Assembly (NCBI GenBank): GCA_025966315.1
Contig: JAOPUZ010000026.1
Coordinates: forward strand, 1 to 64,000
Length of the DNA: 64,000 nt
Direction: 5' to 3'
DNA from: Frankiales bacterium
GTDB taxonomy: Bacteria; Actinomycetota; Actinomycetes; Mycobacteriales; Jatrophihabitantaceae
The position numbers and the translations under genes were made by a program. This document shows, one piece after another, positions 1 through 64,000 of this stretch (the first letter of the stretch is position 1; every line of letters begins with the position of its first letter). The notes under the pieces are model-generated. The model had not been told where the DNA came from. It searched no databases and was given only the letters and a program-made list of their open reading frames with translations.

Positions 1-131
1 TGGCCGGCGCGCTCAAGGAAGCTCAAGCCGCCGGCAAGATCGCCATCGTCGAGGTCATCAGCGACGCCGACGCACTGCCCGCGGTGCCACACGGTGGCCG
101 CGACTTCTACGCTCCGGCGCCCAAGGCCTGA
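1..131 (+). CDS. C-terminal end of a thiamine pyrophosphate-dependent enzyme (partial)
   Basis: Only the last 42 codons are present, read in the frame that starts at base 3 and ending at the TGA at 129-131. The fragment has an alanine/lysine-rich helix, then a strand with IAIVEV and a short tail ending in APAPKA. This is the usual end of the C-terminal TPP-binding domain of acetolactate-synthase or 2-hydroxyacyl-CoA-lyase type enzymes. It lies 43 bases before a CoA-transferase gene on the same strand, so it is probably the first visible member of that operon. A lyase acting on an acyl-CoA would fit the context, but the substrate cannot be read from this fragment. Confidence 0.55.
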   Translation, partial: AGALKEAQAAGKIAIVEVISDADALPAVPHGGRDFYAPAPKA

Positions 132-174
132 GCGTCGAAATAGCGGACGTGATGCACGCTGAGGAGGCTCCCAA

Positions 175-1464
175 GTGACCGCCACCGCGAACGCGAAACC
201 GGGAACGGCGACCGCCGATCCGAACCTGCCGCTGGCCGGGATTCGGATCATCGATCTGACGATGGTGTGGGCGGGTCCGTTTGCGACCAAGCACCTGGTC
301 GACCTCGGCGCGGAGGTCATCAAGATCGAGGGTCCCGGCCGCTTGGATCTGGTCCGCACGCTCACCGTCCCCGATCCCGAGGTCGATGAGCCGTACAACA
401 ACAGCCGCTATTTCAACGAGTACAACCGCAACAAGCTCGGCATGGCGATCGACATGCAGAAGCCGGCCGGCCAGCAGATCGTCCGGCGGCTGGCCGAGAC
501 CAGCGACGTACTGATCGAGAACTTCCGCCCCGGGGTGATCGATCGGCTGGGCTTGTCCTACGACGAGCTGCACAAGATCAATCCGCGCATCATCGTCGTG
601 TCGCTGCCGGGGTATTCGAACATCATGCCGGAACGTGGCATCCCCGGTTACGGTCCGAACGTCGAGCAGATGGGTGGCCTCGCGCACTTCAACGGCTACC
701 AAGACGGCACGCCGCAGAAGTCCGGGGTGTCCTACGGCGACCCGATCGCCGGGCTGGGCGGGGCGGCCGCGGTGTTGATGGCGCTGGTGCAGCGCGAGCG
801 AACCGGCGTCGGCCAGTACATCGAGGCCAGCCAGCGGAACATGTTGATCGGACTGGTGGGTGACGGCGTCGTCGCTCACCAGTTCGGCAACGAACCGCAC
901 CGGATCGGCAACCGCAGCCGGATCATCGCGCCGCAGGGCGTCTACCCGTGTGCTGGTGACGACGGCGCATCCGCCGACGAAGCCGACTCCTGGGTGGCGG
1001 TCTCGATCGTGTCCGACGAGCAGTGGGTGAGTCTCTGCCAGACCATCGATCGCAAGGACCTCATCGAGTCCGGCCGGTACGCCGATGTCGTCGCACGCCG
1101 GGCGGCCCACGACGAGATCGACGAGATCATCAGCGGCTGGACTCGGGAGCGATCTTCCCGGGCCGCGGCTGATGCCCTGCAATCGGTGGGCATTCCGTCC
1201 TCACCGGTACTGACGCCCACCGGGATCCGCGACGATCCGCAACTCGGATCACGCGACTTCTTCCGGCCGGTCCAGCACCCGGAGCTGGGCGAGATGTCGA
1301 TCACCGCGCCGACCTGGCACTTCCACGGCGTGAGCCGGGAACTCGAGGCGGCACCACGGCTGGGTGAGCACAACCGGTACGTGCTGACCTCGCTGCTCGA
1401 CTACACCGACGACGAGGTGGACGAACTGGAATCCTCCGGCATCGTGGCCAGTCGTCCTCGCTAG
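175..1464 (+). CDS. Family III CoA-transferase (CaiB/BaiF), catalytic-type subunit
   Basis: A 429-residue protein of normal length for the CaiB/BaiF family, which moves CoA between carboxylic acids through an aspartyl-CoA intermediate. The N-terminal Rossmann-like half includes LAGIRIIDLT and GAEVIKIEGPG. The segment YGDPIAG places Asp189 where formyl-CoA transferase has its catalytic aspartate (Asp169 in the Oxalobacter enzyme), followed by the usual TGVGQ turn. Translation starts at GTG 175, eight bases after GAGGAGG. The next gene is a second, shorter member of the family without this aspartate. The two are likely subunits of one enzyme; the acid substrates are unknown. Confidence 0.88.
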   Translation: MTATANAKPGTATADPNLPLAGIRIIDLTMVWAGPFATKHLVDLGAEVIKIEGPGRLDLVRTLTVPDPEVDEPYNNSRYFNEYNRNKLGMAIDMQKPAGQQIVRRLAETSDVLIENFRPGVIDRLGLSYDELHKINPRIIVVSLPGYSNIMPERGIPGYGPNVEQMGGLAHFNGYQDGTPQKSGVSYGDPIAGLGGAAAVLMALVQRERTGVGQYIEASQRNMLIGLVGDGVVAHQFGNEPHRIGNRSRIIAPQGVYPCAGDDGASADEADSWVAVSIVSDEQWVSLCQTIDRKDLIESGRYADVVARRAAHDEIDEIISGWTRERSSRAAADALQSVGIPSSPVLTPTGIRDDPQLGSRDFFRPVQHPELGEMSITAPTWHFHGVSRELEAAPRLGEHNRYVLTSLLDYTDDEVDELESSGIVASRPR

Positions 1465-1557
1465 GCACGGCCGATGCCCGTTACGGCCGCGATTCCGGGA
1501 GCGTAATGGCGCTCTCGCGATTTTGCTCCCCGAATCCAGAAACCAGAGGGTAAGCCG

Positions 1558-2766
1558 ATGCCTGATCTGCCGCTCGTCGGGACCGTAGTCGTGGAGGTGG
1601 CGACCGGCACAGCCAGTGCGCTGGCCAGCCGCATGATGGCGGGTTACGGCGCCGAGGTCCTCAAGGTCGAACCACCGTCCGGCGACCCGATGCGAGGCGT
1701 GGGGCCGTTCCCGGCCGGGCATGCCGACGGCGAGACCAGCGCGGCCTTCCTTTATTTTCACGGCGGAAAGTCCTCGGTGGTGCTCGACCTCGATACCGCC
1801 GCTGCCCGGGCCGAGCTGGCGAATCTGCTGGCCGGTGCGGACATCCTGCTAACCGACGTCCCGCTGAGCAAACGGGAATCTCTCGGGCTGAGCGAGGCGC
1901 ACCTGCGGGAGGCCGTGCCGCGGCTGACCGTGATCTCGGTGACGCCCTACGGCGAGACGGGGCCGCAGGCCAACTACCTGGCCACCGACCTGACCGAGGC
2001 GGCCTCCGGCGGCCAGATGTCGCTGATGGGCGACCCGGGCAAACCGCCGCTGAAGGCGTACGGCAACCAGGCCGAATGCCAGTCGGCGTTTCACGTCTAC
2101 GGCGCCGCGATGGCCGCGCTGCTGCTCCGCTTTCGCACCGACAAGGGTTCTTACGTCGAGCTCGCCGTGCAGGAACTGCAGGCCAGCGCAATGGAAGCCC
2201 AGGGCCCGATGGCTTACAACCGGGATCCGGCGATGCCCGGCCTGAGTTCGCGAACCGGCAACGGCATGCGGGTCACCTGGTCGCAGTACCGCTGCAAGGA
2301 CGGCTACGCGGGGATCTTCGTCAATGCCCCGAACCTGCCGTCCTTCTTCGAGGCGATCGGCCGCCCGGATGACCTCTCCCGCGCGCTGGACGACGAATTC
2401 ATGACCGGTGAACTGCTGGCCTACGTCAAGGAATGGTGCGCCGTCCGTACCCGCAACGAGGTGTACGAGGTGGCTATCGCCATCGGGGCGCCGTTCTCCT
2501 ACGTGGCCACGCCGGATGACCTGCTGACCTCACCGACGATCGAGCAGACCGGCATCTGGCGGGAGGTTCAGCACCCGATCGCCGGCACGTTCCGGGTTCC
2601 GGGGCCGCCGTTCCGCGCGTCCAACAGTGCGTTCGAGCTGCGGCCGGCGCCGCTGCTGGGCGAGCACACCGCCGAGGTCCTGAGCCATCGCTCCGGGCAT
2701 GATGCCGCCACCGTGACCGCCATCGTCGGCCAGTCGGCCGCGACTCGGGTCAACGCGGCCGTCTGA
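1558..2766 (+). CDS. Family III CoA-transferase, subunit lacking the catalytic aspartate
   Basis: A 402-residue CaiB/BaiF-family protein with the typical start (LPLVGTVVVEVATG), the GAEVLKVEPPSGDP loop and the RTDKGSYVELAVQE segment. Where the upstream paralogue has GDP with its catalytic Asp, this protein reads YGNQAE, putting Asn170 at that position. It therefore probably cannot form the aspartyl-CoA intermediate alone. ATG 1558 follows a GAGGG motif. Benzylsuccinate CoA-transferase BbsEF is a known heteromer of two such unequal subunits, so I infer a heteromeric enzyme with the 175-1464 product. An inactive or regulatory paralogue is the alternative. Confidence 0.85.
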   Translation: MPDLPLVGTVVVEVATGTASALASRMMAGYGAEVLKVEPPSGDPMRGVGPFPAGHADGETSAAFLYFHGGKSSVVLDLDTAAARAELANLLAGADILLTDVPLSKRESLGLSEAHLREAVPRLTVISVTPYGETGPQANYLATDLTEAASGGQMSLMGDPGKPPLKAYGNQAECQSAFHVYGAAMAALLLRFRTDKGSYVELAVQELQASAMEAQGPMAYNRDPAMPGLSSRTGNGMRVTWSQYRCKDGYAGIFVNAPNLPSFFEAIGRPDDLSRALDDEFMTGELLAYVKEWCAVRTRNEVYEVAIAIGAPFSYVATPDDLLTSPTIEQTGIWREVQHPIAGTFRVPGPPFRASNSAFELRPAPLLGEHTAEVLSHRSGHDAATVTAIVGQSAATRVNAAV

Positions 2767-2796
2767 GGCACGCAAGCCGGTTCCATTCGCCGCCCG

Positions 2797-2880
2797 TTCA
2801 TCGAGTCCGCCCGTTTATCGAGACTTATCGAGTCCGCCAGTTTATCGAGTCCGCCACATCGAGTCAGTTCGTCGAGTCCG
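2797..2880 (+). repeat. Degenerate direct repeat TTTATCGAGTCCGCC
   Basis: The 142-base gap between the CoA-transferase and the first hydratase gene contains five or six imperfect copies of a motif centred on ATCGAGTCCGCC, at irregular 15-25 base spacing. The repeats stop about 20 bases before the CGGAGA ribosome binding site of the next gene. Nothing else is visible in this gap. Confidence 0.7.
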
Positions 2881-2908
2881 TCCTCAGTTCGAAACGGAGA
2901 CATCAGGC

Positions 2909-3427
2909 ATGTCCGAAGAGACCTATATCAGCGACGAGATGCGCGCGATCGTCGGGAAGCCGTTCAACGAAGCGGTGTCCTTCCCGGTGTCGCGATCCGA
3001 CATCCGGCGTTGGGCGATCGCCGTCTACTACCCGGAGGTGCCCCCGCGCTTGTACTGGGACGAGGACTACGCCAAGGCCTCGGTGTACGGCGGAATCGTG
3101 GCGCCGGAGGACTTCAACCCGTTCGCCTGGGCGTCGGCCTCCCCCGGGATGACGACGCGGCGGGCCGGCTTCAACGCCGACTATCTCGAGACGACGTTCG
3201 GCATTCAAGGACCGGGACTGAAGACGAACCTGAACGCGGGCAGCGTCACCGACTACGGTTCGCGGATGCGTCCGGGCGACGTGATCAGCACGTCGGCCCA
3301 CGTGCTGTCCTACACGGAGAAGTCCGGTCGGATGGGCCGCATGCTCATCACGATCATCCGCACGACCTGGACGAACCAGTCCGGCGAGATGGTCAAGCAA
3401 ACGAACCAGACCGCGATCCGGTACTGA
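2909..3427 (+). CDS. MaoC-like N-terminal (FAS1-type) dehydratase domain protein
   Basis: A 172-residue hot-dog fold protein. The N-terminal stretch with VSRSDIRRWAIAVYY and the following GGIVAPEDFNPFAW match the FAS1-like/MaoC_N dehydratase domain, and the C-terminal half carries GDVISTSAHVLSYTEKSGRMGRM typical of these domains. Such proteins pair with a second MaoC protein to make an enoyl-CoA hydratase. ATG 2909 follows CGGAGA. It lies in the same operon as the CoA-transferases and 36 bases before the partner gene, so the complex probably hydrates the CoA ester that the transferase forms. The substrate is not known. Confidence 0.8.
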   Translation: MSEETYISDEMRAIVGKPFNEAVSFPVSRSDIRRWAIAVYYPEVPPRLYWDEDYAKASVYGGIVAPEDFNPFAWASASPGMTTRRAGFNADYLETTFGIQGPGLKTNLNAGSVTDYGSRMRPGDVISTSAHVLSYTEKSGRMGRMLITIIRTTWTNQSGEMVKQTNQTAIRY

Positions 3428-3463
3428 TCGTCCCGTCATCGGGACTGGAGAAACGAGGACAGC

Positions 3464-3874
3464 ATGGCGCAGACAGCAACGCTTCCCACGGTCGGTCAGG
3501 AACTGCCGGAGTTCGTGCGCGACACCGGCTTCCAGCACTGGAACCGGTACGCGGCCGTCAACGACGAGTTCATCGACATCCACATGGACGACGACGCCGG
3601 CAAGGCGGCCGGGTATCCGACGGCGTTCGGGATGGGCAACTTGACCTGGGCCTACCTGCACCTGGCCTTGCACGAATGGTTCGGCGAAGAAGCACGAATC
3701 AGCCACGCCGAGGTGCAGTACCGCTCGGCCGTGACGCGGGGAACCCAGTTGCACATCAAGGGGATCGTCACCGCGGTGCGTCCGGGCGAGGTGGACGTCG
3801 ACGTGTGGGCCGAGAACTCCGAGGGCACCCGGTTGGCGCCGGGCTCGGCCACCGTGCACCTTGCCGGTTCCTGA
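3464..3874 (+). CDS. MaoC-like dehydratase, catalytic partner
   Basis: A 136-residue single hot-dog domain. The segment NDEFIDIHMDDDAG around residues 33-46 corresponds to the hydratase-2 active-site loop, with Asp34 and His40 as the likely catalytic pair, and the helix that follows (AFGMGNLTWAYLH) is typical. It belongs to the MaoC/PhaJ enoyl-CoA hydratase group. ATG 3464 follows GAGG. It is the short partner of the preceding MaoC_N-type protein; together they would form a heteromeric hydratase as in steroid or branched acyl-CoA breakdown. The spacing between Asp and His is one residue longer than in PhaJ. Confidence 0.82.
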   Translation: MAQTATLPTVGQELPEFVRDTGFQHWNRYAAVNDEFIDIHMDDDAGKAAGYPTAFGMGNLTWAYLHLALHEWFGEEARISHAEVQYRSAVTRGTQLHIKGIVTAVRPGEVDVDVWAENSEGTRLAPGSATVHLAGS

Positions 3875-3918
3875 ATCCGCCTGAGCCCGTGCCTATCTCA
3901 ACCCGGATCGGAGTCGAC

Positions 3919-4797
3919 GTGTCCCAGCCAGGCCCTGATCTGACGCCGAAAGGATCCACGCGCGCCAAATCGGGCGCAGCGGGCTTAGCCGGGGAGTCGA
4001 CGTCCCGGATGCGCGTCCCGGCGGTGGAGCGGGCGGCCGCCGTGCTGGAAGCGCTGGCCGGCAGTCGCGAGCCACTCAGCTTCGGTGAACTGGCGGCCCG
4101 GCTGCAGTACGCCCGCAGCTCGTTGCACGACGTGTGTTCGAGCCTGGTCGACGCGGGTTTGGTCGAGAAGACCCGATCCGGGCGGTACGGGATAGGACTC
4201 AAGGTCGTCGAACTGGCCCGCCGCCGGCTGAATTCGATGGAACTCGTCTCGGTCTTCCAGGCCGTGTGCCGCGCCGACGGGACCTCCGCCGAGACGATCG
4301 TGCTGTCGGTGCCCAGCGGCCCGGACGTGATCTATGTGTCCTTCATCGACGGACACCGCCCCCTTGCGGTCAAGTACGAGATCGGCATGCGGCTGCCGGC
4401 GGCTTTCACCGCGTCCGGTAAGGCGATTCTGGCCACGCTGCCGATGGAACGGGTGCGTGACATGCTGCCCAACCAGCTGGAGAACCCGCACGGTGTCGGG
4501 GGCCGCAAGTCGTTGCGCAGCCTGCTCGCCGAGCTAAAGGTCACCCGCGAACGCGGATTCTCCATCGACGACGAAGAGACCGCGAGCGGCATGGCCTGCA
4601 TCGGCGCGCCCATCTACATGGGTGATTCGGAGGAAGCCGTCGGGGCGGTGGCGATCAGCCTGGTCAAGAGCGCGACGGACTGGTTCGAGTCCGCCAACAG
4701 CGACTTCATCCGCCGCATCGCAGCCGAGATCAGCATCCAACTCGGCGCCGACACCCCGGGCATCCGCGCGTTACGTCCGGAGCGAATCCGCTTCTGA
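3919..4797 (+). CDS. IclR-family transcriptional regulator
   Basis: A 292-residue regulator. After a 30-residue leader comes a winged helix-turn-helix (VPAVERAAAVLEAL, then LAARLQYARSSLHDVCSSLVDAG), followed by the IclR effector domain with TASGKAILA and the MACIGAPIY segment that lines the ligand pocket. I chose GTG 3919, five bases after GGAG; the reading frame stays open upstream, and ATG 4009 just before the helix-turn-helix is the shorter alternative. The gene follows the hydratase pair on the same strand, so it most likely controls this acyl-CoA operon in response to one of its acids. Confidence 0.87.
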   Translation: MSQPGPDLTPKGSTRAKSGAAGLAGESTSRMRVPAVERAAAVLEALAGSREPLSFGELAARLQYARSSLHDVCSSLVDAGLVEKTRSGRYGIGLKVVELARRRLNSMELVSVFQAVCRADGTSAETIVLSVPSGPDVIYVSFIDGHRPLAVKYEIGMRLPAAFTASGKAILATLPMERVRDMLPNQLENPHGVGGRKSLRSLLAELKVTRERGFSIDDEETASGMACIGAPIYMGDSEEAVGAVAISLVKSATDWFESANSDFIRRIAAEISIQLGADTPGIRALRPERIRF

Positions 4798-4819
4798 ACC
4801 GGCCGGTGGCGCGACGACG

Positions 4820-4998
4820 GTGAGCGCCATCGTCATCGACGGGACCGCCGTCGCCAATACCCTGCTGGCCTAAACCGCGGCTCGTGCCCGTGACTTCGAA
4901 GCCGCGGTCGAGCGGGCTCGCCTGATCACCCCGGCGCCGGGGCGGCGTCAGCCCGACCACGGTTGCCGCCCTGCTCAGCCACACCGTGGACGCTGCGT
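4820..4998 (+). pseudogene. folD: folD remnant (methylenetetrahydrofolate dehydrogenase/cyclohydrolase)
   Basis: A GTG-started 17-codon stretch (MSAIVIDGTAVANTLLA) resembles the N-terminus of FolD and stops at TAA 4871-4873. Directly after it, the bases 4874-4945 read RARDFEAAVERARLITPAPG, and then, one frame over, GGVSPTTVAALLSHTVDAA. This reproduces the C-terminal end of FolD, including its ITPxPGGVGPxT signature. So about 230 internal codons are missing and one extra C sits near 4942 in the PGG codons. The remnant lies between the IclR gene and the convergent protease gene. It cannot make a working enzyme. Confidence 0.72.
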
Positions 4999-5005
4999 TC
5001 GCACG

Positions 5006-8000
5006 TCAGCTCCCGACGGTGAAGGCGAACGGAAGTGCGGCGACCTCGTCCGCGTAGCCGGCCAACCCGAGCGCTCCGTAGGGCTGCAGCGAGTCGACGA
5101 ACACCGTTCCGCGCTGGACCGAACCGACGGCGGCGCTCGGCTTCAGCCGCAGCGTGATCACGGCTTCGCCGCCGGCGGGGATGGTCACCGGGGTGGCGGT
5201 GGGAGCGGTCGCCGAGACGGTGGCGAGCAGCGGATCACCGGTGCTCGAGGTGTACCCGGTGTAGAAGCCCCTGGCCGTGACGGTGGCCTGCAGGTCGACC
5301 GACTCCCCCGAGGCGCCGGCGGCCGGCGTCGGGCCGATCAGGGACGGGAACGCCGCCCACAACGCCGAGGCCACCGGAGTCGCGGCGTGCACCGCGGTCG
5401 CGCTCGTCCCCGTCGTCGATTCGGTGTCGGGGTTGTTCGGCGCGTTCAGCGCAGTCGGGCTGTCCAGCGGCATGACATCGAACGTGATCGGGGACGTCGC
5501 CGACGCGCCGACGGTAAGTTTGCTTGCTTCGGTGGGCGTGAGCCAGGCCGGCACGTCCTCACTCGGCAGCGGCAAGGCGATCGAGGCCGTGAACGGATCA
5601 CCGGGACTGGTGGCCTGCACCGCGACCAGGGGGAAGGTCTGGTCGGTACGGGTCCGCGCGTCAATGAAGTAGGTCTGTGGGGCCGGGCCGTTATTGCGGA
5701 TGGTGACCTGTTGGGTTGAGCCTCGCTGCTTGCTGATCACCGTTCTGGTGCTGGTCGGAATCCCGTGCGAGCTGACCTTGGCTCGGTTCAGGCTCGCGGT
5801 CAGCCGGTAGTGCAGCGGCAGGGCCGCGGCCGGGTTGGCCAGCTCCAAGGTGAGCTGCCAGATACCGGCGCGAGGGTTCGCGTGGACGATCTGCAAACCC
5901 GGATCGGTGGTGGTGGACGTCCCGGTAGGACGCTGGTTCAGGACGGTCGAAATCGGTTCGCCACTCGGGTCGGCCAGGTGGGCGACGACCTGATTGGCCG
6001 GGACGCCGGCCAACGACAGCGCAATGTTGAGGCTGGGCGCATGGGCCGGCACCGCGAACAGATAGGTGTCGGCCTGCCCCGGGGAATAGCTCCGCCCGTT
6101 GGCCGTGCTGAACGTGCCGTTGATGATGGTCGTCCGGCCCGTACGCAACGGCTGGACGGACTGGAGCACGACGGAGCCGGTGGTCGTCTTGCCCGAGCGT
6201 CCGGTCAGGACCAGCGAGGATGCGTTCGACGCCTGCGCCGGTGTCGTGCTCCGGATGGTGAGCCGGCGTTTGGCCCCCGCAGCCAGGGTGAACGTGGACG
6301 GGGTTACGGTGCCCGACTTGGTGGCGCGGTACTCGGTGTTGTTGAGAACGACGTTGCCGGTGAAGCCACCGTCGCCGGCCGTCGTCCACACGATTGCGGT
6401 CCAGGTTCCGGGCGCGGGCCGCGCCAGCTGCAGGCGCCCGAAGTTGCCGGTGCCCTGCGGCAGCGAGTACCCGGTGAAGGTGCCCTTCGGGTCGAGCAGG
6501 CTGATCCGGACCAGGGGCCCGACGTCGCCACCCCAACTCACTGTGCTGTCGAGTCGGTCGACTCCGACGGGCACCCGGAAAGTCGTTTTGACGTACGAGC
6601 GAGCTATGCCGAAGCCGTCGAGGAACGTGCCGGTCGGGCTGGCCGCCGACAATGCGACGGTTTGCTGCTGCCGGCCGGAAACGGTGTCGACCGCGCGCAG
6701 TTTGGCCGTTACCCGTTGCGCCCCGGTGCCCTCGTTGGTGACCGTGACGTGGGTGGTCACCGGCGCGTGCGGGGTGGCCACGACGCTCACCTGGGAGGGG
6801 CTGAGCAACAGGCCGGCCGAGCTGGATCTCGCCGATTTCGGAGCGTTCACGCTGGCCGCAAGCTGAACCGCCCGGTAGCTGTTCAGCAGCCCGGCGCCCT
6901 GCTGGTCGGCCGGCATCCCAAGATCGTCGGCGGAGCTCGTCAGAATTTCGCGCACCTGGTTCGGGGTCGGCGACGCTCCGGCGTGGGCTTTGCGGTAGGC
7001 CTGGATGACCAGCGCCGCCGCGCCCGCCGCCAACGGCGCCGACTCGCTGGTGCCGCCGAAGACCTCCAGATCCGTGGGGTTGTCGTTGTTGTCGAGGCAG
7101 TCGAAATATTGCAGCGAGCCGTCGGCCAGCTGCTTGTCCGAACACAGCGACCAGTTCAGGTCACCCGGCGCCAGCAGGTCCATCACCCGGCGGGTCTGGG
7201 CGATCCCCCCGGAGGACAAGGAGGAAAGCTGGTTGCTGTTCCAGCGACCGTTGGAGAACTGGAAGCCGTAGGACGTCTGCTGGGCGTAGACCCGCTCGGA
7301 CGTGGTGGCCCCGACCGCGATGACCCACGGGTCCGTCGATGCGGTGCTCAGCGTGTTGCCCGAGCCGGCGTCGCCGGTGCTGGCGGTCACGGTCACGCCC
7401 GCCTCGACGGCATCGCGGTTGAACGCACTGATCGGGTCGCTGGCATTGTCCGGGTACGGGTTGGAACCGAACGATTCATTGAGCACGTCGACGTGATCGA
7501 CGTTCACGGCCCAGTCGATGGCCTGGATGATCGTGGAAGTCGGGGCGGTCAGCAGTGCGTTGGCAAAGACCTTCAGGCCGACCATCGACGCACCCGGCGC
7601 CATCCCTTCCACGCGGATCGTGCAGCCGGCGGGTAGCGGATGGGCGGCGTTGACGAACGTGGAAATGTCATAGACCTGCCGTCCTTGGGCCGCGATCGAG
7701 CCGGCGTCGCCGAAGGCCTCGCCACCCGGCGTGGGCGCGTCCGTGCCGTCGCCGGAGAAATCCTGGTAATCGGTGATCACGTGCGAGCCGTCCGCCCGGA
7801 TGAAGTCGGGCTGGTTCACGTCCAGACCATCGGCAATGAACCCAACCTTGATGCCGGTCCCGTCGTAACCCAGCGACCGCGCGGTGGGCTCGCCGGCGCT
7901 GCCCGAGGCGGTGTGCGTCAGCTGAAGGGCCTCGGGTTCAAGCAGCGGTTCGGCCGGATTGGTCGGGCAGATAGTCCTGTTGCTGGCCGATCCGGCCGCC

Positions 8001-8434
8001 GCCGAGTTGCTGGCGCTGCCGGGGCTCGTGCTGCCCGCGCTGCGCTGCGGCAGCCGCCAGGTCAGATCGGGAACCACCGACGCGACCGACGGATCACTTC
8101 GCAGCGCTGCCAGCCCGCTCGCGGGAACGGTCGCTGCCACTGCGTTGAGTGTTTTGTACGCGTGCGTCGTGCGGCCACCGAGGTGCGCGATCTGGGCCCG
8201 GACGGGGGCCTGATCGACGGCCAACGCACTGGCGCGCTGCGTCATCTTCGCCTTGGACGCCGGCGCGTCGGAATGCTGATTGCGCAGCATGACGATGACA
8301 TTCTGGCTCTTCGCCGGCTGGGTGCTGCCGCGAGCGGGGGCGGCCGCAGCCGTACCGACGTTGACCGCTCCGATCACCAGCACGACGGTGGCCACGAGCG
8401 CGGCACCGGCCCGAACTTCAGCGACTCGCTTCAT
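5006..8434 (-). CDS. Secreted subtilisin-like (S8) protein with atypical catalytic His region
   Basis: 1142 residues from ATG 8434 (GAGGG upstream). Residues 1-32 form a signal peptide, 38-122 look like an inhibitor I9-type propeptide, and about 190-550 form the subtilase domain: Asp202 (IADGLD), oxyanion Asn319 (LNESFG) and Ser463 (GTSESAP). Where subtilases have GHGTHVAG, this protein reads GDAGSIAAQG (242-251), so the catalytic His is not in its usual place. The remaining ~590 residues are Ser/Thr-rich beta-sandwich modules, including a prepeptidase-C-like segment. It could be a non-classical protease or a secreted binding protein. It is transcribed alone, divergent from the MOSC gene. Confidence 0.85.
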   Translation of the reverse strand: MKRVAEVRAGAALVATVVLVIGAVNVGTAAAAPARGSTQPAKSQNVIVMLRNQHSDAPASKAKMTQRASALAVDQAPVRAQIAHLGGRTTHAYKTLNAVAATVPASGLAALRSDPSVASVVPDLTWRLPQRSAGSTSPGSASNSAAAGSASNRTICPTNPAEPLLEPEALQLTHTASGSAGEPTARSLGYDGTGIKVGFIADGLDVNQPDFIRADGSHVITDYQDFSGDGTDAPTPGGEAFGDAGSIAAQGRQVYDISTFVNAAHPLPAGCTIRVEGMAPGASMVGLKVFANALLTAPTSTIIQAIDWAVNVDHVDVLNESFGSNPYPDNASDPISAFNRDAVEAGVTVTASTGDAGSGNTLSTASTDPWVIAVGATTSERVYAQQTSYGFQFSNGRWNSNQLSSLSSGGIAQTRRVMDLLAPGDLNWSLCSDKQLADGSLQYFDCLDNNDNPTDLEVFGGTSESAPLAAGAAALVIQAYRKAHAGASPTPNQVREILTSSADDLGMPADQQGAGLLNSYRAVQLAASVNAPKSARSSSAGLLLSPSQVSVVATPHAPVTTHVTVTNEGTGAQRVTAKLRAVDTVSGRQQQTVALSAASPTGTFLDGFGIARSYVKTTFRVPVGVDRLDSTVSWGGDVGPLVRISLLDPKGTFTGYSLPQGTGNFGRLQLARPAPGTWTAIVWTTAGDGGFTGNVVLNNTEYRATKSGTVTPSTFTLAAGAKRRLTIRSTTPAQASNASSLVLTGRSGKTTTGSVVLQSVQPLRTGRTTIINGTFSTANGRSYSPGQADTYLFAVPAHAPSLNIALSLAGVPANQVVAHLADPSGEPISTVLNQRPTGTSTTTDPGLQIVHANPRAGIWQLTLELANPAAALPLHYRLTASLNRAKVSSHGIPTSTRTVISKQRGSTQQVTIRNNGPAPQTYFIDARTRTDQTFPLVAVQATSPGDPFTASIALPLPSEDVPAWLTPTEASKLTVGASATSPITFDVMPLDSPTALNAPNNPDTESTTGTSATAVHAATPVASALWAAFPSLIGPTPAAGASGESVDLQATVTARGFYTGYTSSTGDPLLATVSATAPTATPVTIPAGGEAVITLRLKPSAAVGSVQRGTVFVDSLQPYGALGLAGYADEVAALPFAFTVGS

Positions 8435-8593
8435 GGCGCGGCCCTCACGGAATCCCTCGATATACCCGGCGACATCGCGACCTAAACAGATCGTCACGTT
8501 GCGCGCAAGAGGTATCGCAACGCCGAAGGCGGACTTAACATCGCAGCACGGATTCGGCGCCGGGATGGCACAATCGCCCGGGGAGATGAGCAG

Positions 8594-9364
8594 ATGAAAA
8601 TAGCGCAGGTATGGCGGTTTCCGGTCAAGTCGCTGCAGGGCGAACTTATCGAATCAGTCCTGATAACGCCCGATGGCCTGGACGGAGACCGACGATTCGC
8701 GATCTTCGATGTCGAATCCGGCTTTGGATTGACGGCTCGACGCGTACCAGAATTACTATTCGCCAAAGCGCGGCTGCGCGCCGATGGCGGCGTCCAGATC
8801 ACTCTGCCCAATGGCCGGACTGCGGCCGACGATGCGGCGTTGTCGAGCTGGCTCGGCCGGTCCGTCGAGTTGCGTTCCGCCGATGACAGCACGCCTCGGC
8901 GTTATGAGTATCCGGCGGATTTCGAGCAGGAAACCGCCGAGAGCTGGGCCCCTTTCGACGGCGCGCACGGTTCGTTTCACGATTCGTCGCAGGCGACCGT
9001 GTCCTTGCTGTCGACCGGCACGATCGGGGCGCTCGAGGCGCTCGAGGCGCTCGGGTCTACGCAGGCTACGGGGGTTTGGCCGCTCCGGCGATTCCGGGCC
9101 AACGTCATCCTGGATGAAGCCGGCGAGGACGACTTCGTGGGTCGGCAGATTGCCCTCGGCCAGGCCCGCCTGGACGTAGGAATGCAGATCGCTCGTTGCG
9201 TCATGGTTACTCGTCCGCAGCCCGATCACATCGACCGCGATGTCGACGTGCTGCGCACGATTCATCGTGAACGGCAAGGCTTTCTGGCCGTCGGCGCCAC
9301 CGTGGCGCAGGCCGGCACCATCAGCGTCGGTGATTCGATCAGCGCACTGGATTCATTCGACTAG
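8594..9364 (+). CDS. MOSC domain-containing protein (molybdenum cofactor sulfurase-type)
   Basis: A 256-residue protein with the MOSC N-terminal beta-barrel (MKIAQVWRFPVKSLQGE, then GDRRFAIFD) and a C-terminal MOSC domain. Cys202 in the IARCVMVTRP segment is the conserved sulfur-carrying cysteine of this family, and the end (GTISVGDSI) is typical. MOSC proteins transfer sulfur to metals or reduce N-hydroxylated compounds with a molybdenum cofactor, as YcbX does. ATG 8594 follows GGGAGA. The gene stands alone, divergent from the secreted subtilase. A GCGCTCGAG duplication inside it (near 9030) gives a short ALEALEAL repeat. Confidence 0.85.
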   Translation: MKIAQVWRFPVKSLQGELIESVLITPDGLDGDRRFAIFDVESGFGLTARRVPELLFAKARLRADGGVQITLPNGRTAADDAALSSWLGRSVELRSADDSTPRRYEYPADFEQETAESWAPFDGAHGSFHDSSQATVSLLSTGTIGALEALEALGSTQATGVWPLRRFRANVILDEAGEDDFVGRQIALGQARLDVGMQIARCVMVTRPQPDHIDRDVDVLRTIHRERQGFLAVGATVAQAGTISVGDSISALDSFD

Positions 9365-9402
9365 CGATCCAATCCACTTGCGCTACTCGGCCTCTCACAG
9401 TG

Positions 9403-11100
9403 TTAGCGACGGCCGGCGGCCCGAGCACGTTCGAGGTAGGCGACCGCGTCCGTCGACGGCATTGCGGTCAGGTCGATGTCGATGAGGTACGGACCGCCGG
9501 AGGCAAAAGCTCGCGGCAACACGGCATCGAGTTCTTGCGGACTCGACACTCGCTCTGCGGACAGGCCGAGCGAATCCGCCAGCTTGACGAAGTCCGGCGT
9601 GTGCAGCTCGCTGGCGAACCGGCTTCGTCCGAAGGCCATCTGCTCCAACATCCGGATCGCGCCATAACCGCGGTCGTTGAGAATGCACACCACGACGCGG
9701 GCACCGGTTTCGGCCAGCGTGGCCAGTTCGCCGAGGCTGAGCATGATGCCGCCGTCGCCTTGCAGGAGCAGCACCGGACCGTCGGTGCCGACGGCCGCTC
9801 CGAGCGCGGTCGGCAGCCCTGGTCCGATCGCGCTGGACGTCGGATAGTAGCCACCACGGGGGCGGCGGACAGCAAGCAGCCGGCGGAAGAACAGCGTCGC
9901 CGGAATCGTCGTGTCGGAATGGAAAAGCGCCTCGTCGGGTACGCCCCGTCCGAATGAGTCGATGAGCGCGCTCCAATCCGGGCCGGCCTCTTGCCGAAGC
10001 TCGGCTTCCAGCCGCTGCCGCAATGCCCCCGCGCCCGCGACCCACTCGGAGTTGTCGCCACGGTCGAGCCGTCCGAGGATGGCTTCGAGCGCGAGGCGGG
10101 CGTCGCCCACGACGGGGACAGCGGTTCGGTAGCTGCGTCCGACGCTGACCGGGTCGGCATCGACGTGGATCAGTTGTCCCGGAATCGGCGTGCGCCACTC
10201 GCCCGTCGACACCTGGTCGAAACGCGTGCCTACGGCCAGCATGGCGTCGGCATCCTGCAACAAGTCCCAGGCACCGGGTCGGTCGGCGAAGGTTCCGATG
10301 AGATTGGGGTGTTCCCACGGAATCGCACCGCGACCGTTCACGGTCGTGAACACCGGCGCCCCGAGCCGCTCCGAAATCTGGCGTAGCGCATCGTTCGCAC
10401 CGGAAATGGCAACCCCGCCGCCGGCCCAGATGACGGGGCGCTGGGCCCCGTTGAGCAGTTCGACCGCCGCGTCGATGCTGGCGGCGGCCGGAGCAGCGGG
10501 AGCCATCGGCTCGTAGGGGGTCTCGCGCTCGGGCGCCTTGGCGTGCAGGAAGTCGATCGGGATCTGCACCGCGCCAGGCTGCGGGCGGCCACCGAGGATG
10601 CTCCGGCCGATGCGCAGTAATACCTCACGGATCTCGGGCCGGGAGCGGACGGATTCGGCGTGCGGGACGAGGGTGCGTAAGAACTCCAGTTGGCGTTCGA
10701 ATTCATGCAAGGAGCCCTTGCCCTTGCCCAGCGAGGACGAGGACGCCTGGCCGGCAATGACGAGCACCGGCGACGACGAGAAAGCCGCCTCGAGCAGGCC
10801 GGTGGCGGTGTTCGTCGTCCCCGGGCCGGTGCTGGCCACAACCACACCGAGCTTGCCGGTGGCACGGGCGTACCCGTCTGCCGCATGCGTCGCACCCTGT
10901 TCATGCCGCGAGCTCACGTGCTCGATGCCGCCGAGGCGGTCGAAGGCTTCGAAGATGGGCAAGTTGTGAATGCTCGATATACCGAAGATGCAATCCACGC
11001 CGAGCGCGCGCAAGGACCAGTACACGGCCTCACCGCCGGATACGGCGGCCGTCGGGAAGCTTGCGTGCGTTGTTTCCTCGATCGCGGACAGCGTTGTCAT
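9403..11100 (-). CDS. Acetolactate synthase-like thiamine pyrophosphate enzyme
   Basis: 565 residues from ATG 11100, which follows GAGGAG. It has all three TPP-enzyme domains: the N-terminal Pyr domain with the activating Glu67 (SRHEQGATHAADGYAR), the central domain, and the C-terminal PP domain with the GDGG motif near residue 448 ending in LND about 27 residues later, which binds Mg-TPP. Such enzymes decarboxylate or ligate 2-oxo acids. It has no small regulatory subunit beside it, so it is probably a catabolic member and not a valine/isoleucine biosynthesis enzyme. The substrate cannot be assigned. The gene stands alone, convergent with MOSC. Confidence 0.85.
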   Translation of the reverse strand: MTTLSAIEETTHASFPTAAVSGGEAVYWSLRALGVDCIFGISSIHNLPIFEAFDRLGGIEHVSSRHEQGATHAADGYARATGKLGVVVASTGPGTTNTATGLLEAAFSSSPVLVIAGQASSSSLGKGKGSLHEFERQLEFLRTLVPHAESVRSRPEIREVLLRIGRSILGGRPQPGAVQIPIDFLHAKAPERETPYEPMAPAAPAAASIDAAVELLNGAQRPVIWAGGGVAISGANDALRQISERLGAPVFTTVNGRGAIPWEHPNLIGTFADRPGAWDLLQDADAMLAVGTRFDQVSTGEWRTPIPGQLIHVDADPVSVGRSYRTAVPVVGDARLALEAILGRLDRGDNSEWVAGAGALRQRLEAELRQEAGPDWSALIDSFGRGVPDEALFHSDTTIPATLFFRRLLAVRRPRGGYYPTSSAIGPGLPTALGAAVGTDGPVLLLQGDGGIMLSLGELATLAETGARVVVCILNDRGYGAIRMLEQMAFGRSRFASELHTPDFVKLADSLGLSAERVSSPQELDAVLPRAFASGGPYLIDIDLTAMPSTDAVAYLERARAAGRR

Positions 11101-11238
11101 CGTGGACGTCTCCTCGAATTCGGGCTGGGTAATTCGGTCGGCCGGTCGACCTTTCCACAGCATCGTCCGCGGACCGCGGCACCACAACCCCACCAGTCCA
11201 CCTAAGCCGGGAAGAATTTATTGAGGCAAACTGGCGAA

Positions 11239-11758
11239 GTGAGCGAACTGAGCGAACCATTCCCTGAGCCGACAAGGCCGGCTGCTTCGCTCAACGAGGT
11301 GTTCATCGGTTACCTTGAATTCTTTCGCTCGCGAATGGTCAGCAAGATCTCCGAGCTGCCCGAAAGCGCCTTGAACCGCAGCGTTTTACCTTCGGGCTGG
11401 ACGCCCTTGGAGCTGCTCAAACACCTCAGGTACGTCGAGTTGCGGTGGCTGGAATGGGGATTTCAGGGCGTCGATGTTGCCGATCCATGGGCCGACTCGG
11501 TCGAGGGCAGGTGGCACGTCGGCAACGATGAGAGCCTGGCGGAACTGCGCGCTGCGTCGCAGGCTCAAGCCGCCCGCAGTGACGCCCTGATACGAGCCAA
11601 CCAGCTGACTCAGACCGGGCATCCCGGTCCGGGTTGGGGACGGCTTGCCGCCGGCCACCCTGGAGCGCGTGCTGCTACATCTGGTTCAGGAATATGCGCG
11701 TCATCTCGGTCAGCTCGACATCGTAGTCGAACTGATCACCAACCAGACCGGCGAATAG
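11239..11758 (+). pseudogene. DinB/DUF664 family gene with a one-base frameshift
   Basis: The first 130 codons encode a DinB-like four-helix protein (GWTPLELLKHLRYVELRWLEWGF is the DUF664 signature). At a run of four G at 11636-11639 the frame breaks. One frame over, the sequence continues with LPPATLERVLLHLVQEYARHLGQ and LDIVVELI, exactly the expected last helix with its metal-ligand histidines, ending at TAG 11756. One G too many explains it. DUF664 proteins are thiol- or metal-dependent detoxification proteins. The start is uncertain (GTG 11239 or TTG 11221). A true mutation or an assembly error at the G-run are both possible. Confidence 0.72.
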
Positions 11759-11776
11759 CTGCGCCCGTTCGGCCCC

Positions 11777-11833
11777 TTGACTTGAACAGACAGATCTGTC
11801 TACTCTTACGACACGACTAGACCGATCGGTCTA
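11777..11833 (+). promoter_or_regulatory. Promoter with two perfect palindromic operators for the SDR-MFS unit
   Basis: TTGACT (11777-11782) and TACTCT (11801-11806), 18 bases apart, make a plausible housekeeping promoter. The perfect palindrome AGACAGATCTGTCT (11788-11801) fills the spacer, and a second one, TAGACCGATCGGTCTA (11818-11833), lies just after the expected transcript start. The centres are 31 bases apart, about three helical turns. A near copy occurs before the TetR gene at 14033. I infer these are its binding sites. Confidence 0.7.
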
Positions 11834-11858
11834 CTCAATCGTTTTGGGGGAACCTGTC

Positions 11859-12656
11859 ATGTCCGAGCCGACCGAAATATCTGATACCGGGCAGAACCGT
11901 GCGGCGGCTAACTCCGGGCATACCGATTCGCGGCCAGGCAGCACCGGGCTATCCGCACTGGTGACTGGGGCAACGTCGGGTATCGGGCGTGCCACCGCGT
12001 TCAAGCTCGCTGCCGACGGCTATTTCGTATTCGTGCACGGCCGCGACGAGGCCCGCGGTGCCAACACGGTCGATGCGATAACCGAAGCCGGCGGTGTCGC
12101 TGGTTTCGTCCGGGCGGATCTCACCGATCCAGCTGACGTCCGCCGACTGGCCGAGCAAGTAGGCCGCGTCGACGTGCTCGTGAACAACGGCGGCTTCTCC
12201 TGGTTCGGACCGACGGCAGACCTGGATCCGGCCACGTTCGATGAATTGTTTGCCAGCAATGTGCGCTCGGCCTATTACCTCGTTGCATTGCTGGCACCGG
12301 GCATGGCCGAGCGCGGCCACGGCAGCATTGTGAATCTGGGCAGCATGGCCGGTCTGATCGGCTTGGCCGGCGGTGCCGCCTACAGCGCGACGAAGTCAGC
12401 CTTGGCTGCGATGACCCGCGCCTGGGCCGCGGAGTTCAGCCCCAGCGGCGTGCGCGTCAATGCGATCGCGCCGGGCCCGGTGTTCACCGACGGCGCCAAT
12501 GCCGAGTTCATCGAGCAGCTGGGATCGACCACGATGCTCAAACGCGGCGCGCAAGCGGACGAGATCGCCGAGGTCATCGCTTTCCTGGCCTCCCCTCGGG
12601 CCAGCTACATCACCGGCGCGACCCTGCCGGTCGACGGGGGACGTACCGCAGCCTGA
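11859..12656 (+). CDS. SDR-family NAD(P)-dependent oxidoreductase
   Basis: 265 residues from ATG 11859, with GGGGGAA just upstream. After a 30-residue hydrophilic leader comes the cofactor motif TGATSGIG, the NNG strand end, the catalytic Ser region (VNLGSMAG) and the YSATK active-site motif, with the usual C-terminal TGATLPVDGG. It reduces or oxidises an unknown carbonyl or alcohol compound with NAD(P). It shares an operon with the MFS exporter 46 bases downstream and sits behind the palindromic operators, so it probably modifies a compound that the pump exports and the TetR protein senses. Confidence 0.88.
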   Translation: MSEPTEISDTGQNRAAANSGHTDSRPGSTGLSALVTGATSGIGRATAFKLAADGYFVFVHGRDEARGANTVDAITEAGGVAGFVRADLTDPADVRRLAEQVGRVDVLVNNGGFSWFGPTADLDPATFDELFASNVRSAYYLVALLAPGMAERGHGSIVNLGSMAGLIGLAGGAAYSATKSALAAMTRAWAAEFSPSGVRVNAIAPGPVFTDGANAEFIEQLGSTTMLKRGAQADEIAEVIAFLASPRASYITGATLPVDGGRTAA

Positions 12657-12702
12657 ACCGCACGCTCAACAACCAGCCACGTCGTTCGAGAAAGAGCCCG
12701 TC

Positions 12703-14019
12703 ATGCGCAGCTCAGCCGTATTGCCTGACCGTTCCACCATCGCGACATCACCGCTTAGTGCGCACGGTAGCGCAGCCCGACACACCCCGATGACGGCGCG
12801 ACGCCTGCCGCCCAACGTGGCGCTGTTCTGGCTGGCCTCAATCGTGGTGTCCTTCTTGGCGGCCTCCAGCGCACCCACCCCGTTGTATTCGGTTTACCAA
12901 GCCGAATGGGGATTCTCGGCCATCACCACCACGATCGTCTTCGGCGTATACGCCCTTGCTGTGCTCGGCTCGCTACTGACGTTGGGCAAGTTGTCAGACC
13001 ATCTGGGCCGGCGACCGGTGCTGCTCGCAGCAATCGCTGTGCAGGCCGTTTCGATGATCGTCTTCGTCACCGCCGCCGGGGTCACGGAGCTGGTCATCGC
13101 CCGGGTCGTACAGGGCATTTCGACCGGCGCCGCGATCGGTGCGGTCGGGGCCGGCATGTTGGACCTCGACCGGCGCCGTGGCACGCTGGCCAACTCGGTT
13201 GCCCCGGGGGTCGGAACTGGCGCGGGGGCGCTGTTGTCCGCGCTCGTGGTGCAGTTCTTGCCTGCGCCTACGCGCCTCATCTACCTGATTTTGCTCACGA
13301 TTCTCGCGGTACAAGCAGTGGGCGTACTCCTGATGACCGACACCGTCCGACCCAAGGCCGGGGCTTTGGCCTCCATTGCTCCGGAAATCAAACTGCCTAA
13401 GGCAGTGCGGCGCCCGGTGTTCGTGGCCGCTCCGGTGCTCCTCGCGGTCTGGGCCTTGGCCGGCTTCTACGGGTCGCTCGGTCCCGCCCTGGTGCACAGC
13501 CTGGTCACCTCCACCTCGGTCGTCTACGGCGGGCTGAGCCTCTTCGTCCTGGCCGGGGTGGCCGCCATCTCGGTGGTCGTCCTGCGCAACGCGGCCGCCT
13601 CCCGCGTGATGTTGGTCGGCGTGCTCACGCTGATCGTCGGCGTAACCGGCACGCTGGTGGCCATCGACGCCCGCTCGGCCCTAGGTTTCTTCATCGGCAC
13701 CGCTGTTGCCGGGGTTGGCTTCGGCAGCGGATTCCAGGGCAGCATCAGGACGGTCATGCCGCTGGCGGCGGCGCACGAGCGCTCTGGCGTGTTGTCACTG
13801 CTTTACGTCGTGTCCTACCTCGGCTTGGGGGCACCCGCGGTGGCGGCGGGCTTCCTCGTCGTACACGGCGGCGGGCTGGTCACCACAGCTCGTGAGTACG
13901 GTCTAACGGTGATAGTCCTCGCCGCGCTGGCGTTGCTGGGCCTGTTGCGCGGCCATGTACGGTCAGAGACAATCACTCGATTTCTTCCGCAGACCCGCTC
14001 GCCTTCTCCGCACAACTGA
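12703..14019 (+). CDS. MFS transporter, drug-efflux type
   Basis: 438 residues from ATG 12703; the frame is open further upstream through the SDR gene but that part is shadow sequence. Twelve hydrophobic segments can be traced. The loop after segment 2 reads GKLSDHLGRRPVLL, the MFS signature A, and segment 4 to 5 has RVVQGISTGAAIGAVGAG. The organisation fits proton-driven exporters of small molecules. It follows the SDR gene by 46 bases and precedes the TetR gene by 41 bases. Regulation by that TetR protein through the 11.8 kb operators is likely. Confidence 0.87.
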   Translation: MRSSAVLPDRSTIATSPLSAHGSAARHTPMTARRLPPNVALFWLASIVVSFLAASSAPTPLYSVYQAEWGFSAITTTIVFGVYALAVLGSLLTLGKLSDHLGRRPVLLAAIAVQAVSMIVFVTAAGVTELVIARVVQGISTGAAIGAVGAGMLDLDRRRGTLANSVAPGVGTGAGALLSALVVQFLPAPTRLIYLILLTILAVQAVGVLLMTDTVRPKAGALASIAPEIKLPKAVRRPVFVAAPVLLAVWALAGFYGSLGPALVHSLVTSTSVVYGGLSLFVLAGVAAISVVVLRNAAASRVMLVGVLTLIVGVTGTLVAIDARSALGFFIGTAVAGVGFGSGFQGSIRTVMPLAAAHERSGVLSLLYVVSYLGLGAPAVAAGFLVVHGGGLVTTAREYGLTVIVLAALALLGLLRGHVRSETITRFLPQTRSPSPHN

Positions 14020-14032
14020 GTCGCGGTACCCT

Positions 14033-14046
14033 AGACAGACCTGTCT
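14033..14046 (+). promoter_or_regulatory. TetR operator copy upstream of the regulator gene
   Basis: AGACAGACCTGTCT is a near-perfect palindrome matching the two operators before the SDR gene. It lies between a TACCCT box (14027-14032) and the GAAAGG ribosome binding site (14047-14052) of the TetR gene. This position would let the regulator repress its own synthesis. Confidence 0.65.
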
Positions 14047-14060
14047 GAAAGGTGCTGGCG

Positions 14061-14957
14061 ATGGCAATCAAAGCGAACACAAAAACGGCCACCCGCGCGA
14101 GCGGTGAGGTCGGCCTGACGGCTACGAAGCGGGCGACCAAATCGAGGAGCAGAACCAACGCCAAGTCAGCGGCGACACCGAGGTCGACACCGGCGGGTTT
14201 GAGGGACACGGGTTCAACACACACGGCTTCGAGGGACGCGGGTTCAACGCCGATGAGTACGGGGAAGGCCGGTTCGACGCACGCGGCTTCGAGGGACGCG
14301 GGTTTGAGGGACGCGGGTTCAACGCCGATCAGTGCGGGGAAGGCCGGTTCGAGGAAGGCTCCGGCGGCAACGGGTTCAGCGAAGGCGGCTGCGCTCGCGT
14401 CCAAGACGTCGGCACGGGAGCGGTTGCTCGATGCGGCCAACGAGCTTTTCTACGACGAGGGCGTGCAGACCGTCGGCATCGACCGGGTCATCGAACAAGC
14501 CGGTGTCGCCAAGGCGTCGTTGTACAACACCTTCGGCAGCAAGGAACAACTCGTCTACGCCTACCTGCAGTCACGTCACGAGAGCACGAAGAATCGAATC
14601 ACTCGCGCGCTGCAGAACTTCGACAATCCGCGGGACAAGCTGCTCGGCATTTTCGAGTCGCAGCACAAGCTGTTCAAGCAACCGAAGTTCCACGGCTGCG
14701 CGTTCATGAGCGCTAGCGCCGAATCCCGGCCCGGCGGCGCCGTCGAAGAGGCCTCCGACGAATATCGCGAATGGATGCGGTCGGTGTTCACCGACCTGGC
14801 CGCTGAAGCGGGTGCGGCTGACCCGCAATTGCTAGGTCGCCAACTGCACCTGCTGTACGACGGGTCGATCCTGTCCGCTCGGATGGATCGCGACCCATCC
14901 GCAGCGCTCGTCGCCCGTCAGGCAGCCGCCGCGTTACTCGACGCCTCGATCAGCTAA
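14061..14957 (+). CDS. TetR-family regulator with a long repetitive basic N-terminal tail
   Basis: 298 residues from ATG 14061 (GAAAGG upstream). Residues 1 to about 112 are a Lys/Arg/Ala/Thr/Ser/Gly-rich tail built from repeated units such as ASRDAGSTP and GKAGS; the TetR helix-turn-helix follows (ARERLLDAANELFYDEG, then GVAKASLYNTFGSKEQL), and the C-terminal ligand domain completes the protein. Classical TetR proteins lack such a tail. It probably represses the SDR-MFS genes and itself through the shared AGAC-GTCT palindromes. The tail may add non-specific DNA affinity, like the tails of actinobacterial HU proteins. Confidence 0.85.
   Translation: MAIKANTKTATRASGEVGLTATKRATKSRSRTNAKSAATPRSTPAGLRDTGSTHTASRDAGSTPMSTGKAGSTHAASRDAGLRDAGSTPISAGKAGSRKAPAATGSAKAAALASKTSARERLLDAANELFYDEGVQTVGIDRVIEQAGVAKASLYNTFGSKEQLVYAYLQSRHESTKNRITRALQNFDNPRDKLLGIFESQHKLFKQPKFHGCAFMSASAESRPGGAVEEASDEYREWMRSVFTDLAAEAGAADPQLLGRQLHLLYDGSILSARMDRDPSAALVARQAAAALLDASIS
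14191..14355 (+). repeat. 60-base repeat inside the TetR N-terminal coding region
   Basis: The stretches starting at 14221 and 14281 are nearly identical over their length (same period of 60 bases; shared cores GGCTTCGAGGGACGCGGG and GGGGAAGGCCGGTTCGA). The second copy has an extra 15-base unit (TTTGAGGGACGCGGG). A partial copy precedes them. All length changes are multiples of three, so the frame is kept. Confidence 0.75.
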
Positions 14958-14973
14958 CTGTCACCACCGGAAC

Positions 14974-15013
14974 GTCCTACGCTCACGGCCCTATGAGGAC
15001 GTGAGGGTAGGAC
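14974..15013. terminator. Long hairpin between convergent genes
   Basis: GTCCTACGCTCAC (14974-14986) pairs with GTGAGGGTAGGAC (15001-15013) over 12 of 13 positions, with a 14-base loop. It sits exactly between the end of the TetR gene and the end of the c-di-GMP gene on the other strand. It lacks a clean T-run, so it could be a bidirectional terminator of the actinobacterial type. Confidence 0.6.
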
Positions 15014-15036
15014 TTTCGCGGCGTGGTGCGCTCGCG

Positions 15037-16866
15037 TCATGCTTCGACGAAAAGCTGGTCCGGCGGGGCCGGGCGCTGAATGAAGTAACCCTGGAAGTAA
15101 TCGCAACCGGCGCTTCTGAGGTAGGCAAGCTGGTCACCGTTTTCGATACCCTCGGCGATGATCTTGAGGTTCAGCTTGCGGGCGACCAGCACGATGGCAT
15201 CGACCAGCGTCCTGCTGCGCTCGTCACCGGGCAGCTGGGCGACGAACGCCCGATCGATCTTCGCGTAGGACACCGGCAGCTGCACCAAGCGGGACAACGA
15301 CGAGTAACCCGTGCCGAAATCATCCACCGAAAGGGCATGACCACGTTGCTGATAGCCGATCAGAACTGGCACCAATTGCAACGCAATCAGGCTCCCCTCG
15401 AGTACCTCCAGGCCGAGGTCGCTCGGCAGAAGTCCATTGCGGGACAGGGCAATCCTGATCTCAGAAGCGAGCCGCGCGTCGAATAGTTCGGTGGAACTGA
15501 AGTTGCAGAACGCGATATGCGGGGCGTCGTCGCTCAGTTGTCTGCGCCATTGTGCGAGCTGCAAGGTAACCCGATCGACCACCCACCGTCCGATCATCGG
15601 CAACCGCCCACTGCTCTCGGCCAGATCGATGAAGGCCCCGGCGTCGAGCAGCCCGTGCTCCGGGTGCAGCCATCGCAACAGCGCCTCCACCCCGTGCGTA
15701 TGGCCGTCCGAGGCAATGATCGGCTGGTAGAAGACCCGCAGCTCGTTGTTGTCCATCGCGTGGGCCAGGTCCCGCCGCAATCCGCTGTCGCGCGGCCGGT
15801 CCTCCGCGTCATGTTCGGCAACCACGACACGCCCGGCACCCAAAGCCTTGGCCGCATACATCGCTGCGTCCGCGTCCTGCAGCAGATCCGGGGCGGAGGG
15901 CCATTCATCCACCACGAGCGCGACACCGATGCTGGTCGACAACATCAGCTCGGCCGTGCCGCCATTGTGCGGTATCCGAAATGGTTCGGCCAACGCCTGA
16001 TGGACCCGAGCGGCAATCCGCAAGGCCAGTGCATTCAGCAGCACCGCATCCGCACTGGGCAGGTCCTCACACAGCAGCACGAATTCGTCACCGGCCAGCC
16101 GCGCCAGCGTGTCGCCCTCACGAAGCGTGAGCGTCATCCGGCGAGCGACTTCGACCAGCACCGCATCGCCCACCGCGTGCCCGTAGCCGTCGTTGATCGC
16201 CTTGAAATGGTCGAGATCCAGGAAGAACAGGGCGACCGCCGCGCCGTGCCGTTGCGCCGTGGCGACGGCGTGATCGATGCGGTCGAACAGCAATCCCCGA
16301 TTCGGCAACCCGGTCAGCTGATCGTGCAACCAGCGATGGGCCAGTTCGGCCTCCGAGGCCACCGCGGCGTCTCGGTCGGCCGCCATCACGATGTACGAGA
16401 CGGCGATGTCGGCCAGCAATGAGATGGCATCGAGCTCCTCGCGGCGCCACTGCGTCACCTCGTCCCGGTACAGATTGAGCACGCCCCACGTCCGGTCCCG
16501 GCTGCGCAGCGGAACGGATACGACGGCGAGGAGCCCATTACGGATGGCATGTTCGGCGTATTCCGGCCACAAATTGTCTCGGTACATGTTGTTGACGATG
16601 ACGACCTGACCGTCACGGGCCGAGTCGACGCACGGGCACGCGGCGAGGGACTCCTGCAGCCGCTCGGTCGTCTCCAGGCGAGGGTGGCTGGTGGATACGA
16701 ATTGGGTGCTGCTGCCGTCGATACGCAGAACACCCGCGCCGGCAACGTCGAGGATTTCGCCAGCCAGCAAACACAATTCCCGCAGCATGTCCGCGACGGC
16801 GAAGGGCGCCGTGGCCGCCCTCGAGAGCTCCGCCAGGCCATGAACCAGGCGCGGGGAGTCGATCAT
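15037..16866 (-). CDS. GAF-GGDEF-EAL protein (cyclic di-GMP metabolism)
   Basis: 609 residues from ATG 16866; no clear ribosome site is seen and a longer start near 16971 is possible. Order: GAF sensor domain (about 15-160), GGDEF domain (about 175-345) and EAL domain (about 360-600). The cyclase signature reads AGDEF in place of GGDEF, while the EAL domain keeps VEALLRW, NFSS, DDFGTGYSS, KID, AEGIE and QGYF, the residues for metal binding and catalysis. It therefore probably degrades cyclic di-GMP, with the GGDEF part weak or regulatory. The GAF domain lacks a visible membrane segment, so the protein is cytoplasmic. Confidence 0.86.
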   Translation of the reverse strand: MIDSPRLVHGLAELSRAATAPFAVADMLRELCLLAGEILDVAGAGVLRIDGSSTQFVSTSHPRLETTERLQESLAACPCVDSARDGQVVIVNNMYRDNLWPEYAEHAIRNGLLAVVSVPLRSRDRTWGVLNLYRDEVTQWRREELDAISLLADIAVSYIVMAADRDAAVASEAELAHRWLHDQLTGLPNRGLLFDRIDHAVATAQRHGAAVALFFLDLDHFKAINDGYGHAVGDAVLVEVARRMTLTLREGDTLARLAGDEFVLLCEDLPSADAVLLNALALRIAARVHQALAEPFRIPHNGGTAELMLSTSIGVALVVDEWPSAPDLLQDADAAMYAAKALGAGRVVVAEHDAEDRPRDSGLRRDLAHAMDNNELRVFYQPIIASDGHTHGVEALLRWLHPEHGLLDAGAFIDLAESSGRLPMIGRWVVDRVTLQLAQWRRQLSDDAPHIAFCNFSSTELFDARLASEIRIALSRNGLLPSDLGLEVLEGSLIALQLVPVLIGYQQRGHALSVDDFGTGYSSLSRLVQLPVSYAKIDRAFVAQLPGDERSRTLVDAIVLVARKLNLKIIAEGIENGDQLAYLRSAGCDYFQGYFIQRPAPPDQLFVEA

Positions 16867-17039
16867 TAGAAGGATCCGGACGGAAGGAGAAGCGGAATCA
16901 CGTGACGCCCCCGCTGCTCCGGGAGGCGTTTCGGTTCCGCCCGGGAATGGTCCTAAGGCTGTACTGCCCAACCTGGGAAAAATGTATGCGCCGACAACTG
17001 TTCACGTCAAGCACATGCGATGGGCGGAACGGGCGGCCG

Positions 17040-17804
17040 TCAGCTTCGGTGGGATTGGGCGATGACCGCGGTCGCGAGGACCGCTCCCGAGGCCAGCAGC
17101 GCGCCCATCTTGTCCGACTGCTGCTCGGCTTCGAGCCACCGCGGATCGTCGCCGTGCCGGCGTTCCAGTTCCGCCTCCACGGCCGCCACCCGTGCGGTCC
17201 AGGAGGGTGGGTTCGCGCCGAGGTCTATCGCGGACACCAACGTCCGGACGTCGAAACCGGCCCCGGCCAACAGCGATCGAAGTCCCTCCTGGGTCGGGAA
17301 ATCGTTGCCTTCCGGCGCGTCGGGCAGCCAGGGCTGGGCGGCCACGAAGACCAGCAGGCCGAGCCGGCCGGTGGGCGTCAGCACGCGGCGGAGCTCGGCC
17401 AGCAAGTGAGCCTGGTCGGTCACCGTGCACAGCACGCCAAGGCTCCAGGCCACGTCGAAACTGCCGGTACGGAAGGGTAAATCCGACGCCGACTGCACTG
17501 TGGGCAGCCCGAAGAGCAGCCGGGCCGCCCGGCACGCACCCGCCTGTGGGTCGGTCAGGATTGGCGCAACACCCTCAACACCCTTATGCCGGCTGGCAAA
17601 CTCAGCCGGGCCGCCGACGCCGGCGCCGCAATCGAGCATCCGGTCGGCGGCTTGCAGGTCGAGCTGCTCGGTGAACCAGTTCAAGGTTGCCGGGCTGCCG
17701 CTACCTCGGCAGCCGGCCGGCAGGTAAAACTCCGGGCCCAGGCTCAGTGCCACTTCGGCCGTCCAACTCGCCACCGTGTCGAACTCGGCGTCCATCGCGC
17801 TCAT
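17040..17804 (-). CDS. Class I SAM-dependent methyltransferase
   Basis: 254 residues from ATG 17804, which overlaps the stop of the preceding gene by four bases (ATGA), so the two are translationally coupled. SAM-binding motif I is LDCGAGVGGPAEFA near residue 57, motif IV is FDVAWSLGVLCT, and motif V/VI follows with LRRVLTPTGRLGLLVF, as in ubiquinone/menaquinone-type C- or O-methyltransferases. The C-terminal 60 residues are charged and end in a hydrophobic helix. Coupling to an MTHFR-like protein suggests linked one-carbon chemistry, but the methyl acceptor is unknown. The 170 bases after the c-di-GMP gene start show nothing else. Confidence 0.82.
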   Translation of the reverse strand: MSAMDAEFDTVASWTAEVALSLGPEFYLPAGCRGSGSPATLNWFTEQLDLQAADRMLDCGAGVGGPAEFASRHKGVEGVAPILTDPQAGACRAARLLFGLPTVQSASDLPFRTGSFDVAWSLGVLCTVTDQAHLLAELRRVLTPTGRLGLLVFVAAQPWLPDAPEGNDFPTQEGLRSLLAGAGFDVRTLVSAIDLGANPPSWTARVAAVEAELERRHGDDPRWLEAEQQSDKMGALLASGAVLATAVIAQSHRS

Positions 17805-18805
17805 CGCGGGTGTTCCGCCCTTATCCGGCGCCCGACTTCGGCTTGCACCTCGGCGGCGAACTCGACGCCGCGACCGGACGCCAGACCGGACAGGTTCACT
17901 CCGGCGATGCCATCGATGGCCAACAACTCCCGCGCATGAGCCACGGCGGCGTCGATCCCGGCCGTAACCGGATCGGCCGCGTTCAACACGTCCGCAACCA
18001 GGCTGGGCGACAGGTCGAGACCAGGTAGCGCGCCCAGCGCGGCGGCGGACCGCGCGTCGGTGTAGACCGCCACCGCCGCCACCACCGGAATCACCAGGCC
18101 GGCCTGCCGGGCTTCGGCCATGAACGCGGCCAACCGCGCGCTGGAATCGGTGTGGTTGAGCACCGCGATTCCGGCGCCGGCAAGCTGTTTCTGGACCAGG
18201 CGGGACGGGCGGAGCGCGGTCGGCGCGGCGGTCGGCGTTTCGGCCACGGCGGTTGGTAGACCCAGCGACGCGGCCAGCGACGCGAGCCGGGTCCCGTCCA
18301 AGTCGAACACCTGCGTGACTTCCGGGCGCACGTCGTAGGCGCGCCCATCCCCGGTTACGCACAACACGGTAGCCAGGCCGTCATGCCGCAGCCCCAACAA
18401 TTCTTGTTCCAGCACCACCCGATTGCGATCCCGGCAGGCCAGCGTCACCCACGGCGAGCCGCCGGCCGCATGCACGATCCGGGCCAACAAGCCAGGCGGA
18501 AAGTCCGGCCGGTCCTGATGCTCCCCGACCAACATCGCGTCGCAGGACGCGGCCAGCGTCCGAACCGTCGCCGACAGCGTCGCGGCATCACCCGGCGGCA
18601 CACTGAGATCGGTGAGCACCAATGGCGCTGTCACCGCAACCCCGGCGGCCGGCGGACCCGGCCAGGGCACAACCGCCCCGAAGACACAGGGCTCCGGCTG
18701 CATCTCGCAGGCACCGTCGGCCCGCACCCCGCCACAAGGCCCGAACGTCATTCGTTTCGGGCAGGAGGTCACGTCCGCACCGGCCTCGCTGAACGTTGCT
18801 GGCAT
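17801..18805 (-). CDS. Methylenetetrahydrofolate reductase-like protein with N-terminal Cys-rich motif
   Basis: 334 residues. The first 45 residues hold CPKRMTFGPCGGV followed by two more cysteines (Cys15, 24, 33, 40), as in the zinc-type MTHFR C-terminal/MetV domain. The rest is a TIM-barrel of the flavin-dependent methylenetetrahydrofolate reductase family (TLACRDRN, then VLCVTGDG; GVNLSGLASGRG at the end). Canonical MetF is shorter and lacks the Cys part; here both are fused in one chain with the Cys motif first. Overlap with the methyltransferase gene suggests that they act together. No clear folate-binding Glu could be confirmed by eye. Confidence 0.75.
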   Translation of the reverse strand: MPATFSEAGADVTSCPKRMTFGPCGGVRADGACEMQPEPCVFGAVVPWPGPPAAGVAVTAPLVLTDLSVPPGDAATLSATVRTLAASCDAMLVGEHQDRPDFPPGLLARIVHAAGGSPWVTLACRDRNRVVLEQELLGLRHDGLATVLCVTGDGRAYDVRPEVTQVFDLDGTRLASLAASLGLPTAVAETPTAAPTALRPSRLVQKQLAGAGIAVLNHTDSSARLAAFMAEARQAGLVIPVVAAVAVYTDARSAAALGALPGLDLSPSLVADVLNAADPVTAGIDAAVAHARELLAIDGIAGVNLSGLASGRGVEFAAEVQAEVGRRIRAEHPR

Positions 18806-18820
18806 GAGGGGCCCTCGCGA

Positions 18821-20107
18821 TCAGACCGAGGGACTGTCGCTAGGTCGCCGTTTGGGACGCATCCGTGGCCGGCGTGGTGGCAGCCGAGGTTCGCCCGGCG
18901 GCAACTGGCCGTGCAGCGCCCGCAACGCGGTATTGCTGACCGCGACCAGCGGCACCGCGAGCAGTGCGCCGGAGATTCCGTCCAACTTGGTGCCGGCAAC
19001 GACGGCGAGCGCAACGGCCAGCGGATGGATCTCGACCGCGCGGCTCATCACCAGCGGCTGCAGCACATGGCTTTCCAGTTGGACCAGCGCCACCACGATG
19101 CCGAGCACGATCAGCCCGGTCACCGGGCCGTGCTCGATCAGCGCGATGATGACACACAAACCACCGGCGATGACCATGCCGAACAGCGGGATGAACGAGC
19201 CCAGAAATACCAGCACCCCGAGCGGGGCAGCCAACGGAACCCGCAGGATGAACAGGGCCGCGGTGATCGAGACGGCGTGGAACAACGCGATGGTCACCTG
19301 CCCGCGCACGTAACCACCGAGCGTCGACCAGCTTCGTTCACCGGCAATCGCCACCCGCGAGCGGGCATTGTGCGGCAGCATGGACAGCGTCCAACCCCAG
19401 ATCTTGTCGCCGTCCTTGATCAGGAAAAACGAGGTCAACACGACCAGCAGCAGGCCCGACAGCCCCTCGGCCACCCGTTCGAACGTGCTCAGCGCGCCGG
19501 ACGCGATCGCGGCCTGATTGTTCTTGATGCTCGAGGTGATCCGGCTGCTGACGCTGTCAAGGTCGGTCTGCTTCAGATGCAACGGGCCGGTCGCCAGCCA
19601 GTGGCTGGTCTGGGTCACGCTGCGCTGCAGCTGCGCGGAAAGTTCAGCGGTGTTCGAGCTGATCTGATCAGCGACGAAATATCCCACCCCGGCCAGCACC
19701 AGGACCGCAAGCAGCACCGCGCTCAGGGCGGCCAGGGCCCGAGGTACGCCCCAGGACACCAACCGCACGAAGACCGGGCGGAGCACGGCGGTGATCAACA
19801 GGCCGATCAGGAAGGAGAACGCGACCAAGTGCACGCGTTGGTAGACCTTGCCGGCCAGGTAAAGCGTGCCGGCCACGATGAGAATGCGAATGCACCATTC
19901 CGCGGTGGCCCGCAACGACCAGGCCACCGCCTCGGCCGGGGGCACCCGCGGAGCCGGCGACGGCACACCGGACGCCGCATCAGCTACCTCGTTCGACTGC
20001 TCGGCGTCGACATCGGCCTGCCTCTCATCATCGGATTCAGCTCGCACCGAACCAGCGGGCGCATCGGTCTCGCCGCGGCGGGCCGGTTCGGACGGGATGT
20101 CATTCAT
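18821..20107 (-). CDS. AI-2E family transporter (PerM/UPF0118)
   Basis: 428 residues from ATG 20107 with GAGGGA upstream. After a charged, Pro/Ala-rich 60-residue cytoplasmic start there are about seven membrane segments with the family pattern: a long amphipathic central region, then LVVLTSFFLIKDGDKIW and the late segments with GSFIPLFGMVIAGG and GTKLDGISGALLAVPLVAV. Members export small molecules or ions; autoinducer-2 export has been shown for only some. It shares a strand with the MTHFR-like gene 15 bases downstream but no functional link is obvious. Confidence 0.86.
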   Translation of the reverse strand: MNDIPSEPARRGETDAPAGSVRAESDDERQADVDAEQSNEVADAASGVPSPAPRVPPAEAVAWSLRATAEWCIRILIVAGTLYLAGKVYQRVHLVAFSFLIGLLITAVLRPVFVRLVSWGVPRALAALSAVLLAVLVLAGVGYFVADQISSNTAELSAQLQRSVTQTSHWLATGPLHLKQTDLDSVSSRITSSIKNNQAAIASGALSTFERVAEGLSGLLLVVLTSFFLIKDGDKIWGWTLSMLPHNARSRVAIAGERSWSTLGGYVRGQVTIALFHAVSITAALFILRVPLAAPLGVLVFLGSFIPLFGMVIAGGLCVIIALIEHGPVTGLIVLGIVVALVQLESHVLQPLVMSRAVEIHPLAVALAVVAGTKLDGISGALLAVPLVAVSNTALRALHGQLPPGEPRLPPRRPRMRPKRRPSDSPSV

Positions 20108-20157
20108 TCAGATTCCCTCGACTACATTGCGGATTCTTGATGAGCAGGCTGAGTGGC

Positions 20158-20967
20158 TCACTGCAGCTGGACCAACGCCTGGACGTCGTCCTCGGGTAAG
20201 TCACCCTCGACGCTCGCCGCCACGTCGATCGAATCGAGCTGCACCTCGCCGCCGTAGGTGGACAGGAACGACGTGTCCGCGGCATCCCGGCCGGTCGCGA
20301 TGCGCACCAGCGAACTCCGCGGCGCGAGCAAGGTGCCGTCGACCACGAACCAGGCGCCCTCGATGTATGCCTCGGCCACCGCGTGGAAGTCCATCGGGCT
20401 CAATCCCGGGGCGTACACCGCGACGAGCCGGGCCGGTATCTGCATTGCCCGCAACAGACCGACCGCGAGGTGGGCGTAATCCCGGCACACGCCGCGTCCG
20501 GCCAGCAAGGTGTCGATGGCCCCGTCGGTCGGGCCGCTGCTGCCGCTGACGTATTCGAGCTGCGTACCGACCCAGGACGACACAGCGGCCAGCACGTCCT
20601 GCGGATCGCGAATGTCGTGGAAATGGCGCTGGGCAAAGCCGACGAGGCGGTCGGACTCGCAGTACCGGCTCGGTCGCAGGTACACCAGTTCGTCCGATAT
20701 CAGGACGGGGGCCGCGGGGGCCGCCGTCGACAACCGCGCTCGGTAGTCGAGCGTGACCGTGCCGGCCAGGCAGTCGAGGAGCCAGATCCGGCCGCCGTGG
20801 GCCGTCGCGATTTCGACCGGTTGCCGGGCCGATCCGTCGAAGGCAAGCTCGATCGATTCGGTGGCACCGAACTCTGCCGGGTTCGATATCCCGACCTGGA
20901 ACGCCAGCCGCGCTTGATCAGCGACCGTCACGCGTAGGTGTGCTGCCACCACGCGCGTTGTGTCCAC
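20158..20967 (-). CDS. Transglutaminase-like domain protein
   Basis: 269 residues from GTG 20967. The N-terminal half is a beta-sandwich as in bacterial transglutaminase N domains; the C-terminal half holds the papain-like triad Cys161 (GVCRDYAHL), His195 (DFHAVAEAYI) and Asp210 (VVDGT). No signal peptide is seen, so it acts in the cytoplasm as an amidase, protease or crosslinking enzyme of unknown target. The start codon lies in the last of three tandem 10-base repeats, each of which carries its own GAGGG and GTG. The gene precedes the transporter on the same strand by 50 bases. Confidence 0.85.
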   Translation of the reverse strand: MDTTRVVAAHLRVTVADQARLAFQVGISNPAEFGATESIELAFDGSARQPVEIATAHGGRIWLLDCLAGTVTLDYRARLSTAAPAAPVLISDELVYLRPSRYCESDRLVGFAQRHFHDIRDPQDVLAAVSSWVGTQLEYVSGSSGPTDGAIDTLLAGRGVCRDYAHLAVGLLRAMQIPARLVAVYAPGLSPMDFHAVAEAYIEGAWFVVDGTLLAPRSSLVRIATGRDAADTSFLSTYGGEVQLDSIDVAASVEGDLPEDDVQALVQLQ

Positions 20968-20994
20968 GATCCCTCACGATCCCTCACGATCCCT
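20965..20994 (-). repeat. Triple tandem repeat of a ribosome-site/start unit
   Basis: Three perfect copies of CACGATCCCT (read on the minus strand AGGGATCGTG) span the translation start of the transglutaminase-like gene. Each unit supplies a GAGGG Shine-Dalgarno core and a GTG. Units of 10 bases place the GTGs in different frames, and only the most downstream GTG opens the gene. Confidence 0.75.
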
Positions 20995-21210
20995 CTAAGC
21001 ACCGGCCACGGGTCGCGGCTGACCTGTGCTGGATCGTAGCGTGTCGGCCGATCGCCACGGCCGATATCTGTTTGCGGGACGGCAAGATCTCGTTGTTAAG
21101 TCCTGGCTCGGCGCGGTGGACAGGGTTGCCGAACTGCGATACACATGAATTACGGCGTTCCCGGCCCTTGAACCACCAGGGGACGCGCTAAAAAAGCAGC
21201 GTCCGGGCAC

Positions 21211-21315
21211 GTCGACGCATCCGAGACGTCTACCCATCCGACGTCGACGCATCCGACGTCGACGCATCCGACGTCGAGGCATCCGACGTCGAGGCATCCG
21301 ACGTCGACGCATCCG
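21211..21315. repeat. 15-base minisatellite GTCGACGCATCCGAC
   Basis: About seven head-to-tail copies of GTCGACGCATCCGAC, with single-base variants (GTCGAGGCATCCGAC twice, one degenerate copy), end 13 bases beyond the catalase stop codon. Each unit contains GTCGAC or GACGTC palindromes. The 360-base gap between the transglutaminase-like start and the catalase end holds no gene; apart from this array I see nothing in it. Confidence 0.82.
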
Positions 21316-21327
21316 TTAGGGGGAGCG

Positions 21328-23463
21328 TTAGCGGGCGGGCGGCACCGCCGAAGCCATCACCAGCTCGCTGCGTTCCCATGCCCGGTGCAGCGCGAGAGCG
21401 CTCATCAGCTCCGTCGTGAATGCAGTGCTGACGGATTTGCCCACGCTGACCCCCGGCGCACCCGCATCGATCCCGGCCGCCTGCAGGATGCCCACGCCGT
21501 CGCCCCACGCCGCCAGCGCCTTGCAGTGCCGGTAGGCCTCTTGCAGCAACAGGACGAGTTTCAGGTCGTTGGTCGGGCTCGTGCCACCGGCCACCACGAC
21601 CGCGTCGAATTCGATCGAGCGTGCCGTCAGCAACGTCCGGTCCACCGTCACCTTCGTCCGTCCCTTCGCCAGCACGCCGCCCACCGGCGCGATGACGAGC
21701 ACCGTTACGCCGAGTTTGGCCGCCGCGGTGGTCAACGTGGCGATGCCGGCCAGGTCCGACGCGGCGTCAGCGACCACGCCGATCTTGCGGCCGGCGACCG
21801 GACCGGGAACGCCGGTAATCTGCGACAGTGCGCCTGACGGCTGGACGTCCATGGCCGGCACGCCCGTCGGGGCGGGCAGCCCGAGACCAGCCGCAACCCG
21901 CTCGCACAGCTCGGTGTCGACGTTGGCCAGGACGGCCAGTGCTCGTTCCTTGATCGCCTGCTCGTAGACCTTTCCGAGTTCGAAGGTGAACGCCTCGACG
22001 ATGTGCGCCTGCTCGACGGCGCTCATGCTGCGATAGAACAGGGTCGGCTGCGAGAAGTGATCACCGAACGATGCCGGGTTCGCCCGCACGGGGCTGCCCT
22101 CGATCTTCCGCGCGACCTGGACGTAGCCGCCCTCGTTCTCGGCGGCCACCAGCGGCAGGCCGTCGTCGATGCTGTTCGGTCGGTACGGCGCCTGTCCGGT
22201 ATGGATTGCCGTCTGGTGCATGCCGTCCCGCAGCATGTCGTTGACCGGTGCATGCGGACGATTGATCGGCAACTGCGAGAAATTCGGACCGCCCAGCCGG
22301 GTCAGCTGGGTATCCAGATACGAGAACAACCGCGCCTGCATCAATGGGTCGTTGGTGACCTCGATACCCGGCACCAGATGCCCGGTGTGGAATGCCACCT
22401 GCTCGGTCTCGGCGAAGTAGTTCGTCGGGTTGCGGTTCAAGGTCAGCTTGCCGACCAGCTGGACCGGGACGAGTTCCTCGGCAACGATCTTGGTCGGATC
22501 GAGCAGATCGATGCCCTCGAAGGCGTCGCTGCCATCATCAGGCATCACCTGCAGGCCGAGCTCGTACTCGAGGAACGCGCCGGCCTCGATGCCATCGGCC
22601 AGATCACGGCGATGAAAGTCCGGGTCCACGCCCGCGGCGATCTGCGCCTCTTCCCAGACCAGCGAGTGCACGCCGGCGACCGGCTTCCAATGGAACTTGA
22701 CCAGGCTGGTGTCACCGGCGGCGTTGACGAGGCGGAAGGTGTGGACGCCGAAGCCCTCCATCGTCCGGAACGAGCGGGGGATTCCGCGATCACTCATGTT
22801 CCACATGACGTGGTGGGTGGCCTCGGTATGCAGCGACACGAAATCCCAGAACGTGTCGTGGGCGGACTGTGCCTGCGGAATCTCGCGATCCGGTTGCGGC
22901 TTGGCGGCATGGATGATGTCCGGGAATTTGATTCCGTCCTGGATGAAGAACACCGGCATGTTGTTGCCGACCAGATCGAAGGTGCCCTCGTCGGTGTAGA
23001 ACTTCACGGCAAATCCGCGGGTATCGCGGACCGTATCCGCCGAACCGCGCGAACCGAGGACAGTGGAGAATCGAACGAACACCTCGGTGCGACGTCCCTT
23101 GTCGGCCAGGAATCCCGCTTTGGTGACCGACGCGGCGTTGCCGTAGGACTCGAACACGCCGTGCGCGGCCGCACCCCGGGCATGCACCACGCGCTCGGGG
23201 ATCCGCTCGTGATCAAAGTGGGTGATCTTCTCACGCAGATGAAAGTCCTCGAGCAGCGTCGGCCCGCGATCGCCCACCTTGAGCGAATGATCGGTGTCGG
23301 GTAGCCGCAGACCCTGGGCGGTGGTCAGGTAGTCCCCGCCCTGGGCCCGAACATCATCGGCAGCATCGGCAGCATTGCGCTGCCCGGGTTGGCCCGGCGT
23401 GGGCTTGCCGGTCGGGCTGGTGGGCTTGGGGGCGGCTTGGTCTGACTTGCGGCGAGGGGGCAT
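21328..23463 (-). CDS. katE: Large-subunit monofunctional catalase (HPII/KatE type)
   Basis: 711 residues from ATG 23463 (CGGAG upstream). After a Pro/Lys-rich 40-residue leader comes the catalase core with the distal His in VVHARGAAAHGVFE, the Asn in NNMPVFF and the proximal heme Tyr in RLFSYLDTQLTRLGGPNF. From about residue 540 a flavodoxin/GATase1-like C-terminal domain follows, which defines the large clade-2 catalases such as E. coli HPII. It breaks down hydrogen peroxide in the cytoplasm. It is likely a stress gene; the neighbouring three-gene operon is of similar character. Translation ends just before the minisatellite. Confidence 0.95.
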   Translation of the reverse strand: MPPRRKSDQAAPKPTSPTGKPTPGQPGQRNAADAADDVRAQGGDYLTTAQGLRLPDTDHSLKVGDRGPTLLEDFHLREKITHFDHERIPERVVHARGAAAHGVFESYGNAASVTKAGFLADKGRRTEVFVRFSTVLGSRGSADTVRDTRGFAVKFYTDEGTFDLVGNNMPVFFIQDGIKFPDIIHAAKPQPDREIPQAQSAHDTFWDFVSLHTEATHHVMWNMSDRGIPRSFRTMEGFGVHTFRLVNAAGDTSLVKFHWKPVAGVHSLVWEEAQIAAGVDPDFHRRDLADGIEAGAFLEYELGLQVMPDDGSDAFEGIDLLDPTKIVAEELVPVQLVGKLTLNRNPTNYFAETEQVAFHTGHLVPGIEVTNDPLMQARLFSYLDTQLTRLGGPNFSQLPINRPHAPVNDMLRDGMHQTAIHTGQAPYRPNSIDDGLPLVAAENEGGYVQVARKIEGSPVRANPASFGDHFSQPTLFYRSMSAVEQAHIVEAFTFELGKVYEQAIKERALAVLANVDTELCERVAAGLGLPAPTGVPAMDVQPSGALSQITGVPGPVAGRKIGVVADAASDLAGIATLTTAAAKLGVTVLVIAPVGGVLAKGRTKVTVDRTLLTARSIEFDAVVVAGGTSPTNDLKLVLLLQEAYRHCKALAAWGDGVGILQAAGIDAGAPGVSVGKSVSTAFTTELMSALALHRAWERSELVMASAVPPAR

Positions 23464-23596
23464 AACGGCTCCGAACGTTTGGACGAAGGCGATGGGCTTC
23501 ACCTGCGCTGAGGTTGACACGGGCACGAACAGGACCCGCCGGCCGGGGCGATGAGCACTCCGGCCGGCGGGCGGCCAACAGCTGGGTCGATACGGT

Positions 23597-24196
23597 TTAG
23601 CCTTGCTGCACAGTCTCTTTTGCGTCCTGGGCCTGCTGCTTCACGTCCTGAGCCGCCGACTGTCCCTCGTCCTTGACCGTCGCTGCGGCGTCGGTCGCCG
23701 TCGCCTTCACGGACTCGACGGCATCCTGGGCGGGTTCCTTGAGATGATCGGCGACCTCCTTGGCGGCGTCGCTGATCATCGGGGTAGCGGTGTCCTTGAC
23801 CCGCACCGCGGCCTGCTGTTCCCGCGTCGAGGACGGCAGTAGCGACCCGGCCAACCAGCCGACGCTGAACGCGATCAGCCCGGCGGCCAACGGGTTTCCG
23901 GTGGTGGCCGACTGAACCTGGCTGGGCGCGTTGGAGACCGCATCGGCCACCGAGGACTGCGCGGAACTGATGCCGGAGCCGGCCTGCGACGCCGATCCCA
24001 GCACCCGATGCCCGGTGTCCGAGGCCGATCCCATCACCCGGTTGCGGGCACCACCGACGGCGCCGCGAACTCGACCGACCTGGCGCTTTGCCACGCTCGC
24101 GGGATTCACGCTGTCAGCCAAGGTGTTCACGTTGTGACTCAGGTCGGCACGGGTGCGCTCGATCTGCTCGCGGATTTCAGTTGGGTCGTTGCTCAT
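23597..24196 (-). CDS. DUF3618 domain-containing membrane-associated protein
   Basis: 199 residues. The N-terminus (DPTEIREQIERTRADLSHNVNTLADSVNP) is the DUF3618 signature; a hydrophobic helix (LAAGLIAFSVGWLAGSLLPSS) lies near residue 110, and the rest is a long Ala/Gln/Asp/Lys-rich amphipathic helix rich in AAKEVADHL- and AAQDVKQQAQDA-like units, resembling late-embryogenesis-type stress proteins. Its start overlaps the stop of the holin-X gene by four bases. It is the last gene of a three-gene operon. Function is unknown; envelope protection under stress is an inference. Confidence 0.82.
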   Translation of the reverse strand: MSNDPTEIREQIERTRADLSHNVNTLADSVNPASVAKRQVGRVRGAVGGARNRVMGSASDTGHRVLGSASQAGSGISSAQSSVADAVSNAPSQVQSATTGNPLAAGLIAFSVGWLAGSLLPSSTREQQAAVRVKDTATPMISDAAKEVADHLKEPAQDAVESVKATATDAAATVKDEGQSAAQDVKQQAQDAKETVQQG

Positions 24197-24636
24197 CGGG
24201 TCTCCTCATTGCCTTTAACCGCAGTGGGAATCTTCTTCACGGTGTCGGTGGTCTGCTTCATGCCGCCGATCGATTTGATCTCGCCACGACCGACCACGGC
24301 GAGTACCGCACCGATGACCAGCCAAGCCGCCGCGACGATCAGGGCCGACCAGCCGTGCCCGATCCCGTCGCCGATGCCCCACCAGGCGGCAATCGACACG
24401 AACAGCAGGACCATGTGGCCGGCCACTCCCGCGCCGGCGAACATGCCGGCGCCCTTGCCGGCCCGGCTGGCGGACTGTCGAGCTTCGGCCTTGGCCAGTT
24501 CGACTTCCTGCCGAAGCAGTAGGGACAAATCCTCGCTCACCCCGGAGAGAAGCTCACCGATGGACGGCCGGCCGTCGGCCGCTGCGGACTGAGCCCGGTT
24601 GGTGTCTGACGGCGCACCGTCGAACGAGGTGCTCAT
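24193..24636 (-). CDS. Actinobacterial holin-X (phage holin superfamily III-like) membrane protein
   Basis: 147 residues. It has the family pattern of an amphipathic helix (GELLSGVSEDLSLLLRQEVELAKAEARQ) followed by two membrane helices (MFAGAGVAGHMVLLFVSIAAWW and a second around WSALIVAAAWLVIGAVLAVVG). These proteins are chromosomal in actinomycetes and are not part of a prophage here. Starts overlap on both sides (one base with the upstream stop, four with the downstream start), so the three genes are made together. Confidence 0.82.
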   Translation of the reverse strand: MSTSFDGAPSDTNRAQSAAADGRPSIGELLSGVSEDLSLLLRQEVELAKAEARQSASRAGKGAGMFAGAGVAGHMVLLFVSIAAWWGIGDGIGHGWSALIVAAAWLVIGAVLAVVGRGEIKSIGGMKQTTDTVKKIPTAVKGNEETR

Positions 24637-25379
24637 CAGGATCGACCACCGGAGGCATAGTCGGTGGTCTGGATGTTATCGGTCGCCGCCGATACCCCGG
24701 AGGTAAGCGGTGGGGGTACGTCGCCGATAACCGTCTCCGGCGGGTACGGGTCGGCCGACGGCTCGTCGCTCGAGGCGTCCTTCACGCCCCGGGTCAGCCG
24801 GCCGGCCAACAAGCCGGCTCCGGCGGCCAGCGCCAAGAAGGCGCCCGGTCGCTGGCGAGCGAACCTCTTCAGCTCGTCGACCAGGTTTCCGGGTTCCCGC
24901 GAATCGAGCCAGCCGGCCGCATCGTGAGACTTGGTCGCCGCCTGGCGCGCCAGGTCGGTGGCTACCCCGGACTGCTCGGAGCCGTCCGCCATGGAGTGCA
25001 GCTCGTCGCCGAGGGCGCGCAGGCCGCCGGCCAGCCGCTGCTGCTGGGCCTTGGCCTGCTCGGTCAGCTCCCCGCGCGTCTGCTGAAGCAGGTCCTTCGC
25101 CTGACTGCCGGCCTCGCCCACCACGTTGTGGACCTGGTCCTTCGCGGTGGCCGCGACCTGCTGGCCGGCGTCGGCGGCACGATGGCTCACCGATGCCGCC
25201 TGTGACTTGGCCAGCTCTGCCTTCGAAGCGTCGTCCGCGCGGTTGGACGACGTGCCGACTGAATTCGCCGGGCCGTCGCCGGTCGGCGTAGCTGAGGTCG
25301 GGAGGTCGGAGGTGAGCGTGGACGAATAGGTCGGGTCGGAAAACCCGGGCGTGCTGGGGGTGCCCTCATACTCGGTCAT
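24636..25379 (-). CDS. Ala/Gln-rich helical protein with one C-terminal membrane segment
   Basis: 247 residues from ATG 25379 (GAGGA upstream). The first 60 residues are Ser/Thr/Pro-rich and disordered, then a long amphipathic helix (AAATAKDQVHNVVGEAG, then LLQQTRGELTEQAKAQQQRL), then one hydrophobic segment (PGAFLALAAGAGLLAGRLTRG) like those of ElaB/YqjD-type ribosome-anchoring proteins. It is the first gene of the operon with holin-X and DUF3618. I do not recognise a named family. A membrane-tethered stress protein is plausible. Confidence 0.75.
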   Translation of the reverse strand: MTEYEGTPSTPGFSDPTYSSTLTSDLPTSATPTGDGPANSVGTSSNRADDASKAELAKSQAASVSHRAADAGQQVAATAKDQVHNVVGEAGSQAKDLLQQTRGELTEQAKAQQQRLAGGLRALGDELHSMADGSEQSGVATDLARQAATKSHDAAGWLDSREPGNLVDELKRFARQRPGAFLALAAGAGLLAGRLTRGVKDASSDEPSADPYPPETVIGDVPPPLTSGVSAATDNIQTTDYASGGRS

Positions 25380-25843
25380 TGATGATCCTCGCTTTACCGG
25401 GATGGCCTTACTCCGAAGGGTCGACTGGCCCAGCGCATCGCTGCGAAAGCGGGTCGCCAGACAGCCGGGACGTACTCTCGGATCAGGGTGAGATGTCAGG
25501 CGCGAGCTCGTTGCTCAGCTGGCCCATAACGATGGATGCGTGCTCATCCACAAACTGGATCGATGGCTCTTCATCAGCCAGTTGTTGATATAAACTATGC
25601 CGACCGTGGCCGAGTTCGCAAGCTGCGGTCTTTGGAGCTGAACCATCAGCCTTCGAGCTGAGGGAGGCTTCCCATGCGCATCGTCGCCATCGGCGCAGAT
25701 CAACATCACCGAAATCTTGCTCCTGCCGTGCCCCGCTCTCTCATCCTCGGCCATCCCGCCGCTGGCCGAGGCGACCGCGGGGCCATGAACCTGCCGGCAA
25801 TCGGCGTCTTGCCGCTGCCATCCCCTAGGAATGGAGAAACACC
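25380..25843. other. Intergenic region between divergent stress-type genes
   Basis: 464 bases without a convincing gene. It holds an A/T-rich patch near 25585-25605 (TTGATATAAACTATG) that could serve as a minus-ten region in either direction. A GAGGGAGG motif precedes ATG 25674, opening 64 codons that run into the next gene in another frame; composition and lack of any recognisable feature argue against a real protein, but a leader peptide cannot be excluded. Confidence 0.5.
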
Positions 25844-26122
25844 ATGCTCGGTCTCATTATCAGCCTGATCATCATTGGGCTCGTCGCTGGTGCGATCGCG
25901 AGATTGCTCGTACCGGGAAAGCAAGAAATGTCGGTCCCCATGACCATTCTCATCGGGATCATCGGATCTTTCGTCGGCGGCTTCCTCGGCTACCTGATCT
26001 TCAACTCCGACCATTCCGGCGGGTTCTTCCAGCCGTCCGGAATCATCGGATCGATCATCGGCGCCGTCATCGTGCTGTTGATCTGGATGCGAGTCGGCGC
26101 GCGTAGTTCGATCCGGAGCTGA
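25844..26122 (+). CDS. GlsB/YeaQ/YmgE family stress-response membrane protein
   Basis: 92 residues from ATG 25844 (GGAG eight bases upstream). Three membrane helices: LGLIISLIIIGLVAGAIARLL, MTILIGIIGSFVGGFLGYLIF and IIGSIIGAVIVLLIWM. The GLVAGAIARLLVPGK loop is the transglycosylase-associated (YeaQ) signature. These small proteins are induced by stress in many bacteria; their role is not known. The position opposite the holin-X/DUF3618 operon and near catalase suggests that the region is a stress cluster. Confidence 0.88.
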   Translation: MLGLIISLIIIGLVAGAIARLLVPGKQEMSVPMTILIGIIGSFVGGFLGYLIFNSDHSGGFFQPSGIIGSIIGAVIVLLIWMRVGARSSIRS

Positions 26123-26212
26123 ATGCCGACCTAGGCGTATTCGTCAGCTATCGAAGGAACAGGACCTAGGTGGGTTGCTGGCGCGCCTAGTTCAGCCAAC
26201 CAGCTGAGCAAG

Positions 26213-26974
26213 TTAGAACTGGACACCGCGGGACAAGGCACCGTCGACGAGCACGTTTGCGCCGCTGGTACGGCTGGCCGCGGGGCTGGCCACGAAGACC
26301 ACGGTGCGCGCGACCTCGTCGGCGGTGCCCATGCGCCCGCTGGGGTTCAGATCGAACGCGGTGGCAAAGAACTCAGGATCGCTCTGCTTGATCGACTCCC
26401 ACACGCCGCCCTCGAAATAGGTGTTGCCCGGCGACACCGTATTCGCGCGAATCCCCTTGCTGGCCAACTGGTTCGCCAAACCCTGGATGTAGTGGATCAA
26501 GGCTGCCTTGATCGTTCCGTAGGGGCCGGCCGCGAAGTCGACCTCGCGCCCGGACACGCTCGACACCGCGATGATGGACGGTGCGCTGCTGGCCTCGAGG
26601 AACGGCATCGCCGCTCTGACCAATCGAACCGCGCCCATCAGATCCACCTCGAACGAGGCGACCCAACTCTCTTCGGTGTCCGGTATGGCCAGCGCGCTGA
26701 CGTTGGACACGATGATGTCGACGCCGCCGAGCAGTCGGGCGCTGTCGGTCACCCATTGGGCCAGGCCGAGCGCGTCCGCGACGTCCACCGCGGTGCCGAT
26801 GGCGACACCGCCGGTCTCGCTCAGCTCATCCTCGGTGGCTTTGACCGCCGCCGCGTCGCGAGCGCAGAACGCCACCGACGCACCTTCGGCCAGGAATTGT
26901 TCGACGACTGCCCGGCCGATTCCTCGGGTACCGCCGGTTACCAGCGCCCGTAGGCCGGTGAGTTGCAGGTCCAT
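26213..26974 (-). CDS. SDR-family oxidoreductase
   Basis: 253 residues from ATG 26974 (AAAGGA upstream). The cofactor motif is TGGTRGIG, the structural NVSA follows, and the active site has Ser (IAVSSVSGRE) and YGTIK. The end (GANVLVDGALSRGVQF) is typical for classical SDRs. The substrate is unknown. It follows the formamidase-like gene on the same strand 72 bases downstream, so both may be transcribed together. Confidence 0.87.
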   Translation of the reverse strand: MDLQLTGLRALVTGGTRGIGRAVVEQFLAEGASVAFCARDAAAVKATEDELSETGGVAIGTAVDVADALGLAQWVTDSARLLGGVDIIVSNVSALAIPDTEESWVASFEVDLMGAVRLVRAAMPFLEASSAPSIIAVSSVSGREVDFAAGPYGTIKAALIHYIQGLANQLASKGIRANTVSPGNTYFEGGVWESIKQSDPEFFATAFDLNPSGRMGTADEVARTVVFVASPAASRTSGANVLVDGALSRGVQF

Positions 26975-27046
26975 CAGAGAGCGTCCTTTCGAGAAGGGCA
27001 AAGCTGGATTTGTCGAGCGTCTGGTGCTGCGCCGCATCCCCGCGGA

Positions 27047-28066
27047 TCAGCCGCGGAGCACCTGCACCGCGCGCGCTCGTAGTTCGTCGTGCATGCCTGC
27101 GAAAGCAACGGCAGCGGGCAATAGCGACTTGCGGGCCTTGGTGACGACGCTGTAATTGGCGTCGACCACATTCGCCAGCGGCACCTCGGAAATCTGGGAG
27201 AGCAGTTGATAGGCGTCCATCTTGTGCAGTCCGTACAGCTCGGTCAGCCAGGTCACCATCTCGACCTGGCCGATCCGCCAGGCATCCTCGAGTGGCCGGC
27301 TGGACCCGACCGTCAACCAGTGCTCGTCATCCTCCAGTCGCGGCCAGGCCGGTGCCCCGCCCTTGATCAATTCGACAATGACCGTGGACGTCATGGCCCC
27401 CTCCACCGCCGTTCCGCAGGATTCGCCCTCGCCCTGCCGGTAGTGACCGTCCCCGATCGAGAACAACGCACCCTCGACGTTTACGCCCAGAAAGCAGGTG
27501 ACCCCGGCCCGCAGCTGCGGTGTGTCCATGTTGCCCCCGAACCGATCGGGCACCAACGAGCTGCGTACCTCGCCGCCCGCCGGAGCGACACCGACGGTGC
27601 CCAGCATCGGCTCCAGCGGTAACTCCACGCTCAACTCGCTGTGCTGAGCCTGAAACTGCACCGTGCGGCGGACGGTGTCCAGGTGGTAAATCCAGGTCAT
27701 GTCGGGCAGCGGATCCTGCAACGTCGCGGTCCGGTCCGTGCTGGTCAGGCCGCCGAAAAATGGGATCGAGGCTGATGCGCCCCAGTCCCGGGCCGGCTCC
27801 AGGCTGATCAGGTGCAGGGCGAGCGTGTCACCGGGCTCGGCGCCTTCGACGTAAAAGGGGCCGGTCTGCGGGTTCACGTAGCGAAGGTCGACCTTCTCTC
27901 TCGACAGGTCGGTCACGCTGCGCAATGCGCTGCAGAAGGCGTCGTCAGACCACAGCCGCAGCACCGACCCCGGTGTTATCCGCCGTATCGGCGGAGCCCC
28001 GCCGAACGTGAAAACGTACTGCTGAGCGGTCGGCGTGAATTCGATGATGTCGAGGCTGCCCGTCAC
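27047..28066 (-). CDS. Acetamidase/formamidase family protein
   Basis: 339 residues from GTG 28066. It matches the FmdA/AmdA fold: the start with the FTPTAQQYVFTFGG strand, VEGAEPGDTLALHLISLEP in the first third, the metal-site region NMDTPQLRAG, and the signature HYRQGEGESCGTAVEGAM. These enzymes hydrolyse formamide or short amides to ammonia and the acid. At 339 residues it is shorter than classical FmdA (about 400) and close to the acetamidase-like group. A TTTACCGTAAA palindrome lies 63 bases upstream. Confidence 0.88.
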   Translation of the reverse strand: MTGSLDIIEFTPTAQQYVFTFGGAPPIRRITPGSVLRLWSDDAFCSALRSVTDLSREKVDLRYVNPQTGPFYVEGAEPGDTLALHLISLEPARDWGASASIPFFGGLTSTDRTATLQDPLPDMTWIYHLDTVRRTVQFQAQHSELSVELPLEPMLGTVGVAPAGGEVRSSLVPDRFGGNMDTPQLRAGVTCFLGVNVEGALFSIGDGHYRQGEGESCGTAVEGAMTSTVIVELIKGGAPAWPRLEDDEHWLTVGSSRPLEDAWRIGQVEMVTWLTELYGLHKMDAYQLLSQISEVPLANVVDANYSVVTKARKSLLPAAVAFAGMHDELRARAVQVLRG

Positions 28067-28128
28067 AATTGCCGATCATCGCACTGCCGGATTACCGGTT
28101 TGTATCGGCGGTCGAGTTGTTTGGCACA

Positions 28129-28148
28129 TTTACCGTAAACGCCGTAAA
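28129..28148 (-). promoter_or_regulatory. Possible operator TTTACCGTAAA upstream of the formamidase gene
   Basis: The inverted repeat TTTACCGTAAA (28129-28139) is followed after five bases by a further GTAAA. It lies about 63 bases before the formamidase start and just before the end of the YchJ-like gene. A/T-rich palindromes of this kind are rare in this GC-rich window. A regulator is not obvious nearby. Confidence 0.35.
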
Positions 28149-28157
28149 GCATGGCGC

Positions 28158-28544
28158 TTACGTCGAAATGCCGCTCAGGTAATGCCATTGGCCGTCCTCG
28201 CGAACAAAGGTGCTTCGTTCATGCAGCACGGATTGCGTACGGTCCTGCCGGTAATGGGCACGGAATTCCACGATGCCGTTCGTGTCGAACGGGCCACCAC
28301 CGACCGCTTCGACGATCTCCAGGTGAGTCCAGCGCAGCTGCGGATCCAGCTCGATCGATTCGGGACGGGTGGACCGATGCCACGTCCGGAGCAGGTAAGC
28401 AGAATCGCCGACAGCGAAGGCGGCGAACCGGGATTGCATCAACGCCGCGGCGGTGGCAGCGACCGATTCGGCGGAGTGGAAGCGTCCGCAGCACGCCGAA
28501 TAGGTGTCCCCGGAGTTGCACGGACAACGGTGTGGCGACGTCAC
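28158..28544 (-). CDS. YchJ-like SEC-C/NTF2 protein (UPF0225)
   Basis: 128 residues from GTG 28544 (GGAAAG upstream); the open frame extends further but without relation to the family. The N-terminus CPCNSGDTYSACCGRFH is the zinc-binding SEC-C-like motif, then LMQSRFAAFAVGDSAYLLRTWH, and the NTF2-like domain ends with FREDGQWHYLSG-type sequence, as in the YchJ family. Its molecular role is unknown. It stands in front of the formamidase gene on the same strand, 91 bases away. Confidence 0.87.
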   Translation of the reverse strand: MTSPHRCPCNSGDTYSACCGRFHSAESVAATAAALMQSRFAAFAVGDSAYLLRTWHRSTRPESIELDPQLRWTHLEIVEAVGGGPFDTNGIVEFRAHYRQDRTQSVLHERSTFVREDGQWHYLSGIST

Positions 28545-28749
28545 CTTTCCATTGTGCCGAAAGCAGATCTTAGGCCTCGAACGGGTGTAATCTGCCGGTG
28601 GTTGAACCCACAGCCAGCTTGGATTTGCGACCGCTGCTAGCAGCGGTTTAGCGAGCATTCTGCTCAGGACCTGGCTGCGCTCGGCGGTTACAGTCGGGAG
28701 TCACGCTTGTGAGCGGCACCGAACTCGCACTCCCACTAAACGCGTCGCC

Positions 28750-30183
28750 GTGAAGTCGCGCCCGGAATCAAGCGGGGATGCGGGGTCCGGCGGGGCCGTC
28801 AGGCGACCCGGGTCCGCATCGGCCGACGCCAACCTACGGACGAGCTTCTCACAATTGTCGCGGTTGATCATGCATCCGCACAGCTTGCCGGACACCCTCG
28901 AACACATCGCGGTGTTCGCGGTCAAAGCGATCCCCGGTGCCGAGGGTGCCGGGCTGACGCTCTTCCAAGGCAATCGGGCGGACACGATCGTGGCCAGCGC
29001 GAGGTTCGTCCACGACGTCGATGCAGCTCAGTACAGCATCGGCGAAGGCCCGTGCATCACCGCGGCCGCCGAACGCCGGACCGTTCGGCTGGCGTCGGTC
29101 GACGCTGATGGACCGTACCCACGGTTCGGTCCACGAGCCGCCGAAATGGGCATTCAGAGCATGTTGTCGCTGCCGTTGCTGAGCGAGGGCATCGACGGGG
29201 ATGTGCTCGGCTCGATCAACGTCTATGCCCGTGAGCGAAATGTCTTCGACGACCGAGCCCAGGAATTGGGCGAATTATTTGCTATTCCGGCGGCAATCTC
29301 CGTTCGCAATGCGCAGGCATTATCTGAGGCGTTGCTGTTGACCGGACGGCTCGAGGCGGCCCTGGTCAAGCGCGCCGCCGAGGATCGTGCCACCGGTGCT
29401 CTGCTGCGCCGCGCCGTACGCGATCGGGAAGAAGCCGATACCGCGACGGCCGCTGCGGATATTCGCGCTGAAGTCGCGGTCGCCGCGAACAACGGCTTGG
29501 TATCGCGAATGAGTCATGAACTGCGGACGCCTCTGAACGAGGTGTTGGGCTTCGCGCAACTACTTGATCTGGACGTGCTCACCCCAGACCAGCACGCGTC
29601 GGTCGCCCACATCTTGCACGGTGGACGGCACCTGCTCACCATGATCGACGATGTGCTCGAGATCGCCGGTAATTCCGCTGACCAGCTCGACCACGCCCTC
29701 GAGCCGGTATTGATGAGTGATGTCCTGACCGACGCGATCCGTGCCGCCGGTCCACTGGCAACAGCCACCGACATCACGATCCACTACGAGGCGACCGGGC
29801 GCGACGCCGCCCGGTACGTCCGTGCGAATCGCGGCAAGTTGCGTCAGATCCTCGGTCAGCTGCTGTCCAATGCGGTGAAATACAACCGCCCCGGCGGGCG
29901 GGTCGACGTATCGTGCGCGCTCATCACCGGGTCCAGGTTGGCCGTCAGCATTGCCGACAATGGCTTCGGTATCGCGCTCGTGGACCTGCCACGCCTGTTC
30001 GTACCGTTCGACCGCATCGACGTCACGCAGGAGGGCACCGGCATCGGCTTGGCCCTATCGCAGCAGCTGACCATCCGAATGGGCGGCCACCTGGACGTTC
30101 GCTCCGTTCTCGGAGAGGGCAGTACTTTTACGATCACGCTGCCCATCAGTACCCCCTTTGACGATCAGGCGACTGGCCGCTGA
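28750..30183 (+). CDS. GAF-domain sensor histidine kinase
   Basis: 477 residues from GTG 28750; no good ribosome site is seen, so the start may be further downstream. GAF domain at about 40-195 (IGEGPCITAAAERR is typical), a coiled linker to 245, then the kinase: H-box His256 (SRMSHELRTPLNEVLGFAQ), N-box (LLSNAVKYNRPGG), G1 (VSIADNGFGI) and G2 (GTGIGLALSQQL). No membrane segment, so it senses a cytoplasmic signal. No response regulator gene with a receiver domain is adjacent; the ANTAR-like protein downstream is a possible output partner. Confidence 0.88.
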   Translation: MKSRPESSGDAGSGGAVRRPGSASADANLRTSFSQLSRLIMHPHSLPDTLEHIAVFAVKAIPGAEGAGLTLFQGNRADTIVASARFVHDVDAAQYSIGEGPCITAAAERRTVRLASVDADGPYPRFGPRAAEMGIQSMLSLPLLSEGIDGDVLGSINVYARERNVFDDRAQELGELFAIPAAISVRNAQALSEALLLTGRLEAALVKRAAEDRATGALLRRAVRDREEADTATAAADIRAEVAVAANNGLVSRMSHELRTPLNEVLGFAQLLDLDVLTPDQHASVAHILHGGRHLLTMIDDVLEIAGNSADQLDHALEPVLMSDVLTDAIRAAGPLATATDITIHYEATGRDAARYVRANRGKLRQILGQLLSNAVKYNRPGGRVDVSCALITGSRLAVSIADNGFGIALVDLPRLFVPFDRIDVTQEGTGIGLALSQQLTIRMGGHLDVRSVLGEGSTFTITLPISTPFDDQATGR

Positions 30184-30285
30184 GAGGAGCGGCTGGCCAC
30201 GGCCCCCACGGGTACGTGCGGCCGGCATTCGCCCGTCCGAGCACCATTACCTGTCGCAGCGCGTCGACGGTGAGGAAGGTTGCTC

Positions 30286-30873
30286 GTGGAAATCTCAGCG
30301 GCACTCGCCGCGGATCTGCGGACCCTCACCACCGCCCTCGACCAACCCAACGAAGACATCGAAAGTGCGGTCGCCAACTTAGCCACGGGGTTAGCGGCCA
30401 CCGTGGATTCCTACCTCGGTTTCACCATAACTACGCACGCCGGCGGAAACCCGATCTCTTTCACGGTTCCCCGGCGCGCCGGCAGTCACCCGCCGGTCAC
30501 CGGCTCGTTTCGGATATCGCTCACCGCACTCGGCAGTGGTTCGCCGTCCGACTGGCTGATTCTCTACGCGGCCAATCCCGGCGCCTTTGTCGACCTGGCG
30601 GCAGATCTCTGCTGGGCCCTGGACATCGACATCAACACCGTGATTCTTGACGCGGACGCCGACACCGGGATTGAACTCACCGCCACGGTCAATACCGGGC
30701 TGACCGAATTGTCAATGATCAATCAGGCAATCGGCGCGCTGACCGAGGAAGGACTCACGGTCGAGCAAGCAGCGGTCGAATTGCAGCACCGCGCAGAAGC
30801 GGACCGGGTCACCCTGCATACCGCCGCCGCACGGGTCATGAGCACACTGCGTACGGACGGTCTATGCCCGTAG
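30286..30873 (+). CDS. ANTAR-like C-terminal domain protein
   Basis: 195 residues from GTG 30286, nine bases after GAGGAAG; TTG 30280 would be too close to it. The first 130 residues form an alpha/beta sensor-like domain without a known signature. The last 60 (MINQAIGALTEEGLTVEQAAVELQ, then HTAAARVMSTL) follow the ANTAR three-helix pattern used to bind two-hairpin RNA antiterminator sites. The gene follows the GAF kinase by about 100 bases. I infer an RNA-binding output protein; some ANTAR consensus residues are changed. Confidence 0.68.
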   Translation: MEISAALAADLRTLTTALDQPNEDIESAVANLATGLAATVDSYLGFTITTHAGGNPISFTVPRRAGSHPPVTGSFRISLTALGSGSPSDWLILYAANPGAFVDLAADLCWALDIDINTVILDADADTGIELTATVNTGLTELSMINQAIGALTEEGLTVEQAAVELQHRAEADRVTLHTAAARVMSTLRTDGLCP

Positions 30874-30952
30874 CGGTACCGTCGAGCAGTCGTACGGCTA
30901 GCTGCGCGGCAGGTTCGATGCTGCGCTATGCGCTCTGACCAAGAGGAGAGTC

Positions 30953-31504
30953 ATGACTGCGAAAACGACCAGCAATCCTGCGCATCCGGCATCGGGCACG
31001 ACCACGACGGTCGCCTTTGTACAGTCCTGTTGGCATCGCGAAATCGTCGACCGGGCTCGCGATTCGTTTGCATCGTCCATGGCCCGCTCCGGGTTTTCGG
31101 CTGAGTCCATTGACTACTTCGAGGTTCCCGGCGCACTCGAACTGCCGCTGATGGTCAAGCGGTTAGCCGCGACCGGTCGTTACGCGGCGGTCGTCGCCGC
31201 CGGGCTGGTCGTCGACGGCGGAATTTATCGGCACGATTTCGTCGCCGCCGCGGTGATCGACGGCTTGATGCGGGTGCAGCTCGACACCGATGTGCCCGTC
31301 CTGTCGGCCGTCCTGACTCCGTTGAACTTCCACGAGCACCAGGCCCATCAGGATTTCTTCGGCGAGCATTTCGTGGTCAAAGGCGCGGAGGTGGCCGCCG
31401 CCTGCGTCGCGACGCTATGGGCCCATGACCGAGCGGGCCAAGCTCGAACAACGAATGAGCAGGCCCCTCGATCCGCACGCACTCATATGAATGCCGAAGC
31501 CTGA
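30953..31504 (+). CDS. ribH: 6,7-dimethyl-8-ribityllumazine synthase, type II-like
   Basis: 183 residues from ATG 30953 (AGGAG upstream). The lumazine synthase fold is clear: FVQSCWHREIVDRA at the substrate pocket, FEVPGALELPLMVKRLA, and the GGIYRHDFVA and NFHEHQAH segments seen in decameric type II enzymes such as Brucella RibH2. It condenses a pyrimidine and 3,4-dihydroxybutanone phosphate for riboflavin synthesis. No other rib gene or FMN riboswitch is nearby, so this is an orphan and probably a second copy. The last 35 residues are a hydrophilic extension. Confidence 0.88.
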   Translation: MTAKTTSNPAHPASGTTTTVAFVQSCWHREIVDRARDSFASSMARSGFSAESIDYFEVPGALELPLMVKRLAATGRYAAVVAAGLVVDGGIYRHDFVAAAVIDGLMRVQLDTDVPVLSAVLTPLNFHEHQAHQDFFGEHFVVKGAEVAAACVATLWAHDRAGQARTTNEQAPRSARTHMNAEA

Positions 31505-31557
31505 GCTCGCCGTTCCACCCTCAGCAACGAGCGAGACCCACAAGTGGCCGGCACTCG

Positions 31558-31591
31558 GGACGCCAGGTAGGGCAAGGGCGTCCAGCCCTAC
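31558..31591. repeat. Interleaved inverted repeats between convergent genes
   Basis: GGACGCC (31558-31564) pairs with GGCGTCC (31577-31583), and GTAGGGC (31567-31573) pairs with GCCCTAC (31585-31591). The two 7-base-pair stems interlock, so only one can form at a time, or both only as a strained pseudoknot. The site lies after ribH and overlaps the stop codon of the NYN gene on the other strand; it may act as a terminator. Confidence 0.55.
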
Positions 31592-32232
31592 ACCCATTTC
31601 GACGGGCGTACACGCACCCTTCCGGTCATCGGCTCGGTCACGGCCTGCGGAAGTTGAGCGTGCCTCAACGCGGTTTCGTTGATGTTGAAGGACCCGACGT
31701 TGGAGAAGCGTTTGTGTGGTTTGAGATTGCCGGGTGGCATCGCCAGGATGACAGCCCGCTGCACGTCTAGTCGCTTGATCGACCGCACCGCCGGCGCGAA
31801 GTCTGAGTCCGCGCTGATGAGCAGTGTCAGGTTTCCTAGCCCGGCGGCGGCGTCCTCGACCATCGAAGCTCCGAGCGCGACGTCAGTTTCCTTCTCCTCG
31901 CAAGTGCGGAACCGACGCGGGCACCCACATTCAAAATGTTGGCCACAGGTCCGGCACGGTCCGATACCGCGTGGCTTGAACCAACCTCGCTGAACATCGA
32001 GCACAGATCCGCAGTGCGCTTGCATTGCTTCGACGTACTCGATCTGGTTGGCGGCAGCTGCCGGCTCTCCCTTGACGACGGCGGTGAAGTAACGGACAAC
32101 GGCAATGTCGTCGTCGGGCCGCAGACGGCGTACAAGCTCGACGACGTCGAGCCAGCGATAGCGGCGGCCGAATTTGTGTTTGATGCCGTAGTAGAGGTTG
32201 AAGCCGTCCACGTAGGCGGTCACAATGGCCAC
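31588..32232 (-). CDS. NYN-domain (LabA/DUF88-like) putative ribonuclease
   Basis: 214 residues from GTG 32232 (GTG 32223 is an alternative; neither has a clear ribosome site). It starts with YVDGFNLYYG, carrying the first acidic residue of the NYN/PIN-like active site, then KETDVALGASMV and LISADSDFAPAV with the other aspartates. A Cys-rich insert (CRTCGQHFECGCP plus a later Cys) probably binds zinc. NYN proteins cut RNA in bacterial decay or defence. The gene is convergent with ribH and divergent from an orphan terminator/RNA candidate. Confidence 0.83.
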   Translation of the reverse strand: MAIVTAYVDGFNLYYGIKHKFGRRYRWLDVVELVRRLRPDDDIAVVRYFTAVVKGEPAAAANQIEYVEAMQAHCGSVLDVQRGWFKPRGIGPCRTCGQHFECGCPRRFRTCEEKETDVALGASMVEDAAAGLGNLTLLISADSDFAPAVRSIKRLDVQRAVILAMPPGNLKPHKRFSNVGSFNINETALRHAQLPQAVTEPMTGRVRVRPSKWV

Positions 32233-32252
32233 TGTGTGTGAGCCTAGCTGGG

Positions 32253-32340
32253 TTGCGGCCGAAGACTTCGAATGTATGGTGGATGGACACGATGCCGGTA
32301 CGTCCGGCTGGAACGGCCCCCGCGAGGGGGCCGTTTTTTT
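32253..32340 (+). ncRNA. Candidate small RNA or orphan transcript end
   Basis: A perfect intrinsic terminator (stem AACGGCCCCC at 32312-32321, GCGA loop, ten base pairs, then seven T to 32340) ends a plus-strand transcript, yet no plus-strand gene lies upstream. TTGCGG (32253) and TATGGT (32275), 16 bases apart, could start a transcript of about 50 bases. It may be a small RNA, or the tail of a gene removed when the neighbouring Clp-N gene was truncated. Confidence 0.4.
32312..32340 (+). terminator. Rho-independent terminator
   Basis: AACGGCCCCC-GCGA-GGGGGCCGTT followed by T residues: ten perfect pairs, a GNRA-type tetraloop and a seven-T tract. It is the strongest terminator in the window and works in the plus direction only. 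Confidence 0.88.
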
Positions 32341-32346
32341 GCACAA

Positions 32347-32809
32347 GGCATTTGGTTGAGCAACGCGCGAACCGCCGGCCGGCCACTACGCGATATCGGC
32401 ATCACCGGTCCGCTCGTCCGGCAGGCGCTATGCGTGTTACCCGGTGGCGAGGAACCAGCCGCCGGGCGCATCGATCCGGATGCGCTTCGGGCCATCGGCA
32501 TCGGCTACTACGGCGTCCGGGCCGCGACCGAGCAGACGTTCGGCTCCGGCGCGCTCGAGTCAGCCCCCGATCGGCGCGTCTCGACCGACCGGGCCCCAAA
32601 ACCGCGGTTCACGCCGGACGCCAAACGTTGCCTCGAAGCGGCGCTGCGCGTCACGGTCGAACCTCACCACAAGCGCCTGGAACCAGGGCACTTGTTACCG
32701 GGGGCTGCTGCGCCTGGACGATGAATTCGTGGCCGGCGCTATCGAGCGCTCGGGGACGACCGTTGCCGTCCTGTCCTTTACCGGGCTTGCTCGGCTGCCA
32801 GCGGCATAG
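32347..32809 (+). pseudogene. Clp N-terminal-domain protein, 5'-truncated and frameshifted
   Basis: Codons from about 32356 read RDIGITGPLVRQAL, then ALRAIGIGYYGVRAA, then FTPDAKRCLEAALRV and RLEPGHLL, which is the second Clp-N repeat of actinobacterial ClpC-N-like proteins. At 32698 one extra C breaks the frame; one frame over it continues RGLLRLDDEFVAGAIERSG to TAG 32809. The first repeat lacks its beginning, and the terminator lies where the 5' part should be. A single TTG at 32356 is the only start candidate. Such proteins are accessory Clp adaptors; this copy looks dead. Confidence 0.68.
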
Positions 32810-32848
32810 CCGCCAGACCCCGATTCTGGCCTGCCATACAGTGCATCG

Positions 32849-33688
32849 ATGGTCTCTGAACGCGACGTGGTGCTGACCGATGGCAGGACCGTCAAGGTCT
32901 ACGACAGCGGCAACGCAGCTTCCGGCGCTCTCGCGCTGGTGTGGCATCACGGCTCCCCCCAGACCGGCGCCCCGCTCGAACCGCTTCTCACCGGCGCCGC
33001 CTCGCGTGGGATCCGCCTGCTCTCATACGGCCGTCCCAGCTACGGTGGATCGAGTCCGCATCCCGGCCGCGACGTTGCCTCGGCAGGCCGCGACGTCGTG
33101 CAGGTTGCGGACGCGCTGGGCATCGGCCGGTTTGCCACGATGGGCGCATCCGGCGGCGGCCCGCACGCCCTCGCCTGCGCCGCAGCGGCACCTGACCGGG
33201 TGATCGGCGTCGCCTGCCTGGCCGGTCTGGCGCCATATACCGAAGATTTCGACTCGTTCGGCGGAATGGTGTCGCCCGGCGGACTTCGCTCGGGCTTGCA
33301 GGGACGCGCCGCGCGCGAACGCTACGCCGAATCGGAGGAGTTCGACGAGAACAGTTTCACAGCCACCGACTGGGCCGCCCTGAACGACTCCTGGTCATCG
33401 CTGGCTGCCGACGCCGGGCGGGCCGCGGCGCAGGGCGCAGCGGGACTGATCGATGATGACCTTGCCTTCGCAGCGCCATGGGGATTCGACGTCGGCCAGT
33501 TGGTCGCGCCCGTACTGGTCGTGCAGGGCGGCCAAGATCGCGTTGTGCCACCCGCGCATGCCGACTGGCTCATTCGCAATTGCCAGCGCTCCGAACTCTG
33601 GCTGCGGCCGGCCGACGGCCATGTGTCGATCCTCGACGCCTGCCCGCTGGCGATGGATTGGCTGCTCGCCCGCGAGAGTCATCGGTGA
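32849..33688 (+). CDS. Alpha/beta hydrolase
   Basis: 279 residues from ATG 32849. The fold markers are the oxyanion strand end WHHGSPQTG, the nucleophile elbow GASGGG with Ser101, the acid strand VLVVQGGQDRVVPP and the His loop PADGHVSILD, giving a complete Ser-Asp-His triad. No signal peptide, so it is cytoplasmic. It could be an esterase, lactonase or peptidase of the proline-iminopeptidase-like branch; the substrate is unknown. No ribosome site is evident, and it stands alone after the broken Clp-N gene. The 226 bases after it show no gene. Confidence 0.86.
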   Translation: MVSERDVVLTDGRTVKVYDSGNAASGALALVWHHGSPQTGAPLEPLLTGAASRGIRLLSYGRPSYGGSSPHPGRDVASAGRDVVQVADALGIGRFATMGASGGGPHALACAAAAPDRVIGVACLAGLAPYTEDFDSFGGMVSPGGLRSGLQGRAARERYAESEEFDENSFTATDWAALNDSWSSLAADAGRAAAQGAAGLIDDDLAFAAPWGFDVGQLVAPVLVVQGGQDRVVPPAHADWLIRNCQRSELWLRPADGHVSILDACPLAMDWLLARESHR

Positions 33689-33914
33689 CGTAGGCCGAAC
33701 CGGCTGGGCCATGACTCCATCCGGGCCCGCGTCCCACGCGCATCTGAACTCATTTACAGGGCAGACTCCGCGGGTTATGGTACGCAAATTGTGAAATGCA
33801 ACGCCGACGGCATGCTTGCGTTCCAGCACTGGCTCGGTCGCCGCGCTATTTCCGCACAATCCGCGGTGAGCTTCTGCTACCTGCGCTTTCAGCCGAAACC
33901 TGTGGAGGTCACAG

Positions 33915-35927
33915 ATGACGAAACGTCCGGAATTGCTCCAGGCCACCGACGCCGACATTGACGATGCGCTCGCGTTCGCAGATCCGATGGTGCTGCGCGG
34001 ACTGCTGTATCAACTGACCGGCGACGAGGCGATTCCGGCGACCGAGGTCATCGCGCTCGCTACGGGCGGCCTCGGCGGGCAAGTGATGGGCGTCGGGAAT
34101 CCCGACGACGTGGCGCTCATCCGGTCCAAGGCGGCAGATTTCCTGAAGCAGTACCGAGATTCTGGCGCCGGCGATCTACCCATCGGGCCGGCGGATCGGC
34201 TACATCGCAGCCTCACATTGTCCGCTGGTGCGGACGTTCCGGCAGCGGAGCTGGAGATGTGGCTCGAGGAGCTGGCGCTCGACCCCTGGGCTCGCGGACA
34301 CGTCTGGCAGCAGGAGCCGCCCGCAGAGCGACTGGAGAACTTCTCGGTCCTGGTCATCGGCGCCGGTATGGGCGGTCTGAATTCTGCCGTCCAGCTGCAA
34401 CACGCGGGCGTTGATTTCACGGTCGTCGAGAAGAACTCCGGCGTAGGTGGAACGTGGTATGAAAACCGGTACCCGGGCGCGCGCGTCGACTCCCCCAGCC
34501 GCAATTACACGCACGCCTTCGGGGTCGACTTCCCGTACCCGAACCCGTTCTGCGGCCAGGCCGAGAACGAGAAATACTTCAACTGGATCGCCGACCATTT
34601 TGATCTTCGTAAGAACATCGAATTCAACACCGAGGTCAAATCCGTTATCTGGGACGAGCAGGCCAAGCTCTGGGAAATCAAAGCCGAACAGCAGGGCGGC
34701 ACGAAGGTGTGGCGGGCCAACGCCATCATCAGTTGCGTGGGATTCCTGGCCCGCCCGAACATGCCGAACATCGATGGCATGAGCGAGTTCCAGGGCACGT
34801 CCTTTCACACCGCGCGCTGGCCCTCCGGCGTTGACTTCGAAGACAAGCGGGTGGCGGTCATCGGCAGCGGCTGCACCGGCTATCAACTCGTTCCGGAGCT
34901 GGCGAAGATGGCCAGCCACACGTACGCCTTTCAGCGCACCCCGAGCTGGGTTTTCGACGTGCCCGGATACCTCGACCCATTCCCGCCGCAGGTCAACTGG
35001 CTCGATCGGAACTTCCCGTATCTGACGAACTTCGTCCGGTTCCGCACCGGCTGGGGCAGCCGGCCGGACGTGACCATGAAGATCTTCGGCATCGACCCGA
35101 CGTTCTCGGACCCGCACGCGACCAGCGCGGTGAACAAGGTCGTGCGTGATCAGCGGATCGAATTCATGCGCACGAAGTTCGCCGATCACCCTGAGCTCGT
35201 CGAGACAATGCTCCCGGTGGCGCCCCCGATGTCGTCCCGGCCGGTGCTTGTCGACCGCAACTACAGCATCTACGACGCAATCCTGCGCGACGACGTGACC
35301 CTGGTGACTGACGGGATCGAGCGGATAACTCCGAACGGCATCAAGGTGCGCGGCGGTGAAGAACACGCGCTGGACGTCATTGTCTTCGCGACCGGTTTCA
35401 AGGCCAACGAATTCCTGTGGCCGATGGAGATCATCGGCCGCAACGGTCAGCGGATCGAAGAACTGTGGGCCAAGGATGGCGCCCGCGCTTATATGGGAAC
35501 GATGCTCCCCGGCTTTCCCAACTTCTTCATGATCTACGGCCCGAACACCAATCCCATCGGCGGCCTGCAGGTCGTCGACATGGAAGAGATGGTGACCCGT
35601 TTCGCCTTGGAGTGCATCGGACATCTCATCGAGCAAAACCTGGATACGGTCGATGTGACCGTCGATGCGTACTGGCGCTACAACGATGAACTGGATCGGG
35701 CCGAAGAGCTGAAGAATTATCACGACCCTCGGGCACACAACTACTACCAGAACGAATTCGGGCGCTCGGCCGCCAATATGCCCTTCGACGCCCGGCTTTC
35801 GTGGGAAATGCTGCGCAGCCCGTTCGGTCCACGAAGCGCGGACGGCGACGAGCAGCTGGCCGAGCGTTTGGCTACGGTAGCCGAGATTTCCCGGCCGTAC
35901 TTCGGCGAAGATCTGGTGGTCGAGTAG
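33915..35927 (+). CDS. Type I Baeyer-Villiger monooxygenase with N-terminal extension
   Basis: 670 residues from ATG 33915 (GGAGG upstream). Residues 1-135 form an alpha-helical extension like that of 4-hydroxyacetophenone monooxygenase. FAD binds at GAGMGG (about 149), the Baeyer-Villiger fingerprint FQGTSFHTARWP is at 292-303, and NADPH binds at GSGCTG (about 316). It inserts oxygen next to a carbonyl, turning a ketone into an ester, with FAD and NADPH. The neighbouring hydrolase at 32849 could split the ester, though the 226-base gap argues against an operon. Confidence 0.9.
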   Translation: MTKRPELLQATDADIDDALAFADPMVLRGLLYQLTGDEAIPATEVIALATGGLGGQVMGVGNPDDVALIRSKAADFLKQYRDSGAGDLPIGPADRLHRSLTLSAGADVPAAELEMWLEELALDPWARGHVWQQEPPAERLENFSVLVIGAGMGGLNSAVQLQHAGVDFTVVEKNSGVGGTWYENRYPGARVDSPSRNYTHAFGVDFPYPNPFCGQAENEKYFNWIADHFDLRKNIEFNTEVKSVIWDEQAKLWEIKAEQQGGTKVWRANAIISCVGFLARPNMPNIDGMSEFQGTSFHTARWPSGVDFEDKRVAVIGSGCTGYQLVPELAKMASHTYAFQRTPSWVFDVPGYLDPFPPQVNWLDRNFPYLTNFVRFRTGWGSRPDVTMKIFGIDPTFSDPHATSAVNKVVRDQRIEFMRTKFADHPELVETMLPVAPPMSSRPVLVDRNYSIYDAILRDDVTLVTDGIERITPNGIKVRGGEEHALDVIVFATGFKANEFLWPMEIIGRNGQRIEELWAKDGARAYMGTMLPGFPNFFMIYGPNTNPIGGLQVVDMEEMVTRFALECIGHLIEQNLDTVDVTVDAYWRYNDELDRAEELKNYHDPRAHNYYQNEFGRSAANMPFDARLSWEMLRSPFGPRSADGDEQLAERLATVAEISRPYFGEDLVVE

Positions 35928-35987
35928 CCAGGACCGCAGCACCGCCGGTCAATGGCGACCGCCTGCAGGAGCGCGCACCTCAGCCTG

Positions 35988-36662
35988 TCAGGCGTCGCCG
36001 GCCGGTCGGTCGCGAACGTGGCGGCCAAACCGCAGGGGGACCGCCAGCAACAGCAGCACCCAGGGGCCGTCCTGCTTCAAGAGATAGCCGGCCGGAATAC
36101 ACAGCAGGAAGACGGCGAGGCTGCGCCAGGTCTCGGCCTTATGCATCGAGCCGTACACCGATTCTGCGTCCTTGGGCATCAGCCGGTAGTGACGAACATC
36201 GTGGTCGAGCAACAACAGCAGCAACACCGCGACGACGTTGAACGCTCCGTATAAGGCCAGCGCGAAGGGCGTCCCGCCGTAGTTTCCCAGCAAACTGGCG
36301 GGGAACGGCATCGCCGCTACGACAATGAGCACCAGGATCGTGTCGCGGAAAAGGCGCGGATGGGTTTTGTCGACCAGCCGCATCACGCGGCGATGGCGTT
36401 GCCAATAGCTCGCGATGACATAGAAACTAACGAGAAATGACCAGTAACTCGCCGAATTGTCGGCCAGCGCGTGTCGCATCGTCGAATCGCTGGGATGGTG
36501 ACCGAGAGCTGGCACCTTGAGATCCAGCGCCAGCAGCGTCATCGCGATTGCGAACACGCCGTCGGCCAGCGTCAGCAGCCGGCCGAGCGAGTTGTCTTGC
36601 AGCCCCGCGGTTTCTTCGCCTTCAACCACGGGTCGGTGATCGCCACCGGCTGCCTCAGTCAC
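35988..36662 (-). CDS. TMEM175-family (DUF1211) potassium channel-like protein
   Basis: 224 residues from GTG 36662; a TTG at 36716 is the longer alternative and neither has a good ribosome site. The first membrane helix carries RLLTLADGVFAIAMTLLALDL, close to the RxxxFSDG signature of TMEM175 channels, with Leu-Ala in place of Phe-Ser. Six hydrophobic segments follow. Bacterial members conduct potassium. The gene is convergent with the monooxygenase and shows no operon partner. Confidence 0.84.
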   Translation of the reverse strand: MTEAAGGDHRPVVEGEETAGLQDNSLGRLLTLADGVFAIAMTLLALDLKVPALGHHPSDSTMRHALADNSASYWSFLVSFYVIASYWQRHRRVMRLVDKTHPRLFRDTILVLIVVAAMPFPASLLGNYGGTPFALALYGAFNVVAVLLLLLLDHDVRHYRLMPKDAESVYGSMHKAETWRSLAVFLLCIPAGYLLKQDGPWVLLLLAVPLRFGRHVRDRPAGDA

Positions 36663-36820
36663 CCGATTACGGTAACGGCCGCGGTTCGCCGGCTTCGGGA
36701 GGCGCTCGCGAATCAATCCAATTGGATCAGGTCAACGAGGTCTACGGCCGACTTCGAGCCGACCGGGTCGGGCATCGCGCCGTCCAGGAACGGTGATCCC
36801 CCGCCGGGCCGGTCACTTCG

Positions 36821-37966
36821 TCAGCCCGGTGGGCCGACAATGGTGCTGATGGCGTTCGCGAGTTCGGGCGTCATGGTAAGACCCGCAAGCTGCTTCGTTC
36901 CGATCGCGAAACTGACAAACGCTCCGTTGATCTCGACCGTAACCGGAGCGCCCGTCGTCGCGAAGACGAGCCGCGTGACGGTAGCGAACGCCACCCCAGT
37001 GGACGTGAAATTCGCGGGCATCGCGACTAGGCCATTGACCATCGTGGCCAATTCCTGCGCCTGATTGCCTGAGATCGAGCGACGCTGGGTCGTGCCCTGC
37101 GGCGTCTTCGCCGACGACCTGGTGACGCTCAGTTCCACGGAACTCACCGGCAGCGCGATGTGCTCGACCGCCGGCCGTACGGCAAGCGCCATGGCTTGCA
37201 CATCGACCCGGATCGCCGAGCGGGCGCCGTCCGCGGCAATGGTCAGTTGGAATCTCAAGTTCGAATAGCCGGCGTGCTGGCCGTCCTGCTCGAGGATCAA
37301 CCCCCGAGTGGTGACGATGCCATGATCGGATCGGCTTGCAGTACCGGATTTCGTCAGCCCGTCGGGAACATTGCGGTCGAAGAAGTCGAATGCCTGGTTC
37401 ATCGATTGGCTCAGCTTCCACCAGCGGCGGTCCTGCGTCCAACCCGCGCGCTGGTCACCGTAGGCGAGCGCGGGCACCGGCGCGGTGGCCGCGGGATCCG
37501 CGCCGGCCGGCAGGATCAGTTTCCGAAATGTGTCTTGGACCGCGGCGGCCGCGGCAGCCTGATTCGACGACGCTGTCGCCGGGTCGGGCGTCGGGACAGT
37601 GTGGATCGCCGTCCCCGCTGATGGTGGTGCCGGCGAGCGGGAAATGCTCGACCGGGCCACGATGATTATCGGTATCGCCACCGCCGCGACGCCGACTAGC
37701 GTCGCCACGAATTTTGCCCGCGATCTGCGCCGACCCACCATCGGAGTAGCAACCGGCAGGACGGCCACATCCACATCCACATCCACGTCAGTAGCCGCCG
37801 GAAAACCGTCGGCGTCGGCGGTGCTCCCGCCGATGCTACGAGCGAGAAAAGCATCCAGCGGTGGCGCGTCCCGGCCGGCGGTCTCCCGCCAATCAGCGCC
37901 GGCCCGCACCAGCGAATCGTGCAGCCCATGGTCAGTTACGTCAGCCGTTGGCTCGTCGTGGCTCAT
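36821..37966 (-). CDS. Membrane-anchored partner protein of the ECF sigma factor
   Basis: 381 residues from ATG 37966, which has GGAGAGG upstream and overlaps the sigma factor stop by four bases. The first 85 residues are cytoplasmic and acidic, with DVDVDVDV encoded by a six-base repeat; one membrane helix follows (FVATLVGVAAVAIPIIIVA), then a 270-residue outer domain with a beta-rich pattern. Placement and topology fit an anti-sigma factor, though no zinc HxxxCxxC motif is present. It is more likely a sigma-linked envelope sensor or lipoprotein-like domain protein than a classical zinc anti-sigma factor. Confidence 0.7.
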   Translation of the reverse strand: MSHDEPTADVTDHGLHDSLVRAGADWRETAGRDAPPLDAFLARSIGGSTADADGFPAATDVDVDVDVAVLPVATPMVGRRRSRAKFVATLVGVAAVAIPIIIVARSSISRSPAPPSAGTAIHTVPTPDPATASSNQAAAAAAVQDTFRKLILPAGADPAATAPVPALAYGDQRAGWTQDRRWWKLSQSMNQAFDFFDRNVPDGLTKSGTASRSDHGIVTTRGLILEQDGQHAGYSNLRFQLTIAADGARSAIRVDVQAMALAVRPAVEHIALPVSSVELSVTRSSAKTPQGTTQRRSISGNQAQELATMVNGLVAMPANFTSTGVAFATVTRLVFATTGAPVTVEINGAFVSFAIGTKQLAGLTMTPELANAISTIVGPPG

Positions 37967-38541
37967 CGATAGTCCTCTCCCAGATAGCCGCGCAATTTCA
38001 GCCTCGCGTCGGCCAAGGTGGATTTCGCCGTACCGGCCGAGCAGGACATCACAACGGCCACGTCGGCCACCGGCAGGCCCAGAAAGTAGTAGAGCTCCAC
38101 GCACAAGCGCTGGCGATCGGTCAGCCGGGCCAGCGCCCGGGCAAGATCGACGCCGACCGGCACATCGATCGGTGTCGCGGCGCGATCGGTTGGCTGGGGC
38201 GCGGACACCTGCGATAGCGCGAGATCTGGCGAATGTTCCCGGCGGCGGGCAGGACGTCCTTCGTTGGCGACGATCGCCAGCAACCAATTGCGGGGCGTCC
38301 CGCGGCCGGCATCGTACTGAGCCCAGTGCAGCCACGCCGCCGACAGGGCGTCCTGCAGGACATCCTCGCCGCGACCAGCCGGGGCCATTCGCATCGACAG
38401 CCGCGCCATCGACAACCAATGCGGCTCAACCCACGCCGAGAATCGAGCGGCATTGGACGGCTCGTCGGATGTGGACGCCGTGGTCGGCGTTTTCGGCGTG
38501 GCAGCCGTCGCCGGCCCAGCGGAGAGCTGCGTGTTGTCCAC
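37963..38541 (-). CDS. ECF-type RNA polymerase sigma factor
   Basis: 192 residues from GTG 38541. Region 2 reads WLSMARLSMRMAPAGRGEDVLQDALSAAWLHW, region 2.4 follows with RNWLLAIVANEGR, and region 4 has LTDRQRLCVELYYFLGLPVADVAVVM, then SAGTAKSTLADARLKLR, the -35 recognition helix. These are SigE-like features of actinomycete ECF factors. A TATATATA box ends only four bases before the GTG, so the message may have no leader. It is coupled to the membrane partner gene and probably drives its own promoter. Confidence 0.86.
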   Translation of the reverse strand: MDNTQLSAGPATAATPKTPTTASTSDEPSNAARFSAWVEPHWLSMARLSMRMAPAGRGEDVLQDALSAAWLHWAQYDAGRGTPRNWLLAIVANEGRPARRREHSPDLALSQVSAPQPTDRAATPIDVPVGVDLARALARLTDRQRLCVELYYFLGLPVADVAVVMSCSAGTAKSTLADARLKLRGYLGEDYR

Positions 38542-38544
38542 ACC

Positions 38545-38553
38545 TATATATAT
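38545..38553 (-). promoter_or_regulatory. Minus-ten-like TATATATA box at the sigma factor start
   Basis: The alternating T/A stretch TATATATAT stands out in this GC-rich DNA and ends four bases before the GTG start of the sigma factor. A transcript start six to eight bases downstream would coincide with the start codon, giving a leaderless message, which is common in actinomycetes. Confidence 0.5.
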
Positions 38554-38589
38554 GCCACCCGCGTGTCGATGGTTGGGTCCAATTCGAAA

Positions 38590-39969
38590 TCAGCCGTCGA
38601 CCGCCTGGCTGGTACGGGCACGGACGGCCGACAGGAACGCGGCATAACTCCAGGTCAGGTCCCGGACGCTGCGCTCGTAGCCGGACTCGCCATCGAATTG
38701 TTCGCTCAGCTCCAGGTGATCGCTGTGGTGCACGACCGCACGCAGCATTTCGTCGCCGGCGGCCTGCAGTGCTGCGGCCGCCGCGCCGATCGGCGTGGCC
38801 GAGGTGACGCCGACCTGGTCGAAGAACTCCGCCGACAACTCGTCGAGCGGCAGCGTGCCCGCCGAGAGAATACCGTTCGCCACCTCGTAGTAGAGCTGGG
38901 CGAAGTTGGCGGTACACAGCGCCCAGGGATGGTCGCCGGCGCCGCCGGAACCACCGTCGTAGGTGTCCATCGGATAGCGCCCGAGCATCGGGCCCACGCC
39001 CAACTCGCGATCGGCCAGATTGATCGGATAGACCGCCGGCGAATTCGGATCAGCCCATTGGCGACGCAACTGGCCCGCGGTGGCGAGAAGTTTCGTGTCC
39101 GTACAGGGCACCGCGCCGTAGATAGCGGCCTGCACGATGTCGATGTTCGGGTCATAGCCCGCGGGCACCACTGGTTCGTCCGGCTTACCGGGCGTGACGC
39201 CGCCGATCAAGGTCGCGTAATAGGTACCATTCCAGTGCGCCGCCAACGCCTGTTGCAGCCAGGTGATTGCCGGCGCGGTCCCGGCCGGCACCGTGACGCC
39301 GACCCGGTTGGTCGTCACCTCCAACAGGCAGCGCAGCTGCACGGAGCGGGCGAAGAACGAGAAGCCGATGTGCTCTTCCCACAGGTTGGTCGTCGCGTCG
39401 GTGTAACAGGTCAGCAGGTACTCGACGTTGCGGGCGATGAGCGCGCGGGCCAACTTCTGCGTAGCCGTGTCGAGGCCGTCGAAAGCCGCCAGCACCGCGA
39501 TCGTCTGGATCGCGGGACCGTCGTTCTGCTCCGACCACGGCCGCGCCTGGCCGTCAATCGTGAAACAGGCATGGCCGAGCGTCGGGGCGGCGTTGGCCTG
39601 AGTGAGCTGCGCGAAGTTGACGTAGTCGATCAGGGCGCCAACGGCTGCGTCGGGGCCGGCCGGGCTGGCGGCGGCGACCTCGAGGGCGGTGATCGCGGCG
39701 TCGCGCGTCCAGTTGAAGACGTAGTCCTGTCGGATGTCCGGGGTGTTGGCCGGATATGACGGCGCGGCGATGACACAACCCGGCCTGGACAGCATGGTGT
39801 GGCTGGAGTCGTCGAACGGATAGCCGTCGCTGGAGATGTTCCGCAACATCAGCGCATACATGTGCTGCGCCACCCGCTCCAGCTGGATCCCCTGGAAGGC
39901 GATGCTTTCACGCGCCGCCGGTGGATTCCGGGTGGGCGTGATGGTGCGGGCAAGAGGCGTATCCGACAT
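38590..39969 (-). CDS. Intracellular glucoamylase-type glycoside hydrolase (GH15)
   Basis: 459 residues from ATG 39969. The pattern follows fungal-type glucoamylase: NWTRDAAI (about 86), DGPAIQTIAVLAAF, NLWEEH with Glu198 as general acid, GRYPMDTYDGG, and LSEQF with Glu423 as the base, then RDLTWSYAAFLSAVRAR. So both catalytic glutamates are present. There is no signal peptide and no starch-binding domain, unlike secreted glucoamylases. It would release glucose from alpha-glucans in the cytoplasm. It is divergent from the dehydrogenase operon, together with the lipocalin-like gene. Confidence 0.85.
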   Translation of the reverse strand: MSDTPLARTITPTRNPPAARESIAFQGIQLERVAQHMYALMLRNISSDGYPFDDSSHTMLSRPGCVIAAPSYPANTPDIRQDYVFNWTRDAAITALEVAAASPAGPDAAVGALIDYVNFAQLTQANAAPTLGHACFTIDGQARPWSEQNDGPAIQTIAVLAAFDGLDTATQKLARALIARNVEYLLTCYTDATTNLWEEHIGFSFFARSVQLRCLLEVTTNRVGVTVPAGTAPAITWLQQALAAHWNGTYYATLIGGVTPGKPDEPVVPAGYDPNIDIVQAAIYGAVPCTDTKLLATAGQLRRQWADPNSPAVYPINLADRELGVGPMLGRYPMDTYDGGSGGAGDHPWALCTANFAQLYYEVANGILSAGTLPLDELSAEFFDQVGVTSATPIGAAAAALQAAGDEMLRAVVHHSDHLELSEQFDGESGYERSVRDLTWSYAAFLSAVRARTSQAVDG

Positions 39970-40010
39970 GGCGAATCTCTTTCTCGTGAGGGGATGGCGA
40001 TAGGTGGTTC

Positions 40011-40436
40011 TCAGGCCTCAGCTCGCTTGGCCGGCCGCATCCAGGCGATCTCGTTGATCGCGCCGCCGGGCTTCGGTTCGGTGCTCAGCACGAGTTGGCC
40101 GTCGCGATCACTGGCCAGCCGCGGCTCGACCGCGCCGGACCAGTTCGGGAACAAGCTGTCTTCGATGCGATGCACGACTGTGTCGCCCTGTCGCTCCCAG
40201 GTGCCCGCATAAGCCAGACAGGTTGAGTACGCCTCAGCCCGGTTCTGCGTATCGCCACCGAGCGGGTCGCCACCAGGGATGGACGGCCGCCCCGCCGCGG
40301 TCAGCACGACGGACATGTAACCGTCCGGGGCGTAGGTCAGCAGCCCGTGCGCGTCCGCTCCCAAGGGAAAGCTGATTCCACCGTCCGGATCGATCCGGCG
40401 CCAAGCCAGCAACTGCCAGGTTCCCTCGATTTCCAT
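40011..40436 (-). CDS. Lipocalin-like domain protein
   Basis: 141 residues from ATG 40436. It begins with EGTWQLLAWRRIDPDGG and continues GLLTYAPDGYMSVVLT, a pattern of the lipocalin-like PF13924-type family: an eight-stranded barrel with a small hydrophobic pocket. The end (INEIAWMRP) forms the last strand. No signal peptide. It lies 41 bases before the glucoamylase gene on the same strand and is likely co-transcribed. Ligand unknown; binding a sugar-derived or lipid product is only a guess. Confidence 0.7.
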   Translation of the reverse strand: MEIEGTWQLLAWRRIDPDGGISFPLGADAHGLLTYAPDGYMSVVLTAAGRPSIPGGDPLGGDTQNRAEAYSTCLAYAGTWERQGDTVVHRIEDSLFPNWSGAVEPRLASDRDGQLVLSTEPKPGGAINEIAWMRPAKRAEA

Positions 40437-40439
40437 CGG

Positions 40440-40570
40440 GCGACCTTATACACGGTTAGGCCGATATGTCTAGTAATAACTTAATATCCTAAGATAGTTG
40501 TATACGCTAATACTCTATATATGACGTGATAAAGCCATTCTTGTTATTTATCGGTTTTATAACGCACGAC
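40440..40570. promoter_or_regulatory. A/T-rich divergent promoter region
   Basis: About 130 bases with strongly lowered GC content lie between the lipocalin-like gene and the dehydrogenase operon. Boxes such as TATAAC (40558-40563) and CTATATAT (40513 onward) on the plus strand, and TATAAG just upstream of the minus-strand start, could serve the two diverging units. The -35 elements are not clear. Confidence 0.5.
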
Positions 40571-40672
40571 GAACCGGCCAGACACCATGGCGGCACGCCA
40601 CTACCGTCCCAACTGCCTGCCGAGTTCGCCGCCTCAATCGATCCGCTTCCTCGTAACCAGAGAGGAGTTTTC

Positions 40673-41110
40673 GTGACCTCACGCCGAGACTTGTTCATTG
40701 ATCTATCCGTCGAGCTGACCGGATACTCGCGCGTCCAACTGCTCGGTACCGGGATGTCCGAGCGTTACCTGCAAGCCCTCGACGAGGTGCTGCCCGACGG
40801 CATGGTGGACGAGTTCCTGGCGACGTCGGCAGCGCTGCCGACGATGACGATCGACGCCATCCTGCGCAGCGAAACCTGGGGCCCGGTCACCCGAAACATC
40901 ATGATCCTCTGGTACTGCGGACGGTGGACGGCGCTGCCGGATTCCTGGCGAGCAGTACACGGGACCCGGCCGGCCGACAGCAACCACGTGATCTCGGCCG
41001 ATTCGTACCAGGCCGGCTTGCAGTGGGTTGCGGCCGGCGCCCACCCCGCGGGGGCCCGGCAGCAGGGCTTCGGCGCCTGGACCGTCGCTCCCGAGGAAGC
41101 GGCCTCATGA
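40673..41110 (+). CDS. Sugar dehydrogenase small subunit-like protein 1
   Basis: 145 residues from GTG 40673 with AGAGGAG five bases upstream. It matches the small subunit type found with FAD sorbitol, gluconate or glucose dehydrogenases (LFIDLSVELTGYSRVQLLGTGM, then GPVTRNIMILWYCGRW). These subunits help fold and export the flavoprotein and usually carry a Tat signal. Here only a short SRRDLF remains before the domain, with no hydrophobic export segment, so the complex should stay in the cytoplasm. The stop overlaps the first GMC gene (ATGA). It opens the ten-gene operon. Confidence 0.75.
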   Translation: MTSRRDLFIDLSVELTGYSRVQLLGTGMSERYLQALDEVLPDGMVDEFLATSAALPTMTIDAILRSETWGPVTRNIMILWYCGRWTALPDSWRAVHGTRPADSNHVISADSYQAGLQWVAAGAHPAGARQQGFGAWTVAPEEAAS

Positions 41111-42942
41111 GCGAGCATCGCAGCGACGAACGAGCGAATGGCATCGATGATGCACAGCACGATGTCGTCGTCGTGGGAGCCGGGATAGCCGGCTCCCTAG
41201 TGGCGAAACGCCTTACCCAGGCTGGGTTCAGCGTCCTCGTACTCGAAGCGGGACCGGCCACCGCGGCCGCCTTTGACGACTACAGCAATCACGTCCAGGC
41301 CTTCTACGCGGCCACCAGCAAGGGACCGGAATCGGCCTGGCCGCCCGCCGCCGGGGTGCCGCAGCCCGACACCGCCGACATCCGCACCGGGGACGGGTAC
41401 TTCGTCCAGGCCGGCCCGCTTCCCTACGGCAGCACGTACACCCGGCTCCAGGGTGGCTCAACCCTGCACTGGCTGGGCGTGTCGCTACGGATGCTGCCCG
41501 AGGACTTCCAACTCCAGTCGAGCTACGGCGTGGGGCGGGACTGGCCGCTCGACTACTGGGCGCTCGAGCCCTTTTACGGCGAGGCCGAACACGAGATCGG
41601 GGTGGCCGCCGACGTCGTCGACCAAACGCACCTGGGCCTGGAGTTCGCCCCCGGCTACGACTACCCGATGCACCGGATTCCGCCCAGCTATTCCGACCGC
41701 CTGCTCGCGGCCGCGGTGGACGGCATGACCGTCAACCTCGGCGAGGACCAGCTGGCTTTGAAGGTCCGCAATTACCCGGCCGCCCGCAACTCGATGCCGC
41801 GGGGTGATTACCGGCCGGTCGGCGCCGTCGACCAACGTCGGGCCGGGCAGGGCGACGGCCACGGCCTGGCCCGCGACCTTGGTCAGCGCTGCGCGGGCAA
41901 CACCGCCTGCACGCCGATCTGCCCGATCCAGGCCAAGTACAACGCGGGCAAGACGTTGGCTCAGGCTGACGGCCGCACCTTGCAGGTCGTTGCGCAGGCG
42001 GTCGCGTCGAAGATCCAGCTGGACCCGGTCACGGGCGAGGTGCGCGGGATTGAATACCAGCGCTACGACGATCCGGCCTCGGCGCGGCACACGGTGCACG
42101 TCGCGCGCGGGCGGGTGTACGTGCTTGCCGCCCACGCGATCGAGAACGCCAAGCTGATGCTCGCCTCCGGGCTGGGCTCGGCCAGCGGGATGCTTGGCCG
42201 GAACCTGATGGATCATCCGTCCATCTACGGCTGGGGGCTGGCCTCCCACCCGGTCGGGCCGTACCGGGGACCGCTGTCCACGTCCGGCATCGACGACCTG
42301 CGCGGCGGGCCGTTTCGAGCCCGCCACGCCGCCTTGCGAGTGGACGTCGGCAACGACGGCTGGCGGGCACCAACGGGCGCGCCGGACAGCACCGTCACCG
42401 ATGCCGTCGCCAACCGCGGCCTGTTCGGGACAGCGCTGCGCGAGCACCTGCGCTCGACGCTGTCGCGGCATGTGCGCTTCTCCCTCAACGTCGAGCAATT
42501 GCCGTCCCGATCGAACCGGGTGAGCATCGATCCGCGTTACGTCGACCTGCTGGGCAATCCGCGGCCGGTGATCAACTACGACATCGACGAGTACACGCTG
42601 GCCGGTATGGCCGCCGCGAAACGCGTGTACCAGGAAGTGTTCCGGCGCGCGGGCATCAAGGACTGCACCGACCCCGAGCAGGGTGTCTGGTTCCCGAGTG
42701 TGGCCTACCAGGGCGACACCTTGCACTACCACGGCATGGGTCACTTCGCCGGCACCCACGTGATGGGCAACGATCCGGCGCAATCGGTCGTCGACACCGA
42801 TCAGCGGTGCTGGGAACACCGCAATCTGTTCCTCGTCGGTTCGGGCAGTTTCCCGACGATGGGCACGTCCAACCCGACGCTAACCCTGGCCGCGCTAGCC
42901 CTTCGTACGGCGCGGCACCTGGCCAAGGAGCTGTCGACATGA
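41107..42942 (+). CDS. GMC-family FAD oxidoreductase 1
   Basis: 611 residues from ATG 41107, overlapping the small subunit stop. The FAD motif VVGAGIAGS is at 22-30 and the C-terminal GMC signature has GHFAGTHVMG and GTSNPTLTLAAL, with the catalytic His/Asn pair. Cys262, Cys268 and Cys272 (C-x5-C-x3-C, CAGNTACTPIC) match the spacing of the [3Fe-4S] site of bacterial FAD glucose dehydrogenase. So it is probably a sugar dehydrogenase passing electrons through an iron-sulfur cluster. No signal peptide. Its paralogue is at 43993. The ferritin-like gene follows with another ATGA overlap. Confidence 0.84.
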   Translation: MSEHRSDERANGIDDAQHDVVVVGAGIAGSLVAKRLTQAGFSVLVLEAGPATAAAFDDYSNHVQAFYAATSKGPESAWPPAAGVPQPDTADIRTGDGYFVQAGPLPYGSTYTRLQGGSTLHWLGVSLRMLPEDFQLQSSYGVGRDWPLDYWALEPFYGEAEHEIGVAADVVDQTHLGLEFAPGYDYPMHRIPPSYSDRLLAAAVDGMTVNLGEDQLALKVRNYPAARNSMPRGDYRPVGAVDQRRAGQGDGHGLARDLGQRCAGNTACTPICPIQAKYNAGKTLAQADGRTLQVVAQAVASKIQLDPVTGEVRGIEYQRYDDPASARHTVHVARGRVYVLAAHAIENAKLMLASGLGSASGMLGRNLMDHPSIYGWGLASHPVGPYRGPLSTSGIDDLRGGPFRARHAALRVDVGNDGWRAPTGAPDSTVTDAVANRGLFGTALREHLRSTLSRHVRFSLNVEQLPSRSNRVSIDPRYVDLLGNPRPVINYDIDEYTLAGMAAAKRVYQEVFRRAGIKDCTDPEQGVWFPSVAYQGDTLHYHGMGHFAGTHVMGNDPAQSVVDTDQRCWEHRNLFLVGSGSFPTMGTSNPTLTLAALALRTARHLAKELST

Positions 42943-44009
42943 CCGCGGCCCGCCTGAAAGAACTGCTCGCCGCGGCGGTCAAGCTCGAGCTGGCGACGAT
43001 CCCGCCGTACCTGTGCGCGCTCTATTCGATCCGGCCCGGCAGCAATCAGCAGGCGACTCTCGTGCTGCGCTCGGTCGTGGTGGAAGAAATGCTGCACATG
43101 GTGCTGGCCGCCAACGTCCTCAACGCGATCGGCGGCCGGCCGCAGGTGGCCGGCCGGGAGCACGCCCCGCATTACCCACACGAGCTGCCGGACGGCGTCA
43201 TCCTGGATCTGCTGCCGTTCTCACCCGCGGCGATCGAGTCGTTCTTGCAGGTCGAGAATCCCCAATACCTACCGACGCTTACCGCCCCGGACAGCGCGGC
43301 ACTGCAGGTCCGCCGTCCCGAGCTGCACACCTCGCACGCGGTCGCCGTGTCGGAGCGTCCCACAACGATCGGTGCCTTCTACCAAGAGATCACCGAGACC
43401 TTGAAGGCCGTCGCCGCGGACATCGGTGAGCCGGCGTTGTTCTGTGGCGACCCGGCGCGCCAGATCGGCGCCGAGTTCTACTACGCCGGCGGCGGGTCAC
43501 CGACCAGAGTCACCGATCTCGAATCGGCCTGCCGCGCCCTGGACGAAGTCGTCGACCAGGGCGAGGGCGACATACTTTCCCCCTATGACGCCGACGGGGA
43601 CCTCGCCCACTACTTCCGCTTCCAGCAGCTGAAATACAACCGGAGTTATCTGGCCGCCGACGAGATCGGCACGCCGACCGGCCCGGCCATGGGCGTCGAC
43701 TTCAAGACCGTCTACCCGATGCTCGCCAATCCGCGCACGGCCGAGTACGACGATCCGGACCTGAAAGCGGCTTCCGTACGGGCCAATCACAGCTGGTCGC
43801 AGCTGCTCCAACAGCTGGACGCCGCCTTCGACGGGCGACCCGACGCTTTGCTGCCCGCGGTGCACACGATGTTCCGGCTCCGTGACGCGATGCTCGTGCT
43901 GCTGGCCAATCCCTTACCCGATCACCACGGCCGGCATGCGGGGCCGACATTCGAATGGCAACCATTCACCACAGCGAAGGCAGGGACGAATCATGATCTT
44001 TCCCCGTGA
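42939..44009 (+). CDS. Ferritin-like (PF12902-type) protein 1
   Basis: 356 residues from ATG 42939 (four-base overlap with the GMC stop). The helical core begins LKELLAAAVKLELATIPPYLCALYSI, and Glu17, Glu50 and His53 (EEMLHMVLAANVLNAIGG, an ExxH motif) are likely diiron ligands; further acidic candidates sit in AFYQEITE and GAEFYYAGG. This is the fold of the iminophenylpyruvate dimer synthase/VioB-associated ferritin-like family. In this operon it probably handles electrons or peroxide from the GMC enzymes. A second copy follows, so the module is duplicated. Confidence 0.77.
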   Translation: MTAARLKELLAAAVKLELATIPPYLCALYSIRPGSNQQATLVLRSVVVEEMLHMVLAANVLNAIGGRPQVAGREHAPHYPHELPDGVILDLLPFSPAAIESFLQVENPQYLPTLTAPDSAALQVRRPELHTSHAVAVSERPTTIGAFYQEITETLKAVAADIGEPALFCGDPARQIGAEFYYAGGGSPTRVTDLESACRALDEVVDQGEGDILSPYDADGDLAHYFRFQQLKYNRSYLAADEIGTPTGPAMGVDFKTVYPMLANPRTAEYDDPDLKAASVRANHSWSQLLQQLDAAFDGRPDALLPAVHTMFRLRDAMLVLLANPLPDHHGRHAGPTFEWQPFTTAKAGTNHDLSP

Positions 44010-45915
44010 CGCCACGCGGCGAACCGACCACAAGGCAGCCTCGGAGACTTTTTACGACGTCGTCGTGGTCGGGTCTGGGATCAGCGGCGCGATCATCGCC
44101 GAGCAATTGAGCCAGGCCGGCAAGCGGGTGCTTGTGCTCGAAGCGGCAGCGGACGAAGACCGCTCGCTCAAGGGATACGAAGGTTTCCTGTCACGTTTCT
44201 ATGCCGCGGCCAGTAAGGACAACCAGTCGCCGTACCCGCACAATCCGAACGCACCCATGCCGCGCAGCACCGACGCGCGCCGCATCTGGCCGGGGCAGCC
44301 CGACTCCTCGGCGTACCTGGTGCAGAACGGCCCGTTTTCCTCGGACACGACGTACACCCGGGTGCTCGGCGGTACCACGATGCACTGGGAAGCCAAGACC
44401 CCGAGGATGCTGCCGCAGGACTTTCACCTGCGCACCATGTTCGGCTTGGGCCAGGACTGGCCGCTGACCTACGACGACCTGTCGCCCTACTACGTCCAGG
44501 CCGAACGGGAACTCGGTGTCTCGGCCGACGTCGAGCACCAGAGCTACCTCGGCGCCACGTTCGATCCGGGCTACGTCTTCCCGATGCACGAATTGCCCCT
44601 GTCCTACCTGGACAAAGTGGTCGCCAAGGGGGTCGACGGCACGTTCGTCGAGCTTGACGGTGAGCAGTTCGAGCTGTCGGTGCGCGCCTTCCCGCAGGCA
44701 CGCAATGGCGTGCCCAACGCGGCCTACGACAACGGAAAGGGCTACGTCCCGGTCGGCGCGGTCAACACCCACCAGGTCGAGGAGGGCGAGCGCTGCCAGG
44801 GGAATAACAATTGCGTGCCGCTGTGCCCGGTGCAGGCCAAGTATCACGCCGGCAAGACCCTGGCCAAAGCGCTGCAGGACGGCCGGGTGGATCTGCTGAC
44901 CCGAACCGTCGCGTCGAAAGTACTCGTTGATCCGGCGACCGGGCGGGTCGACGGCATCGAGGTCAAGGTCTACCAGGACCCCGAGTCACCCCAACACACG
45001 ACGATGATCATGCGCGGGCAGATCTTTGTGCTGGCCGCGAACGCGATCGAGAATCCGCGCCTGATGCTGGCCTCCGGGCTGAGCGGTTCGAGCGGGCTGA
45101 TGGGCCGCAATCTGATGGATCACGCCTACCTGCTGAGCTGGGCGCTGTTGCCCGAAATGGCCGGCACCTTTCGGGGGACGAACTGCACCGGCGGGATCGT
45201 CGACCTGCGGGCCGGCTCGTTCCGTCGGCAGCAAGCCGCCTTCGCCGTCGACATCCACAACGACGGGTGGGGCTGGGCCACCGGCGCGCCGTATTCGGAT
45301 CTGGTCGATCTCGTCGACCAGCAGAACCTGTTCGGAGCCGAGCTGCGCCGAGCCCTGCCCGATCGGATCAGCCGTCAGCTGCTGCTGGCCTTGATGATCG
45401 ACGTACTGCCCAACGAGAGCAACCGGGTCACGGTCGACCCGGCGTACACCGATCAGCTCGGCAACATGCGCCCAGTCATCTCGTACACGGTGCCGGAATA
45501 CACGATGCGCGGCGTCGCCTACGCGCGCCAGTTCGCCCGCCAGGTCTTCCAGCGACTCGGCGCCGCCGACCACACGGCGTATGACCCGACGGACGGCGCT
45601 TACCTGACGTATGAGGGTGAGGGCTACGTCATCCGGGGCGGCAACCACCTGGCCGGCACGCACATGATGGGGACGAATTCCCGGAACTCGGTCGTCGACG
45701 CCCAGCAACGCAGCTGGGATCACCCGAATCTGTATCTGGTCGGCGGTGGGAGCATGCCCACGATCGGCACGTCCAACGTCACGCTGACCATGGCGGCACT
45801 GTGCTACCGCAGCGCGGAGCGCATTATCGCCCAACTTCAGGACGAGCTCTCGGCCCGGCTGCAGACGCCGGCGCCGACCGAACTGCCGATGCCCACGGTC
45901 GTGGCAGCGTCATGA
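43993..45915 (+). CDS. GMC-family FAD oxidoreductase 2
   Basis: 640 residues from ATG 43993, overlapping the end of ferritin-like 1 by 17 bases in another frame. FAD motif VVVGSGISGA at 25-33; C-terminal GMC region with GNHLAGTHMMG and GTSNVTLTMAAL. Cys268, Cys274 and Cys278 (CQGNNNCVPLC) repeat the C-x5-C-x3-C motif of the first copy. Both share the QAKYxAGKTL segment after the cysteines. The two GMC proteins are clearly paralogues and may oxidise different sugars or positions. No export signal is present, so electrons cannot go to a periplasmic cytochrome. Confidence 0.84.
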   Translation: MIFPRDATRRTDHKAASETFYDVVVVGSGISGAIIAEQLSQAGKRVLVLEAAADEDRSLKGYEGFLSRFYAAASKDNQSPYPHNPNAPMPRSTDARRIWPGQPDSSAYLVQNGPFSSDTTYTRVLGGTTMHWEAKTPRMLPQDFHLRTMFGLGQDWPLTYDDLSPYYVQAERELGVSADVEHQSYLGATFDPGYVFPMHELPLSYLDKVVAKGVDGTFVELDGEQFELSVRAFPQARNGVPNAAYDNGKGYVPVGAVNTHQVEEGERCQGNNNCVPLCPVQAKYHAGKTLAKALQDGRVDLLTRTVASKVLVDPATGRVDGIEVKVYQDPESPQHTTMIMRGQIFVLAANAIENPRLMLASGLSGSSGLMGRNLMDHAYLLSWALLPEMAGTFRGTNCTGGIVDLRAGSFRRQQAAFAVDIHNDGWGWATGAPYSDLVDLVDQQNLFGAELRRALPDRISRQLLLALMIDVLPNESNRVTVDPAYTDQLGNMRPVISYTVPEYTMRGVAYARQFARQVFQRLGAADHTAYDPTDGAYLTYEGEGYVIRGGNHLAGTHMMGTNSRNSVVDAQQRSWDHPNLYLVGGGSMPTIGTSNVTLTMAALCYRSAERIIAQLQDELSARLQTPAPTELPMPTVVAAS

Positions 45916-47012
45916 CCACCAGCCATCACCTCAACGGAGACAGCATGCCCGCGATCACCACGCTGGACGAGCTCTACGCCTATCTGGACTCGGCGATGCA
46001 ATTGGAACATGCGACCATTCCCCCTTATCTCACCGCGCTTTACTCGATTCGCCCTGGGACGAACTCGGACGCATATCACGTGTTGCGGGTGACGGTAGTG
46101 GAAGAGATGCTGCACCTGACGCTGGTCGCCAACCTGCTCAATGCGGTCGGCGGCACGCCCGATCTCACGGTGGCGGGATTCGTGCCCGACTATCCCGCCT
46201 ATCTTCCCGATGGCGAACGTGACTTCCAGGTCAGCTGTGCCCGCTTCTCGCGCGAGTCGCTGGGCACCTTCCTCGAGATCGAGCGCCCGCGCCAGGCACC
46301 GGACGAGCAGTCGAGGTTGATCGATCGAGGGCCCGCGCGACGCGGCCGGCTCGGGTCCGCACCCGGCAACAACCAGCTGCAGTACTACAGCATCGGCGAG
46401 TTCTACCAGGAGATCTCGCGCGGGCTGCACTACCTGCATGATCTGCTCGGCGACGCCCTGTTCTGCGGCGATCCGACTCGACAGGTCGGCAGCGAATACT
46501 TCTACTCCGGTGGCGGGGCGATCGTGCCGGTCAGCGATCTCAGGTCGGCGGAAGCCGCGATCGACCTCATCTGCGAGCAGGGTGAGGGCTTCGGGGGCGG
46601 CATCTTCGACTCCGAGGGCGAGCTGGCGCACTATTACCGGTTCCAGCAGCTCGTCCTCGGACGCTATTACCAAGAACGCGATTCCCGCGATCATCCGTCT
46701 GGCCCGCATATCGAGGTCGACTGGGACGCGGCCTACCCGATCAAGCAGAACGCCCACTTGGCCGACTACCCGGCTGATTCGGAGGTCGCCGCGGCGGCGA
46801 TCGCATTCAATACGTCCTACGCCGGCTTCCTCGACCTGCTAACCCGCGCCTACGGCGGCCGTCCGGAATTGCTGTTGGACGCCGTTACTGAGATGTTCCG
46901 GCTGCGCGATCAGATGACGCGGCTCATCCACAATCCGATCCCCGGCCTGGACGGCGTCAACGCGGCGCCGACCTTCGAGGTGTCCGTTCACCTGGCTGGG
47001 GTGGCGTCGTGA
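45912..47012 (+). CDS. Ferritin-like (PF12902-type) protein 2
   Basis: 366 residues from ATG 45912 (ATGA overlap with the GMC 2 stop). Glu32 (LEHATIPPYLTALYSI), Glu65 and His68 (EEMLHLTLVANLLNAVGG) are the probable diiron ligands, in the same positions as in ferritin-like 1. The second half has YQEISRGLHYLHDLLGDALFCGDP, also shared. It is more hydrophilic than copy 1 in the middle. It pairs with the second GMC enzyme by gene order. Whether it is an oxidase, an electron acceptor or a peroxide scavenger cannot be told from sequence. Confidence 0.77.
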   Translation: MTTSHHLNGDSMPAITTLDELYAYLDSAMQLEHATIPPYLTALYSIRPGTNSDAYHVLRVTVVEEMLHLTLVANLLNAVGGTPDLTVAGFVPDYPAYLPDGERDFQVSCARFSRESLGTFLEIERPRQAPDEQSRLIDRGPARRGRLGSAPGNNQLQYYSIGEFYQEISRGLHYLHDLLGDALFCGDPTRQVGSEYFYSGGGAIVPVSDLRSAEAAIDLICEQGEGFGGGIFDSEGELAHYYRFQQLVLGRYYQERDSRDHPSGPHIEVDWDAAYPIKQNAHLADYPADSEVAAAAIAFNTSYAGFLDLLTRAYGGRPELLLDAVTEMFRLRDQMTRLIHNPIPGLDGVNAAPTFEVSVHLAGVAS

Positions 47013-47506
47013 CCGGCCCCCGGCAACTCGACGGCTCCCGGCGGCTCGAGGATTTTCTGGCCTTCTCGGCCGAGGCGACGGCTTTCACCGTTTTCGAGCT
47101 GCGCGGTACCGGCCAGTCGCAGGCGTACCTGAACACCTGCGACGGGATCGTCGGAACCGAAGTCACCGATTGCCTGCTCGATCGCTATGACGCGGCCCGA
47201 TCGGCCGTCGTAGCCAGCGAGTCGACGCTGCCCGAGCTGCTGCGCCGCGACATTCTCAGCGACCCGCAGCTCGGACCGGTGGCCCGAAACATAGCCAAGA
47301 TGTGGTTCGTCGGAGTCTGGTACGAACTGCCACGGGCGTGGACCGAAGCGTTCGGCGCACGCGAGGGAAACGCCACCTTCGTGGTGTCGACCCAGTCGTA
47401 CACCGAAGGTTTGCTGTGGCCCGCGATCGGGGCGAACCCGCCGGGTGCCAAAGCGCCCGGATTCGGATCGTGGGCGCATCCCCCGCGCATTCCGGTATTT
47501 CCGTGA
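47009..47506 (+). CDS. Sugar dehydrogenase small subunit-like protein 2
   Basis: 165 residues from GTG 47009 (GTGA overlap). It shares the small-subunit pattern: FLAFSAEATAFTVFELRGTG, then LGPVARNIAKMWFVGVWYELP, and the GFGSWAHPP end like the first copy's GFGAWTV. No Tat or Sec signal. It probably serves the second GMC enzyme. The order of the two modules is small-GMC-ferritin followed by GMC-ferritin-small, so the operon is arranged almost as a mirror image around the centre. Confidence 0.75.
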   Translation: MTGPRQLDGSRRLEDFLAFSAEATAFTVFELRGTGQSQAYLNTCDGIVGTEVTDCLLDRYDAARSAVVASESTLPELLRRDILSDPQLGPVARNIAKMWFVGVWYELPRAWTEAFGAREGNATFVVSTQSYTEGLLWPAIGANPPGAKAPGFGSWAHPPRIPVFP

Positions 47507-49527
47507 CGCCCGGGCCGATTCGTTTCGGGCGCGAGACCACAGGCGACCTGGCTTTTGCCGAGCGGCGTGAGTGGCTGGTGACCAACGGCATCGGCGGTTA
47601 CGGTTCGGGAACCCTGGCCGGCTCGATCACCCGCGGCTATCACGGGCTGCTGGTCGCCGCCCGGCAGCCACCGGTTGACCGGCGATTGATGCTGGTAAAA
47701 CTCGACGAGACGCTCAGCTATCGCGGCTGCGGCTACGAGCTGGCTACGAACCGGTGGGCCAGCGGTGTCGTGGCACCGACCGGGTACACCAGCATCGAGA
47801 GCTTCGAGCTCGAAGGCTCAGTTCCGGTATGGCGTTTCGCCTGCGCCGAGGCGCTGATCGAGAAGCGGATCTGGATGAAGCAGGGGGCCAACACGACCTA
47901 CCTCGCCTACACCGTGGTCTCGGCGGCCGAGCCCGTCCAACTGTCGATCACCGCGATCGTCGACAACCGCGGTTTCCACGACACCGGCGCGGTGGCCTGG
48001 CCGGCCGAGGTATCGCTGATCAATGGCGGCCTGCAGGTCGCGTCCGGCGGCCCGGGCAGCCTGCCCCTGGTAATGCTGGCCAGCGCCGGCGAGGCGCACG
48101 TGGTCAACGAGCTGTACGAGGGCTACCTGCTCCCGGCCGAGACCGCCCGCGGCCTGACCGACCGCGACGATCACGTGCACGCCGGGACGTTCACCGCGCT
48201 GTTGGCGCCGGGTCAGACCCTGCTGTTCCTGGCCAGTGCCGAAGCCAACCCGGTCATCGAGGATGACCCGCTGGAGCAACGCCGAGATCGTGACCGGACG
48301 GTGCTGGCCGGCTGGGCCGGAATCGATGGCGCGGCGGGCACACCAGAACCGCCGGTGCGTCCCAGCTGGGTCGAGCAGCTCGTACTGGCCGCCGATCAGT
48401 TCATCGTGGCTCGCCCAACGGTGGATCAGTCGCACGGGCAGAGCGTGATCGCCGGTTACCACTGGTTCGAGGACTGGGGTCGCGACACGATGATCAGCCT
48501 GCCCGGACTCACCCTGGTCACCGGCCGGCCCGCGGTCGCGGCGGCGATCCTGCGGGCGTTCGCGCAGTTCGTCAGCGACGGCATGCTGCCGAACCGGTTC
48601 CCGGACGGCAGCGATGAACCGGTGTACAACACGATCGACGCGACCCTCTGGTATTTCCAGGCCATCCGCGAATATCACGACGCGAGTGGCGATGACGGGC
48701 TGCTGCGCGAGCTATGGCCGACGCTGCAACACATCATCGACTGGCACATCAAGGGCACCCGCTACAACATCAAGCTCGACCCGGTCGACGGCCTGCTCAG
48801 CGGGGGCGAGCCGGGCGTCCAGCTCACCTGGATGGATGCGATCGTCGGCGATCACGTGATCACGCCGCGAATCGGCAAACCGGTCGAGGTGAACGCGCTG
48901 TGGCATAACGCGTTGGTGGCGATGGCGGCGTTCGCGGCCCGGATCGATGAGCCCCCGAATGAATATCAGCAACGAGCCGAGGCCGCCGCGAACGGTTTCG
49001 ATCGGTTCTGGAACGCCTCGGCGGGTTACTGCTACGACGTGCTCGACGGCCCGGACGGCGACGACGACGCCCTGCGCCCGAATCAGCTGCTGGCCGTATC
49101 GCTGACCGGCAATCTGCTCGGGGCGCAACGGCAGAAATCCGTAGTCGACGCGTGCGCCCACGCCCTGCTGACCTCGCACGGGCTCCGTTCGCTCGCACCG
49201 ACCGATCCCGCGTTCAGGGGTTTCTACGGCGGTGACCAGGCGCACCGCGACGCCGCCTACCACCAGGGAACGGTCTGGGCTTGGCTGATCGGCCCGTTCG
49301 TCGACGCCCATCTTCGCGTCTACCGCGACCCGGTCGCGGCGCGGCGATTCCTGCTGCCGTTCGCAGATCACCTCAACGCGGCCGGCCTCGGCAGCGTGAG
49401 CGAAGTCTTCGATGGCGACGCACCGTTCTCGCCCAAGGGGTGCATCGCGCAGGCCTGGGGCGTGGCCGAGGTGCTGCGCGCGTTTGCCCGCATCGAGTCG
49501 TTGTCCGTCCCGCATCGCCTCAACTAG
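47503..49527 (+). CDS. Amylo-alpha-1,6-glucosidase-like glycogen debranching enzyme
   Basis: 674 residues from GTG 47503 (GTGA overlap). The N-terminal domain (EWLVTNGIGGYGSGTLAGSITRGYHGLL) and the catalytic (alpha/alpha)6 domain with HWFEDWGRDTMISLPGL, LPNRFPDG and YNTIDATLWYF match the archaeal/bacterial debranching glucosidases of GH133. Asp in WGRDTMIS and the Glu/Asp of the later WMDAIVG and HQGTVWAWL segments are catalytic candidates. It would cut alpha-1,6 branches of glycogen-like glucans. Together with the divergent glucoamylase it supplies glucose units for the dehydrogenases. Confidence 0.87.
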   Translation: MTPGPIRFGRETTGDLAFAERREWLVTNGIGGYGSGTLAGSITRGYHGLLVAARQPPVDRRLMLVKLDETLSYRGCGYELATNRWASGVVAPTGYTSIESFELEGSVPVWRFACAEALIEKRIWMKQGANTTYLAYTVVSAAEPVQLSITAIVDNRGFHDTGAVAWPAEVSLINGGLQVASGGPGSLPLVMLASAGEAHVVNELYEGYLLPAETARGLTDRDDHVHAGTFTALLAPGQTLLFLASAEANPVIEDDPLEQRRDRDRTVLAGWAGIDGAAGTPEPPVRPSWVEQLVLAADQFIVARPTVDQSHGQSVIAGYHWFEDWGRDTMISLPGLTLVTGRPAVAAAILRAFAQFVSDGMLPNRFPDGSDEPVYNTIDATLWYFQAIREYHDASGDDGLLRELWPTLQHIIDWHIKGTRYNIKLDPVDGLLSGGEPGVQLTWMDAIVGDHVITPRIGKPVEVNALWHNALVAMAAFAARIDEPPNEYQQRAEAAANGFDRFWNASAGYCYDVLDGPDGDDDALRPNQLLAVSLTGNLLGAQRQKSVVDACAHALLTSHGLRSLAPTDPAFRGFYGGDQAHRDAAYHQGTVWAWLIGPFVDAHLRVYRDPVAARRFLLPFADHLNAAGLGSVSEVFDGDAPFSPKGCIAQAWGVAEVLRAFARIESLSVPHRLN

Positions 49528-49571
49528 CTGCCCTGCCGGCCCGAACCCAGCTACCTAACAGGAGGACCCCC

Positions 49572-50483
49572 GTGAGTGCATCCGTCCTATTCGACCGCAC
49601 GAAAGTACATCTCGGCGTGACGCCGACACTCTGGTGGAACGACGACTTTCCCAGTATCGACATCGGCATTCCCTTCGAACAGTGCGTGAGCGAGATGGCG
49701 CTGGCCGGCTTCGAGGGCTGCAGTATTGGCCACAAGTACCCGACCGACATCGCCGTCCTGCGCAACGCGCTGGAGCTCCGAGGCTTACGGGTGTCGGAGC
49801 CGTGGACGAGTACGTACTTCACCAGCGAGGACATGTACCAGACGACGCTGCGCACGTTCCGGGCGTCGCTGGACTTCATCAAGGCCATGGGCGGCACCGA
49901 CCTGGTGGTCGCCGAGTTCGGTGGCGCGGTCAATCCGCTGCCGGTGGCGCTCTTCGCCAACCGTCCGCTGTTCGATGGCCGGCAGTGGTCCGCGCTCTGC
50001 GACGGGATGAACGAGCTGGGCAAGATCACGGCCGCGGAAGGCATGCGGCTGTGTTACCACCACCACATGGGCACCGGGGTGATGACCCGCGCCGACACCG
50101 ACCGGCTGATGGCCGGCACCGATCCGGACCTCGTCCACCTGTGTCTGGACACCGGACACGCCGCCTTCGCCGGGGACGACCCGTTGGCGCTAGCCCAGGC
50201 CTACGCCCCCCGCATCGGGCACGTCCACCTCAAGGACGTCCGGCCAGAGGTTGTCCTCGCCGTGCGCGAGCAGTACCTGACCTTTCAGGAAGCCATCGAG
50301 GCCGGCGTCTTCACCGTTCCCGGTGACGGCTCGATCGACTTCGTGCCCATCCTGCAGACCCTGGCCGACAGCGGGTACGAAGGGTGGCTGGTGGTCGAAG
50401 CCGAGCAGGATCCCGCGAAGGCCCCGCCACTGGAGTACGCCCTCAAGGCTCGGGCGTACCTGCGCGACGTCCTCGGGTGGTAG
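49572..50483 (+). CDS. iolE: Myo-inosose-2 dehydratase (IolE)-like protein
   Basis: 303 residues from GTG 49572 with AGGAGG seven bases upstream, the strongest ribosome site in this operon. It follows the IolE sequence closely: VTPTLWWNDDFPS, PFEQCVSEMALAGFEGCSIGHKYP, LCLDTGHAAFAGDDPLALAQ and a C-terminal FTVPGDGSIDFVPIL. The TIM-barrel ligates a metal with Glu, Asp, His and Glu. IolE dehydrates 2-keto-myo-inositol. No inositol transporter or iolBCDG gene is in the operon, so here it may act on another keto-sugar formed by the dehydrogenases; that is inference. Confidence 0.82.
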   Translation: MSASVLFDRTKVHLGVTPTLWWNDDFPSIDIGIPFEQCVSEMALAGFEGCSIGHKYPTDIAVLRNALELRGLRVSEPWTSTYFTSEDMYQTTLRTFRASLDFIKAMGGTDLVVAEFGGAVNPLPVALFANRPLFDGRQWSALCDGMNELGKITAAEGMRLCYHHHMGTGVMTRADTDRLMAGTDPDLVHLCLDTGHAAFAGDDPLALAQAYAPRIGHVHLKDVRPEVVLAVREQYLTFQEAIEAGVFTVPGDGSIDFVPILQTLADSGYEGWLVVEAEQDPAKAPPLEYALKARAYLRDVLGW

Positions 50484-50485
50484 CC

Positions 50486-51508
50486 ATGTCAACGACGCAA
50501 CGGGCCGTGTATTTCAGCTTCTTCATGTTCACCGCCGATCTACGGCCCGATGATCGTGCCTACAACGCGACCATCGCCCAGCACGTGAAGGAGCTTTCGT
50601 CGTTCGGTTACAACGGTTTCGACCTGCCGATCGCGCCGGCGGCCAGCACCGACTACCGTGCCGAGATCGAGAGCTACGCGGCACTGCGCAAAGCGCTCGA
50701 CAACGCCGGGCTGGGCGATGTCCCCTTCACGACCAACGTCGCGGTGACCAGAACCTTCAATCCGGCCTCGCCCTATCGGGAACAGCGGGAGGCCGCCCTG
50801 AGCTATCTGAAGTCACGCGTGGACATCACGGCCGCCCTCGACGGATCGATCATGGCCGGCCCGATCATCTTTCCCTACAACGTGTATCCGATCACCGACG
50901 CCGGTGAGCCGCTCTGGTCCGACGCGTTACAGGCGTGGGCCGCGCCCGGATATCGGCACGCGAGGGCAATCCTGCAGGAGCTGGGCGAGTACGCCGGCGA
51001 GCGGGGCGTGACCCTGGGCATCGAACCGGTCGATCACTGGGAGACGGCCGCGCCGAACCTTGTCGGTGACGTCGCGGACTTCCTCGACGGCATCACCAGC
51101 CCCAGCGTCGGGGTGTGCATCGACAGCTCGCACGTGGTGCTGGGCAGCGAGGGGCCGGCGGCGTTCCGGGCGCAGGTCGAGCGGCTGGCCGTCGGGCGGC
51201 GGATCAGCTCCATCCATGTCTCGGCGCCGGACCGCGGCGAGCTGGCCGACAGCTGGATCCCGTGGCGAACCTTCCTCGATCCCATCCTGCGCAGTTATGA
51301 AGGGCCTTTACTGGTCGAGGTGTTCAATGCCATCCCAGCGTTCGTGAACTCGTTCCGGCTGACCAGAAGAAAGTTCTGGTTCCCGGGCGAGGACGTGCCG
51401 GTACCCGGTGTCCCGGACGCGTACACCGTGGCCGCACAGGCGATCGAAACGGTGCGGCGTGAGCTGGCGCTGCTAGCCGGCGACCCGGTCGGGACGGACA
51501 TCTCATGA
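50486..51508 (+). CDS. TIM-barrel sugar isomerase/epimerase-like protein
   Basis: 340 residues from ATG 50486. It is a xylose-isomerase-like (AP endonuclease 2) barrel: FGYNGFDLPIA, IEPVDHWETAAPN, VGVCIDSSHVVLG and LLVEVFNAI supply the Glu, Asp, His and Glu metal ligands. This fold covers allulose/tagatose epimerases and the large subunit of C-glycoside-cleaving enzymes that act on 3-keto sugars. It starts just after the IolE-like stop and overlaps the next start (ATGA). I cannot pick between epimerase and lyase. A keto-sugar substrate would suit the operon. Confidence 0.78.
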   Translation: MSTTQRAVYFSFFMFTADLRPDDRAYNATIAQHVKELSSFGYNGFDLPIAPAASTDYRAEIESYAALRKALDNAGLGDVPFTTNVAVTRTFNPASPYREQREAALSYLKSRVDITAALDGSIMAGPIIFPYNVYPITDAGEPLWSDALQAWAAPGYRHARAILQELGEYAGERGVTLGIEPVDHWETAAPNLVGDVADFLDGITSPSVGVCIDSSHVVLGSEGPAAFRAQVERLAVGRRISSIHVSAPDRGELADSWIPWRTFLDPILRSYEGPLLVEVFNAIPAFVNSFRLTRRKFWFPGEDVPVPGVPDAYTVAAQAIETVRRELALLAGDPVGTDIS

Positions 51509-52458
51509 CCGACACCACGCCCGCCACCCGTCTCGGCGACGTCCTGGTCCAACGTCAGGGCGAGTCGTTCAACGCCAATACCCGGCGCTCCTACCGAGCC
51601 GCCTCCGTTCACGGCACCTCCGCCGACCGGCTCGGTCCGCTGGCCGAACTCCCGGGGTTCTGGGAAGGCACCGGGTTCGGCCTGATCGCTCGTCCCGATT
51701 TCGAGAGCGACAACCCGGACGGCTTCTTCCTGCAGCTGAACGTGCTGCGCGAGACGATCGAGTTCCAGCAGATCGGCTCACCCATCATGAATCGGGGCAG
51801 CGCTCAGGACGACATTGCCCTGTACGGCGTCACGTATCTGCATCGCGTCACCGATGCGGCCACCGGGGGTGCGCTACACATCGAGCCCGGCGTATGGCTC
51901 AACATCCCACTGACGACAGACCCACCGGCCCAGGCGAGCGTGGCCAGGCTGGCAACTATTCCGCACGGCAACTCCGTCTGTGCGGTGGGATTCCCCGAAT
52001 ATGTCGTGCCCGACGGGCTGCCCGACATTCCGCCGGCAAACACGGTTCCATTTATTATCGGCGGTCAGGAGCCGCCGCCGGGCACGAGGAACCCGTACGC
52101 CGACTACGACCTCAGTGTGGGCAGCGCGTATCGGACCAGCCCGCTTCCGGCCGAGATCACCCAGGCCGTGATCGACGACCCGAACACCCTGCTGCGTGAG
52201 GCGTTGCGAGGCCAGACCCTGACGCACATCACCCGGCTCATCGTGTCCACCGACGCGGACAGCGGGGTGAGCAACATCCCGTTCATCACGCAGAACGCCA
52301 ACACCCGCATCCTGCAATCCGTATTCGCCATCGAAGAGGTTCAAGACGCAGCCGGCACCCCGTTCATGCAGCTGCAGTATTCGCAGACGGCCCTGCTGGA
52401 CTTTCGGGGAAAGTCATTCCCGCACGTGACGGTGGGAACGCTGATCAAAGCATTCTGA
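51505..52458 (+). CDS. Beta-barrel protein, possibly heme-binding (nitrobindin/FABP-like)
   Basis: 317 residues from ATG 51505 (ATGA overlap). The middle (LPGFWEGTGFGLIARPDF, then FLQLNVLRETIEFQQIG, then GVTYLHRVTDA and LHIEPGVWLNIP) suggests a ten-stranded barrel like nitrobindin or THAP4-type heme proteins; the end has repeated strand patterns (HITRLIVSTDADSG). I am unsure of the family. It closes the operon; its end overlaps the convergent TetR gene by 14 bases. A heme protein here could remove peroxide or take electrons, but it may simply bind a sugar acid. Confidence 0.55.
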   Translation: MTDTTPATRLGDVLVQRQGESFNANTRRSYRAASVHGTSADRLGPLAELPGFWEGTGFGLIARPDFESDNPDGFFLQLNVLRETIEFQQIGSPIMNRGSAQDDIALYGVTYLHRVTDAATGGALHIEPGVWLNIPLTTDPPAQASVARLATIPHGNSVCAVGFPEYVVPDGLPDIPPANTVPFIIGGQEPPPGTRNPYADYDLSVGSAYRTSPLPAEITQAVIDDPNTLLREALRGQTLTHITRLIVSTDADSGVSNIPFITQNANTRILQSVFAIEEVQDAAGTPFMQLQYSQTALLDFRGKSFPHVTVGTLIKAF

Positions 52459-53053
52459 GCGCAGGACGGACCACGCTGCGCTGGACGCCGCCGCGCAGCA
52501 TCGCGAGGGTGTCGCGCAGGATTTCCTTGGTCCGTTCTTCGGTCGCGCCGTGGTAAGACTCGTTGACCGCCACCCAGTACATCGCCCAATAGGCGGAGTT
52601 GAGGGTGCCGATATCAACGCCCGGCGCGATCTCGCCATTACGCTGGCCGGCGGCGAGAATCTGGCACAACTGGTCGCGTAACAATTCCAGCCACTCCCAC
52701 CGCGCGGCCGGCTTCTTTCCTGAGACCAGATAGAACTCGCGAATGTTTTCCTTGTCCGTGTAATACATGTCGATGCAATCCAGATAGAACCGATCGATGC
52801 GCTCCAGCGCCGCCAGACCGGCCGATGCCTCGAGCATGGCCGTCCAGTGCTCGGTCATCCGGGGGCCGTACACCTGCATGAGCAAGTCGTCCTTGTTCTC
52901 CGCATAGACGAAGAGCGTGCCGAGGGCAACATGTGCGCGCTCGGCCACTTGGCGCAGGGTCAACGAGGTCACGCCGACCTCGTCCAGCAATTCCGCCGTG
53001 GCCCGGAGCACGGATGTTCGGCGAGCCTGGCTCATCTCATCCCGGACGCCCAT
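52445..53053 (-). CDS. TetR-family regulator
   Basis: 202 residues from ATG 53053 (GGAGGG five bases upstream). The N-terminal helix-turn-helix reads VLRATAELLDEVGVTSLTLRQVAERAHVALGTLFVYAENKDDLL, followed by a helical ligand domain of about 140 residues. It is convergent with the operon and overlaps its last 14 bases. It probably controls the operon or the alcohol dehydrogenase upstream of it on the other strand; the intervening 214 bases hold no clear palindrome. Confidence 0.85.
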   Translation of the reverse strand: MGVRDEMSQARRTSVLRATAELLDEVGVTSLTLRQVAERAHVALGTLFVYAENKDDLLMQVYGPRMTEHWTAMLEASAGLAALERIDRFYLDCIDMYYTDKENIREFYLVSGKKPAARWEWLELLRDQLCQILAAGQRNGEIAPGVDIGTLNSAYWAMYWVAVNESYHGATEERTKEILRDTLAMLRGGVQRSVVRPALRML

Positions 53054-53267
53054 CAGCACCCTCCATCGCACGTCGCCATGGCTTCGCAGCGCCCGGTCAT
53101 TCGTCCACCCTTGACCACGTGGTGGCGCCCGGTTACGTTACTGAACGGGTTCATTGAACATGTTCGCCCAGGCTAACACCGTCCAGCTGTGAGTTCGTTG
53201 CTGCCAGCTATTCTGCCGGTGCGGCCCGCGACGGCACGCCCCCGTCCTCGATGAAAGAGGTTCCGTC

Positions 53268-54239
53268 ATGTGGTCCTACCAGCTCACCGCGCCCCGTTAT
53301 TTCGAGAAGATCGAGATTCCGCAGCCGGACACGAATGAGATTCCGGCTGGCTTCGTCCTGCTGCAGCCAACCGCCGGCGGGATCTGTGGCAGCGACCTGA
53401 GCGGGTTCGCCGGCTACCAATCCCCCTACCCCACCGACCTCGGACCGTATGCCCCACATATCTCGGGCTTTCCGCTGCACGAGGTCGCCGGGACGGTGGC
53501 CTTCAGCAATGACGGCCGGCTGAGCGTCGGCGAGCCCGTGGTCGGCTGGGCGATCGGCTCGGACGGCTTGTCCGAGCTCGTGGTCACTGATGGCGAGAGC
53601 CTGGCCCCGTACGACCAGGCGTTGGAGCCGAGCACCGCGGTGATGCTGCAGCCACTGGCCTGCGTGCTCTACGCGGTCGACAGCCTCGGGCCGATCGAAG
53701 GAAAGCGCGTCGCCGTCATCGGACAGGGCCCGATCGGCGTGTTGTTCAGTCATGTACTGAAGCACCGCGGGGCGGCCCACGTGACGGGAGTCGACATCGT
53801 CGACCGTGCCGATGTCGCCGCGGTCTTCGGCGTGGACGAAACGGTGTTCGGCAGTAGCGATCGGTGGACCCGGCAACTGCTCGACTCCGGCCGGCCGGAC
53901 ATCGTGGTCGAGGCCGTCGGGCACCAGACCGGCACGCTGGTGGACGCGATCAACGCAGTGGCGTTCGGCGGGCTGATCTATTACTTCGGCATACCCGAGA
54001 CGTACGCCTATTCCCTCGATCTATGGCAGATGCTGCGTAAGCAGGCCACCTTGAAAACCGGAACGACACTATCGCGTAAGCAATATCTGGGTAAGGCCGG
54101 CGAATATCTGAAGGCCAATCCGGAACTGGCCAAGGCCTACGTGACCAATCGCTATGACCTCAGCAACCTCGCTCACGCCTTCGAAGCCGCCAGCACCCCG
54201 GCTCGCGGTCGGCTGAAGGTGACGATCGACTACAGCTGA
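53268..54239 (+). CDS. Zinc-dependent alcohol/sugar dehydrogenase (MDR family)
   Basis: 323 residues from ATG 53268 (AAAGAGG upstream). Catalytic zinc ligands are Cys40 (GICGSDLSG) and His71-Glu72 (PLHEVAG); the structural four-Cys lobe is absent. The cofactor domain has VAVIGQGPIGVLF and a final KAHAFEA-type helix. It resembles threonine/sorbitol dehydrogenases. Divergent from TetR, it may reduce or oxidise a keto-sugar made in the operon. The reading ends at 54239; the following 158 bases contain nothing recognisable. Confidence 0.82.
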   Translation: MWSYQLTAPRYFEKIEIPQPDTNEIPAGFVLLQPTAGGICGSDLSGFAGYQSPYPTDLGPYAPHISGFPLHEVAGTVAFSNDGRLSVGEPVVGWAIGSDGLSELVVTDGESLAPYDQALEPSTAVMLQPLACVLYAVDSLGPIEGKRVAVIGQGPIGVLFSHVLKHRGAAHVTGVDIVDRADVAAVFGVDETVFGSSDRWTRQLLDSGRPDIVVEAVGHQTGTLVDAINAVAFGGLIYYFGIPETYAYSLDLWQMLRKQATLKTGTTLSRKQYLGKAGEYLKANPELAKAYVTNRYDLSNLAHAFEAASTPARGRLKVTIDYS

Positions 54240-54397
54240 GCATCGACTACTGCCGAGCCAGGTCATCGCGCATAGGTCTCGCCGCCCCACCGGCGCAGTT
54301 CGCGGAGTACCGGTGCGGTTGCCTTGCCGGCAGCGTCGGCGATGCGCAGACACGTGGTCGCGCTGTCGCTGTCGATTCGCTGTCGGTGACCTTGGCG

Positions 54398-55210
54398 TCA
54401 GCCCACGATTGCTTGGACGAGATGTCCTACGCCGTAGGTGACCGCCACCGCGATCCCGCCGAAAAACAGTTGCCGAACTGCCGACATCGCCAGCGGTCGT
54501 CCGGTCAATCGACCCACCACCGTGCCGCCGCCGGCAAGGGCGACACCGACGATGGACAACGTCAAAGCCAGGTTGGCCGCTCCGAACAGATACGGGAGCA
54601 GCGGGATCAAGGCGCCGATCGAGAAGGCAGAAAAGGAGGCCACCCCAGCGACCACCGCGGAGGGCAGATTCTCGGCATCAACGCCGAGCTCGTCCCGGGT
54701 ATGAAAGCGCAGCGCGAGGTCGGGATCACGCGAGATCGCCGCGGCCATCCGCTCGGCGGTAGCGGGATCAGCGCCATATCCCTGAAACGTCTCGGCCAGC
54801 TCTTTCTGCTCCGCCTCGGGAAACCGCTGGTGCATTTCGCGCTCCAGCGCAACCTCGGAATGAACGAGCTCATTTTGATTCGTCACCGAGATGTATTCGC
54901 CCGTGCCCATCGAGAATGCACCCGCGATAAGCCCAGCAAACCCGGTCAGCAGGATGGCGTGCCGCGCTGCTCCGCCCGCGCCGACGCCGGCAATCAGGGA
55001 TGCGTTGGTCACCAGGCCATCCACAGCCCCGAACACGGTCGGCCGCAACCAACCACCGCTGACGTCCCGGTGCTGGTGATTGATCCAGGCCGAGTCGGCT
55101 CGCTTCGGTGTGACCGAATCACCGACCGCACGAGGGGGCTTGGCGTCCGCGTCCATGCTCGAGATTCCGGAGTCCTTGGCGCCCATCCTGCCAACGCTAT
55201 ACCGGACCAT
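54398..55210 (-). CDS. VIT1/CCC1 family iron/manganese transporter
   Basis: 270 residues from ATG 55210 (ATG 55186 and 55156 are possible; none has a ribosome site). After a 50-residue hydrophilic leader the first membrane helix has VFGAVDGLVTNASLIAGVGAG, typical of the family; then GAFSMGTGEYISV, the cytoplasmic acidic helices with EREMHQRFPEAEQKELAETF, and three more membrane segments. The Asp and Met near helix 1 and the Glu-rich helices bind metal. It exports or stores iron or manganese. It is divergent from zwf. Confidence 0.85.
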   Translation of the reverse strand: MVRYSVGRMGAKDSGISSMDADAKPPRAVGDSVTPKRADSAWINHQHRDVSGGWLRPTVFGAVDGLVTNASLIAGVGAGGAARHAILLTGFAGLIAGAFSMGTGEYISVTNQNELVHSEVALEREMHQRFPEAEQKELAETFQGYGADPATAERMAAAISRDPDLALRFHTRDELGVDAENLPSAVVAGVASFSAFSIGALIPLLPYLFGAANLALTLSIVGVALAGGGTVVGRLTGRPLAMSAVRQLFFGGIAVAVTYGVGHLVQAIVG

Positions 55211-55318
55211 CGGCGCGGGCGAGACGGCCGGGGCAGGTCGAACTCCGCGTCACCCGGAACGAGCGAATAATGTTGAGTCCATGAGCATCGACGCGCCCGG
55301 CCACCGCGCAGGGCCCCC

Positions 55319-56707
55319 ATGATCGAGACTCTCGTTGTGTTCGGCGCGACCGGAGATCTCACCGGCAGGTTGCTGCTGCCCGCCGTCGCGGGTTTATGGG
55401 TGGCGGGCAATCTCGACCCGAATTTCCAATTCGTTGGCGCCGGGAATCAGCCGTGGACCGAGGACGAATTCAGGGCCCACGCTCGTCGCCGGCTCGCGCA
55501 GCACGCTCCGATGATCGCGGCCGGCGACCTGGACGGTTTGTTTGCCGGTATGCGCTACCGCCAGGCCGACGTCACGGATCGAGCCGACGTCGCCGGAGTC
55601 ATCGAGCTGATCACCGCGGATGGGGGACAACGGCAGCGTCCGACCGCGATCTATCTGGCTTTACCCACCCAACTATTACTGGACGCGGCCCGCGCGCTGC
55701 AGTCCGTCCAACTACCCGCCGGTGTCCGGATCGCGGTCGAGAAGCCCTTCGGGCACGACGAACGGACCGCGGTGGAGCTCAACCTGGCCCTGGCAGCCGT
55801 CGCGCCGCCGGACGGCCCGGACGCCATCTACCGGGTGGATCACGTGCTGGCCATGACGGCCGTCCAGGAGCTGGCTCAGCTGGATGAGTCCTTCGCCGAA
55901 AGGGGATTGGCCCGGGGTGGCCGCAGCGTTGACCACATCGAGATTCTCTGGGAAGAGACACTGGCCTTGGAAGGTCGGGCGGCTTTCTACGACCAGGCCG
56001 GTGCGCTGCGAGACGTCATGCAGAATCATCTGCTGCAAATCATGTGCGCAATTGCCGTCCCGCCGGTTACTGATCACGACGCTGGTCAGCCATCCGAACG
56101 TCGGGCGGACGCATTGCGCGCGGTCCGCCCGCTGAGCGAGGACGAGGTAGCCACCTTCACCCGGCGCGCCCGTTACACGGCCGGCCGATTGGCCGACGAT
56201 GCCGACGCGGCGGGGCGAGTTGTCCCCGATTACATCGACGAACCCGGCGTCGACCCCCGACGAGATACCGAGACCTTCGCCGAAGTCGTACTCGAACTCG
56301 ACACCGACCAGTGGGCCGGCACCCGCTTCGTGCTGCGCGCCGGCAAGGCACTGAGCCGCCGGCGTCGCGGCGTGCTGATCCGATTCAGCCCGACGGCCGG
56401 CGCCGGCACATCCGAGGTCCGCGCCGACGACTGGTGGATCGACGTGGATGAGCCGGCCGGGTTCGCGGGGGTTGCGGGACGCCGGAGCGAATCGGTGAAT
56501 CAACCCGAAGAAGCGCTGGCCTACGTCCGGGTGGTTTCAGACCTGCTATCCGGCGGCAGCGCGTTCAGCGTGGGGGCCGAGGAGGCCGAATTGGCCTGGC
56601 AGGTCTTCACTCCAGTGCTCGAGGCATGGGACCGGGACGTCGTGCCGCTGACCAGCTATCCCGCCGGATCCGCCGGACCGGCTCACGCCCGGGATAGTTG
56701 CTACTAG
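55319..56707 (+). CDS. zwf: Glucose-6-phosphate dehydrogenase, divergent active-site motif
   Basis: 462 residues from ATG 55319. The NADP motif is FGATGDLTGRLLLPA at the N-terminus; EKPFG is at 141-145 and the substrate loop has YRVDHVLAMT at 171-180, where classical enzymes read RIDHYLGKE: the phosphate-binding Lys is Met179 here. Asp174-His175 and a second His (QNH, His237) are kept. The C-terminal domain has AGKALSRRRRG, as usual. It may be an isoform with another sugar substrate. It is not in an operon with other pentose-phosphate genes. Confidence 0.82.
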   Translation: MIETLVVFGATGDLTGRLLLPAVAGLWVAGNLDPNFQFVGAGNQPWTEDEFRAHARRRLAQHAPMIAAGDLDGLFAGMRYRQADVTDRADVAGVIELITADGGQRQRPTAIYLALPTQLLLDAARALQSVQLPAGVRIAVEKPFGHDERTAVELNLALAAVAPPDGPDAIYRVDHVLAMTAVQELAQLDESFAERGLARGGRSVDHIEILWEETLALEGRAAFYDQAGALRDVMQNHLLQIMCAIAVPPVTDHDAGQPSERRADALRAVRPLSEDEVATFTRRARYTAGRLADDADAAGRVVPDYIDEPGVDPRRDTETFAEVVLELDTDQWAGTRFVLRAGKALSRRRRGVLIRFSPTAGAGTSEVRADDWWIDVDEPAGFAGVAGRRSESVNQPEEALAYVRVVSDLLSGGSAFSVGAEEAELAWQVFTPVLEAWDRDVVPLTSYPAGSAGPAHARDSCY

Positions 56708-56732
56708 ACATAGTCGGGTAGCGGACATAGTC
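56707..56732 (+). promoter_or_regulatory. Direct repeat GACATAGTC upstream of padR
   Basis: Two copies of GACATAGTC (56707-56715 and 56724-56732), 17 bases apart and ending eight bases before the padR start. The flanks TAGAC and GTCTA form a wider inverted repeat. It may be the PadR autoregulatory site and also the promoter. Confidence 0.5.
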
Positions 56733-56739
56733 TACTGAC

Positions 56740-57102
56740 ATGACATCGGCGCATGATCCGCAACTGCTCAAAGGGGTGTTGTCGTTGTTGCTGCTCTGCC
56801 TGTTGGCCGAACGCGAATCCTACGGCTACGAAGTGGTGCAGCGGCTCCAGGAATTCGGGCTCGGCGGTATCAACGAAGGAAGCGTGTATCCCGCGCTAGC
56901 CCGTCTCGAACGTGAAGAGAAGGTCGCATCGAGACTGGTGGCTTCACACTCGGGGCCCGCTCGAAAATATTACCGGCCAACCATGGCCGGTCGGCGAGCC
57001 TTAGCCGCCGGATCGGCCAGCTGGTTCTCGTTGGTGGCGGTCGTCAATCCGGTGCTCGCTGGCGATTCCGCCCGGCGGACAGTGCGAGCGAAGCAGGCGT
57101 GA
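56740..57102 (+). CDS. PadR-family transcriptional regulator
   Basis: 120 residues from ATG 56740. The winged helix holds LLCLLAERESYGYEVVQRLQE, then GSVYPALARLEREEKVASRL and GPARKYYRPTMAGRRAL, the PadR signature, followed by a short C-terminal helix. It overlaps nothing but ends three bases before the next ATG, so the two are one operon. PadR proteins next to a HAAS-domain membrane protein normally regulate it and themselves. Confidence 0.88.
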   Translation: MTSAHDPQLLKGVLSLLLLCLLAERESYGYEVVQRLQEFGLGGINEGSVYPALARLEREEKVASRLVASHSGPARKYYRPTMAGRRALAAGSASWFSLVAVVNPVLAGDSARRTVRAKQA

Positions 57103-57105
57103 GAC

Positions 57106-57672
57106 ATGACCGAATCTGACACCGTGATGGACCGGCTTCGCATTGAGCGTGCCGTGTGGAGCTTCGACGCGCGCCTGCAAGACCTGCCCCGACGGTCACG
57201 TATCGCCAAACGTCGGGAGTTACGGCAGAACTTGCGAGCTGCGGCCGGCGAGGTCGGCGCCCGTCGAGCGGTACGGCAGCTCGGCAGTCTGCGTGCGCTC
57301 GCGGCTGAGTATCTGGACGCCGAGTATGGCGAGCTGAGGTGCCGTCCGTCCTGGACCGCCGCGGCACTGTGGATTGCTGCCATCGAGGGCGTCATGATGC
57401 TGCTCGACCAGGTTTCGTCGACGGCGTTTCGTGCCGGCGTGAGCACCGCTGGTGCGCATCCCGTCGGCGCCGTCCACTGGCGCGGAATTCCCTACCTGAT
57501 CAGCGACAAGACGATCACCTACGCCCACGACGAATCCACTGCGATCGGCGGCGCCTGGACGGTCTGGGTGTACGTCCTCATGTTGGGTGGCGCCCTCGTT
57601 GCCGGACGGATTTGGCGGCTCGTGCCCGGCTTGCGCCGTCGCGCGTTCGCACACGGTGTGCTGTCCGACTGA
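57106..57672 (+). CDS. HAAS-domain-like membrane protein
   Basis: 188 residues from ATG 57106. The first 75 residues form a charged helical bundle (LPRRSRIAKRRELRQNLRAAAGEV), like the HAAS domain that accompanies PadR; two membrane helices follow near 82-100 (WTAAALWIAAIEGVMMLL) and 145-165 (WVYVLMLGGALVAG). It is not a permease with an ATPase partner here. Function unknown. The gene is convergent with nitronate monooxygenase, 27 bases away. Confidence 0.75.
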   Translation: MTESDTVMDRLRIERAVWSFDARLQDLPRRSRIAKRRELRQNLRAAAGEVGARRAVRQLGSLRALAAEYLDAEYGELRCRPSWTAAALWIAAIEGVMMLLDQVSSTAFRAGVSTAGAHPVGAVHWRGIPYLISDKTITYAHDESTAIGGAWTVWVYVLMLGGALVAGRIWRLVPGLRRRAFAHGVLSD

Positions 57673-57699
57673 GCCAATCCCGCATTGTGCGGCGCTGGG

Positions 57700-58770
<1,071 letters not shown>

Positions 58771-58910
58771 TCAGGCCGTCCGGGTCGGCTCGCTACCGCA
58801 CTACGCGGCCGGTCGCAGGCCCGCGATCAGCAGCTCGACGAGGCCAGCAGAGTGTGCACGGACGCGCAGATGCGCTGGTCCGGGCCCGCCGCGCAGACGT
58901 GGTGAGCGCT

Positions 58911-59939
58911 TCAGACGTCAGCGACCTGCGGCGCCACCTCGGTGCCGAGCAGTTCGATACCGCGGAGCAGGTCGGCGTGCGCGAGCCGCGGGTTGGTCAT
59001 CTGCAACGAAACCCGGTAGACACCGCCCAGCTGCTCCGACACCCGTCGGAGCTTGGTCGCAATGGTGTCCGGGTCGCCCAGGAAGAACGCGCCGTCCGGG
59101 CCGCTGGTGGCATCGAATTGTGGCCGGGTCGGCGTCGGGAAGCCACGTTCGCGCGAGACCTGGGTGAACATCTGATGCCACCCCGGATAGATCGTGTCGG
59201 CGGCGGACCGGACGCTGTCCCCGACATATCCGAACACATGTAATCCGACCTTGAGATCCGCCGGCGCGTGGCCCGCCTCCGCACCCGCTCGACGGTAGAG
59301 CTCGACCAACGGGGCGAACCGGCGCGGTTCGCCGCCGATGATGGCCACCATCAGCGGCAGCCCTAGCAGGCCTGCCCGCACGAAGGACTCGGGCGTGCCG
59401 CCGACGCCGACCCAGACCGGCAGCGGGTTCTGGGCCGGACGCGGGTAGACGCCCTGACCGGTCAGCGCCGGCCGGTGGAGCCCTGACCAGGTGACGTGCG
59501 CCGACTCGCGGATCTTCAACAGCAGATCCAGTTTCTCGGCAAAGAGGCTGTCGTAATCTTCGAGGGCGAGGCCGAACAAGGGGAACGCCTCGGTGAACGA
59601 GCCGCGGCCGACGACGAGATCCACACGGCCTTTCGCGATGAGGTCGAGGGTGGCGAATTGCTGAAAGACCCGCACCGGGTCGGCCGCACTTAACACGGTG
59701 ACCGCGCTGCCCAGCCGGATTCGCGAGGTCAGCGCGGCCGCAGCGCCGAGGATCACCGGCGGCGCTGAGTCGTAATACTCCTCGCGGTGGTGCTCACCGA
59801 TCCCGAAGGAGTACAAGCCCGAGGCATCCGCGAGCGTGATCTCCTCGAGCAGATGTTCGATCCGCTCCTCCGGACCGATGAGGCGTCCGGTCGCCGGATC
59901 GGTCACGGTCGAGACGAAACTGTCGACGCCGACGTGCAT
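58911..59939 (-). CDS. LLM-class flavin-dependent oxidoreductase
   Basis: 342 residues from ATG 59939, with AGGAGG seven bases upstream; the frame is open further but that part is not protein-like. It is a luciferase-like barrel: MHVGVDSF at the start, SFGIGEHHREEYYDSAPPVIL, RIRLGSAVTVLSAADPVRVFQQFATLDLIAKGR and a PLPVWVGVGGTPESFVRAG segment, as in bacterial luciferase-type monooxygenases of the CE1758 group. The substrate is unknown. Overlaps nothing; divergent from the small membrane protein. Confidence 0.87.
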   Translation of the reverse strand: MHVGVDSFVSTVTDPATGRLIGPEERIEHLLEEITLADASGLYSFGIGEHHREEYYDSAPPVILGAAAALTSRIRLGSAVTVLSAADPVRVFQQFATLDLIAKGRVDLVVGRGSFTEAFPLFGLALEDYDSLFAEKLDLLLKIRESAHVTWSGLHRPALTGQGVYPRPAQNPLPVWVGVGGTPESFVRAGLLGLPLMVAIIGGEPRRFAPLVELYRRAGAEAGHAPADLKVGLHVFGYVGDSVRSAADTIYPGWHQMFTQVSRERGFPTPTRPQFDATSGPDGAFFLGDPDTIATKLRRVSEQLGGVYRVSLQMTNPRLAHADLLRGIELLGTEVAPQVADV

Positions 59940-60050
59940 GCTGTCCTCCTGAAAGACCCACCGCGACCGCATCTCGCGGTCCCCTCTGGCTGAACCCACA
60001 ACGACCGAGTCGGACGATCTCATCCCGGCCCGGGGCGACATACTGGTGCC

Positions 60051-60293
60051 GTGATCCGATTTCGGTCGAAGCTGCTGGGCTTACCGCTGTTGGGCCGGTG
60101 CGTCGCCGTCGGGGCAGCGTCCTTGGGAATCGTTGGTGCCATTGCCGGATTGATCATCGGCCTGGTCGCCTACGCACCCACCGCTCCATTCGCTGTCGTT
60201 GAGGTGGGACTTCCAGCCGCGCTTGCCGGCGCCATCCTAGGTCTCATCGTCGGAGCCGTGCTCCTCGCAATTCGACCGGGCGAACAGCGTTAG
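60051..60293 (+). CDS. Small two-helix membrane protein
   Basis: 80 residues from GTG 60051. A basic N-terminus (MIRFRSKLLGLPLLGR) is followed by two hydrophobic helices, about 17-41 (CVAVGAASLGIVGAIAG and beyond) and 50-73 (VGLPAALAGAILGLIVGAV), with a short Arg-rich end. The positive-inside rule puts both ends in the cytoplasm. No family recognised. It is probably expressed alone, divergent from the LLM gene. Confidence 0.6.
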   Translation: MIRFRSKLLGLPLLGRCVAVGAASLGIVGAIAGLIIGLVAYAPTAPFAVVEVGLPAALAGAILGLIVGAVLLAIRPGEQR

Positions 60294-60311
60294 CTCTGGT
60301 GGCTTTGACCC

Positions 60312-60440
60312 TCAGTGGTGTTCGTGGATGCCCGGCGGGGTGAGGAAGATCGACACGGTTGCCGTAATCAAGGGGTCGTTGAGTTTGGTGGTGTCGATCG
60401 CCAGGTAATTGCGGGTGAACGATGAGCAGTCGCAGGTTCG
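60312..60440 (-). pseudogene. Orphan C-terminal coding fragment
   Basis: Read on the minus strand, codons before the TGA at 60312-60314 give NYLAIDTTKLNDPLITATVS followed by IFLTPPGIHEHH, a protein-like tail with no start codon or matching 5' part. Bases further upstream merge into the VOC gene start. The family is not recognised. It looks like the end of a gene whose body was deleted. Confidence 0.35.
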
Positions 60441-60457
60441 CGCGGCGCGATGCGAGC

Positions 60458-61231
60458 ATGAGCGGCATGACCACCAACCTGTCCCACTTCGCTATCAACG
60501 CTGACAACGTCCCGGCCAGTCGGGCATTCTACGAATCCGTCTTCGGATGGCAGTTCACCGCCTGGGGCCCACCCGATTTCTTGCAGATTCAGACCGGAAC
60601 CAAGGACGAGCCCGGTGTCCAGGGCGCGATGCAGCAGCGTCGCAATCTGCTGGGCGAGGTAGCGACCTTCGGGCTCGAGTGCACGTTCACGGTTGCCGAC
60701 GTGGACGCGACCGCCGAGGCCGTCCGCCAGGCCGGCGGCACGATTCTCATGCCGCGCGTCACCATCAACGGCGTCGGGCACCTGATCTTTTTCCAAGATC
60801 CGGGCGGTAACGCAATTGGTGCGATGCAATACGACGACAGCTCCGCTACCCGCCCGCTCGCTCGCCCGAGGGTCGCTGATACTGGGCCGTCCGGCTGGAA
60901 TAGGCGTCGGCGAGGCGGACGTGAGTGCGCTGGTTGGTACAGGGACGTAGCAACCATCAGCACAGCACGGCTCACGGCCGTTAGAACGAGCCATGCCTCG
61001 GAGAACGCGAAAGTTTACCGCGATCCAGCCGAGCAGCGTGTCGCTTACGTAGAGGGTGCGGTAGACGCCGGCCGGGTCATCCCAGCGGCCATCGAAAAGA
61101 CCGGCGTTGGCGTACTGCCACGGGGTCCACGAAAATGGATCCGGACGGTAGCCCACGCGGTAGGCGATAATTTCGGCGGCGTGAAGGGCAAGCTCCCCCG
61201 CCGGGCTGTCGCGTTCAGTCATCCTTGGTGA
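60458..61231 (+). CDS. VOC-superfamily protein with a chimeric C-terminal tail
   Basis: 257 residues from ATG 60458 (ATG 60467 is the next choice). Residues 1 to about 128 are a complete glyoxalase-like VOC domain: HFAINADNVPASRAFYESVFGWQF, LECTFTVADVDATAEAVRQAGG and FFQDPGGNAIGAMQYDD. After this, at about 60850, the natural end is missing and the frame runs on for 125 codons through antisense sequence of the RES gene fragment. The tail is Arg-rich and has no fold. The VOC domain may bind a metal; the fusion is probably a deletion scar. Confidence 0.6.
   Translation: MSGMTTNLSHFAINADNVPASRAFYESVFGWQFTAWGPPDFLQIQTGTKDEPGVQGAMQQRRNLLGEVATFGLECTFTVADVDATAEAVRQAGGTILMPRVTINGVGHLIFFQDPGGNAIGAMQYDDSSATRPLARPRVADTGPSGWNRRRRGGRECAGWYRDVATISTARLTAVRTSHASENAKVYRDPAEQRVAYVEGAVDAGRVIPAAIEKTGVGVLPRGPRKWIRTVAHAVGDNFGGVKGKLPRRAVAFSHPW
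60985..61222 (-). pseudogene. RES-domain toxin, 3'-truncated
   Basis: From ATG 61222 on the minus strand, about 78 codons read IIAYRVGYRPDPFSW, LFDGRWDDPAGVYRTLYVSD and LLGWIAVNFRV, the first half of the RES toxin domain with its conserved Arg and Tyr. RES toxins destroy NAD+. After this the homology ends; the catalytic Glu and the C-terminal half are replaced by unrelated sequence that merges with the antisense of the VOC gene. It follows the antitoxin-like gene by 15 bases, the normal order for RES-Xre pairs. Confidence 0.62.
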
Positions 61232-61237
61232 GACAGA

Positions 61238-61486
61238 TCAGCCCACGCCGGCAAACGAGCGGGCCGCCGCGAGCACCAGAGGGCCGGCGGTGTCCGGCTT
61301 ATTCTCGCGGAGCTGCCGGGCCGGGGAGTGATCATCAAGTTGCGGGTTCAGGCCCTGAAACCAGCTTTGCGCAACCTCGCGGGTGTCTCGAGCAGTGATC
61401 AGCAGCGCGGCCTGATAGGCAATCCGCAGTCGCTGCACCACATCCTCATCGCGGATACGACGCTGACCGTCGGCCCACTGCCGCAC
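61238..61486 (-). CDS. Xre/MbcA-ParS-type antitoxin-like protein, short
   Basis: 82 residues from GTG 61486. The end of a helix-turn-helix (RQWADGQRRIRDEDVVQRLRIAYQAA) is followed by the antitoxin C-terminal domain (AQSWFQGLNPQLDDHSPARQL, then VLAAARSFAG) seen in partners of RES toxins. The frame upstream has a TAA only 45 bases before, after a fragment that would extend the helix-turn-helix, so the N-terminus is probably cut. Upstream AGTTA and TAACT arms (61518 and 61535) may be the autoregulatory operator. Confidence 0.62.
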   Translation of the reverse strand: MRQWADGQRRIRDEDVVQRLRIAYQAALLITARDTREVAQSWFQGLNPQLDDHSPARQLRENKPDTAGPLVLAAARSFAGVG

Positions 61487-61517
61487 CAGTCGGATCCCTA
61501 GCGAACAACGCCCGATA

Positions 61518-61539
61518 AGTTATACTATGTTCGGTAACT
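61518..61539. promoter_or_regulatory. Inverted repeat before the antitoxin gene
   Basis: AGTTA (61518-61522) and TAACT (61535-61539) flank a 12-base spacer with TATACTATG, an A/T-rich patch that on the minus strand contains a TATAAC-like box. The site is 32 bases upstream of the antitoxin-like GTG. Toxin-antitoxin operons are usually autoregulated from such sites. Confidence 0.4.
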
Positions 61540-61614
61540 GAACCCCTCGACTACTTCCTCCTCGGCGGACCGCTGCTAACACGGCTGTTCGGACATTGGT
61601 CGCGTCCTCGCGGT

Positions 61615-62247
61615 TCAGTAGAAGATTCCGAGTTCGTCCCACTGCTCGAACCCGTGAGTTACCCGGTCGGTCGTGATCCGATGGTGGTCAGAGTCGTTGT
61701 TGACGACTCGGCGTCCGCCGTTCGTGGCCAGGTAGTCCTTATGCACATCGTGAATGTTGTTCTGCATCCACCATTCCGGGACAACGTAGAACTGCGGCTG
61801 CTGGCCGATCAGGTCGACCAAGACCCAGAACGCAGTCGAAACGGACTCAGCGGTGCGTTTCTGGCCGTAGCTGGTCGAAGTTTGCCAGTCGCCTGCCGTG
61901 CGCGTCAGCACGCGGATCCGCACCTCGCGGCCCAGCGGGTCATGCCCGTGCGCAACGAGCTCGATTTGGCGACCGGCACGCTGCTCACGGGCCTTGCCGC
62001 CCAACTCTCGTATCTTGTCCGCGACCAGTTTGAGTCCCAGTTCATGCACTTGCCGGGTGCTCGGCGTTCCCGGAGCATTCTCCGGAGGGGCTGTCACCGC
62101 AGCGGGCCGCTGAGGAGCTTGGGGCCGAGCTTGACCGCGGTGGAAGGTGTGCCCACAACTGCTGCAGGTCACCACAATCCGACCGTCCGGCTCCGACCTG
62201 CCGTCCACGTCTGACGAGCCGCACCGTTCACACGTGACCACGCTCAT
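61615..62247 (-). CDS. Zinc-ribbon protein with PD-(D/E)XK-like C-terminal domain
   Basis: 210 residues from ATG 62247 (GGGAGGGG three bases upstream). Residues 1-35 carry CERCGSSDVDG and CSSCGH, a C4 zinc ribbon; a Pro/Ala linker follows. From about 75, HELGLKLVADKIRELGGKA, then QIELVAHGHDPLGREVRIRVLTR and FWVLVDLIGQQPQFYVVPEWWM recall restriction-endonuclease-like folds, but the catalytic Lys expected in the QVKTR-type strand is Leu. I do not know its function. It could be an inactive nuclease-like DNA-binding protein. Confidence 0.55.
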   Translation of the reverse strand: MSVVTCERCGSSDVDGRSEPDGRIVVTCSSCGHTFHRGQARPQAPQRPAAVTAPPENAPGTPSTRQVHELGLKLVADKIRELGGKAREQRAGRQIELVAHGHDPLGREVRIRVLTRTAGDWQTSTSYGQKRTAESVSTAFWVLVDLIGQQPQFYVVPEWWMQNNIHDVHKDYLATNGGRRVVNNDSDHHRITTDRVTHGFEQWDELGIFY

Positions 62248-62807
62248 CCCCTCCCAGTGCGGCGTATCCGTGACTTGTAAGCGGGCGCTCAGTCGGTACG
62301 CAAACGGCAGTTGGCGCGACGATGATAAGCGCGGCCCTCTGAGCGTTTTACAGTAGCCAGCACCGCTAGCCCGCGTCAGCGGCCGAACAGCCACCGTTCG
62401 ATCATGGTTGGACGAATGATGCCTACATCGGCAATTACGGGGACAACTCGCTGCTGTATTCAATCAAAGTCGAACGCCGAGGTGAGCTCGATGAATACGC
62501 GAATTACATATCCGATCTCGTCAGGACCTAGCGGGATGTCGCGACCCAAGGGGTACGTGACCCTCTCGTCGGGGCTAGACAGGCTCGTCGGGGGCTCGTC
62601 GGGGGCTCGTCGGCGTCAGTTGCAACGGAGATAGTTTCATCTCACTGGGACGTGCCAACCGCTGGAGCGATATGTCATGCGCCAGCACCTTCGCGGCAAA
62701 TCTCCCGGGAGTCGTTCACTATTTGCTGGGTTTTCGGTCTGAATTTAGGTTGTCAGTGTATAAAAGATTTTAGTTTCACGGGCTGCTTGAAAGGTTGGGT
62801 GGCCCGT
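62248..62807. other. Degenerate region with an orphan fragment and short repeats
   Basis: 560 bases without a complete gene. Codons 62370-62531 give TNDAYIGNYGDNSLLYSIKV, then ERRGELDEYANYISDLVRT and a stop, with no start codon; this is probably the end of a lost gene. At 62582-62612 the 11-12-base unit GGCTCGTCGGGG is repeated nearly three times. At 62757-62764 TGTATAAA is a fair minus-ten box for the next gene. The rest shows nothing. Confidence 0.45.
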
Positions 62808-63596
62808 ATGGGGACCCCTCATATTCCATTGGCTGTGCAGTTCGGTAAACGCGCCGCGTCTGCCCCGGGCGATCCGACGTTGTTCCGGCCTCAATGTTCC
62901 TGCGGCTTCTACGGCCGGCCGGTGCCCTACGTAACCGATCCCGACCCGCGCACAGTCTTGGCCCGGGAGCACGGCGTTTCCACTCCTGCAGGCTGCGCCA
63001 AGTGTGGAGCTTTCACGCCACCCCGCCGCGACGAGCCTGTCGATGAACGGGATGCGCCGTGGCGCAGGTATGACGTCATCCGGGTCGAGGGCACCTGGAG
63101 CTACGTCTGCACCGACGAGCAGATCTGCGAGCAGCGCCAGCGCGGCGACGCGATCAGCAGCGTTCTGACCGAAGCCGACGACCCGATGCAATGGGCCGAC
63201 GGCCAACCAAGCCATCTTGAAACCACCCTCGACGTATCCGGTGAGTCGCTGCACGGAGCGACGATGCGGGAAGCCCTCGCTCACTACGAGCTTGCGCACA
63301 ACAGCTCACCGCGCCGGTGGCGCGAGATCAGTTCCAGCCCGGCTGATCGCAGGGTGTTGCTGGCTTTGGTCAGCTCCAGCACGGCATTGACCGCGGCGGC
63401 CGCCGCTGCTTCCTGGTATTACACCCTCGCCGCGCGCAAGACCGGCGCGACGTGGGACGACCTCGCGGCTGCGACCGGTTATCAGTCGGGCGAGGAATGC
63501 TGTGCTCGCTTCACTCAAGAGCCCGTCATCGATTTAGACGACGTGGTCGACCCGCTGGGCAGCGAGCTTCTCGCTCTCACGTTCCCAGACCCGTGA
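62808..63596 (+). CDS. Protein of unknown function with paired Cys motifs
   Basis: 262 residues from ATG 62808; a longer frame exists to 62652 but its codons look random. The first third has CSCGFYGRPV and CAKCGAF, which may bind zinc. The middle is acidic. The end (TAAAAAASWYYTLAARKTGATWDDLAAATGYQSGEECCARF) resembles a small helix-turn-helix with conserved Trp and Asp. I do not recognise the family. Codon use is as GC-rich as the neighbours, so no transfer signal is visible. Confidence 0.55.
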   Translation: MGTPHIPLAVQFGKRAASAPGDPTLFRPQCSCGFYGRPVPYVTDPDPRTVLAREHGVSTPAGCAKCGAFTPPRRDEPVDERDAPWRRYDVIRVEGTWSYVCTDEQICEQRQRGDAISSVLTEADDPMQWADGQPSHLETTLDVSGESLHGATMREALAHYELAHNSSPRRWREISSSPADRRVLLALVSSSTALTAAAAAASWYYTLAARKTGATWDDLAAATGYQSGEECCARFTQEPVIDLDDVVDPLGSELLALTFPDP

Positions 63597-63663
63597 GCGT
63601 GCTGAGAACCATGCCCATTTAGCCGCCGGGGCCGGTGGCACTTCTAGCCGTTGTGGAGGCGTT

Positions 63664-64000
63664 ATGCCGTCTGACTTACAGTTGTCGAGTGTATTGAGCG
63701 AGTTCGCGCGCACCATGGCTACAGATTTCCCGATCGAAGCCATCCTGGATCATCTGGTGACCAGAATCGTCGAGATCCTGCCGGTGAGTGGCGCCGGTGT
63801 CACGCTGATTGCGCCCGGTGTCACGCCGCAATACATTGCCGCTTCGGATGCGTCCGCGCTGCGCTTCGAACAACTCCAAACCGAGCACGATGACGGACCA
63901 TGCTTGCTGGCCTTCCGAAGTGGGGAAGCCGTCACCGTATCCGATCTCTGTCGCGAGCCACGGTTTGCCGACTTCAGGTCACACGCGCTCGGAGTTGGAC
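63664..64000 (+). CDS. GAF-domain protein, cut by the window end
   Basis: The first 112 codons from ATG 63664 (GGAGG upstream) encode a GAF domain: SVLSEFARTMATDFPIEAILDHLVTRIVEILP, VSGAGVTLIAPG, and EHDDGPCLLAFRSGEAVTVSDL. The pattern is that of actinomycete GAF-ANTAR or GAF-GGDEF proteins. The C-terminal part lies outside the window, so the output domain is not known. It is cytoplasmic, with no membrane segment in the visible part. Confidence 0.78.
   Translation, partial: MPSDLQLSSVLSEFARTMATDFPIEAILDHLVTRIVEILPVSGAGVTLIAPGVTPQYIAASDASALRFEQLQTEHDDGPCLLAFRSGEAVTVSDLCREPRFADFRSHALGVG

Follow-up and report, generated by a model that had tools for sequence, protein, structure and literature searches.

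A Tat-less, cytochrome-free clade of putative GMC dehydrogenases encoded beside PF12902 ferritin-like proteins

Genes of the module and its neighbourhood

The window analysed here, a stretch of 64,000 nucleotides from a Frankiales bacterium, carries on its plus strand a compact run of six genes, with two each for GMC flavoproteins, small subunits and ferritin-like proteins. The run opens with SML1 (40673..41110, GTG start), a gamma-like small subunit without a Tat signal, followed by GMC1 (41107..42942), a GMC flavoprotein of lineage A with a C-x5-C-x3-C motif, and FER1 (42939..44009), a divergent, long-branched PF12902 ferritin-like protein. It continues with GMC2 (43993..45915), which has the same motif and belongs to lineage B, FER2 (45912..47012), the second PF12902 protein, and SML2 (47009..47506), again gamma-like and without a Tat signal. 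An earlier sequence-only reading had placed this complement within 40673–47506, and all six open reading frames were confirmed. The same reading had called the genes fused; they are in fact separate and overlap their neighbours, by 17 bases between FER1 and GMC2 and by 4 bases at the other junctions. Nor did its description of a duplicated module hold. The paired proteins are 49% (GMC), 44% (FER) and 37% (SML) identical, and GMC1 and GMC2 split near the base of their clade as old paralogous lineages. A recent tandem duplication is ruled out because the two fall in different deep branches of the GMC tree, in which GMC1 clusters with copies from Polyangiaceae and Pseudomonadota.

The closely spaced plus-strand run extends beyond SML2, up to 52458. 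It takes in a glycogen-debranching-type glycosidase (GDE_N + GDE_C; 47503..49527), whose in-frame GTG at 47503, a start read by eye, gives it a 4-base overlap with the stop of SML2; an IolE-like protein (49578..50483; TIGR04379, 356 bits against a cut-off of 290); a sugar isomerase/epimerase-like TIM barrel (50486..51508; PF01261, start likewise read by eye) that scores under the IolO and psicose epimerase cut-offs; and the heme-binding protein heme_bind_FMP (51505..52458; NF040572, 260 bits against a cut-off of 150). On the minus strand lie a lipocalin-like protein (40011..40436), present in the same island in Agrobacterium, and a GH15 family glycosidase (38590..39969) that is 56% identical to the GH15 protein adjoining the Rhizobium module. 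An island with the GH15, IolE-like, epimerase-like and heme protein genes recurs on an Agrobacterium plasmid. Among the 47 loci that carry both FER and GMC, the IolE-like gene is found in 14, the epimerase-like gene in 11 and heme_bind_FMP in 23, the last against 0/15 and 0/44 in controls.

The IolE-like gene had raised canonical inositol catabolism as a candidate, which was rejected: no IolD scores above cut-off in this genome, which is 95.8% complete, and we therefore take the IolE match as similarity only. The TPP enzyme of Rhizobium comes nearest to indolepyruvate decarboxylase models, under their cut-offs, and IolD is not in its best 25 of 52 families. The island is probably a sugar or cyclitol pathway common to the actinobacterium and to rhizobial and agrobacterial plasmids.

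The GMC flavoprotein and its partners

Profile searches and structural superposition indicate that the GMC proteins are homologous over their full length to the catalytic subunit of the gamma-alpha-beta glucose dehydrogenase of Burkholderia cepacia (BcGDH; 6a2u, 8grj) and of Gluconobacter fructose dehydrogenase (FDH; 7w2j), with which they have in common three cluster cysteines, a flavin-linking histidine and a putative gamma-type small subunit partner. The GMC profile matches 6a2u at 1e-93 and 7w2j at 1e-77 with the cluster cysteines aligned, which bears out the kinship that the sequence-only reading had proposed; the C-x5-C-x3-C motif that it had named is found in both GMC1 and GMC2. This motif aligns with the three [3Fe-4S] cysteines of BcGDH, Cys212/218/222, and H131 aligns with its FAD-linked His105, residues given in the available text of PMC6719666 and PMC9727119. 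Cysteines and histidine alike are invariant in the 43 of 43 aligned GMCs of the FER-linked type, and we infer that C268/C274/C278 of GMC2 hold a [3Fe-4S] cluster. The FAD is probably attached covalently, through a predicted bond at the histidine of the GG-T-HW motif. A His/Asn pair, which we take to be the catalytic residues, is likewise invariant in all 43.

In a model that links GMC to FER, the GMC part superposes on FDH with Z up to 46.5 and on BcGDH with Z 42.8, and the remaining GMC structures among the matches listed reach at most 36.1. Pyranose 2-oxidase and C-glycoside oxidase (TIGR02462; 7dve, 7qva) share the GMC fold and sugar oxidation, but superpose at Z 36, against 40–46 for FDH and BcGDH, and the window GMCs score 58.2 and 71.4 bits on TIGR02462, whose cut-off is 544.9. 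Proximity of the cysteines to the FAD, proposed earlier as a structural check, is upheld by alignment with the solved structures and not by the model, in which the cluster loop (residues 259–275 of the L037 chain, containing two of the three cluster cysteines) has pLDDT below 50. Two features set these GMCs apart from BcGDH and FDH. The stretch preceding the cluster cysteines is longer, with 54–88 residues in the 43 GMCs against 34–40 in other GMCs (measurable in 10 of the 15 without FER), and the alpha-side cysteine of the BcGDH gamma-alpha disulfide is missing from all 43.

The small subunits differ as well. The BcGDH-type complex is periplasmic, whereas none of the 49 small subunits adjoining FER has a Tat motif with a hydrophobic core, a stricter rule that agrees with our first test. 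The SRRDLF of SML1 lies within a mature-domain motif with no hydrophobic core after it, and its hydrophobic-core score is 0.6, against 1.64–2.29 in Tat-type small subunits. Upstream of GMCs without FER, a Tat-type small ORF is present in 13 of 15 cases. The small subunits of two sister GMCs are Tat-less as well, yet these GMCs have no FER, so loss of the Tat signal alone does not demand FER. When E values up to 1 are admitted, the gamma-subunit family PF12318 is hit by 19 of 36 small subunits, SML2 not among them, with 1.3e-6 as the best value; at 0.001 neither SML1 nor SML2 matches it. A match to 7w2j_B has E 0.024.

FER1 and FER2 score 204 and 217 bits against PF12902 (cut-off 22.3). Carboxylate-bridged diiron proteins bind their metals through Glu, ExxH, Glu and ExxH on four helices. 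Of the ExxH motifs claimed earlier for both FER proteins, the second stands in FER2 and reads DxxH in FER1, and only its His is kept across the family. The conserved set comprises four Glu and two His (E32, E65xxH68, E124, E225 and H240 in FER2 numbering): the first half, E32 and E65xxH68, fits the diiron pattern, and the second half is made up of E124, E225 and H240, with no conserved second-half ExxH in the family alignment and no conserved carboxylate on the third long helix. Judged from these residues, FER probably holds a two-metal site. The FER model superposes on nigerythrin and Mn catalase, and equally on bacterioferritin and Dps. It has the same fold and the same conserved Glu/His set as CC_0557 (3hl1, Z 28.9) and the VioB domain; against the NCBIfam equivalog model of VioB, the iminophenyl-pyruvate dimer synthase, whose cut-off is 1250 bits, FER1 gives a partial, weak match of 21.6 bits and FER2 none at 0.001. 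Unlike these relatives, FER forms its own clade, has mostly GMC neighbours and conserves Y198, Y253, D257 and W271, each present in 95–98% of the GMC-associated clade against 5–16% outside it.

Linkage of GMC and FER across genomes

The sequence-only reading had set co-occurrence of the two genes in other genomes as a check, and it passed: in searches by GMC alone, every genome whose GMC scores at least 820 bits has FER adjoining it (11 of 11, three of these genomes being starting points). In a combined table, FER lies near 55 of the 70 GMCs, a figure biased by the discovery of most loci via FER. The table is restricted to GMCs that match C-x5-C-x3-C exactly and score above 150 bits, and thus leaves out L216 (C-x5-C-x2-C, adjoining FER) and the GMC genes without the motif in L041, L048, L085 and L184. 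The ten plasmid loci L210–L219 stand outside it. Of the Pseudomonadota genomes with hits weaker than triad and intermediate types, 12 of 24 were retrieved.

A ferritin-like gene had been said to occupy the place of the cytochrome, which in operons of the BcGDH/FDH type encodes a triheme c-type (beta) subunit, and this holds when tested both ways round. No ORF longer than 90 aa with CxxCH is found on the same strand up to 3 kb from either GMC1 or GMC2, and 6 of 15 GMCs without FER have an ORF with at least three CxxCH within that distance. Close to FER-linked GMCs, CxxCH ORFs occur at three loci, small and unverified in L038 and L048 and of 499 aa in L060.

Phylogenetic reconstruction placed the 47 FER-linked GMC rows in one clade (SH-aLRT 99; eight near-identical or truncated loci omitted). 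The module spans at least six named phyla, with GMC, FER and SML staying together and the remaining island genes differing between phyla. Distances among the GMCs correlate with those among the FER proteins (r 0.97 for 33 loci, 0/2000 permutations, with no species-tree control); the FER tree omits 12 loci and a fragment of L080. There are exceptions to pairing. Intact FER genes of the same clade have no GMC found nearby in L040, L069 and L050, as does that of L215, which scores like these three and lies outside the FER tree, and the rhizobial plasmid copies L211, L217 and L218 have intact FER beside broken GMC genes. Two GMCs accompany one FER at 7 of 47 loci, also in Agrobacterium, so a fixed 1:1 complex is not suggested. 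The linked GMC-FER model has a pTM of 0.66, which we estimate to be about the value expected of the GMC domain alone, and contains no confident interface; it speaks neither for nor against docking.

Possible routes for the electrons

According to the available text of PMC9727119, FAD glucose dehydrogenase is a direct-electron-transfer glucose sensor enzyme whose described electron exit is the cytochrome, and in BcGDH the expected path of the electrons leads from the cluster to a heme of the cytochrome 7–8 Å away. Given this transfer, a partner is expected at the cluster exit of the GMC. We tentatively propose, with a confidence that falls short of even and covers the scheme as a whole, that GMC, FER and SML form a cytosolic, cytochrome-free variant of FAD glucose/fructose dehydrogenase. 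GMC and its Tat-less, gamma-like small subunit would oxidise a sugar or cyclitol, electrons would leave GMC through the [3Fe-4S] cluster, and FER, replacing the triheme cytochrome, would accept them from GMC and hand them to O2 or peroxide. A narrower version appears to us quite unlikely: FER would dock at the cluster exit and complete a flavin–[3Fe-4S]–diiron chain in which O2 is reduced to water, and the whole would act as a soluble sugar oxidase of the cytosol without free peroxide.

FER might instead be a separate pathway enzyme, a VioB-like di-metal oxidase or oxygenase acting on the keto product of GMC with no direct electron transfer. The partial VioB match of FER1, the setting of the module among IolE-like and epimerase-like enzymes, the loci that combine one FER with two GMCs, and the occurrence of FER without GMC are all in keeping with this, yet FER closely tracks the Tat-less, cytochrome-less GMC clade, which a partner role explains better, and GMC, FER and SML remain joined while the island around them varies between phyla; we regard a separate enzyme as rather unlikely. 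It is improbable, in our view, that GMC is a cytosolic oxidase and FER a protective, peroxide-removing di-metal protein of the rubrerythrin or Mn-catalase kind that receives no electrons from the cluster: the cluster cysteines, superfluous for an oxidase, are invariant, and ordinary scavengers would not track one GMC clade so tightly, although the superposition on nigerythrin and Mn catalase (shared with bacterioferritin and Dps) would suit such a role. So would recurring, possibly peroxide-related neighbours, namely heme_bind_FMP, a DyP peroxidase (5 of 47 loci, 1 of 44 controls) and galactose-oxidase-like proteins in cyanobacterial loci, and the fungal PF12902 genes near lodA/lodB-like oxidase genes described in the available part of PMC4417212, where the oxidase pair belongs to another family. 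An adjacency without functional link, through chance or shared island cargo, could account for the sporadic distribution and the plasmid copies; given that 47 of 47 FER-linked GMC rows fall within a single clade, which spans six named phyla and differing gene surroundings, it is nearly refuted and extremely improbable.

A literature search, with subscription journals and preprints mostly outside its scope, found no description of a GMC-FER system, and for PF12902 beside oxidases it found only PMC4417212, as far as that paper's available part extends. Judged from the sequences, the GMC clade linked to PF12902 is a Tat-less form, without a neighbouring cytochrome, of the known FAD glucose/fructose dehydrogenase kind. 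If our proposal is true, a soluble GMC clade with a ferritin-like protein in place of the cytochrome would make the electron exit of these enzymes exchangeable, the little-studied PF12902 family would gain a testable role, and an oxygen-linked sugar oxidase without peroxide would become possible. The FER-linked GMC would then point to an undescribed intracellular disposal of electrons or peroxide in at least six phyla and also on rhizobial plasmids.

Genes of the module and their relatives

The sequence-only reading described two GMC flavoproteins, two dehydrogenase small subunits (SML) and two PF12902 ferritin-like proteins (FER) as one overlapping unit, and all six genes are indeed real and overlapping, in the order SML1, GMC1, FER1, GMC2, FER2 and SML2 (40673-47506). 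The gene run extends past SML2 to 52458: a debranching-type glycosidase and an IolE-like protein come first, then a TIM barrel of epimerase-like type, and the last member, at 51505-52458, encodes a heme-binding protein assigned to the FMP type of NCBIfam (heme_bind_FMP). Upstream of the module, the opposite strand carries genes for a lipocalin-like protein and a glycosidase of family GH15. The same genome holds a third, distant PF12902 gene (L004:8167-9330, contig C37); no GMC was found in the 19 kb examined around it.

A profile of both window GMCs returned the catalytic subunits of Burkholderia cepacia FAD glucose dehydrogenase (BcGDH, 6a2u) and Gluconobacter fructose dehydrogenase (FDH, 7w2j) as top matches, with pyranose oxidases far behind, and aligned the three cysteines of the C-x5-C-x3-C motif with the cluster cysteines of both structures. 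The BcGDH structure is described as having a [3Fe-4S] cluster held by Cys212, Cys218 and Cys222, FAD attached at His105, and a disulfide joining Cys213 to the gamma subunit (PMC6719666). The cluster cysteines and the FAD-linking histidine are invariant across 43 aligned new-type GMCs, and none of these has a cysteine at the position equivalent to Cys213. The small subunits are very divergent; PF12318 is matched at E up to 1 in 19 of 36 (best 1.3e-6), and the SML profile recovers the small subunit of FDH with E 0.024, in an alignment starting at residue 47 of the latter. We conclude that the catalytic subunit of the module is that of the FAD dehydrogenase family, and that SML is probably the corresponding small subunit. 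Two defining features of the BcGDH/FDH-type complex were checked in the module and neither was found: Tat export and, within 3 kb on the same strand, a cytochrome.

Association of FER with one GMC lineage

The proposal of a conserved GMC-FER-SML neighbourhood held when searched by GMC alone: FER adjoins the GMC in 11 of 11 genomes with a window-like GMC (820 bits or more), three of which (G000, G457 and G458) were starting points of the survey. In the window's phylum, GMC matches above 850 bits occur in three of 396 genomes, which also ranked best when 396 genomes of the phylum were searched for PF12902; a fourth, weaker GMC (456 bits) lacks FER and is accompanied by a small ORF of Tat type. 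GMC matches occur in 3 of 345 genomes of the Flavobacterium phylum, each with FER, and in 31 of 398 Pseudomonadota genomes. All five pseudomonadotal GMCs above 840 bits have FER and SML; no FER was found with the two intermediate GMCs (551 and 620 bits), nor with any of the 12 examined among the 24 weaker ones.

A FER-profile scan of named genomes gave 80 loci, in 38 of which a motif-bearing GMC adjoins FER. In the FER tree (85 rows), one 39-row clade (SH-aLRT 95) holds every row that has a GMC neighbour, 35 in all; the remaining four members are L073, whose contig stops directly behind FER, L050, L040 and L069. The examined flanks of PF12902 proteins outside the clade yielded no GMC of this kind. 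L040 (9794-11011) and L069 (9860-11011) are Terriglobia FER genes that stand without GMC, each with a Rieske-like gene (named by eye) directly upstream in divergent orientation. A Streptomyces plasmid FER (L215:7833-9017) looks Terriglobia-type by eye, and no GMC was found within 8 kb of it.

FER is present with 55 of 70 GMCs in a joint table, most of whose loci were chosen via FER, and a small-subunit gene lies within 6 kb in 54 of these 55. The sole exception is a Spirosoma locus with an intact FER and a truncated GMC (L060:8674-9906) whose alignment to the 611-position profile begins only at position 243; no small subunit was found nearby. When 49 small-subunit domains from 47 FER-linked loci were checked by a stricter rule, a twin-arginine motif in the 60 residues preceding the mature domain turned up only in window SML1, and no hydrophobic core was found behind it. 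GMCs without FER have an upstream small ORF with both motif and hydrophobic core in 13 of 15 cases; in 6 of 15, an ORF bearing at least three CxxCH motifs lies no more than 3 kb away. In the GMC tree (62 rows; quick search, support by SH-aLRT only), the 47 FER-linked GMCs form one clade (support 99) and the triheme-linked GMCs a separate one (support 99). Just outside the FER-linked clade branch L188 and L189, two GMCs without FER whose small subunit is Tat-less. Instead of FER, these loci encode a protein of 465-494 aa that resembles a lipoprotein and has a single CxxCH in its C-terminal part (L188:5939-7420, L189:11241-12635); it had no Pfam match at 0.001 and may represent a third type of electron partner.

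Gene settings and plasmid copies

Within the GMC tree, GMC1 clusters with L036_6116 and L047_6176, and 16 further rows group with GMC2. The distances between GMCs and those between FER proteins correlate at r 0.97 over 33 loci (raw distances, species kinship included), and the cross-phylum pairs L037 with L038 and L036 with L047 are common to both trees, which indicates that the two genes move together. An Agrobacterium larrymoorei plasmid carries, in order, lipocalin, GH15, a small hypothetical (SML), GMC, GMC, FER, SML, IolE, isomerase and heme-binding protein genes, with best matches to window proteins at 42-67% identity, only one FER and no debranching-type counterpart. Rhizobium plasmids carry GH15, GMC, FER, SML, IolE, TIM barrel, MBL and TPP enzymes; the module there (L210:4222-5742, L212:3099-4626) has a LuxR gene and an acyl-homoserine-lactone synthase in its vicinity, and quorum control is possible. 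The gene setting differs in Flavobacterium loci (L051, L052, L053, L058, L059, L062, L065, L066, L072 and others), where ABM, FMP, Dabb-domain and berberine-bridge-type FAD oxidase genes, rather than the sugar island, follow the module.

Of 72,556 plasmid records, 171 match FER, and Rhizobium accounts for 114 of these. Ten plasmid loci were examined: the GMC is intact and motif-bearing in five, divergent (C-x5-C-x2-C) in one and reduced to fragments next to an intact FER in three, and in the tenth none was found. The rhizobial copies with intact FER and broken GMC genes (L211, L217 and L218) have transposase genes in the same stretch. The very divergent C-x5-C-x2-C GMC of a Methylorubrum plasmid (L216:5912-9029), with FER and an upstream gene of about 156 aa, may be another, remotely related form of the triad.

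The ferritin-like protein and its possible roles

The AlphaFold model of FER, a PF12902 member, has a mean pLDDT of 91.3 and matches 3hl1 at Z 28.9, followed by Dps, bacterioferritin, nigerythrin and Mn catalase at Z about 11-13. An alignment of 99 sequence pieces, including one short fragment, shows E32, E65, H68, E124 and H240 conserved in 98 and E225 in 97. These four Glu and two His have the composition of a diiron site, which is putative at the level of sequence; with bacterioferritin as reference, the first half of FER alone matches the classic diiron spacing.

The stretch preceding the cluster cysteines spans 54-88 residues in the 43 aligned new-type GMCs and 34-40 in other GMCs (10 of 15, those with a measurable anchor motif). 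The corresponding loop of BcGDH is reported to surround the cluster (PMC6719666), which lies 7-8 Å from a cytochrome heme (PMC9727119). Given this longer stretch and the loop and heme positions in BcGDH, we infer a remodelled electron exit in FER-linked GMCs.

Lacking a signal peptide, the enzyme would sit in the cytosol, a compartment that does not support maturation of a triheme cytochrome c. Because the cluster cysteines are retained, electrons leaving the cluster are likely to meet an acceptor there, and FER is the sole candidate shared by every locus of this kind. The heme protein of the FMP type, which may act in peroxide handling, occurs in 23 of 47 FER-linked loci, many of these 23 being close Bacteroidota relatives, versus 0 of 15 and 0 of 44 control loci; it was not found in the remaining 24. 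Counting against FER as electron partner, no GMC-FER docking was predicted in a linked model (pTM 0.66), FER can persist without GMC, and 7 of 47 loci have two GMCs per FER. FER could be a separate enzyme taking the next pathway step, since VioB works after a flavin oxidase. Weighing the retained cysteines and the presence of FER in all loci against the docking result, lone FER genes, two-to-one loci and VioB, we consider a scavenger role improbable and a separate pathway enzyme somewhat doubtful; the reading that we favour, tentatively and at slightly under an even chance, is that FER is the electron partner of GMC.
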